This document shows, piece by piece, positions 1-38,205 of a stretch of DNA of 38,205 bases. The notes under the pieces were generated by a model. The model was given only the letters and a program-made list of their open reading frames with translations, did no database searches and had not been told where the DNA came from. The stretch lies in assembly GCA_016235145.1 (NCBI GenBank), contig JACRLV010000070.1:1096-39300 (forward strand), in the 5' to 3' direction. Made by a program: the position numbers and the translations under genes. Within the stretch, counting starts at the first letter, position 1. Every line of letters starts with the position of its first letter. This DNA is from Planctomycetota bacterium. GTDB lineage: Bacteria; Planctomycetota; Phycisphaerae; UBA1845; Fen-1342.

Positions 1-32
1 GCGCGACGCTCGAACAGATCGGCGCCAAGTAG
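1..32 (+). CDS. C-terminal end of a truncated upstream CDS (...ATLEQIGAK*)
   Basis: Frame from base 3 reads GCG ACG CTC GAA CAG ATC GGC GCC AAG TAG; the window edge cuts the rest. Confidence 0.45.
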   Translation, partial: ATLEQIGAK

Positions 33-43
33 TGCGCCCCGTG

Positions 44-106
44 GCGTCGAATTCGCAGCGTCGGACTCCTTGCATCGAATTCGCAGCGTCGAATTCGTAG
101 CGTCGG
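44..106. repeat. Three near-identical short direct repeats containing TCGAATTCG(C/T)AGCGTCG
   Basis: gcgtcgaattcgcagcgtcgga, gcatcgaattcgcagcgtcga and gcgtcgaattcgtagcgtcgga within about 60 bp. Confidence 0.8.
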
Positions 107-126
107 ACCTCCGAGTCCGACGGGGA
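100..126. repeat. Palindromic intergenic element (copy 1), GCGTCGGACCTCCGAGTCCGACGGGGA
   Basis: Perfect 8-bp stem CGTCGGAC (101-108)/GTCCGACG (115-122); a related 27-mer occurs at 33576-33602. Confidence 0.7.
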
Positions 127-207
127 TCTTCGCCGGACAAAGAACATCTGGAGCAATAGCATCGTTATCGCCGCGGGTGCGGCATGGGTGTTCAATCGAG
201 GCCGAAA

Positions 208-567
208 ATGAAACGGGCGGTTTACACTGCGTGTGTTTCCCTAACCACACTTGGCTTGATCGCGAGCTTCGGCGGGTGCCCGCAGGCCGCCACCAATGAC
301 GCTGCCAACGCTAACGCGGACAACACCAACTCGACCGGCTCAACCAACACGAACGGGAATACGAATTCGACCGTGCTCGTGGGCGACGCGGCGGCGGGCC
401 AGACCAAGTTCACGCAAAGCTGCGTCGAGTGTCACGCCGCGTCGACGGTGAAAGCCGCAAGCGGGCGGGTCACCACGGACATGACGGCCATCTGCCGTTC
501 TTCATTCAGCATTCTCCTTACGGAGCAGGAAGTCGCCGACGTGAAGGCGTATCTGGAATCGCAGTAG
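208..567 (+). CDS. Secreted/lipoprotein c-type cytochrome-like protein
   Basis: Signal peptide with lipobox-like LIASFGGC, Asn/Thr-rich linker, heme-binding CxxCH motif (CVECH). Start taken at the internal Met (MKRAVYT) of the 184-567 ORF. Confidence 0.8.
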   Translation: MKRAVYTACVSLTTLGLIASFGGCPQAATNDAANANADNTNSTGSTNTNGNTNSTVLVGDAAAGQTKFTQSCVECHAASTVKAASGRVTTDMTAICRSSFSILLTEQEVADVKAYLESQ

Positions 568-683
568 CCGCGCGGCGTGCCGGTGCTGCGATTCGCCCAT
601 TGATGCGCAGCCAAGAATCACGCTGGACGCGGGCGGCCTGCCGACGGCTGTTGAGGCGGCCGGCAGGACGCCCGGCAGTCTGG

Positions 684-2420
684 TTAGGGACAGGGCGCGC
701 CGAATTGCGCGAGCAGGATCGCCAAGTCGATCAGGTCCACGCTGCCGTTCCGATCCTGGTCGCCATCGGCGCGGGTCGCGCCGCTCAGCGTGCCGAAGTT
801 CGATAGAAGCGTCGCCAAATCCGTCAGGTCCACGAGTTGGTCACCATTCACGTCGCCCGGGCACCGTCGCGTGAGCGATACTCCCATTCCCGGCGAAAGG
901 CGCAGGTCGATGGTTTCGGGGACGTTGGGCGCGGCTGTGCCGCTCAGCGACGCAAGCGCCGCGCCGCCGGTCGTATCGGCGCGATAAGCCCGGAGCGTGT
1001 AGGGGCCGTCACCCGTACCTACGGCGTCGAGCGTGAACTCGCCTTCGGCCGGATTGATGATCGCGCAGACGACCGGATGTCCTTCCGCTCCCAGCGCCAG
1101 GATCGCGCCTTCGGCGCCGAAGTCGTTCACGTTGTTGCCGGCGGCGTCACGCCCGATGCGCATGCCGGCGGCGTCGGTGGCGAGCACGTTTACCGGCGAA
1201 TCCACTCGGATCACCACAGTCGCCGCGGTGAGCGCCGGCGTCTCGGCGGGATACGGCGCCACGTCTTTGGGGACGAGCAGCAAGGGGTCGGACGCGAGCA
1301 CTTCATAGCCGCTGGGGCTCACGGCCAAAACGCGGCCGTTGCCGACGACAGGGTCGTAGTGTCCGCCCAGCACGCGGCCATTGTGGACGGTCGAATAGCT
1401 GAAACCGGGCGGGTCCGGGAGGGCGTTCTCATAGGGGCCGTAGGCCTGGTTGCTCTCGGCGGGACAGCAGCAGAACGGATTGAGAAATGGGTCGCGCGGG
1501 CCGAGGTCGAAAAGCCAGCGCCAGCCGTCGTTCGCGGTAACGAAGATGCCGCCATTGAGTACACCCAGCGCGTGCATGCCCGCGTGCCCGCGAAACGATG
1601 TGTAGCCGTCGAAAGGCACGTTGTCGTCGTACATTGGGTCGCAGTTGACGGCGCCGTTGGGGAGGGCTGTATTGTCCAAGATGCGGCTCTCGATGACCAG
1701 CTCGTTCCTGCCCGCCACGCGGAGGCGACCGGAGACCACAACGTCTGCACCCCCGACGGTCGTGTGTGCCCGGATGTCGATACCGAGGTCCGCCTGAGCA
1801 CGATAAATGCGGGCGCCGCGGGTAACGAACGGGAACGGCTCGCCCGGGGTATAGGTGGTCGTGGCGACCGCGAAGGCATAGGCCTCGACAAAGCCGGCCT
1901 GAGGCATGCCGCCGTTCACATCGTCGTCGATCGACACCTTGAGCGAGCGCGTCAAGTGCAATCCGGATACGCCGCCGAAGTAATCGGCGTCCGTCGGAAA
2001 GCCGGCCGGCGGCCCCTCAGGGGGGACGATGTAGGGAATACAAAGCAACTCGCTAACCTGCCCGGTGGCGGGATCCCAGCGCAGCAAGGCGGTGTTGTTG
2101 CTGTTGTTTCCGCAATAACCGGCGGCGAAGACGACACGCCCGTGCGAATCGATGATGATGTCGGTCGTGCCGCCGAATACCTCCGGCGTGGGTCCGCTGT
2201 CGCCGGACTCGAATAGTACTGAAATTTCCTCGCCGCGCAATCGGAGGAAGCGGCCGTAGTAGACTCCGCCGTTGCCAACGCGGTGAGCGGCGATCACCAG
2301 GTCACCGTCCTGGAGAACCTGCGCCGTGGCCGAACCAGTTTCTGACAACAGGGCCGCTGTCGCGATGAGCAACGCGCGACGTACGCCGGCCAGGATCGTT
2401 GCTGAACAGGTCGTCTTCAT
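684..2420 (-). CDS. Secreted protein with C-terminal dockerin type I-like repeats
   Basis: Signal peptide; C-terminal GDVNGDQLVDLTDLATLLSNFG...GDQDRNGSVDLIDLAILLAQFGAPCP; paralogue of the adjacent ORF. Confidence 0.88.
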   Translation of the reverse strand: MKTTCSATILAGVRRALLIATAALLSETGSATAQVLQDGDLVIAAHRVGNGGVYYGRFLRLRGEEISVLFESGDSGPTPEVFGGTTDIIIDSHGRVVFAAGYCGNNSNNTALLRWDPATGQVSELLCIPYIVPPEGPPAGFPTDADYFGGVSGLHLTRSLKVSIDDDVNGGMPQAGFVEAYAFAVATTTYTPGEPFPFVTRGARIYRAQADLGIDIRAHTTVGGADVVVSGRLRVAGRNELVIESRILDNTALPNGAVNCDPMYDDNVPFDGYTSFRGHAGMHALGVLNGGIFVTANDGWRWLFDLGPRDPFLNPFCCCPAESNQAYGPYENALPDPPGFSYSTVHNGRVLGGHYDPVVGNGRVLAVSPSGYEVLASDPLLLVPKDVAPYPAETPALTAATVVIRVDSPVNVLATDAAGMRIGRDAAGNNVNDFGAEGAILALGAEGHPVVCAIINPAEGEFTLDAVGTGDGPYTLRAYRADTTGGAALASLSGTAAPNVPETIDLRLSPGMGVSLTRRCPGDVNGDQLVDLTDLATLLSNFGTLSGATRADGDQDRNGSVDLIDLAILLAQFGAPCP

Positions 2421-2471
2421 GGCAAAGCTCCCAGGAACACGAACCGGCGCTGGCGAGCACTCGCCACGCCA

Positions 2472-4313
2472 TTACGGACAGAATGCACCAAAGTTGGATA
2501 ACAGCAGCGACAGATCGCTCAGATCAACCGCGGCGTCGCCGTTTAGATCGCCATCGGCCCAGGTCGCGCCGCTGAGAGCGCCGAAGTGCGATAGGAGCGT
2601 CGCCAGGTCCGTCAGATCGACAAGCTGATCGACGTTTACGTCGCCCGGACACCGTCGGGCCAGCGATACGCCCATCCCCGGCGAAAGGCGCAGATCGATG
2701 ATTTCGGCGACGCCGGGCGCCGCCGTTCCGCCCAGCGACGCAAGGGCCGCGCCGCCGGTCGTCTCGGCGCGATACGCGCGGATGGTATACGGACCGTCGC
2801 CGGTTCCGACGGCGTCCAACGTGTATGCACCCTCGGCCGGATTGATGATCGCGCAGACGACCGGATGTCCTTCCGGTCCCAGCGCGAGGATCGAGCCTTC
2901 GGCTCCGTAATCGTTCACAGGATTGCCGTCGGCGTCATATCCAATGCGCTGACCCGCAGCGTCGGTCACGAGCACGTTGATCGGAGAATCCACGCGAACG
3001 ACAACCGTCGCGCTGGCGAGTGCCGGCGTCTCGGCGGGATACGCCGCGACGTCCTTTGGGGCAAAGAGCAGTGGGTCGTTCGCAAGCACTTCATAGCCCG
3101 CCGGACTTACCGCGAAAACGCGACTGTCAGACGTGCCCAGGACGCGGCCGCCGTGGACGGTTGAGTAATTGAAGTTGGGCGGCTCCTGGAAGAACCGGTA
3201 GGGGCCGTAGTGCTGCCGGCATTCGTACCACACGCATGCGTAGGGATTCAAGAACGGCCCGCGCGCGGCGAGGTCGAACAACCACGGGAAGCCCGCCGCG
3301 CCGCTGTTGGAGCAGGCAAAGATGCCGCCGTTGAGCACACCCAGGGACATGATGCCGGTGAGTCCGCGGAAACTCGACTCGCCATCCCACGGCACGTTGT
3401 CGTCGTGCGCGGGACCGCAGTCGGCGCTGCCGTTGGCGATGTCCGTGTTGTCCAGGACGCCGGAGGGCACGGCCAGCTCGTTGCGGCCGGCGACGCGCAG
3501 GCTTCCGGAGACCAGGACGTCCGCGCCACCCACGGTTGTGCGGGCGCGGATGTCGATGCCGAGATCGGCTTCGGCGCGATAGATATTGCTGCCGCCGGCG
3601 ATGGCGTAGTAGGTGGCCCGATCGTCCGTGAACAGCAATGGCCGGCCGTCGGAATGCTCGATGAACGCAAAGCCCGGCTCGAACTCGCCGGTGTCAGGCC
3701 GGTATCGCAACGCCGCCAAGCGCATCGGCGGCGTTTGCGGGTTGACGTAGCGGACCGCGAAGGCGTAGGCCTCGACATAGCCCGCCTGGGGCATGCCGCC
3801 GTTGACGTCATCATCGATCGACACCCGCAGTGAGCGCGTCAGGTGCAGTCCGAAAATGCCGTCAAAGTGGGTGGCGTCGATCGGGAATCCCGGCGGCGGC
3901 CCTCCGGGCGGCACGATGTTCGGGAGGCATAGCAGTTGGCTGACCAGCCCAGTGGCCGGATCCCAGCGAAGCAGCGCGGTGTTGTTGGGGCTGTTGCCGC
4001 AGGGGCCGGCGGTGAAGACAACACGGCCCGCCGAGTCGATCAGGAAGTCGCCAACGCCTTCGAAGTCGTAGCCGCTGTTAGCCGGCTCCTCGAAGAGGAT
4101 CGTGACATTCTGACCCCGCACGCGCAAGAAGCGGCCGCCATATTGGCCGCCAGGGTCCTGACGGAGGACGTTGACGACCAGGTCGCCGTCTTGAAGGACT
4201 TGTGCGACCGCGGGTTCCGATCCGGATAGAAAGGCCGGCGCCAGGGCGAGTAACGCGCGGAGCGCGGTGATTCGCGTTGCGGGAAAAAACGCCCGGAGGG
4301 TTGTGGTCGGCAT
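2472..4313 (-). CDS. Secreted protein with C-terminal dockerin type I-like repeats (tandem paralogue)
   Basis: Extensive identity with 684-2420, e.g. AQVLQDGDLV, LHLTRSL(K/R)VSIDDDVNGGMPQAG, HPVVCAIINPAEG. Start at MPTTTLR (cat 4311-4313). Confidence 0.88.
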   Translation of the reverse strand: MPTTTLRAFFPATRITALRALLALAPAFLSGSEPAVAQVLQDGDLVVNVLRQDPGGQYGGRFLRVRGQNVTILFEEPANSGYDFEGVGDFLIDSAGRVVFTAGPCGNSPNNTALLRWDPATGLVSQLLCLPNIVPPGGPPPGFPIDATHFDGIFGLHLTRSLRVSIDDDVNGGMPQAGYVEAYAFAVRYVNPQTPPMRLAALRYRPDTGEFEPGFAFIEHSDGRPLLFTDDRATYYAIAGGSNIYRAEADLGIDIRARTTVGGADVLVSGSLRVAGRNELAVPSGVLDNTDIANGSADCGPAHDDNVPWDGESSFRGLTGIMSLGVLNGGIFACSNSGAAGFPWLFDLAARGPFLNPYACVWYECRQHYGPYRFFQEPPNFNYSTVHGGRVLGTSDSRVFAVSPAGYEVLANDPLLFAPKDVAAYPAETPALASATVVVRVDSPINVLVTDAAGQRIGYDADGNPVNDYGAEGSILALGPEGHPVVCAIINPAEGAYTLDAVGTGDGPYTIRAYRAETTGGAALASLGGTAAPGVAEIIDLRLSPGMGVSLARRCPGDVNVDQLVDLTDLATLLSHFGALSGATWADGDLNGDAAVDLSDLSLLLSNFGAFCP

Positions 4314-4826
4314 GATCAGGCTCCCGGTTTCCGGGCAAGGGGGCAATCTCGATTACATTGGCCAATTCGAAACTCCACGCGTTCACGTAGACCAGTCAAG
4401 GCAATCTGGCTAGGGCGGGCGCCAGGTCGGACCCGCATTTGCGCGCGCGAGCCGTTACCGACGCTAGAACCCTGCGAGCTGGAGGCTCTCGAAATTTCGC
4501 ACGCCGCATCACCCGTTTTGCCCGCTGGCGCAGCGGGCGTCGTCGCCAACAGCGTATTGGCGGCGGCAAGGAGCAGAATTGCTTGGTTCGTCGCAGATTC
4601 CCGGCTCTTGGAATGGCAGTGCGAGCGGCCGGTAGGGGCGTATGCCACGGACTTGTCGTCCGCTGAAGGCCGCGTGATCTCGAGTGCGCTCAATCTCACC
4701 GTCGCACCTGTGGGTGGCGACGCCCGCGGCGTGATCGATAAACGAGACCGTCCGAGCCCGTTGTCAGGCTCGTGATGCAGACGAAAAAATGCTGGGTGGC
4801 CCCGAACGTCGAGACTGATTGTAATG

Positions 4827-4861
4827 GAATTCACGGACGCAATGCAAGCCCCCGTGAATTC
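4827..4861. repeat. Perfect 10-bp inverted repeat GAATTCACGG-N15-CCGTGAATTC
   Basis: Arms 4827-4836 and 4852-4861 are exact reverse complements. Confidence 0.9.
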
Positions 4862-4952
4862 GGTTCTTCGGACGTGCACCCGCCTCCAAGTGTGCGGCCG
4901 TGGATCGAGGGGATGCTCCAAGCTGGGCGTCTGCGATCTGACCGTCATTCTG

Positions 4953-5365
4953 CCCTGTGAATTGAAAACGCTGTCCTATCTCAGGGCGGCCTTGATCGGC
5001 TTCTGCGTGGCCCGGGCGGCCAGCAACGCGCTGGTGTCGGTGACGGCGAGGGCGGCCTGCGCGCCGCGCACGGCCTGGACCACGTCGAAACCAACATCTC
5101 GAATTACTATCTCGGCGACGAAATCCCGGGCAAGTACGAGAGGATGTTGATCGCCCTGCCGCCGGAAGAGCGGCACGGCGTCGCCCAACTCGACCCGGCG
5201 GGCACGGTTCAACTGCTGAGAGGCTTGGCCGCGAAAGCCAATCTGGCCCGCATCCCAAAACACCCGCGCGGCCCGAAGAAACCAAAACCTCGCCGAGCAC
5301 CTTTCGCCCTGGCCAAGCAGGTGTCGACAGTTCGATTGTTGGCCAATGAAAAACAACAGAAGTGA
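4953..5365 (+). pseudogene. Degraded IS4-type transposase C-terminal fragment, frameshifted
   Basis: LPCELKTLSYLRAALIGFCVARAASNALVSVTARAA, then in another frame LRAAHGLDHVETNISNYYLGDEIPGKYERMLIALPPEE...ANLARIPKHPRGPKKPKPRR...QVSTVRLLA. The pattern matches IS4-family C-termini (HG...E..SxYYLxDEI..TY.GM; KHPRGPKKP; VSTARLL). Apparent 1-nt loss near 5056. Confidence 0.78.
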
Positions 5366-5426
5366 CACGTTCAAAGGGCTGGGTGAACTCGTCCCACCAA
5401 TTCATGGTGTTGGGCGAACCGCGGAT

Positions 5427-5443
5427 GGTGGGCCCAGCCCACC
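5427..5443. repeat. Short perfect hairpin GGTGGGC-CCA-GCCCACC
   Basis: 7-bp perfect arms in the intergenic segment between the transposase remnant and the YcxB-like gene. Confidence 0.5.
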
Positions 5444-5465
5444 GTACAAATTACAATCGATTTCT

Positions 5466-6119
5466 CTATTTCGCACTGTCCGTTCGCGCAAGTTCCAAGA
5501 GCGGCAGCATCCTTGCCTCGAACGGCTTTCCGCACTGCGGGCAGACAGGTGACGTTGCAGCCCGTCGGTCTCCGCCGCAACTGACGCACTCAAGGCGAAG
5601 GAGTCGACGACCGCGAACTTTGTCTCTGACGAATTCTCTCTGGCGTGCAGTGAGTAGCGGGAACGGAATAATGACGCCCGGGTTCTCGTTGCGCGTGACG
5701 AGCATCCAGAATTCACGATCCCTCCGAATCGTAGCGAACAGAATCCAACGCATGAAGTAATCGCCCCAATTCGAGAGCAAGTGCACACCCTCGGTTGAGA
5801 ATCGGACGCGGATGTCAGTGAACTCCAGTTCCTGCTGAATCACCTCAAGCTGCGAACACAGGGTCAGGTACCCGACGATTGCGCGAACGCCTACGAACGC
5901 GGAAAGCAGCCACGCAGACGCACTGATCGCCGTGACCGGCGAGTAGCACTGGAAGATGAGCGCCAGACCCAGCAAGATCGAAAACGTAAAACCCGAGCGA
6001 AGGCCGGACGAGCGCCACCACACCCGTTTGGCGCAGCGGACCCGGGCGTCCCACGGCAGGGAATATTGGATTTCAAACTCGGTGAATTCCCTCTCGGGGC
6101 TGTCCGGCGTCGCGGCCAT
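5466..6119 (-). CDS. YcxB-like membrane protein with C-terminal zinc ribbon
   Basis: Two hydrophobic helices, a YcxB-like C-terminal domain (WILFATIRRDREFWMLVTRNENPGVIIPFPLLTARQREFV), then CVSCGG...CPQCGKPFE. Start at MAATPDS (cat 6117-6119). Confidence 0.65.
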   Translation of the reverse strand: MAATPDSPEREFTEFEIQYSLPWDARVRCAKRVWWRSSGLRSGFTFSILLGLALIFQCYSPVTAISASAWLLSAFVGVRAIVGYLTLCSQLEVIQQELEFTDIRVRFSTEGVHLLSNWGDYFMRWILFATIRRDREFWMLVTRNENPGVIIPFPLLTARQREFVRDKVRGRRLLRLECVSCGGDRRAATSPVCPQCGKPFEARMLPLLELARTDSAK

Positions 6120-6316
6120 CTTTTTCTCACGACGAGCCAATGAAACGTGAAGAAGCGACAGATCCCAAACGGCTGAAACCTGCCCTCCGTGTTGGTATTG
6201 GGCAGGGTGCGGCCGCTGTCCAGCTATTGTGCGCAGCGTAGGCAAACGGCCGCGGCGTGCAATGCGGAGACGGGCAGGTTCCATCCCGCCTGAACCTGTT
6301 ATCCCTGCAATTGCGT

Positions 6317-6344
6317 GGAACCAAACCGGTGCACGGGGGTCTAA
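6317..6344 (+). promoter_or_regulatory. Candidate ECF-sigma-type promoter: GGAACC-N16-GTCTAA
   Basis: -35-like GGAACC at 6317-6322 and -10-like GTCTAA at 6339-6344 with 16-nt spacing, 79 nt upstream of the VIT-VWA start. Confidence 0.5.
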
Positions 6345-6423
6345 TACTCCAGAAGCACGTGTGGCGGCGCCGTCGGGTGGACAGGGTTCCCGGCGGCGCT
6401 GCCGGCACGGCCTGGAGAATGTC

Positions 6424-8658
6424 ATGAATGCAAGCCGGGGTCTCGCCGGACGGCCGATTTTGGGACTCGCGTTCACGCTCGCCATCGTCGCCGTCGGCTA
6501 TGGGCAGGGGACGATCGTAATCCGCGAGCCGGTTCCGCACCCGCGGTTTCCGCAACGGGTGACGACCACGCCGCTGACGGTCAAGTACCAGCGAATCAAC
6601 GTGGAGATCACGGACGGCGTCGCGGTCACCAACGTGCAGCAGACCTTCCTTAATCCGCTCGGCACGCAGGTCGAGGGCACGTACGTCTTCCCGCTGCCGG
6701 ACGACGTGGCGGTCGGCGATTTCTCGATGACCATCGACGGCAAGACGCTGAAAGGCGAGGTGCTGGAGAAGGACAAGGCCCGCCAGACGTACGAGGAGAT
6801 CGTCCGCCGCACGCGCGACCCGGGCCTGCTCGAGTTTCTGGGCAATCGGCTTTACCAGGCGAGCATCTTCCCGATCCGGCCGGGCGGGCAGCTCGACGTG
6901 CGGATTCAGTATTCGGCCCCGCTCCAGGAGCAGGGCGGACTCGGTTCGTATCAGCACCCGCTGCGGACGCAGGCCCAGACGGCGGGCACGATCGACGAGC
7001 TGAGCATTCTCGTGAAACTGCACAGCACGCAGCCTCTCACGAGCGTCTTCTGCCCGACGCACACGTGCGCGATCTCGCGGCCCAACGATCGCGACGCGAC
7101 CGTTTCCTTCGAGCAGACGCACTTCCGGCCGGAGCGGGATTTCGTGCTCTATTACCAGCGATCGGATTCGCAATTCGGGCTCTCGCTGCTGACGCACCGG
7201 CAGGCGGGGGAGGACGGGTATTTCCTCCTGCGGCTCTCGCCGCGCGTCGAACTCGCGGATGCGCAGATTCAACCCAAGGACATCGCATTCGTCATCGACA
7301 CTTCGGGCTCGATGAACGGCGAGAAGCTGGCACAGACGAAGCGCGCCCTGAAATTCTGCATCAACAGCCTGCGAGCCGGTGATCGCTTCAACATCTTCGG
7401 TTTCTCGACCGACGTGCGCTCGTTCCGCGAGAGCCTTGTCTCCGTGGATGACGAGTTGAAAAGCGCCGCGGTGCAGTATGCCGACAAGCTCGAAGCCGTC
7501 GGCGGCACGAACATCCACCAGGCGCTGCTGGCGGCGCTGGCGGCCGACCCGCGCGACGCAAGCCGCCCCTACCTGATCGTTTTCATGACGGACGGCCAGC
7601 CGACCGTCGACGTGACCGATCCCAATCAGATTCTGAAATCCGTGGCTGAGAAGAACGCGCAGCGCGTGCGGTTTCACGTGTTCGGCGTCGGCACCGACGT
7701 GAACACGCACCTGCTCGACAAGCTCGCCGAGGACACGCGCGGGGCGCGTGACTACTGCGTCGAGGGCGAAGATCTGGAGATCAAGCTCGGCGGATTCGTC
7801 GGCCGGCTCAGCAGCCCGGTGCTCACCGACCTGAAGCTGGCGCTCGAAGGACTGGGAGCGACCGACGTCTATCCGCAGCAATTGCCCGATCTGTTCCGCG
7901 GCGGCGACCTGGTCGTGATGGGCCGCTATCGCGAGAGCGGCCAGCGGCTGGTGCGGTTGAGCGGGCAGCTCCGCGGCGAGCGGAAACAGCTTGATTTTGA
8001 AGGGGATTTCTCCGCCAAGCAGATCGGCAACGATTTCTTGCCGCGGCTGTGGGCGAATCGTAAGGTCGCTTTCCTGCTCGACGAAATCCGCCTGCGCGGC
8101 TCGAACAAGGAACTGGTCGATGAGGTCGTGCGGCTGGCGAAACGCTTCGGAATCGTGACGCCGTACACGTCGTCGCTGATTCTGGAAGACGATCGGCCGG
8201 TGGCGGCCGGTCCGCCGCCGATAATGCCACGGCGGCCTGGCAAGGCGGCGCCGGCCGGCGGCCGTGGCGGCGGCGGAGTAATCGGCGGCGGCGGCCGGTT
8301 TGGTGGCGCCGAGCCCGCCAGTCCCGCGGCAAGCGGCGAAGCAGCGGTGCAACTCTCCCGCCGGCTGCGCGACGCAAAATCCAAGGAATCGATCGTGCCC
8401 GCGGAAAGCCAGGACGAGGAAGCCGGCTTGCAGCGCCGCAGCGTCGGCGACAGGACTTTCGTGCTCGAAGACGGGCGCTACACCGATCTGAGCTGGGACC
8501 GCAAAGCCAAACCCGAGCGCGTGGTCGCGTTCAGCGACGCGTATTTCGAGCTGCTGAGAAAGCACGAGGCGCTCGCGAAGTATCTGGCGCTGGGCGATCG
8601 CGTGCTGGTGGTGCTGGACGGCAAGGCCTACGAGATCGTGCCCGCCGAGAAACCGTAG
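6424..8658 (+). CDS. VIT domain + von Willebrand factor A domain secreted protein
   Basis: Signal peptide; VIT-like N-terminal part (VEITDGVAVTNVQQTFLNPLGTQVEGTYVFPLPDDVAVGDFSMTIDGKTLKGEVLEKDKARQTYE); VWA MIDAS (FVIDTSGSMNGEK, GGTNIHQAL, MTDGQP); Gly-rich linker. Confidence 0.92.
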   Translation: MNASRGLAGRPILGLAFTLAIVAVGYGQGTIVIREPVPHPRFPQRVTTTPLTVKYQRINVEITDGVAVTNVQQTFLNPLGTQVEGTYVFPLPDDVAVGDFSMTIDGKTLKGEVLEKDKARQTYEEIVRRTRDPGLLEFLGNRLYQASIFPIRPGGQLDVRIQYSAPLQEQGGLGSYQHPLRTQAQTAGTIDELSILVKLHSTQPLTSVFCPTHTCAISRPNDRDATVSFEQTHFRPERDFVLYYQRSDSQFGLSLLTHRQAGEDGYFLLRLSPRVELADAQIQPKDIAFVIDTSGSMNGEKLAQTKRALKFCINSLRAGDRFNIFGFSTDVRSFRESLVSVDDELKSAAVQYADKLEAVGGTNIHQALLAALAADPRDASRPYLIVFMTDGQPTVDVTDPNQILKSVAEKNAQRVRFHVFGVGTDVNTHLLDKLAEDTRGARDYCVEGEDLEIKLGGFVGRLSSPVLTDLKLALEGLGATDVYPQQLPDLFRGGDLVVMGRYRESGQRLVRLSGQLRGERKQLDFEGDFSAKQIGNDFLPRLWANRKVAFLLDEIRLRGSNKELVDEVVRLAKRFGIVTPYTSSLILEDDRPVAAGPPPIMPRRPGKAAPAGGRGGGGVIGGGGRFGGAEPASPAASGEAAVQLSRRLRDAKSKESIVPAESQDEEAGLQRRSVGDRTFVLEDGRYTDLSWDRKAKPERVVAFSDAYFELLRKHEALAKYLALGDRVLVVLDGKAYEIVPAEKP

Positions 8659-9165
8659 GCGGCCTGCAACCGATCGAAACGACGACGCCGCGCATCGGCC
8701 TTGGCTTTCCGCCGGGGCCGATTGCGTTCATGCGCCGGGAATGGCGCGACCCTTGGAGGCGCAAGTCCTCTGTGGGCCGTGATGACCAGACCACACGCCG
8801 AAGGCACGGGCGTCCCCCGCGAGGTGGAATCCGACGGTAGCGTGGGCGTCCTCGCCCGCGAGCCCACAAAAACCCGGACTCGACGAACAAGAATCGGAAC
8901 CAAAGCCGACACGGCTGGGCAACCCGGCAATCGATGGGAAGATCCCGAAGTCACTCGGGGACGCGAGCGAGGCGCCGCAAGGCCAAAAGACGCGGGGGGA
9001 ATGACGCCGCCGGTTCCTGACTTGGTTTGGTTGTGGGGCGATGCGGAGAGTGCAAGGTAGGGTTTCCCCTATTTTGTTTCCCGATTGACGATTTCTGTTG
9101 CTGCGACAGGCAGTGCGCGCGATAATTGAATGTGTCGCAGCCACTCCTGGTGAGTCAGCACATGC

Positions 9166-9193
9166 GCAAGCCGCAAGCCGCAAGCCGCAAGCC
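9166..9193. repeat. Tandem repeat, 4 x 7 bp (GCAAGCC)
   Basis: gcaagcc gcaagcc gcaagcc gcaagcc read directly. Confidence 0.9.
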
Positions 9194-9394
9194 GAGTTTC
9201 GCGCGCTCGTAGCCGCAACGCCGGAACCCTCGCGCAACCCAAACTGCACGCCGATTTCAGCCAAACACTCGGGCGCAACGCCTTCCGGTTCCGGGAGAAA
9301 CCGCTTCCAGCCTCAAAATGTCTCCTGTCTGCCCGGCCGGCGCGATACGATGAATGGGTCTGGTTTTCCCGCGAAAACCGCAAAGGAGACGCCC

Positions 9395-10579
9395 ATGTCA
9401 TCGCGTAAGTCCCGCGTTCGCAGTCGATCGAACGCCGTTCACCTTGTGGCAGCATTCCTGGCGCTTCTCGCGGTCGGGGCCGCGCCGGCACAGTGCTATT
9501 ACACCCACCAGGAAATCGTCCCGCCGGCGGGCTACGAATACGTCGCGCCGACGGCGATCAACAACCTGGGACATGTCGCGGGATACGTGCTGGCCGGGGA
9601 CAACGACCATGCGTTTTTCTGGACGCCGGAGGCCGGAACCCGCGTTCTTCCCTATCCGCCCGGTGTCGAGCGGATGCAGGCCACCGGAATCAACGACCTC
9701 GACCACGTCTGCGGCTGGATGGACTGGACCGCGGGGTTCGTAACCGCATTTCTTTGGACAGGTGAGGGTTACACGTTGATCTACTCGCCGTATCCCCGCA
9801 CGAGGATCGAAGCCCACGATGTGAACAATCTCGACCAAGTTGTCGGGACGATCACCGGTCATACGGCTTTCCTTTGGGAATCGGGAATCGTCACAGTGTT
9901 GGACCCGTTCATCGGCGTGCCCGATTCACGAGCATACGCCATCAATGATCGGTCGCAGATTGTCGGCGCTGCGGACGGACTGGGACCGGATCACGCTTTT
10001 GTGCTCGGGGATACCGTGCATTGGCTGGCCGAATCGAACGTTGTGAACACGGAGGCTAGAGCGATCAGCGAAAACGGAATTGTGGCCGGCGAAGGAGCAA
10101 CAAGCTACGACCCGTATTCGCCCGATTTTCGCCACGTGGGGCTGGTTTGGGACGGGCCGGTGAACACCTCCACCATACGTCCCCCCGCGGGCTATCGGGA
10201 CACAAGCTGCCAAGGGGTGTCGAACGCGGGCCGGGTTGTTGGTCTTCATAACAACCCACTGGTACGAAATTACGTATGGCAGAATGGAATTGAGTACGAC
10301 CTTCGGCAACTCGTGCCAGGTAGCGGTATTTCTTTTCCGCGCGCCATCAATGATTTTGGGCAAATCGTCGCCCATACAGCCATCGGGCGACTTGTCTTGA
10401 CGCCTGTCTGGAAGCTGGGTGATTTATCCGGCGATTGCATTGTGAACCTGGACGATCTCCTCTGCTTGCTGAGCGACTTCGGAACGACTGCTGATACGCC
10501 CCCGCGAGGCGATGTCGACCTCGACGGCGATGTTGACATAGCAGACCTAGCGTTGTTGTTGTCAAACTGGGGAACGTAA
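9395..10579 (+). CDS. HAF-repeat secreted protein with C-terminal dockerin-like repeats
   Basis: Seven (A/G/D)(I/V)(N/S)xxxx(V/I)(V/A/C)G-type repeats such as AINNLGHVAGYV..HAFFW; C-terminus LGDLSGDCIVNLDDLLCLLSDFG..GDVDLDGDVDIADLALLLSNWG; aaaggagac RBS upstream of ATG 9395. Confidence 0.87.
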   Translation: MSSRKSRVRSRSNAVHLVAAFLALLAVGAAPAQCYYTHQEIVPPAGYEYVAPTAINNLGHVAGYVLAGDNDHAFFWTPEAGTRVLPYPPGVERMQATGINDLDHVCGWMDWTAGFVTAFLWTGEGYTLIYSPYPRTRIEAHDVNNLDQVVGTITGHTAFLWESGIVTVLDPFIGVPDSRAYAINDRSQIVGAADGLGPDHAFVLGDTVHWLAESNVVNTEARAISENGIVAGEGATSYDPYSPDFRHVGLVWDGPVNTSTIRPPAGYRDTSCQGVSNAGRVVGLHNNPLVRNYVWQNGIEYDLRQLVPGSGISFPRAINDFGQIVAHTAIGRLVLTPVWKLGDLSGDCIVNLDDLLCLLSDFGTTADTPPRGDVDLDGDVDIADLALLLSNWGT

Positions 10580-10601
10580 TGCCCCGAAAGGAGAGTCAGC
10601 C

Positions 10602-12344
10602 ATGAATTCGCGAATCGTGCGCACCGCAAGCGTATTGGTTGGTCTTCTGGCGGTAAGTACCGTGTTTGCCACTACGTGGTATGTAGATAAGGACACTCCC
10701 GCACCCCGTCCGACACAACCGCCGACGCCCAACGAACAAAACGGTCGATCCTGGCTCCGGGCGTATGAAGATCTCCAGCTTCTGTTCGATCGGGAGTTTG
10801 TCCAACCTGGCGATGAAATCTGGATCGCGAACGGCGTCTACAAACCAAGCGCGCACCCGGATGAGCCTTTCGACGGCCGAGCTGCGACGTATCGCATTCC
10901 GCGCGCTGTCCGCGTCTACGGCGGCTTCGCCGGCGTGACGGAGCTGGATCCCGACGGAGAGGACTTTCGAAATGAACGGAACCCGGAAGTCAATCTGACG
11001 ACCCTGAGCGGCGACATCCTGGGAAACGACGACGGACCCGACGCAGGCGAGGACCCCGACCACTTCCCTGATAATTCCGACGGTATCTATAACGACAATG
11101 TCTATCACGTCGTTTCCATCGCGGACACGATGCCAGAAGTGGGCCCAACGGTGCTGAGCGGTTTTATCATCATCGGCGGCTATGCAAACGGCCTCGACAC
11201 GCCGCACACGCGCGGCGGAGGCGTGTGTTCGCGTCTGGCCGGACGTGACCCCGGCGAGCCCGTCGGCGGCGTGCAATTCAACCGGCTGAAGCTCAGGTAC
11301 AATTACGCGTCGAACGGCGGCGGCGGAATCTACGTCACCTACAAGGACATCAGCTTCAAGTTCGCCAACTGCTCATTCGAGCACAATTTCACCGACGACT
11401 ACGACGGCGGCGGCGGACTGCTCAGCGCCTATGTGGTTTCCGAGCTTGCAAATTGCCTGTTCTACGACAACCACACCACTAACTCGCCCGGCGGCGGCGC
11501 GGCGATCATCGGACTCACTCCGAATGAGAATACCCTAAACCGCGTGCAGAACTGCACGTTCGGCGGAAACAGCGCGCCAAGCTGGTATGGCGGCGGCGGG
11601 CTGTATACGGACGCCCTCACTCCACCTCCGAACGGGAACCCGGGCACATTGATCGCAAATTCGATTCTCTGGGACAACACGCCGAACCAGATTGAGCAGC
11701 CCTACAACAGCGTGATCGTCGCGAATTCCAATGTGCAGGGCACGAGCCCCTGGCCCGGCACGTGCAACATCAATACCGATCCGCTTTTCGCCAATTCCGC
11801 GGCCGGCGATCTGCACCTCTCATTGACTTCGCCCGCTATCGACGTCGGCAACGCGGTCGCGGTCCCACCCGACTGGACGGACGTCAACGATAACAGTACG
11901 ACCGAAAATCCGATCCCCTGGGATCTTGATACAGAGGTCCGCATTATGCCGGTACCGGACGGGGCTCAACCATGCCACGTAGACATGGGGGCCTACGAGA
12001 ACCGGTGCATCTGTGCGGTGGGGGACATTGACCGCGACGGCGACGTCGACCTTCAGGATCTGGCGTACCTGCTGGGTTGCTTTGGCATGCCCTTCACGTG
12101 TACGGACACCAACTGTTACCTGAGCGACGTGGATTGCAATGGCGTCGTCGAGTTGCAGGATCTGTCATTCCTCCTGAGCGACTTTGGGACCATTTGCTGT
12201 CCGAGCCTGGCCGGCGGCGAAGGCGGCGAGAGCATGATGTCCGGCGACGATCCGTTAACCGAATGGCTTCGCTCCGCAGCGCCGCAGGATGTGCTGGACT
12301 GGTGGTTCGCCGGCCAGCCGCCGGTGGGAGGCGGCGATCGCTGA
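10602..12344 (+). CDS. Secreted parallel beta-helix / choice-of-anchor-type protein with dockerin-like repeats
   Basis: Signal peptide; TWYVDKD...DEIWIANGVYKP...YGGFAG; Gly-rich beta-helix region; GDIDRDGDVDLQDLAYLLGCFG...SDVDCNGVVELQDLSFLLSDFG; RBS gaaaggagag. Confidence 0.87.
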   Translation: MNSRIVRTASVLVGLLAVSTVFATTWYVDKDTPAPRPTQPPTPNEQNGRSWLRAYEDLQLLFDREFVQPGDEIWIANGVYKPSAHPDEPFDGRAATYRIPRAVRVYGGFAGVTELDPDGEDFRNERNPEVNLTTLSGDILGNDDGPDAGEDPDHFPDNSDGIYNDNVYHVVSIADTMPEVGPTVLSGFIIIGGYANGLDTPHTRGGGVCSRLAGRDPGEPVGGVQFNRLKLRYNYASNGGGGIYVTYKDISFKFANCSFEHNFTDDYDGGGGLLSAYVVSELANCLFYDNHTTNSPGGGAAIIGLTPNENTLNRVQNCTFGGNSAPSWYGGGGLYTDALTPPPNGNPGTLIANSILWDNTPNQIEQPYNSVIVANSNVQGTSPWPGTCNINTDPLFANSAAGDLHLSLTSPAIDVGNAVAVPPDWTDVNDNSTTENPIPWDLDTEVRIMPVPDGAQPCHVDMGAYENRCICAVGDIDRDGDVDLQDLAYLLGCFGMPFTCTDTNCYLSDVDCNGVVELQDLSFLLSDFGTICCPSLAGGEGGESMMSGDDPLTEWLRSAAPQDVLDWWFAGQPPVGGGDR

Positions 12345-12494
12345 CAGCTCTTCCGAACCAGCGTCGGCAGGTTTGAATGTGAGACCGGGCGCTGGCCCGG
12401 ACTCGCCTTTTGTGCGCCAGTCGTCCCAGCGAGCGATTGAAACGCCTGCGGAAACCGCCGCAGAGGATGAGTACGTCCGGTGGTCTGGGAAGAC

Positions 12495-12512
12495 GGGGGC
12501 CGCAATGCCCCC
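12495..12512. terminator. Possible hairpin GGGGGC-CGCAAT-GCCCCC between convergent genes
   Basis: 6-bp perfect stem between the stops at 12344 (+) and 12551 (-); no T-tract, so weak. Confidence 0.3.
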
Positions 12513-12550
12513 GCCTACCCGATTTCGGGCGGGCGACTGGGCGCCGGCCG

Positions 12551-13846
12551 CTACCTGACCAGGATCGGCGCGTCGTCCGTGATGTGCGGAATCGCGAAGC
12601 GGCCGTAGACCCAGTTGAACAGCGGCGTAGCCATGAGCGTGGTCACGATCGCCATCAGCACCATGATGGTGAACAGTTCGTGCGTGATCAGGCCGCGTTC
12701 CAAGCCGATGTTGAGGATGATCAGTTCCATCAGGCCGCGGGCGTTCATCAGCGCGCCGATCGCCAGCGAATCGCGAAGGGACTCGCCGCTCAGCCGGGCC
12801 GCCAGCGCGCACGCGACGTACTTGCCCGCGCAGGCCGCAACGAGTACGACCGCCGCCGCGCCCCACAACGCCCCGGTGCTGACCAGGTCGATTCGCGTGT
12901 TCAGTCCGGAATAGACGAAGAACAGGGGCAAGAGGAAATTCGTGGTCAGCGGCTCGATCTTCTGCTGCAACTCCCGGCACAGCCGCCCGCGCGGCATCAC
13001 CGCGCCCAGGATGAACGCGCCGAAGACCGCATAGATCCGCACATAGTCCGTCAGCCACGCCGCCGCGAGCAGCAGCATCAGCACGAAACTGAACACGCGC
13101 GGCGTCAGCTCTCCGCGGGCCTCGACCGCCGCCGCGAGCGGCCGCAGCAGAGGCCGAATCACCACGATCGCAACCACCGCGTAGGCGATTCCGCCCGCGA
13201 TGGCGGTCATCGCGATCGCCGGGTTCGCGTTGAAGCTGGCCAGGACGATCGCCAGCACGCACCAGGCGGCGGCGTCGTCCATCGAGCCTGCCGCCAGGGC
13301 GAGCGTACCGAGTCGGGTTCCGGCGATGCCGCGCTCGACGATGATTCTCGCCAGCATCGGAAACGCGGTGATGCACATCGCCGCGCCCATGAAGAGAGCC
13401 GCTTCGGCCTTTGACGCCGCCGGGTTGAAGAGCGGGAGCCGTTCGAACAGCAGGAACGCCAGGATCGCGCCAAGCACGAAGGGCACGAACATTCCGGACG
13501 CCGAAACAGCGGCGGCCGTGCGTCCTTTCTCACGCAGCAGCCCGGCGTTGAATTCCGCGCCGACCAGAAACATATAGAGGACCAGGCCGACCTGGGCCAT
13601 GCAGTAAAGAACGGTCTTGAGAACCGGCTCGCTGAACAGCGCTTTCTGAAGGTCGGGCAGCGGCAAGCCGAACGGGCGTTCGCCGAGCAGACCGAGCACC
13701 GATGGACCGAGCACCACGCCGGCGATCATCTCGCCGACGACCTGCGGCTGCCCGATCCAGCGCGCCGCCCAGCCGACCAGCCGACAGGCGGCCAGGATCA
13801 CCGCGAGCTGGAGGAAATACTGAATGGACAGGTCGAAATTCGACAT
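12551..13846 (-). CDS. Cation:proton antiporter, CPA2 (KefB/GerN-like) family
   Basis: About 12 hydrophobic helices; GQPQVVGEMIAGVVLGPSVLG N-terminal signature; GALMNARGLMELIILNIGL. Start at MSNFDLS (cat 13844-13846). Confidence 0.88.
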   Translation of the reverse strand: MSNFDLSIQYFLQLAVILAACRLVGWAARWIGQPQVVGEMIAGVVLGPSVLGLLGERPFGLPLPDLQKALFSEPVLKTVLYCMAQVGLVLYMFLVGAEFNAGLLREKGRTAAAVSASGMFVPFVLGAILAFLLFERLPLFNPAASKAEAALFMGAAMCITAFPMLARIIVERGIAGTRLGTLALAAGSMDDAAAWCVLAIVLASFNANPAIAMTAIAGGIAYAVVAIVVIRPLLRPLAAAVEARGELTPRVFSFVLMLLLAAAWLTDYVRIYAVFGAFILGAVMPRGRLCRELQQKIEPLTTNFLLPLFFVYSGLNTRIDLVSTGALWGAAAVVLVAACAGKYVACALAARLSGESLRDSLAIGALMNARGLMELIILNIGLERGLITHELFTIMVLMAIVTTLMATPLFNWVYGRFAIPHITDDAPILVR

Positions 13847-13959
13847 GCGACTCCCGTACACCCAGGTGAACCGTACCCGGTTCGCACGGCGAAATCCAGA
13901 CATCGGGAATGCGCACCGGCCGCGGGTGGATTTGCTGCTCGAAACGAAAATGACGGTGG

Positions 13960-14202
13960 TTATTCGTGCGGCGTTGATTTTTGAGCTTCAGCGGCCGGGG
14001 TTTCCTTGTCGCCGTTTCCGTTCGGGTCGGAAGTCGAGGCCTTGCGTGCCCGGTGTTCCCGGACGTCCTGCAACATTTCCCCGTAGATGTCGAGAGTCGT
14101 CCGGGTCTCCCGCATGGCATCGGCGAGATGGTGGATTAGCGCGTAGCCCGCCAGGGCCGCGCCGCCAATCAGGATCAGAGGATAGAGGCTCACAGCGCAC
14201 AC
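13960..14202 (-). CDS. Small single-pass membrane protein, unknown
   Basis: Reading frame with a hydrophobic segment (AVSLYPLILIGGAALAGYALIHHLADAM) and charged tail; GTG start at 14202 or 14193 uncertain. Confidence 0.45.
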   Translation of the reverse strand: MCAVSLYPLILIGGAALAGYALIHHLADAMRETRTTLDIYGEMLQDVREHRARKASTSDPNGNGDKETPAAEAQKSTPHE

Positions 14203-14401
14203 CTGGATGAACGGGTTCGTACCAGTCGTATCGACCGGTTCTTCAATGGGATTCAAATTGCGGTACGCATGGTTGCGGGCTGGTCCGGCGTGCCCTACTA
14301 TTTCGCCTGAGCCAAGGGTAGCACGGTATACCGGCGGCGGTGGCGCAACCGTTGCGTGTACTGATAAGTCCCGTGCGAAACCGAGCCAGACAGGACCGTC
14401 G

Positions 14402-14932
14402 ATGCAGGTTCCCGGTATCGCGGAATTGCGTCGCCTGATTCGCGACATTCCGGATTTTCCGAAGCCGGGGATTCTGTTCAAGGATATTACGCCGTTGCTG
14501 GCGGATGCGGCGGGGCTTGCGCTGGCCGTTGAGTTGATGGCGCAGCCGTTTCGCGGGCGGGCCGTCGACCTGGTCGTCGGGGCCGAGTCGCGCGGCTTCA
14601 TTTTCGGGACGGCGGTCGCCAAGGCGCTGTCGGCGGGGTTCGTGCCGGTCCGAAAACCGGGTAAACTGCCGTCGAAGTCGCACCGGCACGAGTATTCGCT
14701 GGAGTACGGGCTGGACGCGCTCGAGATTCACGCGGACGCCATCCGCCCGAACCAGCGGGTCGTGGTGATCGACGATCTTTTGGCGACGGGTGGAACCGTC
14801 GCGGCCTGCTGTCATCTGGTCCGCAAACTTGGCGGCAACCTGCTGGGCGTTGCCGTCCTGATTGAGCTGACAGATCTGGCAGGACGCCGGAAGCTGGGCG
14901 ACACGCCGGTGCTGAGCGTGCTTCAGTATTAG
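14402..14932 (+). CDS. apt: Adenine phosphoribosyltransferase
   Basis: DIPDFPKPGILFKDITPLL, GAESRGFIFG, and the PRPP-binding motif VVVIDDLLATGGT. Confidence 0.96.
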   Translation: MQVPGIAELRRLIRDIPDFPKPGILFKDITPLLADAAGLALAVELMAQPFRGRAVDLVVGAESRGFIFGTAVAKALSAGFVPVRKPGKLPSKSHRHEYSLEYGLDALEIHADAIRPNQRVVVIDDLLATGGTVAACCHLVRKLGGNLLGVAVLIELTDLAGRRKLGDTPVLSVLQY

Positions 14933-15177
14933 AGGACGTTGCCGTAACCTGTTCGTTGTTGGCAAGTTGTGAGTGAGGCGAGTCGGTCCAACCGGCGGGA
15001 CACCGGGGATTTTGACGCGCGAACGAAAATGGGGACGTGACCGGTAGTCCACTCGCCCGCGTGAAGCCGGCGAGCGCGCTCGCCTCCGGTAAACGGCGGG
15101 TTTGCGGCACTGGACGGCTGAGCCCGGGGCGTCCGTGGATTGAGTTCAGCGGACGCCGAGCGGCGGAGGTCAGAATC

Positions 15178-15681
15178 GTGAGCAATCGATCGAGTCGAAT
15201 CTTTCTGCTGGTCGCAGCCGCTCTGGCAATCGCCACGGACGGCTGCGTCATTGCCACCGATCTGGTGAATCCCTCTCTCTTGACGGGGCTGGGATTCGAC
15301 CCGCAGACGGTGATTCCGCCCCAGGGGCGGCTCGTGGTGGCGTTCCAGAACCAGACGGCTTTCCCCGTGTTCTTCGGGGCCGCATTCTCGCGGCGCGAGG
15401 CGATCGACGTCAATAAGTTTGAGGTGCTTCAGGCCGACGACGTCGGCCCGGACGAGACGCGAAGCATGGTGCTGGATTGCCCGATCGCGGTATTTGTGCC
15501 GGCGGTGGCGGCTGTGGTGGCCAACCAGGCGGCGGTGGTCGTCACCTACACCGGCTCCGAGCTCGACGTCAACCGGGATTACGTTTGCGGAGACGTGATC
15601 GTGGTCCGCGTTGTTCAGGTGGGTCCGGGCACGGCGGAAGGCGATTTTCAATTTCAGGTGGAGTTGTTGCCGGGCCGTTAA
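15178..15681 (+). CDS. Putative small surface lipoprotein (lipoprotein A)
   Basis: GTG start; signal peptide ending in IATDGC; conserved-looking DYVCGDVIVVRV near the C-terminus shared with the next gene. Confidence 0.7.
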   Translation: MSNRSSRIFLLVAAALAIATDGCVIATDLVNPSLLTGLGFDPQTVIPPQGRLVVAFQNQTAFPVFFGAAFSRREAIDVNKFEVLQADDVGPDETRSMVLDCPIAVFVPAVAAVVANQAAVVVTYTGSELDVNRDYVCGDVIVVRVVQVGPGTAEGDFQFQVELLPGR

Positions 15682-15707
15682 GCTGCACGGCCTGAGGAGA
15701 TTGCTCT

Positions 15708-16250
15708 GTGCGATCCAGTCAAATGAACGGATGGCGTCTCGGGCTGCTTTCGGCCTTTGTCGCGCTTGGCGGCTGCATTACACCCACGGAGTTTTTCAAC
15801 CAGGAGTTTCTGGCCCAGGTCGGCTTGTCGGCCGGAGCCGCGAACCTCCCCGGCGAGGCGCCCGCGGTGATCGTCGAGGTTGAAAACCGAGCAGGCCGCG
15901 TCGTCGAGGCGCAGGTGACCTGGCGCGGTCCCGACGGTCTGGTGGAAGAGCGGATCCTGGTCATCCCGGTGGATGCGAAGGTTTCGGAGGCGGTCATCTG
16001 CCCCGTTGATGAAATGACGCTGGGCGACGTCTCGAATCCCAACGCCACCGGCGCGTATGTCCGCCTTGGCAACGGCGGCGCGGCGGATCCGTTCATCGCC
16101 GTCGAAGCCTTCGGCGTCATCCTGAAAGAAGGCGTGAACTACGCGTGCGGCGACAGCGTGACGTTTACCGTCATGCCGTCGAGCCAGACGTTGTCGGGAT
16201 ATCAGGCGTTTGCGTTCATTCGGCGCGCGGACACCGCGACGGCGCCCTAG
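15708..16250 (+). CDS. Putative small surface lipoprotein (lipoprotein B)
   Basis: Lipobox FVALGGC; NYACGDSVTFTV resembles the preceding ORF. Start GTG 15708 or ATG 15723. Confidence 0.7.
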   Translation: MRSSQMNGWRLGLLSAFVALGGCITPTEFFNQEFLAQVGLSAGAANLPGEAPAVIVEVENRAGRVVEAQVTWRGPDGLVEERILVIPVDAKVSEAVICPVDEMTLGDVSNPNATGAYVRLGNGGAADPFIAVEAFGVILKEGVNYACGDSVTFTVMPSSQTLSGYQAFAFIRRADTATAP

Positions 16251-16317
16251 GCGCCGCCACGCAGGATTGGTGAGTCAGGTGACCGGGCCTCGGCCCCGTG
16301 TGATAAGCGAGCGAAGC

Positions 16318-19122
16318 ATGAAGTCGTCGAAAGCGTTGGCTGCGTTGGTTTGCGGCGGCGGGTTGTTCTTGACCGGTTGTCCGACGGTGCCGCCGTCCGA
16401 GTTCGTTCCCGGGCAGACGGGCGACGCGACCTCCCTCGGCGCCACCGCTAGCGTGGTCGTCCTCTCGCCGGTGAGCAACCTGGCAATCGCCGGCGGCACT
16501 CCCGTCGAGGTCAACTGGTCGACCGTCGCCACCACGAACTTTGCGATCCTCGACGTCATCGTCGACAAGGACCAGGATCCGTCCAATGGCAATGAAGTGG
16601 TCATGCTCGAGAACATCTCGCTGACGCAGCAGTCCGCGCTGATCAACACGGCGACGCTGGAAGCCGGCAGCTACTATGTGGGCGTGCGGCTGTTCGAGCG
16701 TAATGAACTCGCGGCGTCGGACTACGCCCCCGGCCGCCTCATCGTGAATCAGGCCACACAACTGTACTTCAATTCGCCGCGAAGCAACTTCACGTTCGAC
16801 CGCACGGAGGCGATCGCGCCGCGTTTCGACGTCGATTGGACGCTTCTCGACCCCGACAGCACGGTGACGGTGAAGATCCTGCTGGATCCGGACAGCACGC
16901 CCGACGGCGACGAGTTTCTGCTGCGCACGAGCACGTCGCAGACCGGCGACCGCTTCACATTCAATCTGCCCACGGCGAGTTTCCCGGCTGGAACCTACCG
17001 CATCCTGGCCCTGGTAAATGACGGCATTGCGGACACGGCCTTCTACGCTCCAGGCTCAATCCGGCTGCGGGCTCGGTTCGCCGGCGCGCTCGATCTCCGA
17101 AATCTTGGCCTCCCGAGTGCACCGGTGGCCGGCGCAATCTTCGAAGGATTCAACCCGCGCGACAACAACGGCAGCTTCCTGGCTCGTTGCCGCGATCTGG
17201 ATCGCGACGGCCTGGGCGACTTCATCATGCTCGCCCAGTTCGGCAAGCCGTTCTATTCCTACGATCTCCAGCGGGTCGGCGTCGGCGAGGCCTACCTGGT
17301 GTACGGGCGGCGCGAGCGGTTCTCGGGAACAGTCAGCGTAAACTCAACCGGGCGCCTGTTCCGCGGCGACGTGTTCACCGGCGTTCCCGAGGTTCAGGAT
17401 CCGATCCGTCCGACGCGCGGGCTTTCCAGTTTCACGATCCTGTCCGATTGGGAGCGCGATGGCCTTCGCGACATGGCCTTTGGCGTTCCTTTTACGGACT
17501 CGCTGCCGGTGAACGCCCTGGATTCGCTGGGCTATTTCCGAACCGGCGGGGTCGTCGTCGTATCGACCGCGACATTGCGGCCGGACTACGGCTTCCCCGG
17601 AGGGCTGACGCCGAATCTCGGCAACATCGGCAGCCTTCCCATGCATGGGACCGGACAGCTTCCTGGGTGCGCCGAAGGCTTTTATGGTCCGAAGGCGCCT
17701 CCCAGTGGACAAGGCGGCTCCAGCACGTATTACTGGCGCCATCTGACCAACGGCGAATTCACCCACGACCAGATCGGGTGCCGAATCTCGACCAACGAGT
17801 TCGGCGACAACTGCGGCGAGACGCTCAGCACCTACGACTTCGATTCGCTGATCATCTCCGTCCCAGACCAGGATCCGTTCATCGGGATGTTCGACTCCCC
17901 GGTGAGCGTTCCCGGCGGCGGCGCCATTTACACCTACAGCAACCTGGTTGACGGACCGTTCTATCCGTGGAACAACCTGAACACGCCGCCAGCCAACGCC
18001 GCGACCAATTGGGGCGGTATGCCAGCCCATCCCAGCTTTGACGTGATTCCGCACGACGGACCGTTCTACTACATCATTGGCGACACGCGGATTGTGAACG
18101 GTCCCGGCGGTTCCAATCTGCTGGCGATGCCCGGCTATACGGTCGACCCCGACGATTCGCCGGATCCCTGTTCGTTCACGGTGTCGGGGAATTGTCCCTC
18201 CGAAACCTCGACCGTGCGGTTCTGGAGCTCAGTGGAAGGAGGGCGGCTCAGCAATGCCGTGGGTGTGGATGATTTCAACGCCGACGGATTGCAGGATTAT
18301 CTGGTCGGCCAGCCGCTGGCGAATAACGGCGCGGGTACTTGTTACATCGTCTTCGGGCGATTGCAGCGCCTCGTGCTGGGCTTCGAGCTGAAGCTCGACG
18401 AATTGGGCCTTCCGATGAACACCACTCCGCCGGGGCAGGCGCGGATCTTCGACGGATTGCACGTGCGCGGCGGCGCGGGCGAGCGGCTCGGTCTGTCTCA
18501 GGACGCCGCGGGCGATTTCAACGGCGACGGCATCCCCGACGTCGTGCTGGGCTCGCCGCTCCTGAACCAGCGCCAGGGCGGCGCCTGCGTCTTCTTCGGC
18601 AGCCATGAACTCATCAACCTGACGGAAGACGAGATCGCGTTCAACGAAATTCCGACCCGCAACCTGGGCGTCATTATCACCGGCGAGACGGAGGGTGATT
18701 TGGCCGGTGCGCAAGTGGCGGGCACAGGCGACGTCGACGGCGACGGCCTTTCGGACATCCTGATCGCCGCGCCGGACAAGAGCGTGCGATTGGATCTCGA
18801 CGGCGACGGAACGCTCGACATCGACCGCGAGGGCTGCGGCGTGGTCTACCTGATTTATGGCTCCTCGACGCTGAGGGGAACCGTGAGCGTCAAGGATATC
18901 GGCACTGAAAAGCTCGGCGGCGCCATGTTCGTGGGCCGCAACAGCGGTGATCACCTGGGCGCCGGCCTCGGCGAGCAGGGCGACCGATCGCACGGAATCG
19001 CCAATGCCGGCGACGTCGACGGCGACGGACGAATCGATCTGCTGATCAGCTCCGTGCTGGCTTCGCCGCGCGATCGCGTGCGGGCCGGTGAGGTGTACCT
19101 GATCTACGGACAGGGCGATTAG
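16318..19122 (+). CDS. Large FG-GAP/VCBS (integrin alpha-like) repeat lipoprotein
   Basis: Lipobox LFLTGC; repeated DxDxDGxxD elements: RDLDRDGLGDFIMLA, DDFNADGLQDYLVG, GDFNGDGIPDVVLGSP, GDVDGDGLSDILIAAP, GDVDGDGRIDLLIS, alternating with YLVYGR/YIVFGR/YLIYGS. Confidence 0.9.
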   Translation: MKSSKALAALVCGGGLFLTGCPTVPPSEFVPGQTGDATSLGATASVVVLSPVSNLAIAGGTPVEVNWSTVATTNFAILDVIVDKDQDPSNGNEVVMLENISLTQQSALINTATLEAGSYYVGVRLFERNELAASDYAPGRLIVNQATQLYFNSPRSNFTFDRTEAIAPRFDVDWTLLDPDSTVTVKILLDPDSTPDGDEFLLRTSTSQTGDRFTFNLPTASFPAGTYRILALVNDGIADTAFYAPGSIRLRARFAGALDLRNLGLPSAPVAGAIFEGFNPRDNNGSFLARCRDLDRDGLGDFIMLAQFGKPFYSYDLQRVGVGEAYLVYGRRERFSGTVSVNSTGRLFRGDVFTGVPEVQDPIRPTRGLSSFTILSDWERDGLRDMAFGVPFTDSLPVNALDSLGYFRTGGVVVVSTATLRPDYGFPGGLTPNLGNIGSLPMHGTGQLPGCAEGFYGPKAPPSGQGGSSTYYWRHLTNGEFTHDQIGCRISTNEFGDNCGETLSTYDFDSLIISVPDQDPFIGMFDSPVSVPGGGAIYTYSNLVDGPFYPWNNLNTPPANAATNWGGMPAHPSFDVIPHDGPFYYIIGDTRIVNGPGGSNLLAMPGYTVDPDDSPDPCSFTVSGNCPSETSTVRFWSSVEGGRLSNAVGVDDFNADGLQDYLVGQPLANNGAGTCYIVFGRLQRLVLGFELKLDELGLPMNTTPPGQARIFDGLHVRGGAGERLGLSQDAAGDFNGDGIPDVVLGSPLLNQRQGGACVFFGSHELINLTEDEIAFNEIPTRNLGVIITGETEGDLAGAQVAGTGDVDGDGLSDILIAAPDKSVRLDLDGDGTLDIDREGCGVVYLIYGSSTLRGTVSVKDIGTEKLGGAMFVGRNSGDHLGAGLGEQGDRSHGIANAGDVDGDGRIDLLISSVLASPRDRVRAGEVYLIYGQGD

Positions 19123-19200
19123 GCTGAATCGAATCCAACGGGTTGCCCGGCGAGGCCGCAGTGAACGGATCGCCGCGTGAGGAAGTACAGAGGATTGACC

Positions 19201-20007
19201 ATGAAGCGGATGATGGCGGGCCTTTTGGCGGCAACCAGTCTGATTCCGGGCGGATGCCCGGTCGATCAGCGCAATGCATTCCTGACGCTGACCGAGGAGT
19301 TGGGCGCGTCCTCCGCGAGCCGCGACGACTCTTCAGGCGGTTCCGGCAGCGGACAGACGACCAGCGGCACGTTCCGCCGGACGATGACGATCACGCTCGA
19401 GAACACCACCGACGAGGCCGAACTCAACGTGTCGGTCGCCGCCTGGGTGAACACCGGCAGCATTCGCTCGGCGGACCAGCAGGACGCACTGATTTCCAGC
19501 GGCTATGTGCAGCTCACGCACGAAGAGAGGATCGGTACGGCGTACACGCTGCCGCCGGGCACCTTCGTCTACAACGGGTCCGGACCGGCCGGCTCGACGC
19601 GGTTCGTTGTCCCGCGCGCGACCGGGGGGGCAGCTTCCGAAGATCAGATGAGTCTGGTGACGCCGGACACAATCCTGGTTTATCTGATGCCGCCGATCGG
19701 CTGCGAGACGACGGCGTTTGTCTTCACGGTTGAAGGGTTCCCGTTCGATTCCGATCCGCCCAATGTCGACGGCGTCGGGATGGGTATCGCAGCGGATGCC
19801 GGCGCGTACAACGTGCTGGGTACCAAGACGTTGGCACAGATTGACGCGTATCAGTGCAGTCCGTTTCGACCGGGCTTGTTCCTGAAGGTCGGCGGGGGCG
19901 CCCAGGAAAGCAATGAGTTTTCCGAGGGCGAAAATGTCCGGGTTCGTTTCTTCTTGCGTCCACAAGCCCTTGGAACACAAGACTTTGCAGAGGTGATTCT
20001 CGAATAA
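19201..20007 (+). CDS. Putative surface lipoprotein (lipoprotein C)
   Basis: Signal peptide with lipobox-like SLIPGGC; Ser/Gly linker; beta-rich domain. Confidence 0.72.
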   Translation: MKRMMAGLLAATSLIPGGCPVDQRNAFLTLTEELGASSASRDDSSGGSGSGQTTSGTFRRTMTITLENTTDEAELNVSVAAWVNTGSIRSADQQDALISSGYVQLTHEERIGTAYTLPPGTFVYNGSGPAGSTRFVVPRATGGAASEDQMSLVTPDTILVYLMPPIGCETTAFVFTVEGFPFDSDPPNVDGVGMGIAADAGAYNVLGTKTLAQIDAYQCSPFRPGLFLKVGGGAQESNEFSEGENVRVRFFLRPQALGTQDFAEVILE

Positions 20008-20125
20008 TTCGGGACGTGGCGATTGCCGCGTTGGCCCAGTTGGTGCGCCGATAGAATGGTAAGGACGCGAAGCAGTCGTTTGAGCCGCCGTCCGGGTAGG
20101 GAAAGGCATCACGAGGATTGACGTC

Positions 20126-21592
20126 ATGAGACACGCGCTTGTTGTTCTTGTTTCGGCGGCGCTTGCCGGATGGCTCGCTCCTGCGGCATCGGCCCAGGTA
20201 ACGGGAAATCCACCCAACGTCACCATTATTCGCTGGGAGGTCTTCCGATATCCCTACTTCGAGTCGACGGTCGTATATGACCGCGACGCGGCGATCGGGA
20301 CCTTGGCGTCCATTCGGCTGTTCGATCATTTCGAAAACGACATTGTCCAGGCCGACGTCGACGTCAGCGATCCCGACTGGATCCAGGAAATCACCGTCGA
20401 TCCGCAGACCGGCCAGGTCAACAACGGCAATGAGGCGGTCTTTCTTCGAATGAGAGCGTTCGGGTTGGAGCAGTTCGGCCCGCCAAGCCCTCCGCCGTTG
20501 TTGTTCCCCCGTGAAGGCTGGTTCCCTGACGATGAGGGCTTCCGTCCGATTCCCGGCCCGACCACCCCGTATCACTTCTACTACACCTTTGAATTTCTGT
20601 TCCCGGAGTTCATCGGGCGCAACCAGGCGCGCCTCCGCGGCGAGATCGACTTCGACGTGGCGTACCTGATCGAGTTTTGTGCAACGAACGAGAAAACGGA
20701 GGATCAGACGAAATGGGGATGCACCACGATCAACGCTTTCGTGCTTGAGAACCCGGAGTTCCGCCCGCCCAATCCGCAGTCGTTCGCCGACGCCGGCCCG
20801 GATCGAACGGTCGCCGCGGGCACGACGGTTCGGCTCGACGGCAGCCGCACCTTCGACGCGTTCAACATCGGCTTCAACCCGGCTGATCCGAACGTGATCG
20901 AAAAAGACCAGATCGTCTTCTCATGGGAATGGATGACCGGGCCGGTGCGCGTCGATCCGTCTCAAGCCGATTCACACGACCCCGTGGCGACGGTGGTGCT
21001 CAACTCACTCGGTGAATACGTCTTTCGCCTGACGGTCGCGGACGGCTCATCAGACGCGGTGCCGTCGTCTGACGTCGTCGTGATCAACGTCGTCGAATCG
21101 ATTCCGCCGAACAACCCGCCGACCGCGGTGATCGTCGGGCCGGCAAACGCGGTTCCCCTGGGGGCGGTCATCACGCTCGATGGTTCGCAGAGCTCGGACC
21201 CCGACGGCGATCCATTGACATATCGCTGGCGGCAGACGAACGAAATCGGCGAGCCGCTGCTTGGAGCCGACCTGCTGAAAGCGTTCCAGGCGCTCAGCGG
21301 CGTCGACGGAAATAAGTCGACCTGGCAGGCTGTCACCGAAGGCACGTTTTACTTCCGTCTGCTGGTCGACGACGGCGAATTTCTGGTCAACACCACGTTC
21401 ACCGTCCGCGTCGCCAACAACCAGACCAGCGGCCGGACAGAGCTGGCCACCACCAGTTCCGAGGATCCGGCGGTCGATCAGACGGACGCCAGCGGACTGG
21501 GGACCCCGCTGTTCCCCACTTGCGGGGCCGGCTTGGCGCCGCTCGCCCTGACCCCGCTTGCATTGCTGCTGATGCGTCGACGCTACGCATAA
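20126..21592 (+). CDS. Secreted PKD-domain protein with C-terminal Cys-TM-Arg tail
   Basis: Signal peptide; PKD-like NNPPTAVIVGPANAVPLGAVITLDGSQSSDPDGDPLTYRWRQT; C-term PTCGAGLAPLALTPLALLLMRRRYA. Confidence 0.82.
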   Translation: MRHALVVLVSAALAGWLAPAASAQVTGNPPNVTIIRWEVFRYPYFESTVVYDRDAAIGTLASIRLFDHFENDIVQADVDVSDPDWIQEITVDPQTGQVNNGNEAVFLRMRAFGLEQFGPPSPPPLLFPREGWFPDDEGFRPIPGPTTPYHFYYTFEFLFPEFIGRNQARLRGEIDFDVAYLIEFCATNEKTEDQTKWGCTTINAFVLENPEFRPPNPQSFADAGPDRTVAAGTTVRLDGSRTFDAFNIGFNPADPNVIEKDQIVFSWEWMTGPVRVDPSQADSHDPVATVVLNSLGEYVFRLTVADGSSDAVPSSDVVVINVVESIPPNNPPTAVIVGPANAVPLGAVITLDGSQSSDPDGDPLTYRWRQTNEIGEPLLGADLLKAFQALSGVDGNKSTWQAVTEGTFYFRLLVDDGEFLVNTTFTVRVANNQTSGRTELATTSSEDPAVDQTDASGLGTPLFPTCGAGLAPLALTPLALLLMRRRYA

Positions 21593-21615
21593 ACGGTCGC
21601 TGAACTTGCGAAAAT

Positions 21616-21665
21616 CCGGGGCGCGCGGTCGGGCTGAATCCCGGCGGCGCGCCCCGGTGTTTTTT
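21616..21665 (+). terminator. Rho-independent terminator
   Basis: 11-bp perfect stem CCGGGGCGCGC (21616-21626)/GCGCGCCCCGG (21647-21657) with inner CGGG/CCCG pairing, followed by TGTTTTTT; 24 nt after the stop of the PKD gene. Confidence 0.88.
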
Positions 21666-21727
21666 GCCGCCGGTGTATTATTGCCGGCGCACAATCCCGA
21701 CCTCGAACTCGAACTCGGGCGCAGACC

Positions 21728-23584
21728 ATGTCAATCGTCAGTGCAAGCAAGACGCCGCAATCCGACGCGGCCGCCTCCTGGCGGACGCGCGATTCGATCG
21801 CCGTCGCCCTGCTGGCCGCGGCTTCGCTCGTGATCGGCTGGACGCTCTTCGCACACTTCGTGCGCCCGCACGCGGATTTCTTCGAATTTCGCGAAAGCGG
21901 CCGGGCGCTGCTCGCCGGACACCTCCCGCCCACCATGAAACGCGCGCCGGTCTATCCGCTGGTGGTCGCGATCGGCGGGCGCTTCTGCGACATGGCGGGC
22001 GTCCGGCGGCTGCCGGCGGATCAATACGCCGCCGCTGCCCTGATCGCCTTTCTCTGGACGCCGCTTTGCGTGGTGCTTGTGTACGTGCTGGCGCGGCGCT
22101 GGTCGCGCGGCTGGGCGCCGATCGCGGCTCTGGGAGCGCTCCTGCTGCCGCAGGCCTGGCTGGCCGCGGCCCACACGCTCGTCGAACCAATGCTGGTCGC
22201 ACTCACCCTGGCGTCGCTTGCGGCCGTGCAGAGGCGGCGTTTCAAGCTCGCATATTTCGCCGCCATGCTTGCGTCGATGACGCGGTACGACGCCGCCGGA
22301 CTTCTGGCGGCGGTCGCCTGCGCGGAGTGGCTCTGCGGATCGCCGCTCCGCCGCGTGGCGGCACGATTCTGTTTGGCCTGCGTCCCATTGGCGCTGTGGC
22401 TGGGGCTGTCGGCCTGGACCTGGCAGGATCGCGCGCGCGACCATTACCTGGCGCAGATGGCAGAGCATGCCGCCGAGGACCGCCTGCGGTTCGACTGGAA
22501 ATGGACCGTTCGCGCCGCGCTCGGCGTGGCGAGCGGCTATGACGCAATTCAGACTCCCACATGGATGTCCGCCGCGCCGTTTCGGGTGACAGAGATACTG
22601 CGGGCGGCGTTCGTCCTGATACTTGGGGGATCGTTGATCGTCGGTCTGCGGCGACGCGATCCAACGATGATCGCGGCGCTGATCGGCCTGCTCGGGTATC
22701 TCGCCGTACACGCGATCTTCCCGTTCCGGTTTGAGCGGTTCTTGCTAATACCGGCGGTGGCGTTGTGGCCGCTGAGCGCGGTTGGCGCGGCTGCCGTTGC
22801 GGCTGCTGTATGCAAATTCCAACCCGTCTCGCAGGCGCTGGTCCTGGCGATCGCCATGGGGTGCGGGCTGGTTGGATTGAAAGGAGAACTCGGTGTGCTA
22901 CGCACCGCCTGGAGCGAGCTGGACGGCGGTGAAATTGTGCGCTGGTGTGCGGCGACGACCGTTACCGCCGCAATCAGCGTGCTGGCGACGACGTCGATGC
23001 GCGGCCGGACATGGCGAAGCCTGATCGCCGTCGCGGCTGCCGCAACGACCGCGGGAGCCGTCGCGCTGGCTGACCTTCGCACCGTTCGTCCGCTGTTGGG
23101 CGCGTATCAGCCGGACAACGGGCTCGTCGCTGCGGCGAGCTGGGTCCGCGACGAGCTGCCCGCGGATGCCCAGGTTTTGAGCGGTGTTGGAGGCCTCCTG
23201 TCGCTTTACAGCGGCGACGACAGGCCGCGTTTCCCGGCGTTTGAAGACCTGCGCGGCGAAACGTGGGACGAGATACGGGCGGAATGCGCCGACCGCGGAA
23301 TCGAGTACATCCTCTGGTACGATGAGATCTTCGCGGAACAGGGCGACTACTACGTTGCGAAATGGCGGTTGCCGCGATTCGGGACGCTCTGCCAGCCGAA
23401 TCCGCCCGGCGTGCGCGTCGTGAAACGCTTCTCGATGCCTCCCGCGACGACGGTGTTTGTGCTCACGCCTGCGCCGCCGCCAGCTCCTGCTTCGGCCTCG
23501 TCTTCCAGCGGCGATGCGGCCAGAGATATTGGTCCGGATGCCGGCGGATCGCCGCCTCCATCATCGCCGCGTAGGTATCCGTGA
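21728..23584 (+). CDS. GT-C-type membrane glycosyltransferase (GT39/PMT-like)
   Basis: Multi-TM protein; GHLPPTMKRAPVYPLVVA loop, RYDAAGLLAAVA, soluble C-terminal region. Confidence 0.75.
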   Translation: MSIVSASKTPQSDAAASWRTRDSIAVALLAAASLVIGWTLFAHFVRPHADFFEFRESGRALLAGHLPPTMKRAPVYPLVVAIGGRFCDMAGVRRLPADQYAAAALIAFLWTPLCVVLVYVLARRWSRGWAPIAALGALLLPQAWLAAAHTLVEPMLVALTLASLAAVQRRRFKLAYFAAMLASMTRYDAAGLLAAVACAEWLCGSPLRRVAARFCLACVPLALWLGLSAWTWQDRARDHYLAQMAEHAAEDRLRFDWKWTVRAALGVASGYDAIQTPTWMSAAPFRVTEILRAAFVLILGGSLIVGLRRRDPTMIAALIGLLGYLAVHAIFPFRFERFLLIPAVALWPLSAVGAAAVAAAVCKFQPVSQALVLAIAMGCGLVGLKGELGVLRTAWSELDGGEIVRWCAATTVTAAISVLATTSMRGRTWRSLIAVAAAATTAGAVALADLRTVRPLLGAYQPDNGLVAAASWVRDELPADAQVLSGVGGLLSLYSGDDRPRFPAFEDLRGETWDEIRAECADRGIEYILWYDEIFAEQGDYYVAKWRLPRFGTLCQPNPPGVRVVKRFSMPPATTVFVLTPAPPPAPASASSSSGDAARDIGPDAGGSPPPSSPRRYP

Positions 23585-24497
23585 TCCATTGGAGCGGCTG
23601 CGGCTGCTGATCCCATTCGTGCGGGTGGATGATCCGCTCGACTTCGAGCCGATAGCGAAACGCGCTGCGCACGCGCACCATCTGGCCGATGATGATCGGC
23701 TTGCGGGTGCTCATCGCGAGCAGGCCGATCGATTTGTACCACGACGCCTTGCGATTGAAGAACATGGAAAAGACGCCTTTGCGGCCGGCGTCCTGGTCGG
23801 CAATGAAGCAGAGCGTGCCGCCCTCGGCGAGAAGCTGCGGAGCCTCGTCCGTCGCGCCTTTCTTGTGAATCAGCCGCAGGCCGCTGGCCGTGCGCGACGA
23901 CTCGATGAAATCCGTGAGCAGCGGGTTGTCCAGCGGTCGCATCACCGCCGTGAGCGGCAGCCCGAGCTGCGCCAGCGTAAATCCCAATAGCTCGAAGTTG
24001 CCGAAATGCGGCGTGATCATGATGGCGCCGTCGCCGAGCAGTAGCACACGCAGGGCGGGCGCGATCTCCGTGATTTCGACGTAGCGCGGCCAGGAGTAGC
24101 TGTTGACCAGCCGCGGCGTGAGTGCGGCCTCGACCAGATAAAGCTGCGCGAAATGCGCCAGGCAGTCGCGCGCGATGCGCTGAAGCTGCTCCTCGCTGTG
24201 CGTCGCGCCGAGCGCCGGACGGAGATTGGCCATGGCGCGATCGCGATCACGCTGCCGCGCCAGGAATCGAAGGAAGCCGGGCAGCCGCTCTTCCGGAATC
24301 CACGTCAGGGCCCACCAGATACGGCCGAAAAGCCGGGCCGTGGCGAGGTTCATCTCGATCGGGAAACCACTGATGACCAGAACCCACAGCCGCACCGCCG
24401 CGTAGAGCGCGAATTGGCCGACGGCCGTCGCGGCGTCGGGCGCGGCCTGCCACGCCGCGCGCCACCGCTGCCACGCCGATGGGCGCGGCGGCGTCAT
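23463..24497 (-). CDS. Lysophospholipid/lipid A acyltransferase, LpxL/HtrB-like
   Basis: MITPHFGNFELLGFTLA (HxxxxE-type region), LCFIADQDAGRKGVFSMFFNRKAS, AAIRRHPDQYLWPHRRWKTRP terminal motif. Confidence 0.9.
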   Translation of the reverse strand: MTPPRPSAWQRWRAAWQAAPDAATAVGQFALYAAVRLWVLVISGFPIEMNLATARLFGRIWWALTWIPEERLPGFLRFLARQRDRDRAMANLRPALGATHSEEQLQRIARDCLAHFAQLYLVEAALTPRLVNSYSWPRYVEITEIAPALRVLLLGDGAIMITPHFGNFELLGFTLAQLGLPLTAVMRPLDNPLLTDFIESSRTASGLRLIHKKGATDEAPQLLAEGGTLCFIADQDAGRKGVFSMFFNRKASWYKSIGLLAMSTRKPIIIGQMVRVRSAFRYRLEVERIIHPHEWDQQPQPLQWITDTYAAMMEAAIRRHPDQYLWPHRRWKTRPKQELAAAQA

Positions 24498-26506
24498 TCG
24501 CGCGTTTCCGAAGCTTGGCGCGACGCGGGGCCGCCGGCCGCGGACGGCGTTTGGGACACGATCAAGTTCAGAAACTTCTCCGGCAAAGCCAGCTTCGGCT
24601 CGGGCCAGGGCGGCGGCTGGTTGCCGAAGAGGATGTAGCGATGATCCGGACGGCCCACGCGTCCGGTCAGCCAGATCCAGGTTCGCGGGCGGACCACGCC
24701 CTCCGCGCGCATGCGATCGATGGCCTCCTGCGAGTGAAAGCGGATGTACAGCTCCGGCTCGATCACGAACAGGGCCAGTTCGGGGCTCTTGAGCTTGTTG
24801 ATCATTTCGAGGGCGACGAGCCGCTCCTCCGTTTCGACGGAGCGGCGGCCGTCCTGCATTTTGAGCAGCTTGAGCTGGTCGATGATGCGCGGGAAACGCA
24901 CGTTGCTGTACCAGACCACGCGCGAATCCTGCTGCGCGACCTGAAACAGGCAGGCCTGCTGTTGGGGAGTCAGTTTGTCGCGCAGTTGATTGGCGAAATC
25001 AATGTAGGTCCGCTCGCTGGAGAATATCGGCGTCAGGTTCGGCCAGACCCACAGCCAGGTCGCGAACATCGTCGCGACAAGCGCCGCGAATGCCCCGTTG
25101 TGGCGCTGCCTGCCGAACAGCCACGCCGCGGCCAGCACGCCGGCACAGAAGATCGCGGCCGCGACCGCATAGGGCGGCCAGATGCTGCTCCACGGAAACT
25201 CCGCGAAATCTCCCGACAGCCGCGTCAAACGATGCACGAAATAGCCGCCGACGATCCACCCCGCCGGCGTTAGAATCCCGACCGCGGTCAGGCCCAGCCG
25301 GACGAACATCGGCGATCGCTGCGCCTGCGGGTCGAAAAACGCCGCGAGTTCGATTCCCAGAAGCATCAGCATCGGCGGAAGCATGGGCAGGAAGTAGCGC
25401 GTCTCCTTGCCGGGGTTGTACGTGAAAAACGCGAACAGCGAGAGCAACCAGATCAGCAGAAACCACCGGCCGCGCGAATGCACGCCGGGCTGCGATCGGC
25501 ATGCGCGAACGATCGCGCCGGGAATCGAGAGGCAATACGGCAGGGTGAACGCGAACGCCACGCCGATGTAGAGCCCGTAGAGCAGCAGGTTGGTCCGCTG
25601 GCCCCTAATGTTGGGCAGGTCGCCTGTGAAGCGGTCGAGGAATTCGACCCGCCATTTGTTGAGCGTCGTCAGAAAGCCCGCGTCTTCCCCGCCCGGCGAC
25701 GCGCCCTGAAGCACGGCGAGTGCGATCACCCAAGGCAGCCACGGCAGCAGGAACAGCACCGCCCCGACCAGGTGCCACACACTGCGAAGCACATCCCATC
25801 GCCGGAAGATCAGCACGTGCAGCGCCGCGGGCAATCCCACGCAAACCAACGGCATCGGCATCTTGTAGAGCATCGCCAGACCGGCGGCGAAGTACGCGAG
25901 CATCCAGTACAGCGTTCGCTCGCGCCCCGGCCGCGCCTGTTCGCAGGCGATCGAGAAGCTCGCCAGCGCAACGGTCATGAACATCGTCACGCCCAACATC
26001 GTCACGCCCAGGTCGCTCGCGCCGCGGTGCGACCAGTACAACAGACCCGCCGACGAAGCCGCCGCAAACCCGGCAAAAACCGCCGCCCGCTGCCCAGCGA
26101 TGCGCAGCGCCAGCCAGAAAATCGTCAGGACGAGCAGGACGTTGGAAATGCCGCTGGGGATTCTCGCGGCGGGTATGTCGACCGCCGTGCCCCGCAGCCA
26201 CGCCGCAACCACCACGGCCCAGTAGGGTCCGGGCGATTTCTGCATCCGGACTTCGCCGCTGAAGTGCGGGATGATGTAGCCGGTCCAGTCCGTGCTTTCG
26301 CTCATCTCGCGGGCGGTCTGCGCGACCCAGGCTTCGGTCGGCTCAAAATCGGCCCCGCCTTTGAGGTGAAAAAAGGACAGGACTACCGTCCAGCCGAGCA
26401 GCGCCGCCAACCAGGCCCACGTCTGCGGCGAGAGTTTCTCGCGCGGCAGGGCGGCCGGGGCTTCTTGCGGATTGCTCGGTGCAAGCGGAATCGGTGCGTC
26501 GGACAA
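24494..26506 (-). CDS. ArnT/PMT-like membrane glycosyltransferase
   Basis: FEPTEAWVAQTAREMSESTDWTGYIIPHFSGEVRMQKSPGPYW and many TM helices; TTG start; ATGA overlap with the acyltransferase. Confidence 0.85.
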   Translation of the reverse strand: MSDAPIPLAPSNPQEAPAALPREKLSPQTWAWLAALLGWTVVLSFFHLKGGADFEPTEAWVAQTAREMSESTDWTGYIIPHFSGEVRMQKSPGPYWAVVVAAWLRGTAVDIPAARIPSGISNVLLVLTIFWLALRIAGQRAAVFAGFAAASSAGLLYWSHRGASDLGVTMLGVTMFMTVALASFSIACEQARPGRERTLYWMLAYFAAGLAMLYKMPMPLVCVGLPAALHVLIFRRWDVLRSVWHLVGAVLFLLPWLPWVIALAVLQGASPGGEDAGFLTTLNKWRVEFLDRFTGDLPNIRGQRTNLLLYGLYIGVAFAFTLPYCLSIPGAIVRACRSQPGVHSRGRWFLLIWLLSLFAFFTYNPGKETRYFLPMLPPMLMLLGIELAAFFDPQAQRSPMFVRLGLTAVGILTPAGWIVGGYFVHRLTRLSGDFAEFPWSSIWPPYAVAAAIFCAGVLAAAWLFGRQRHNGAFAALVATMFATWLWVWPNLTPIFSSERTYIDFANQLRDKLTPQQQACLFQVAQQDSRVVWYSNVRFPRIIDQLKLLKMQDGRRSVETEERLVALEMINKLKSPELALFVIEPELYIRFHSQEAIDRMRAEGVVRPRTWIWLTGRVGRPDHRYILFGNQPPPWPEPKLALPEKFLNLIVSQTPSAAGGPASRQASETRE

Positions 26507-26521
26507 CTCGGGCCTCCGTGG

Positions 26522-26872
26522 CTATTTCGCGGACGGCGGCAGGAGCGGCTCCTCCAGCGCCTGGTTGATTTGCGTCATCAGGTAGGTGTAGTCCGCCTGG
26601 GCCCGCATCAGGGCCTTCAGCGCCTCGTTGCTGGCCATCCCGGATTCCAGCTCACCCAGCTTGTGCTTGTCGGTGACCTCGATCGGCTTCCGCTCCGCCT
26701 CAAGTTGAGCCAGCCGGTCGACGTGTGCCTGGTAGTCCTTCATGAGCCGCTGCGCGTCGCCGTCCTTCATCACGGCGTCGCGGGCCGCCAAGTATGCCTT
26801 GACACCGGGCTGGGCGGCGATGGCCTGTCCCAGCGCGCGCGCCTGAGCGATCAGTTGCTGTTCGTCCGCCAT
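26522..26872 (-). CDS. YlbF/YmcA family protein
   Basis: Small helical protein: MADEQQLIAQARALGQAIAAQPGVKAYLAARDAVMKDGDAQRLMKDYQ... Confidence 0.72.
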   Translation of the reverse strand: MADEQQLIAQARALGQAIAAQPGVKAYLAARDAVMKDGDAQRLMKDYQAHVDRLAQLEAERKPIEVTDKHKLGELESGMASNEALKALMRAQADYTYLMTQINQALEEPLLPPSAK

Positions 26873-26983
26873 GGTTCACCATCCGATCCGGCACGGGCAG
26901 CTTGGCCGGAAACGCGGGATTGTACTGTCGAAGTCGCGACGGGGCACGGTATCATGCCCGCAAGTCCGCCCGAGGAGAAACAC

Positions 26984-28039
26984 GTGCCGCTTACCCGTCG
27001 TGATTTCGTGCGTTCATCCGCAGTTCTCGCCGCAGCCGGACTGGGAGAAGGAGTCGCGGCCATGCCGCTCGAAGCCGAACCGGTCCGGTTAGCCGGAGGT
27101 CCGATCCTGATCGGCAGCGCCAACGCCGTGCGAACCTGCACAAAAGCCGCGGAGTTGATTGCGGCCGGTTCGCATCCGCTCGACGCCGTCGTCACGGGCA
27201 TCAACATCGTCGAGGACGATCCGTCGGACCACTCCGTCGGCTATGGCGGCCTGCCGAACGAGGACGGCGTGGTGCAACTCGATTCGTGCGTCATGGACGG
27301 CCCGACGCACCGGGCCGGCGCGGTCGCCGCGCTGGAGCGGGTGAAGAATCCGTCGAGCGTGGCGCTGCTGGTCGCACGGCGGACGGACCATGCGCTGCTG
27401 GTCGGCGAAGGCGCCCTGCGATTCGCCCGGGCGCACGGCTTTCAAGAGCAGGAGCTGCTGACCGACGAAGCCCGCAAGATCTGGCTCGACTGGAAAGAGA
27501 CGCACTCCGACAAGGATGACTGGCTGCACCCCGAAGCCGACAAGGAATCCAGCCGCTGGCGGCGCGAGGAGGGCAAAAACTGGACGACCGGCACGATCAC
27601 GTGCATGGCTCTGACCGAGGGCGGGCACATGGCGGGCTGCACCTCGACGTCCGGGCTTTCGTACAAGCTGTCCGGCCGCGTCGGCGATTCGCCGATCATC
27701 GGGGCGGGGCTGTACGTGGACAACGAGTTCGGCGCGTGCGGCTCGACCGGCCGCGGCGAAGCCAATATCCAGAATTGTTCGTCGTTCCTGGTTGTCGAGC
27801 TGATGAGCCGCGGAATGAGCCCGAAAGAGGCGTGCTTGGAGGTGCTCAAACGCGTCGCCAAACACACCGAAAAGCGGCTGCGAAACAAGAAGGGCGAGCC
27901 GGACTACGGGCTGACGTTCTACGCGCTGCGAAAAGACGGCCAGTTCGGCGGCGCGGCGATGCGCGGCGAGACGAAGATGGCGGTGTACGACGGCAAAGAG
28001 TGCACGACCGTCGGGCTTGAGGGTTTGTACAAGGACTGA
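26984..28039 (+). CDS. Tat-exported N4-(beta-N-acetylglucosaminyl)-L-asparaginase / isoaspartyl peptidase family Ntn hydrolase
   Basis: Twin-Arg motif TRRDFVRSS; SVGYGGLPNEDGVVQLDSCVMDG; catalytic Thr context WTTGTITCMALTEGGHMAGCTSTSGLSYKLSGRVGDSPIIGAGLYVDNEFGACGSTG. GTG 26984 preceded by cgaggagaaa; ATG 26954 is an alternative start. Confidence 0.92.
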   Translation: MPLTRRDFVRSSAVLAAAGLGEGVAAMPLEAEPVRLAGGPILIGSANAVRTCTKAAELIAAGSHPLDAVVTGINIVEDDPSDHSVGYGGLPNEDGVVQLDSCVMDGPTHRAGAVAALERVKNPSSVALLVARRTDHALLVGEGALRFARAHGFQEQELLTDEARKIWLDWKETHSDKDDWLHPEADKESSRWRREEGKNWTTGTITCMALTEGGHMAGCTSTSGLSYKLSGRVGDSPIIGAGLYVDNEFGACGSTGRGEANIQNCSSFLVVELMSRGMSPKEACLEVLKRVAKHTEKRLRNKKGEPDYGLTFYALRKDGQFGGAAMRGETKMAVYDGKECTTVGLEGLYKD

Positions 28040-28257
28040 ACTCGACTTTTGCCAGTTTTTTGAAGCAGAAGTATGGTGCGTTCGGGCCGCGGCAGTTGAT
28101 TTCGAATTCCAAGGCACTCTTGTGGCGGCCCGAATCCACCCGACCTCCGCGGCAGGCGTTGCGGGAACACAGCGGAAACGCGCTTTCCAGTCCTCCTAAG
28201 CCACGGACGAGACGCCTGTGCCACAAAGATCTCACAAGCTCGCACGCCGAATCGCCG

Positions 28258-29586
28258 CTACTCCAGCGCTCCGAGCAGCCTTTCCAGCAGCCGCCGCACC
28301 GCCGCTCGCTGCGCCGTCGGTTCGCTGTACCAGGCGGGTTCTCCGGTTTGCGAAAGCCCAGCCGGCAGGGTGATTTCCTGGCTGAGTTGCCGCTGTGTGC
28401 CGTCGCGCAGCTTGTATTGCATCGCCGCTGTCGCGATCGAGACCGGCTGTTCGAACGTCGGCGGGTTGCCGAATGTCAGCCGGACGATAATCGCGCCGCC
28501 GCCCTCGCGCGGGCTGAAGAACAGCGTCGGCACGTCGATAATGGCGCCGAACTGCCCCGGCGTGTAGTCCGCGACGCCGTAGACCTCGCGGATACCCAAA
28601 CCGGGCGCGACGCTTAGCTGGAGCTTCAGGTCGTACGTCGCGGGCGTGACGAAATAGTCGAACTCCTCCTCGAAAATCTGCCTGACGCGTTCGGCGTTGC
28701 TCAGGAAGAACGAGTTTCCGTTGCGGACGCGCGAGATCTCGCTCGCCAGCTCCTCGCCGTAGTAATACCCGATTCCCATCAGCGTGAAGCCGATGCCCTG
28801 ATCGGCGTAGACGCGCTGCATGGCGGTGAATTCGCCGCCGGCGGACGGCCCCTCGGTCGGCAGCGCGTCGGTCAGCACGATCACGCGGCTGTCGTGATCG
28901 GAATCAGCGCTGCCGGCGACGGTCTCGAATCCGAACTGCATGGCCGCGAAGAGATCGGTGTTGCCGCGCGCCTTGAGCCCGCCGACCGGAGCGGCGAGTT
29001 TTTCCTTCTTGTCGCCGGACGTGGCGCCGATCTCGAGCGTGACGTCTTGATTGAAGGATTCGATCGCGAGCCGGTCGTCGGCGTTGAGCTGGTCGATCAG
29101 GGCGTAGACCGCCTCCTGGGCGGCTTCGAGTTTGCTGCGGTAGTCCTGCGACCACGCCATGTCCTTCATCGAACCGCTGCGATCGACGACGACGCACAGA
29201 TTCTGCGGGCGACGCTTGAAGCTCGCGACGTCGATCGTGGTGCCGAGCGACACGAACACGTCCACATACGGCGTGGCGGCGCCGTAGGGTTTTCGCCAGG
29301 TCGTCGCGATCGAGCCGTAAATCTCGGGCGGATTCGCGGGCGGCGTGATCGGGATGTCGTGTTCCGACAGGAATCCTTCGACGGTGATCGAATCAGGATC
29401 CGGCAGCCAGCCGGAATCGATCGCCGCGCGGGCCCGGGCGATGTCCTCCGGGCCGCCGGAAGTTACGCCGATCGTGCCAGTGTCGACCAGCGCGAGCGGC
29501 TGGCACCCGACCAGCGCGAGCGGGCCGGCACACGCGGCCAGAACGATCACACCCAATCGGCCCAACGCGTTTGTCAGTTGGCGCAT
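28258..29586 (-). CDS. VWA-domain lipoprotein
   Basis: Lipobox LALVGC; MIDAS elements VVVDRSGSM, GNTDLFAAM, VLTDALPTEG. Confidence 0.9.
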   Translation of the reverse strand: MRQLTNALGRLGVIVLAACAGPLALVGCQPLALVDTGTIGVTSGGPEDIARARAAIDSGWLPDPDSITVEGFLSEHDIPITPPANPPEIYGSIATTWRKPYGAATPYVDVFVSLGTTIDVASFKRRPQNLCVVVDRSGSMKDMAWSQDYRSKLEAAQEAVYALIDQLNADDRLAIESFNQDVTLEIGATSGDKKEKLAAPVGGLKARGNTDLFAAMQFGFETVAGSADSDHDSRVIVLTDALPTEGPSAGGEFTAMQRVYADQGIGFTLMGIGYYYGEELASEISRVRNGNSFFLSNAERVRQIFEEEFDYFVTPATYDLKLQLSVAPGLGIREVYGVADYTPGQFGAIIDVPTLFFSPREGGGAIIVRLTFGNPPTFEQPVSIATAAMQYKLRDGTQRQLSQEITLPAGLSQTGEPAWYSEPTAQRAAVRRLLERLLGALE

Positions 29587-29732
29587 GGAAAACCTCCTCG
29601 TGTGTGAACGAGCATGTGAGGGAACCAGAGATCTCGCGAATACGCTACTGCATGCTAGAAGGACGCCAACTGTCCATCCGACGAGACGGTTTGATCCGTG
29701 AATGTGGAATTGGAGAGCCTTGGACCTTGCCG

Positions 29733-29751
29733 GACAGGCCCCCGGCCTGTC
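29733..29751. terminator. Hairpin GACAGGCC-CCC-GGCCTGTC downstream of the M42 peptidase gene
   Basis: 8-bp perfect stem with 3-nt loop; no clear U-tract. Confidence 0.4.
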
Positions 29752-29868
29752 TCCAGCAACATGTGGCTCGTTCTCTACGATGAGGCCGGTCAGCGGTCAG
29801 CCTGACGTTCGGACCTGTCGAGTGCCGGATGTTCCCGGTAGTCGAAATGCGCGGACAAGGCAGAGGTC

Positions 29869-30975
29869 TCACAGGAACCCGCGCCATTGAGCAAAACGCT
29901 TGTCGAGACCCTTGCGCATCGAGCGATCTTCCGCGCCATAACCCGGCTCGGCCAGCACCAGCGCTTCGAACCAGTCCACCATTCCCTTCCAATCGTCGAG
30001 GCTGATGTACTCGCTCTCGATCTTCTTGCGCTCCATGTTCATGTTGTGGTAGTTGCCCAGCGCCACGCACATGCCCGTCGCGGCGTAGCCGTAGGCGCAA
30101 TACGCCGTCGATTCGCACGTGCCGCCGTCCATCAGCTTTCGCTGATACTTGAACGACTTGCGCTTCGCCGCGACGTCCTGCGCCACGCGGTAGCAGAACG
30201 CGGTCACGTCCGGCGTAAAGACGCTCGACTTGTCGCCGACGCGCAGGATCGGTCCGTCGCCGATCCGAGCGCTTGGCAGCGCCTTGCTGGTCTCGATCGC
30301 GACGATCGGCAGCTTTCGCGGGATCGTCCCCGCCTTCGCCGCCCCGATCGCGCCGACAAATCCGACCTCTTCGGCCCGCGTGAATAGGCAATACACCTCC
30401 GCCGCGGCCTTTCGGCGGCTCAGACGCTGGAGCAGCGCCAGCATCGTCGCACATCCCGCGATGTCGTCGCAGCCGCGGGCATGGACGCAGCCGGCTTTCT
30501 CGTACGGATCGGGCAGATCCCACATTCCCGGCGCGCCGGCGGCGACTTCGCTCGCGACCTCGACCGCCACTTCTTCGGGACGCGCCGAGCGGCCGATCAT
30601 GCGATAGATCTTCGCGGTCTTCAGGATCTTGCGAATACGGCCGCCGATCCACTTCTCGTCATTCCAGAACCGCACGCGCGTGCCGATGAAGTACTCCGGC
30701 TCGACCCAGCCGCGAAACGACGCCCGCAACATCTTCGGCCCGAGCATCTTCAGCGCCACGAATCCCGGATGGTCGGTGTGTGCGGTGAACACGAGCGGCG
30801 TCCGCCGCGGCGGCTTGTGGCGATAGTGTGCGAGCAGGTTGCCGTAGCGATCTGCGGCGAGTTTGACATGGGCGAAACCCGCGCAGGTGTTTCGCACGAA
30901 TTCGAGAACGGCGTTTTCGGCGAATGGCGCGGTCGGGACGGTTAGCAACTCGCGTAGAATGCGTGGGATCGCCAT
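29869..30975 (-). CDS. M42/M20-type metallopeptidase (glutamyl aminopeptidase-like)
   Basis: VFTAHTDHPGFVALK, GCDDIAGCATMLALL, FTRAEEVGFVGAIGAAKAG, IVAIETSKALPSARIGDGPILRVGD. Start at MAIPRIL (cat 30973-30975). Confidence 0.9.
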   Translation of the reverse strand: MAIPRILRELLTVPTAPFAENAVLEFVRNTCAGFAHVKLAADRYGNLLAHYRHKPPRRTPLVFTAHTDHPGFVALKMLGPKMLRASFRGWVEPEYFIGTRVRFWNDEKWIGGRIRKILKTAKIYRMIGRSARPEEVAVEVASEVAAGAPGMWDLPDPYEKAGCVHARGCDDIAGCATMLALLQRLSRRKAAAEVYCLFTRAEEVGFVGAIGAAKAGTIPRKLPIVAIETSKALPSARIGDGPILRVGDKSSVFTPDVTAFCYRVAQDVAAKRKSFKYQRKLMDGGTCESTAYCAYGYAATGMCVALGNYHNMNMERKKIESEYISLDDWKGMVDWFEALVLAEPGYGAEDRSMRKGLDKRFAQWRGFL

Positions 30976-31266
30976 TGGGATGCGTTCCTCTATTTGGGCG
31001 GGAAAAAGCACCGCCGCAGGCTGTCGCGTGAAATCCAGCTGGCGGTCGGGCGAATCCACTTTCGCCGGGCGACCGAGCCGCAGATACTAGGAAGTACCGG
31101 CGCGGGCGGCAAACCCGCGCAGCAGTTATCAGAATTACAGGCGATTTTGAAATGTCCCACCCCGAACCGCCGTCTAGTTCAAACGAGATGACGACCGCGG
31201 CGTTGGAAGTCGACGCACTGCGGGCAAGTCTGGGAACGGCTGCCGTCGCTGAAAGAGCCGGAACGC

Positions 31267-31617
31267 GTGCGATCGTGGCTGTACGCAATTGCGCGGAACG
31301 CGGCGATCGACTGGGGCCAGGCGTACAAGCGGCGTGCGAGCGTCGCACTGGACGACGTGCCCGAAGCGTCCGACGACCAGCGATCGCTCGATCCGGTCGG
31401 CAGCACCGCCGGAGCTGAGTTGAAGACGATTCTGCTGCGAGCGGTGGAAGCGTTGCCGGCGCTGTATCGCGAGCCGTTTGTGATGCGGCACCTGGAGGAT
31501 TGGTCGTACCAGGAAATCGGCGAGATTCTGGGGCTTCCGCTGGAAACGGTGGAGACCCGCCTGGTTCGGGCTCGCCGGCTGCTCAAGGAGATGCTGAAGG
31601 GCAAGGTGGACGTATGA
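31267..31617 (+). CDS. ECF RNA polymerase sigma factor, apparently N-terminally truncated (mainly region 4)
   Basis: VRSWLYAIARNAAIDW (end of region 2) and region 4 LLRAVEALPALYREPFVMRHLEDWSYQEIGEILGLPLETVETRLVRARRLLKEML; only in-frame start is GTG 31267, in-frame stop TGA at 31189. Confidence 0.8.
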   Translation: MRSWLYAIARNAAIDWGQAYKRRASVALDDVPEASDDQRSLDPVGSTAGAELKTILLRAVEALPALYREPFVMRHLEDWSYQEIGEILGLPLETVETRLVRARRLLKEMLKGKVDV

Positions 31618-32141
31618 ATGAACCCACCAACAACCTGGAACGGCTCGTCAGCCGCTATCTCGACGACGAGTGTTCCGTGGAAGAGCGCCGCCAGTTGCGG
31701 CAGCTTCTGCGGAAGGACGCGGAAGCGGAGGCGTTTTTCGAAGAAACCGCCGCACTCGATCGCGAGATCGGCCGCGCGATGCGGCACGCACTGGGGCGGC
31801 CCGTGGTGCTGCGCCGTCAGTCGCCGCGATGGATACAAATCGGCCGCGCGATCGCGTTGGGGGCGGCGGCTTGCCTGGCGTGGGTTTTTCTGAATCCTGG
31901 CGGCTCGGCGACGTCGCAGCGGCCGGAACAGGGGCGGCCGATGCGTGCATCCTGGTTCGCTCCGCCGCCGGCGCCGGCCGACACAATGAGCGACACGCGC
32001 GGCTACGACCGGCCGCAGGTGCGCTTGGACAATACAGAAAGTCGTTGGATCGTCGTGCCGGGCGAGCGGCCGGGCGAATTCCTGGTGGTTGAAGTGAAGC
32101 GCGTGAAGACCCGCACGATTCCTGTGCAGGGGGATTTTTAG
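31614..32141 (+). CDS. Anti-sigma factor-like single-pass membrane protein
   Basis: ATGA overlap with the sigma ORF; N-terminal NNLERLVSRYLDDECSVEERRQLRQLLRKDAEAEAFFEE typical of planctomycete/FecR-like anti-sigma N-termini; TM AIALGAAACLAWVFL. Confidence 0.78.
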   Translation: MNEPTNNLERLVSRYLDDECSVEERRQLRQLLRKDAEAEAFFEETAALDREIGRAMRHALGRPVVLRRQSPRWIQIGRAIALGAAACLAWVFLNPGGSATSQRPEQGRPMRASWFAPPPAPADTMSDTRGYDRPQVRLDNTESRWIVVPGERPGEFLVVEVKRVKTRTIPVQGDF

Positions 32142-32156
32142 ACTGGGGTGTAAGCC

Positions 32157-33554
32157 ATGCTTGTGAAGTCGCTTGGGGCCGTCGTGGGTGCGGCCGGTAT
32201 GTTGCTCTCGACGACGCTCTTCGGATCGGATGCGGACAAACCGCGGCCGCAGAAGGCGGTTGCGCCACGGACGCCCACTGTGATCGTCGCGCCCGCCGAC
32301 GTCCGTGTGGATGCGGCCCAGGATCAGCAGATGCCGAAGACCTGGATCGGCGTGCGTTGCGCGCCCGTGCCCGAGGCTCTCGCCGCGCACATCGGCCGGG
32401 AAGGCGTAATGATCGCGAACGTCATGAAGGACAGCCCGGCGGACAAAGCAGGGATCGAGCGCTACGACGTGGTCGTCTCGCTCGGCGACGCCAAGATCAA
32501 CTCAATGGAAGAGCTCATCGACGCCGTGGGCGAGGTCGGCACCGGAAAGGCGGCGACGCTGGCAGTCATACGGGGCGGCCACGAGAAGACTCTCGAAATC
32601 ACGCCGGTGGACCGTCCGAGCGACGGCAAGATGGAATTCAAGTTCGAAGAGCCCGAGCAGGAGGACGCGAGCCCGGATGTGCAGTACTTCGGCCACCGCA
32701 TGCAGCGCGATCCGTTCGGAAATTGGATGCTTCAGCCGCTTGGCCGCATCAAGGATCTGCCGGACGACGTGCGCGACAGCCTGTCGGGTATCGGGGGCCC
32801 CTCGTGGCACGGCCACCAGGGATTGTTGAAGAACCTCCAGTCGAATCCGTTCAGCATGCGGATTCAGATCGATCCGAGCGATCCCGACGGCTCGATGTTC
32901 TTCTTCTCGGATGACGACGATAATCGCTCCGCGAATGTCCAGATTCAGATCAACGTGAACGACGACGGCGCGCAACTGTCGATTCAGCGCGACGCGGACG
33001 GCAAGGTGCACGTCAAACAGACGGACAAGGCGGGCAAGGCGACCGAATCGACTTATGACGACATGGATGCTTTCCGCGAGCAGGCCCCGAACGCCTACAA
33101 GACCTACCGGCGATTCTCCGGCTATCGAGCCCGGCCGACAATCACCGTTCCGCCGCAGATGAAGGATCTGTCCGGTTTGCAGAAGGACTACCAGCAGAAG
33201 CTCGAGGCGGCGCTGGAAAAGGCGAACGAGAGCACCCGCAAAGCGATGGAAGACCTCGAGAAGATGCAGCAGAAGATCCAAACGCGGGTCGAGAAGCGGA
33301 TCCAGCAGTCGCCGGCCAAGGACGGTGCGGAAAGCCACGCCGAGTCCGTCTCGATCACCGTCACGGACAGCGGCGCCGTCCACCTGGAGATATCGGAGGA
33401 CGGGAACAAGCGCGTGTTCGACTTCAAGAACCGCGAGGACTTCAAGCGGCGGGAACCCGAATTGTACGAACGCTTCCAGTCGATGATCGACGGTGCAGGC
33501 GACGGCGCTCGGCGGACGCAGCGATTCCACGTGGTTGCGGCGGCGCTCGGTTAG
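32157..33554 (+). CDS. Secreted PDZ-domain protein (non-protease)
   Basis: Signal-like N-terminus; PDZ TWIGVRCAPVPEALAAHIGREGVMIANVMKDSPADKAGIERYDVVVSLGDAKINSMEELIDAVGEVGTGKAATLAVIRGG; long charged C-terminal region; no Ser-protease domain. Confidence 0.85.
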   Translation: MLVKSLGAVVGAAGMLLSTTLFGSDADKPRPQKAVAPRTPTVIVAPADVRVDAAQDQQMPKTWIGVRCAPVPEALAAHIGREGVMIANVMKDSPADKAGIERYDVVVSLGDAKINSMEELIDAVGEVGTGKAATLAVIRGGHEKTLEITPVDRPSDGKMEFKFEEPEQEDASPDVQYFGHRMQRDPFGNWMLQPLGRIKDLPDDVRDSLSGIGGPSWHGHQGLLKNLQSNPFSMRIQIDPSDPDGSMFFFSDDDDNRSANVQIQINVNDDGAQLSIQRDADGKVHVKQTDKAGKATESTYDDMDAFREQAPNAYKTYRRFSGYRARPTITVPPQMKDLSGLQKDYQQKLEAALEKANESTRKAMEDLEKMQQKIQTRVEKRIQQSPAKDGAESHAESVSITVTDSGAVHLEISEDGNKRVFDFKNREDFKRREPELYERFQSMIDGAGDGARRTQRFHVVAAALG

Positions 33555-33575
33555 TACGGCTTCAAATTCTCTGTG

Positions 33576-33623
33576 GCGTCAGACCTCTGAACCAGACGGG
33601 GAGAACCGTCGGGCTCAGAGGTC
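33576..33623. repeat. Palindromic intergenic element (copy 2) with nested stems
   Basis: Outer stem GACCTCTGA (33582-33590)/TCAGAGGTC (33615-33623), inner GACGG (33595-33599)/CCGTC (33606-33610); first 27 nt match 22/27 with 100-126. Confidence 0.75.
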
Positions 33624-33680
33624 GGTCGCTTTAATTCGGCGGATATTTGTTTCATCGCAGCCCGAACGGCGGAGACAATC

Positions 33681-34574
33681 ATGCAAGACCGCGGCCATCT
33701 GATGACCGAACTGCGCAACCCGCGCTCCATGAACATCGACCGCGCGTCCGTCGCCGAGGCGTTCGACATCATGAACGCCGAGGACGCAGCCGTCGCGGCG
33801 GCAGTGGCCGCGGCCAGGCTCGAAATCGTGCGGGCGATCGAACTCGTGGAGCGCGCGTTCGAAAGCGGCGGGCGGCTGATCTATGTCGGGGCAGGCACCA
33901 GCGGCCGGCTGGGCGTGCTCGACGCTTCCGAGTGTCCGCCGACGTTTCTTTCCGATCCGCGCATGGTGCAGGGCGTCATCGCCGGCGGCTGGGACGCGCT
34001 GCGGCGATCGATCGAGGGCGCGGAGGACCATCCCGAGGGCGGCGCGGCGGCAATCGATGAAATGCAGGTCGATGCGAAGGACGTTGTTTTCGGCATCGCG
34101 ACGGGCGGCACGACGCCGTTTGTGCATGGCGCGATCGCCTGCGCCCGTCGGCGCGGCGCGAAGACGGTATTTTTCGCCTGTGTGGCGCGCGATCACGTCA
34201 CCGACGAGGCGGACGTTTCGATCCGGGTGCTCGTCGGCCCGGAGGTCATCACCGGCAGTACGCGGCTCAAGGCCGGGACAGCCACCAAGATGGTCCTCAA
34301 CATGATCACCACCATCAGCATGGTGCGGCTCGGCAAGGTCTACCAGAATCTGATGGTGGACGTGAACACGCGCGCCAATCGCAAGCTCGTGGACCGCGGA
34401 ACGCGCATGATCATGGCGGCCGTCGGACTCGACCGCGCCGCCGCGGGCAAGTTGCTGGCGGATTCCGGCGGACACGTGAAGACGGCGCTTGTGATGCACG
34501 GGCGCGGCGTCGAGGACGCCGAGCGACTTCTGGCCGAGGCGCACGGCCGGTTGCCGGAGATCCTGAAAAAGTAG
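33681..34574 (+). CDS. murQ: N-acetylmuramic acid 6-phosphate etherase
   Basis: SIS-type signatures: RLIYVGAGTSGRLGVLDASECPPTF, IAGGWDALRRSIEGAEDH, GIATGGTTPFVHGA, NLMVDVNTRANRKLVDRGTRMI. Confidence 0.95.
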   Translation: MQDRGHLMTELRNPRSMNIDRASVAEAFDIMNAEDAAVAAAVAAARLEIVRAIELVERAFESGGRLIYVGAGTSGRLGVLDASECPPTFLSDPRMVQGVIAGGWDALRRSIEGAEDHPEGGAAAIDEMQVDAKDVVFGIATGGTTPFVHGAIACARRRGAKTVFFACVARDHVTDEADVSIRVLVGPEVITGSTRLKAGTATKMVLNMITTISMVRLGKVYQNLMVDVNTRANRKLVDRGTRMIMAAVGLDRAAAGKLLADSGGHVKTALVMHGRGVEDAERLLAEAHGRLPEILKK

Positions 34575-34595
34575 GGGGCCGCGCACCGCGCGGCG

Positions 34596-34653
34596 GCCCT
34601 CACCCAGCCCTCACCCCAGCCCTCTCCCGGAGTACCGGGCGAGGGAGTCGTGG
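34596..34653. repeat. REP-like dispersed repeat (copy 1): ...CCTCACCCCAGCCCTCTCCCGGAGTACCGGGCGAGGGAG
   Basis: Inverted copy at 37788-37832; internal stem around AGTA. Confidence 0.8.
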
Positions 34654-34698
34654 CCCGCACCCTTCGCACCACGGGCCGGTCGCGCCCGGCGCGCGTCC

Positions 34699-36705
34699 TC
34701 ACGGCTTTGCGGCTGGGTCGAGCTTCACGTAATCGAGCCCGAACATGTAGGCCTTCACGGCCTTCTCGTTCGCGCCGACTACAGTCGCGGTTAGCGGATT
34801 TTCTCCCGCATTCAGCTCGCAAACGCCAAGATCAATCTCGTCCGTGAGCTTGATGCCTTCGCCATAGAAGTCGATCGGCTCGCCGAGATTCTTGCCGTTC
34901 ATTCCGAGCTGGATGATGCCGTAGTCGCGCGCTTTCAGGCAGCGGATGCGGACGTGGTACGCGCCGGCTTTCTCGACGGGCAGGGCCAGCGTGATATGGT
35001 CGCCGGGCTTCTGGTCGCCATGCCACCACAGGTGCTGCTCGTTGCTGCAACCGTCAATCGACTGCGGCTCCAGCGCCCCCTTGCGATCCAGGATTTTCAG
35101 CGATTCGCCTTCGATCGCGCCGGCGACGCGCGGCGGAACGTAGGGCGGGACGACCGGCACGCGCAGGTCTTCCGGCTTGATGGGTGGGAACTGGTCGACG
35201 CTTCCCGGCCGCGCATACCAGAATGCCGTCGCCGCCATGTCGACTTTGCAGGTCTCGTGCCAATGCCACAGCTCCATGTCGAAGCGGAAATCATGCTTGA
35301 ATGGAATCCGATCGAGGATGTGGTAGCGGTTGACGCACGTGATCCCGTAGTTCCCCGGCCCGTCGACGCGCGGCTGAGAGTGGTACGCGTGCTGGAACAC
35401 GACCGGCCAACACCAGGCGTAGCCGTAGTAATCCTCAGTGCCCGTCCCGAACCAGCTCGGAAACGTCTCGCCGTCAACGTAAATCTTCTCGTCGCCTTCG
35501 CCCCACCAGTGCTTGACCGGGTTCGCGATGTTGAATGCCACGCCGACGAATTGGCCCTGCCCGCTCGTGGTCAGGTAGTTCCAATCGATCATCGGCCGCG
35601 TCGGAACCTGCCAGTCGGACCGCCATTTCGCTTGGAAGTGAAGCGAGCGCTCGGTCCACGTGTAATCGCTCTGATCAACCCGGATCGAGAAATTCAGCGG
35701 CTTTCCGGCGTGATTCACGATCCGCAGTTTCGCGCCCTTTTCAAACGGCATGAACCAGCGCGAATAGAGCTCTCCCGTTGCGGTCACGGTTTGGGGGAGC
35801 GTAGCGAGCGGCGCGGTTCGTCCGATGCACGAAAACAAGTCGCCGATCGGCGCGCGAACGCACGGCCGGCCGTCGAAGTCGATTTCCAGCACCGCCCCGC
35901 GCAGCGCACGCCCCTGCTCGTCATTTTCGAGTCGCAGCGCGATGCCGGTAATCGCCGCCGGACCGGGATATTCAACCTCATACTTCGTCCTTTGGTCTTT
36001 CAAGGTCAGGACGTTCTTCTGATCCAGTGTCGGCGGCGTTGGCGGAGCGGAGAGCGTGGCTGCCGTCTGTTCGATCGCCTTTGCGAGTTTCCTGACGTCG
36101 TCCGAACCGAATGAGCCCACCGCTGTGCCCGGCGGGTACACGCGATAGTCCACGTGGTAGTAGAACCCCGGCTCATCGCTCGTGATCTTGCAATGTTTCG
36201 CGTACGCAATCGGGAAGTAGCTGTTCCAACCCTTGCTGCGTTCGCCCGCGATCGGCTTGGGCACTCCAGGGTACGTGCCGCCGAGCCACTCCGTCATTGG
36301 GCACTCGATCGTCGCCTTCTCCGCGTCGTCCAGGTAGATGCGGATGGTCCCCTTCGGATTGGCCGACCAGATTCGCACGATCGCGCCAGGACCATCCATG
36401 TCCGCCATCACGTGCTCGCGCCGTCCGCCGTGGTCCTCGCCGCGAATGAACTGCCCGGCGTCGCCGTTGGCGAACCAGGTTTTCTGATCTTCGGACGACT
36501 TGCTGGCCCGGTCGTAGCTGGAGAACTGCTTGCACACGAACGGCGGATCGGGGAACTCGGCCAATCCCGCCAAATTTGTCATTTCGTGCAGCAGCGATTC
36601 GGTCGTGACGGTTTGGGCGGCGGCTGAGGCGGCGATCGCCAGCAGCAACGCTCCACAGGCGGCAAGTTCTGGCCAGCAGCGGCAAATACGCATCGGGGCG
36701 ATCAT
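34699..36705 (-). CDS. DUF2961 / GH172-like secreted glycoside hydrolase
   Basis: Signal peptide; DMDGPGAIVRIWSANPKGTIRIYLDD, MPFEKGAKLRIVNHAGKPLNFSIRVDQ, GEGDEKIYVDGETFPSWFGTGTEDYYGYAWCWP. Start at MIAPMRI (cat 36703-36705). Confidence 0.9.
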   Translation of the reverse strand: MIAPMRICRCWPELAACGALLLAIAASAAAQTVTTESLLHEMTNLAGLAEFPDPPFVCKQFSSYDRASKSSEDQKTWFANGDAGQFIRGEDHGGRREHVMADMDGPGAIVRIWSANPKGTIRIYLDDAEKATIECPMTEWLGGTYPGVPKPIAGERSKGWNSYFPIAYAKHCKITSDEPGFYYHVDYRVYPPGTAVGSFGSDDVRKLAKAIEQTAATLSAPPTPPTLDQKNVLTLKDQRTKYEVEYPGPAAITGIALRLENDEQGRALRGAVLEIDFDGRPCVRAPIGDLFSCIGRTAPLATLPQTVTATGELYSRWFMPFEKGAKLRIVNHAGKPLNFSIRVDQSDYTWTERSLHFQAKWRSDWQVPTRPMIDWNYLTTSGQGQFVGVAFNIANPVKHWWGEGDEKIYVDGETFPSWFGTGTEDYYGYAWCWPVVFQHAYHSQPRVDGPGNYGITCVNRYHILDRIPFKHDFRFDMELWHWHETCKVDMAATAFWYARPGSVDQFPPIKPEDLRVPVVPPYVPPRVAGAIEGESLKILDRKGALEPQSIDGCSNEQHLWWHGDQKPGDHITLALPVEKAGAYHVRIRCLKARDYGIIQLGMNGKNLGEPIDFYGEGIKLTDEIDLGVCELNAGENPLTATVVGANEKAVKAYMFGLDYVKLDPAAKP

Positions 36706-36886
36706 CGGTCGGTCTCCATGGCGAGGTGCCGCGCGTGTAGCGGCGAAATGCACGCCGCCGCACTCTACTGCGCGCCGCGGCGAGCGGGCAAGCCGGCCGC
36801 CGGACCACCCGGCTTTACACGCGTCCGCCGGATTGCGATGATCCTCGCGACCCGGCCGTGTTTCCGAGCCGGGCGAAAGGTCCGCG

Positions 36887-37771
36887 ATGCCAGCCCGCGT
36901 TCTCGACGGCAACGCCATCGCCGCGGAAATCCGCAACGAGGTCAGCGCCCAGATTGCGCGGCACGCCGTCGAGCACGGATCGATCAAGCTGAGTTCGATC
37001 CTGCTGGGGGCGAATCCGGCGGCGCTGCTCTATGCGGAATCGCAGAAACGGCGTTGCCTTCAGGCGGGCGTGCAGCACGAATTGGTGGAGCTTCCCGAAG
37101 ACGCCGGGCAGACCGCCCTGCTCGAAACGATCGACCGGCTGAACGCCGACCCCGGCGTGACCGGCATCATGCTGCACCTGCCGCTGCCGGCATGGATCGA
37201 CTCGGCGGCGGCCCAATATCGCATCGACCCGTACAAGGACGTCGAAGGCGTCAACCCGGCGAACATCGGGCTGCTGTTCTACGACGTGCCTCTGATCGCG
37301 CCCTGCACGGCCCTGGCGGTTAACGAGATGATTCATCGCAGCGGCGTGGAAATCCGCGGCGCCCATGCCGTCGTCGTCGGCCAGAGCCGGATCGTCGGGC
37401 GGCCGGTCAGCATGTTCCTGACCACGAACGAGGCGACCGTCACGACCTGCAATGTGCACACGCGCGACCTGAAGCAGCACACGCGCGACGCGGACATTCT
37501 CGTGGTCGCGGTCGGCAAGCCCAAGTTGATCGGCGCCGATCACGTCAAGCCCGGCGCGGTGGTCATCGACGTCGGCATCAACTCCGTCAAGCAGCGCGAC
37601 GCCGCGGGAAACGAAGTGCGCCGCACGGTCGGAGACGTCGATTTCGACGCGGTTTGCGCGGTCGCCTCAGCGATTACGCCGGTGCCGGGCGGCGTCGGGC
37701 CGCTCACCGTGGCGATGCTCTTGCGAAATACGGTCGAGGCGGCGAAGAAACAGCTACACCGCGTGTACTGA
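36887..37771 (+). CDS. folD: Methylenetetrahydrofolate dehydrogenase/cyclohydrolase (FolD) homologue with altered active-site positions
   Basis: Full-length collinear FolD: NPAALLYAESQKRRC, GIMLHLPLP, KDVEGVNPANIG, VVVGQSRIVGRPVSMFL, VAVGKPKLIGADHVKPGAVVIDVGIN, ITPVPGGVGPLTVAMLLRNT. Confidence 0.92.
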   Translation: MPARVLDGNAIAAEIRNEVSAQIARHAVEHGSIKLSSILLGANPAALLYAESQKRRCLQAGVQHELVELPEDAGQTALLETIDRLNADPGVTGIMLHLPLPAWIDSAAAQYRIDPYKDVEGVNPANIGLLFYDVPLIAPCTALAVNEMIHRSGVEIRGAHAVVVGQSRIVGRPVSMFLTTNEATVTTCNVHTRDLKQHTRDADILVVAVGKPKLIGADHVKPGAVVIDVGINSVKQRDAAGNEVRRTVGDVDFDAVCAVASAITPVPGGVGPLTVAMLLRNTVEAAKKQLHRVY

Positions 37772-37787
37772 GCGCGAAGCGTGCGGC

Positions 37788-37832
37788 TCCCTCGTCCGGT
37801 ACTCCGGGAGAGGGCAGGGGTGAGGGTGCATT
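37788..37832. repeat. REP-like dispersed repeat (copy 2, inverted relative to copy 1)
   Basis: gctccctcgtccggtactccgggagagggcaggggtgagggtg; reverse complement matches copy 1 over about 35 nt with few mismatches. Confidence 0.8.
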
Positions 37833-37858
37833 TCTCACGCACAGAAGGCAACAGGCCC

Positions 37859-38205
37859 ATGTCGCACCACAAGCGTCATCATCAGCACAAGCGGTTTCTG
37901 TTTGAGCACCGGGAACGCCCGGTCCTGCCGCGGTTTCAGTTCTTTCTGCGGCTGATCCGGACCGGACTCATCGCGATGATCGTCGTCGTGCCGTCCTGGA
38001 TGCTGGGAACTCTCGGGTTCCATTGGATTGAGGAGCTGAGCTGGACCGATTCGCTGCTCAATTCGGCCATGCTGCTGTCGGGTATGGGCCCGCTCGACCG
38101 TCCGACGACCGCTGCGGGAAAGCTGTTCGCTTCGTTCTACGCGATGTTCGCCGGGATCGTGTTCCTGACCGTGGCGGCGGTCCTGTTCGCGCCGGTGTTT
38201 CATCG
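37859..38205 (+). CDS. Membrane protein with His-rich N-terminus, truncated by window end
   Basis: Open frame from ATG 37859 to the edge: MSHHKRHHQHKRFLFEHRERPVLPRFQFFLRLIRTGLIAMIVVVPSWMLG...GKLFASFYAMFAGIVFLTVAAVLFAPVFHR; two hydrophobic segments. Confidence 0.7.
   Translation, partial: MSHHKRHHQHKRFLFEHRERPVLPRFQFFLRLIRTGLIAMIVVVPSWMLGTLGFHWIEELSWTDSLLNSAMLLSGMGPLDRPTTAAGKLFASFYAMFAGIVFLTVAAVLFAPVFH

Follow-up and report, generated by a model that had tools for sequence, protein, structure and literature searches.

The closest described systems are the bifunctional FolD enzymes, such as E. coli FolD and the dehydrogenase/cyclohydrolase domain of human MTHFD1, and FolD is treated as a standard bifunctional enzyme. 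According to one structural study, orthologues show strict conservation of the catalytic residues (PMC3338484). The lysine acts as general acid/base in the cyclohydrolase reaction, the glutamine positions this lysine and the aspartate binds the pterin (PMC3338484, PMC3368264), and in the human protein R173, H196 and S197 hold the 2'-phosphate of NADP (PMC3368264). The published mutants conflict on the need for the catalytic lysine: E. coli FolD K54N has about 19% of the dehydrogenase left with an undetectable cyclohydrolase (PMC5688156), whereas the cyclohydrolase of the silkworm MTHFD K53A mutant is reported to be near wild type (PMC6443876). In E. coli FolD Q98H, about 8% of the dehydrogenase and about 1% of the cyclohydrolase activity are left (PMC5688156). 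Several relatives are known in which the two steps are separated. Yeast Mtd1 (PDB 1edz) is reported to be a dehydrogenase-only, NAD+-dependent FolD relative, according to the secondary accounts of Barlowe and Appling (1990) in PMC11064299 and PMC6443876. The NADP+-using dehydrogenase of Peptostreptococcus productus is described as monofunctional. Acetogens such as Acetobacterium woodii (fhs1-fchA-folD) have separate dehydrogenase and cyclohydrolase genes, sometimes in the same order as found here (PMC10472528, PMC5039349).

The window, i.e., the whole stretch of 38,205 nucleotides analyzed from a planctomycete genome, carries one FolD-type gene. The gene was assigned from its ORF, Pfam domains and an AlphaFold2 (AF2) model, and the residues within it by alignment:

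36887-37771, + strand: folD, 294 aa, type non-Lys/Glu ("Q/E"); product predicted to be a 5,10-methylene-THF dehydrogenase lacking cyclohydrolase activity
37031-37033, + strand: Tyr49, equivalent to E. coli Tyr50, kept
37043-37045, + strand: Gln53 replacing the catalytic Lys (K54 in E. coli, K56 in human); Gln in 147 of 151 members of the clade
37175-37177, + strand: His97 replacing Gln98 of E. coli; position variable in the clade (Gln, Asn, His and others)
37244-37246, + strand: Glu120 replacing Asp121 of E. coli, the pterin-binding carboxylate; Glu in 151 of 151 members of the clade
37310-37318, + strand: Ala142-Leu-Ala144 in place of P-x-G of PCTPxG (P143 = A142, G145 = A144)
37382-37384, + strand: Gln166; the residue is Arg in 127 of 128 aligned canonical FolDs and corresponds to human R173, which contacts the NADP 2'-phosphate
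37451-37456, + strand: Asn189-Val190 replacing the His-Ser/Thr pair holding the NADP 2'-phosphate (human H196/S197)

The ORF starts with ATG and has a GC content of 0.70/0.43/0.86 at the three codon positions. Its product is 42% identical to E. coli FolD and shares with the bifunctional enzymes the length, the fold and both Pfam domains, PF00763 (104.4 bits, cut-off 32.8) and PF02882 (212.3 bits, cut-off 27). The AF2 model has a pLDDT of 93.8, and its top structural matches are FolD/MTHFD structures with TM scores of 0.85-0.93. Tyr50, PLP, KDV and PVPGGVGP are kept, while the lysine of YxxxK, the glutamine of QLPLP and the aspartate of KDVDG, all expected of a bifunctional FolD, are absent. 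An initial annotation had read by eye a full-length ORF with an intact C-terminal PVPGGVGP, Gln for the catalytic Lys, His for the Gln of QLPLP, Glu for the Asp of KDVDG and PCTALA for PCTPxG. The alignment to E. coli FolD bears out each of these readings as K54Q, Q98H, D121E and PCTPRG to PCTALA, and additionally places Gln, Asn and Val at the equivalents of human R173, H196 and S197, so that the residues for the NADP 2'-phosphate are lost as well. Two of the changed positions, 54 and 98, are those altered in the carolacton-resistant E. coli mutants K54N and Q98H (PDB 5o2a, with the same histidine as the window protein; PMC5688156). Those mutants, however, are crippled forms of a canonical enzyme and do not have D121E and PCTA, the compensating changes of the window FolD. 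Among the 25 NCBIfam models listed in a comparison with those for bifunctional FolD, the best score was 293.4 bits with a cut-off of 421, and all scores were under the cut-off of the respective model. The window protein is a FolD by family but probably not a bifunctional FolD by function. Upstream, and divergent from folD, lies a long gene for a DUF2961 protein (34699-36987, - strand). As annotated, the 5' end of this gene overlaps with the beginning of folD on the opposite strand, so its true start is probably further downstream within the DUF2961 gene. Neither this gene nor the unassigned ORF downstream of folD gave any hint of linkage to FchA, the separate cyclohydrolase.

Whether such substitutions are peculiar to one sequence was examined by typing 200 genes from 196 of the approximately 273 Planctomycetota genomes with a FolD, whereby the weakest matches were left untyped. 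The 279 readable aligned FolDs fall into two types, 128 canonical and 151 Q/E, with no intermediate at the 54/121 pair. All 128 canonical proteins have K54, D121 and P143. All 151 of the Q/E type combine E121 with a residue other than lysine at position 54 (147 Gln, 2 Leu, 1 Ile and 1 His), and 146 of them have Ala at position 143. Thus, loss of K54 and D121E are coupled without exception in the readable genes, and loss of PCTP is coupled almost as tightly, a pattern far in excess of what chance would give. Position 98 behaves differently: it is always Gln in the canonical type, but in the Q/E type it is Gln in 68, Asn in 35, His in 24 and other residues in the remainder of the 151, for which reason His98 was excluded from the signature. 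Of the three residues for which co-variation as a clade signature had been envisaged, the Gln and the Glu thus hold, with the pairing seen in 151 of 151 proteins, while the His does not, since many relatives keep Gln. Several pocket positions beyond these three also differ between the types, and in a tree of 99 proteins calculated with the signature columns removed the Q/E type falls on one side of a single branch (SH-aLRT 96). Yeast Mtd1 is outside this clade as far as tested, and matches the window protein only weakly (E 3.6e-11, compared to 1e-46 or better for bacterial FolDs). The branch is likely new to science: a search of the open-access literature found no description of it, and as most subscription papers were outside that search, its novelty is likely rather than demonstrated.

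Two observations concern the margins of this survey. Very divergent FolDs, with best E-values of about 1e-10 to 1e-14 against the window protein, are present in genomes G016, G041, G061, G078, G094, G109, G124, G139 and G152 (families f24, f45 and f56). About 20 genomes (e.g., G065, G227 and G240) had no FolD match in spite of good completeness, and several of these have FchA and/or Fhs.

Two explanations can be weighed against the clade. A gene that is decaying or was damaged by sequencing errors, its active-site substitutions being random, has nothing in its favor beyond the substitutions themselves and can be regarded as refuted: 151 sequences from numerous genomes show the same changes, the reading frame is unbroken and has a strong codon-position bias, and the relatives with 57-75% identity are full length. 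It is also highly improbable that the protein is a normal bifunctional FolD whose lost lysine is replaced by the neighboring one of AESQK, located one residue further on (Lys54), a case that the initial annotation had named as fatal to its own interpretation. Only 16 of the 151 relatives have Lys at this position, which in most is occupied by Arg, Ala, Glu or Gln; conservation of a substitute lysine is thus not seen. Moreover, the alignment is gapless inside the helix, which spans residues 44-60 in the AF2 model. The adjacent lysine was, therefore, rejected as a rescue.

A cell whose FolD has lost the cyclohydrolase step needs either another cyclohydrolase or Fhs, which makes 10-formyl-THF from formate. 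For this reason, 294 Planctomycetota genomes were searched for PF04961 (FchA/FTCD_C), Fhs and the tetrahydromethanopterin (H4MPT) cyclohydrolase Mch, and the results were combined with the FolD type in 196 genomes. Among the 79 genomes with only the Q/E type, 34 have FchA without Fhs, 42 have both, 3 have Fhs without FchA and none lacks both. In comparison, the 111 canonical-only genomes comprise 36 with neither, 8 with FchA only, 19 with Fhs only and 48 with both. FchA is thus present in 76 of 79 versus 56 of 111 genomes, with a raw Fisher P of 6e-13 that is too small because the genomes are related to each other. The contrast is sharpest in the genomes without Fhs, where FchA occurs in 34/34 Q/E-only and in 8/44 canonical-only genomes. 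It persists in comparisons by class, by family and within a family, which correct for kinship only in part: in the window's class FchA is present in 12/12 Q/E and 0/16 canonical genomes; per family, in 39/39 Q/E and 11/23 canonical families; and in family f16 the two canonical genomes are without FchA and the two Q/E genomes have it. The three Q/E-only genomes without FchA are drafts of 80-91% completeness and all have Fhs, and three genomes of 99% completeness with a Q/E FolD and without FchA also carry a canonical FolD. Three complete chromosomes contain the Q/E type: in G298 it is the only FolD and FchA is present, G299 has it together with a canonical FolD and FchA, and G300 combines it with three matches to PF04961 as well as a second, partial match to PF00763.

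The genes are also neighbors in some genomes, lying side by side on one strand as fhs-fchA-folD in one (G031) and as fchA-folD in another (G015), as in A. woodii with its order fhs1-fchA-folD (PMC10472528). No FchA close to FolD was found in the flanks, each of 3 kb, of the contig-derived loci examined. Among acetogens, fchA is present in 13 of 14 and absent only from Moorella thermoacetica, whose FolD performs both steps (PMC5039349).

The specificity of PF04961 needs consideration, as about half of the canonical genomes also have a match and many of these are long, FTCD-like ORFs; presence of the domain alone is, therefore, not specific. PF04961 also covers formimino-THF cyclodeaminase. In 36 of the 43 canonical genomes with a listed frame the domain occurs only in long ORFs of at least 400 aa; the ones whose complete sequence was read are FTCD fusions or similar-looking proteins. 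The short, stand-alone form was found in 21 of the 36 Q/E genomes with a listed frame, frame length being no more than a rough guide.

The window's own genome fits this pattern. It has a single FolD, the gene at 36887-37771, and a single PF04961 protein on another contig:

G000:C235:5262-5768, - strand: PF04961 (FchA-type) protein, about 190 aa, from the PF04961 search

No second FolD, Fhs or Mch was detected in this assembly, which is 82% complete, so that these absences are weak by themselves; the related families f2, f8 and f9, with 96-100% completeness, have the same gene set. The question raised at the outset, i.e., whether the genome holds a second canonical folD or an fchA, is answered by one protein of the FchA family and no second FolD being detected, and the label of FolD paralogue does not suit what is the sole FolD found in the 82% complete assembly. 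The best PDB match of the PF04961 protein is the methenyl-THF cyclohydrolase 7vg4. Against the curated FchA equivalog NF045657, it scored 124.9 bits, below the cut-off of 275, and it could thus be a formimino-THF cyclodeaminase.

Two explanations that retain a functional enzyme have to be weighed against these distributions. In the first, the Q/E proteins would still be bifunctional by lysine-independent chemistry, e.g., with Glu120 or His97 activating water, and the link to FchA would reflect histidine breakdown or shared ancestry. The strict conservation of Glu121, equal to that of Asp in the canonical type, and the activity kept by silkworm K53A (PMC6443876) agree with it. However, Q/E-only genomes without FchA are nearly absent, above all with FchA in every one of the 34 lacking Fhs, position 98 is free to vary, and E. 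coli K54N lost its cyclohydrolase (PMC5688156), so we regard this explanation as unlikely. In the second, the protein would serve a different reaction or a different C1 carrier, for example tetrahydromethanopterin, and would not be the folate dehydrogenase of the cell. The further differences in the pocket and the occurrence of Mch in 34 of the 294 planctomycete genomes might be taken to favor this, but Mch is present in just 1 of the 79 Q/E-only genomes and absent from that of the window, the window protein is the only FolD there, and Tyr50, PLP, KDV and PVPGGVGP are kept. The H4MPT explanation was rejected on the near absence of Mch, and the use of a different carrier in general is very unlikely.

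The best-supported reading, which we consider likely to be correct, is a dehydrogenase-only FolD with the cyclohydrolase step handed to FchA. With the folate site, the tyrosine and the Rossmann domain kept, the window protein most likely still oxidizes 5,10-methylene-THF to 5,10-methenyl-THF, as predicted from its sequence. It lacks the lysine that performs the hydrolysis of methenyl-THF to 10-formyl-THF, and this second step is most likely carried out by a separate FchA-type cyclohydrolase, the putative role of the protein encoded at G000:C235:5262-5768 (- strand). Glu at position 121 probably continues to hold the pterin ring, its longer side chain fitting the remodeled pocket. The loss of the residues for the 2'-phosphate suggests the use of NAD+ instead of NADP+; the first of these positions is Arg and the third Ser/Thr in 127/128 canonical proteins each, compared to mostly Gln/His and Ile/Val, respectively, in the Q/E type. 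We infer that the window FolD and yeast Mtd1 work alike. Methenyl-THF also hydrolyzes spontaneously (PMC5688156), which makes an enzyme less necessary and may also blur cyclohydrolase assays. The suggestion of a dehydrogenase-biased or mechanistically shifted enzyme is, overall, supported by the fixation of K54Q and D121E in the clade and the separate cyclohydrolase homologue in the genomes. "Re-purposed" is an unneeded description, since moving the second step of an otherwise unchanged pathway to another enzyme is the simplest reading.

The signature is not confined to planctomycetes. Among 200 Bacillota genomes searched with a Q/E-type profile, 5 of the best 30 matches have it and the other 25 are canonical. 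The five genes nest inside the clade (SH-aLRT of the whole clade 99), and a planctomycete-only trait was, therefore, rejected. All five genomes have a second FolD. In four of them, it keeps Y50, K54, Q98 and D121 and has a changed nucleotide site, with PCTP turned into GVTA or GCTA, GRSNIVG into G[WH]SIE[IV]G and the 2'-phosphate residues into W/H and P. In three of these four, it adjoins the Q/E-type gene. Such tandem pairs are located at loci L330 (1012-1935 and 1961-2848, - strand), L331 and L332, with the two genes of G358 at L333 and L337. Possibly, the two FolDs of such a pair are complementary dehydrogenase-only and cyclohydrolase-only halves. The fifth genome (G317) has no such partner, and its FchA adjoins a third FolD variant with Ala for K54. 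The arrangements agree with a division of labor, as a pattern drawn from five genomes. At L339 (816-1460, then 1486-2349, + strand), the gene directly after fchA encodes a FolD variant in which K54 is Ala, Q98 is Phe and the NADP residues are intact, apparently a separate loss of the lysine beside fchA. Judged by eye from their translations, genes resembling those for NfnA/NfnB or GltD-type oxidoreductase subunits lie near Q/E-type folD at L311 (2639-3850, - strand) and L327 (2503-3848, + strand), and may bear on the cofactor of the Q/E FolD in some Bacillota.

More broadly, we tentatively propose, on a balance falling just short of favoring it, that the Q/E FolDs are a widespread unrecognized dehydrogenase-only class of Planctomycetota and Bacillota. 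The loss of K54, D121E and the change of cofactor would have arisen once, and the class would always rely on FchA, on a canonical FolD or, in some Bacillota, on a tandem paralogue with cyclohydrolase residues and a remodeled nucleotide site. If true, a bifunctional enzyme has been split into two complementary half-enzymes. The Q/E FolDs are a large natural clade that breaks the stated strict conservation of the catalytic residues, and they offer an experiment made by nature for telling residues of the dehydrogenase from those of the cyclohydrolase. Since database models give them bifunctional names, metabolic reconstructions of the phylum would credit these proteins with a step that is probably beyond them, and the clade allows the folate pathway of these bacteria to be tested in a simple way.
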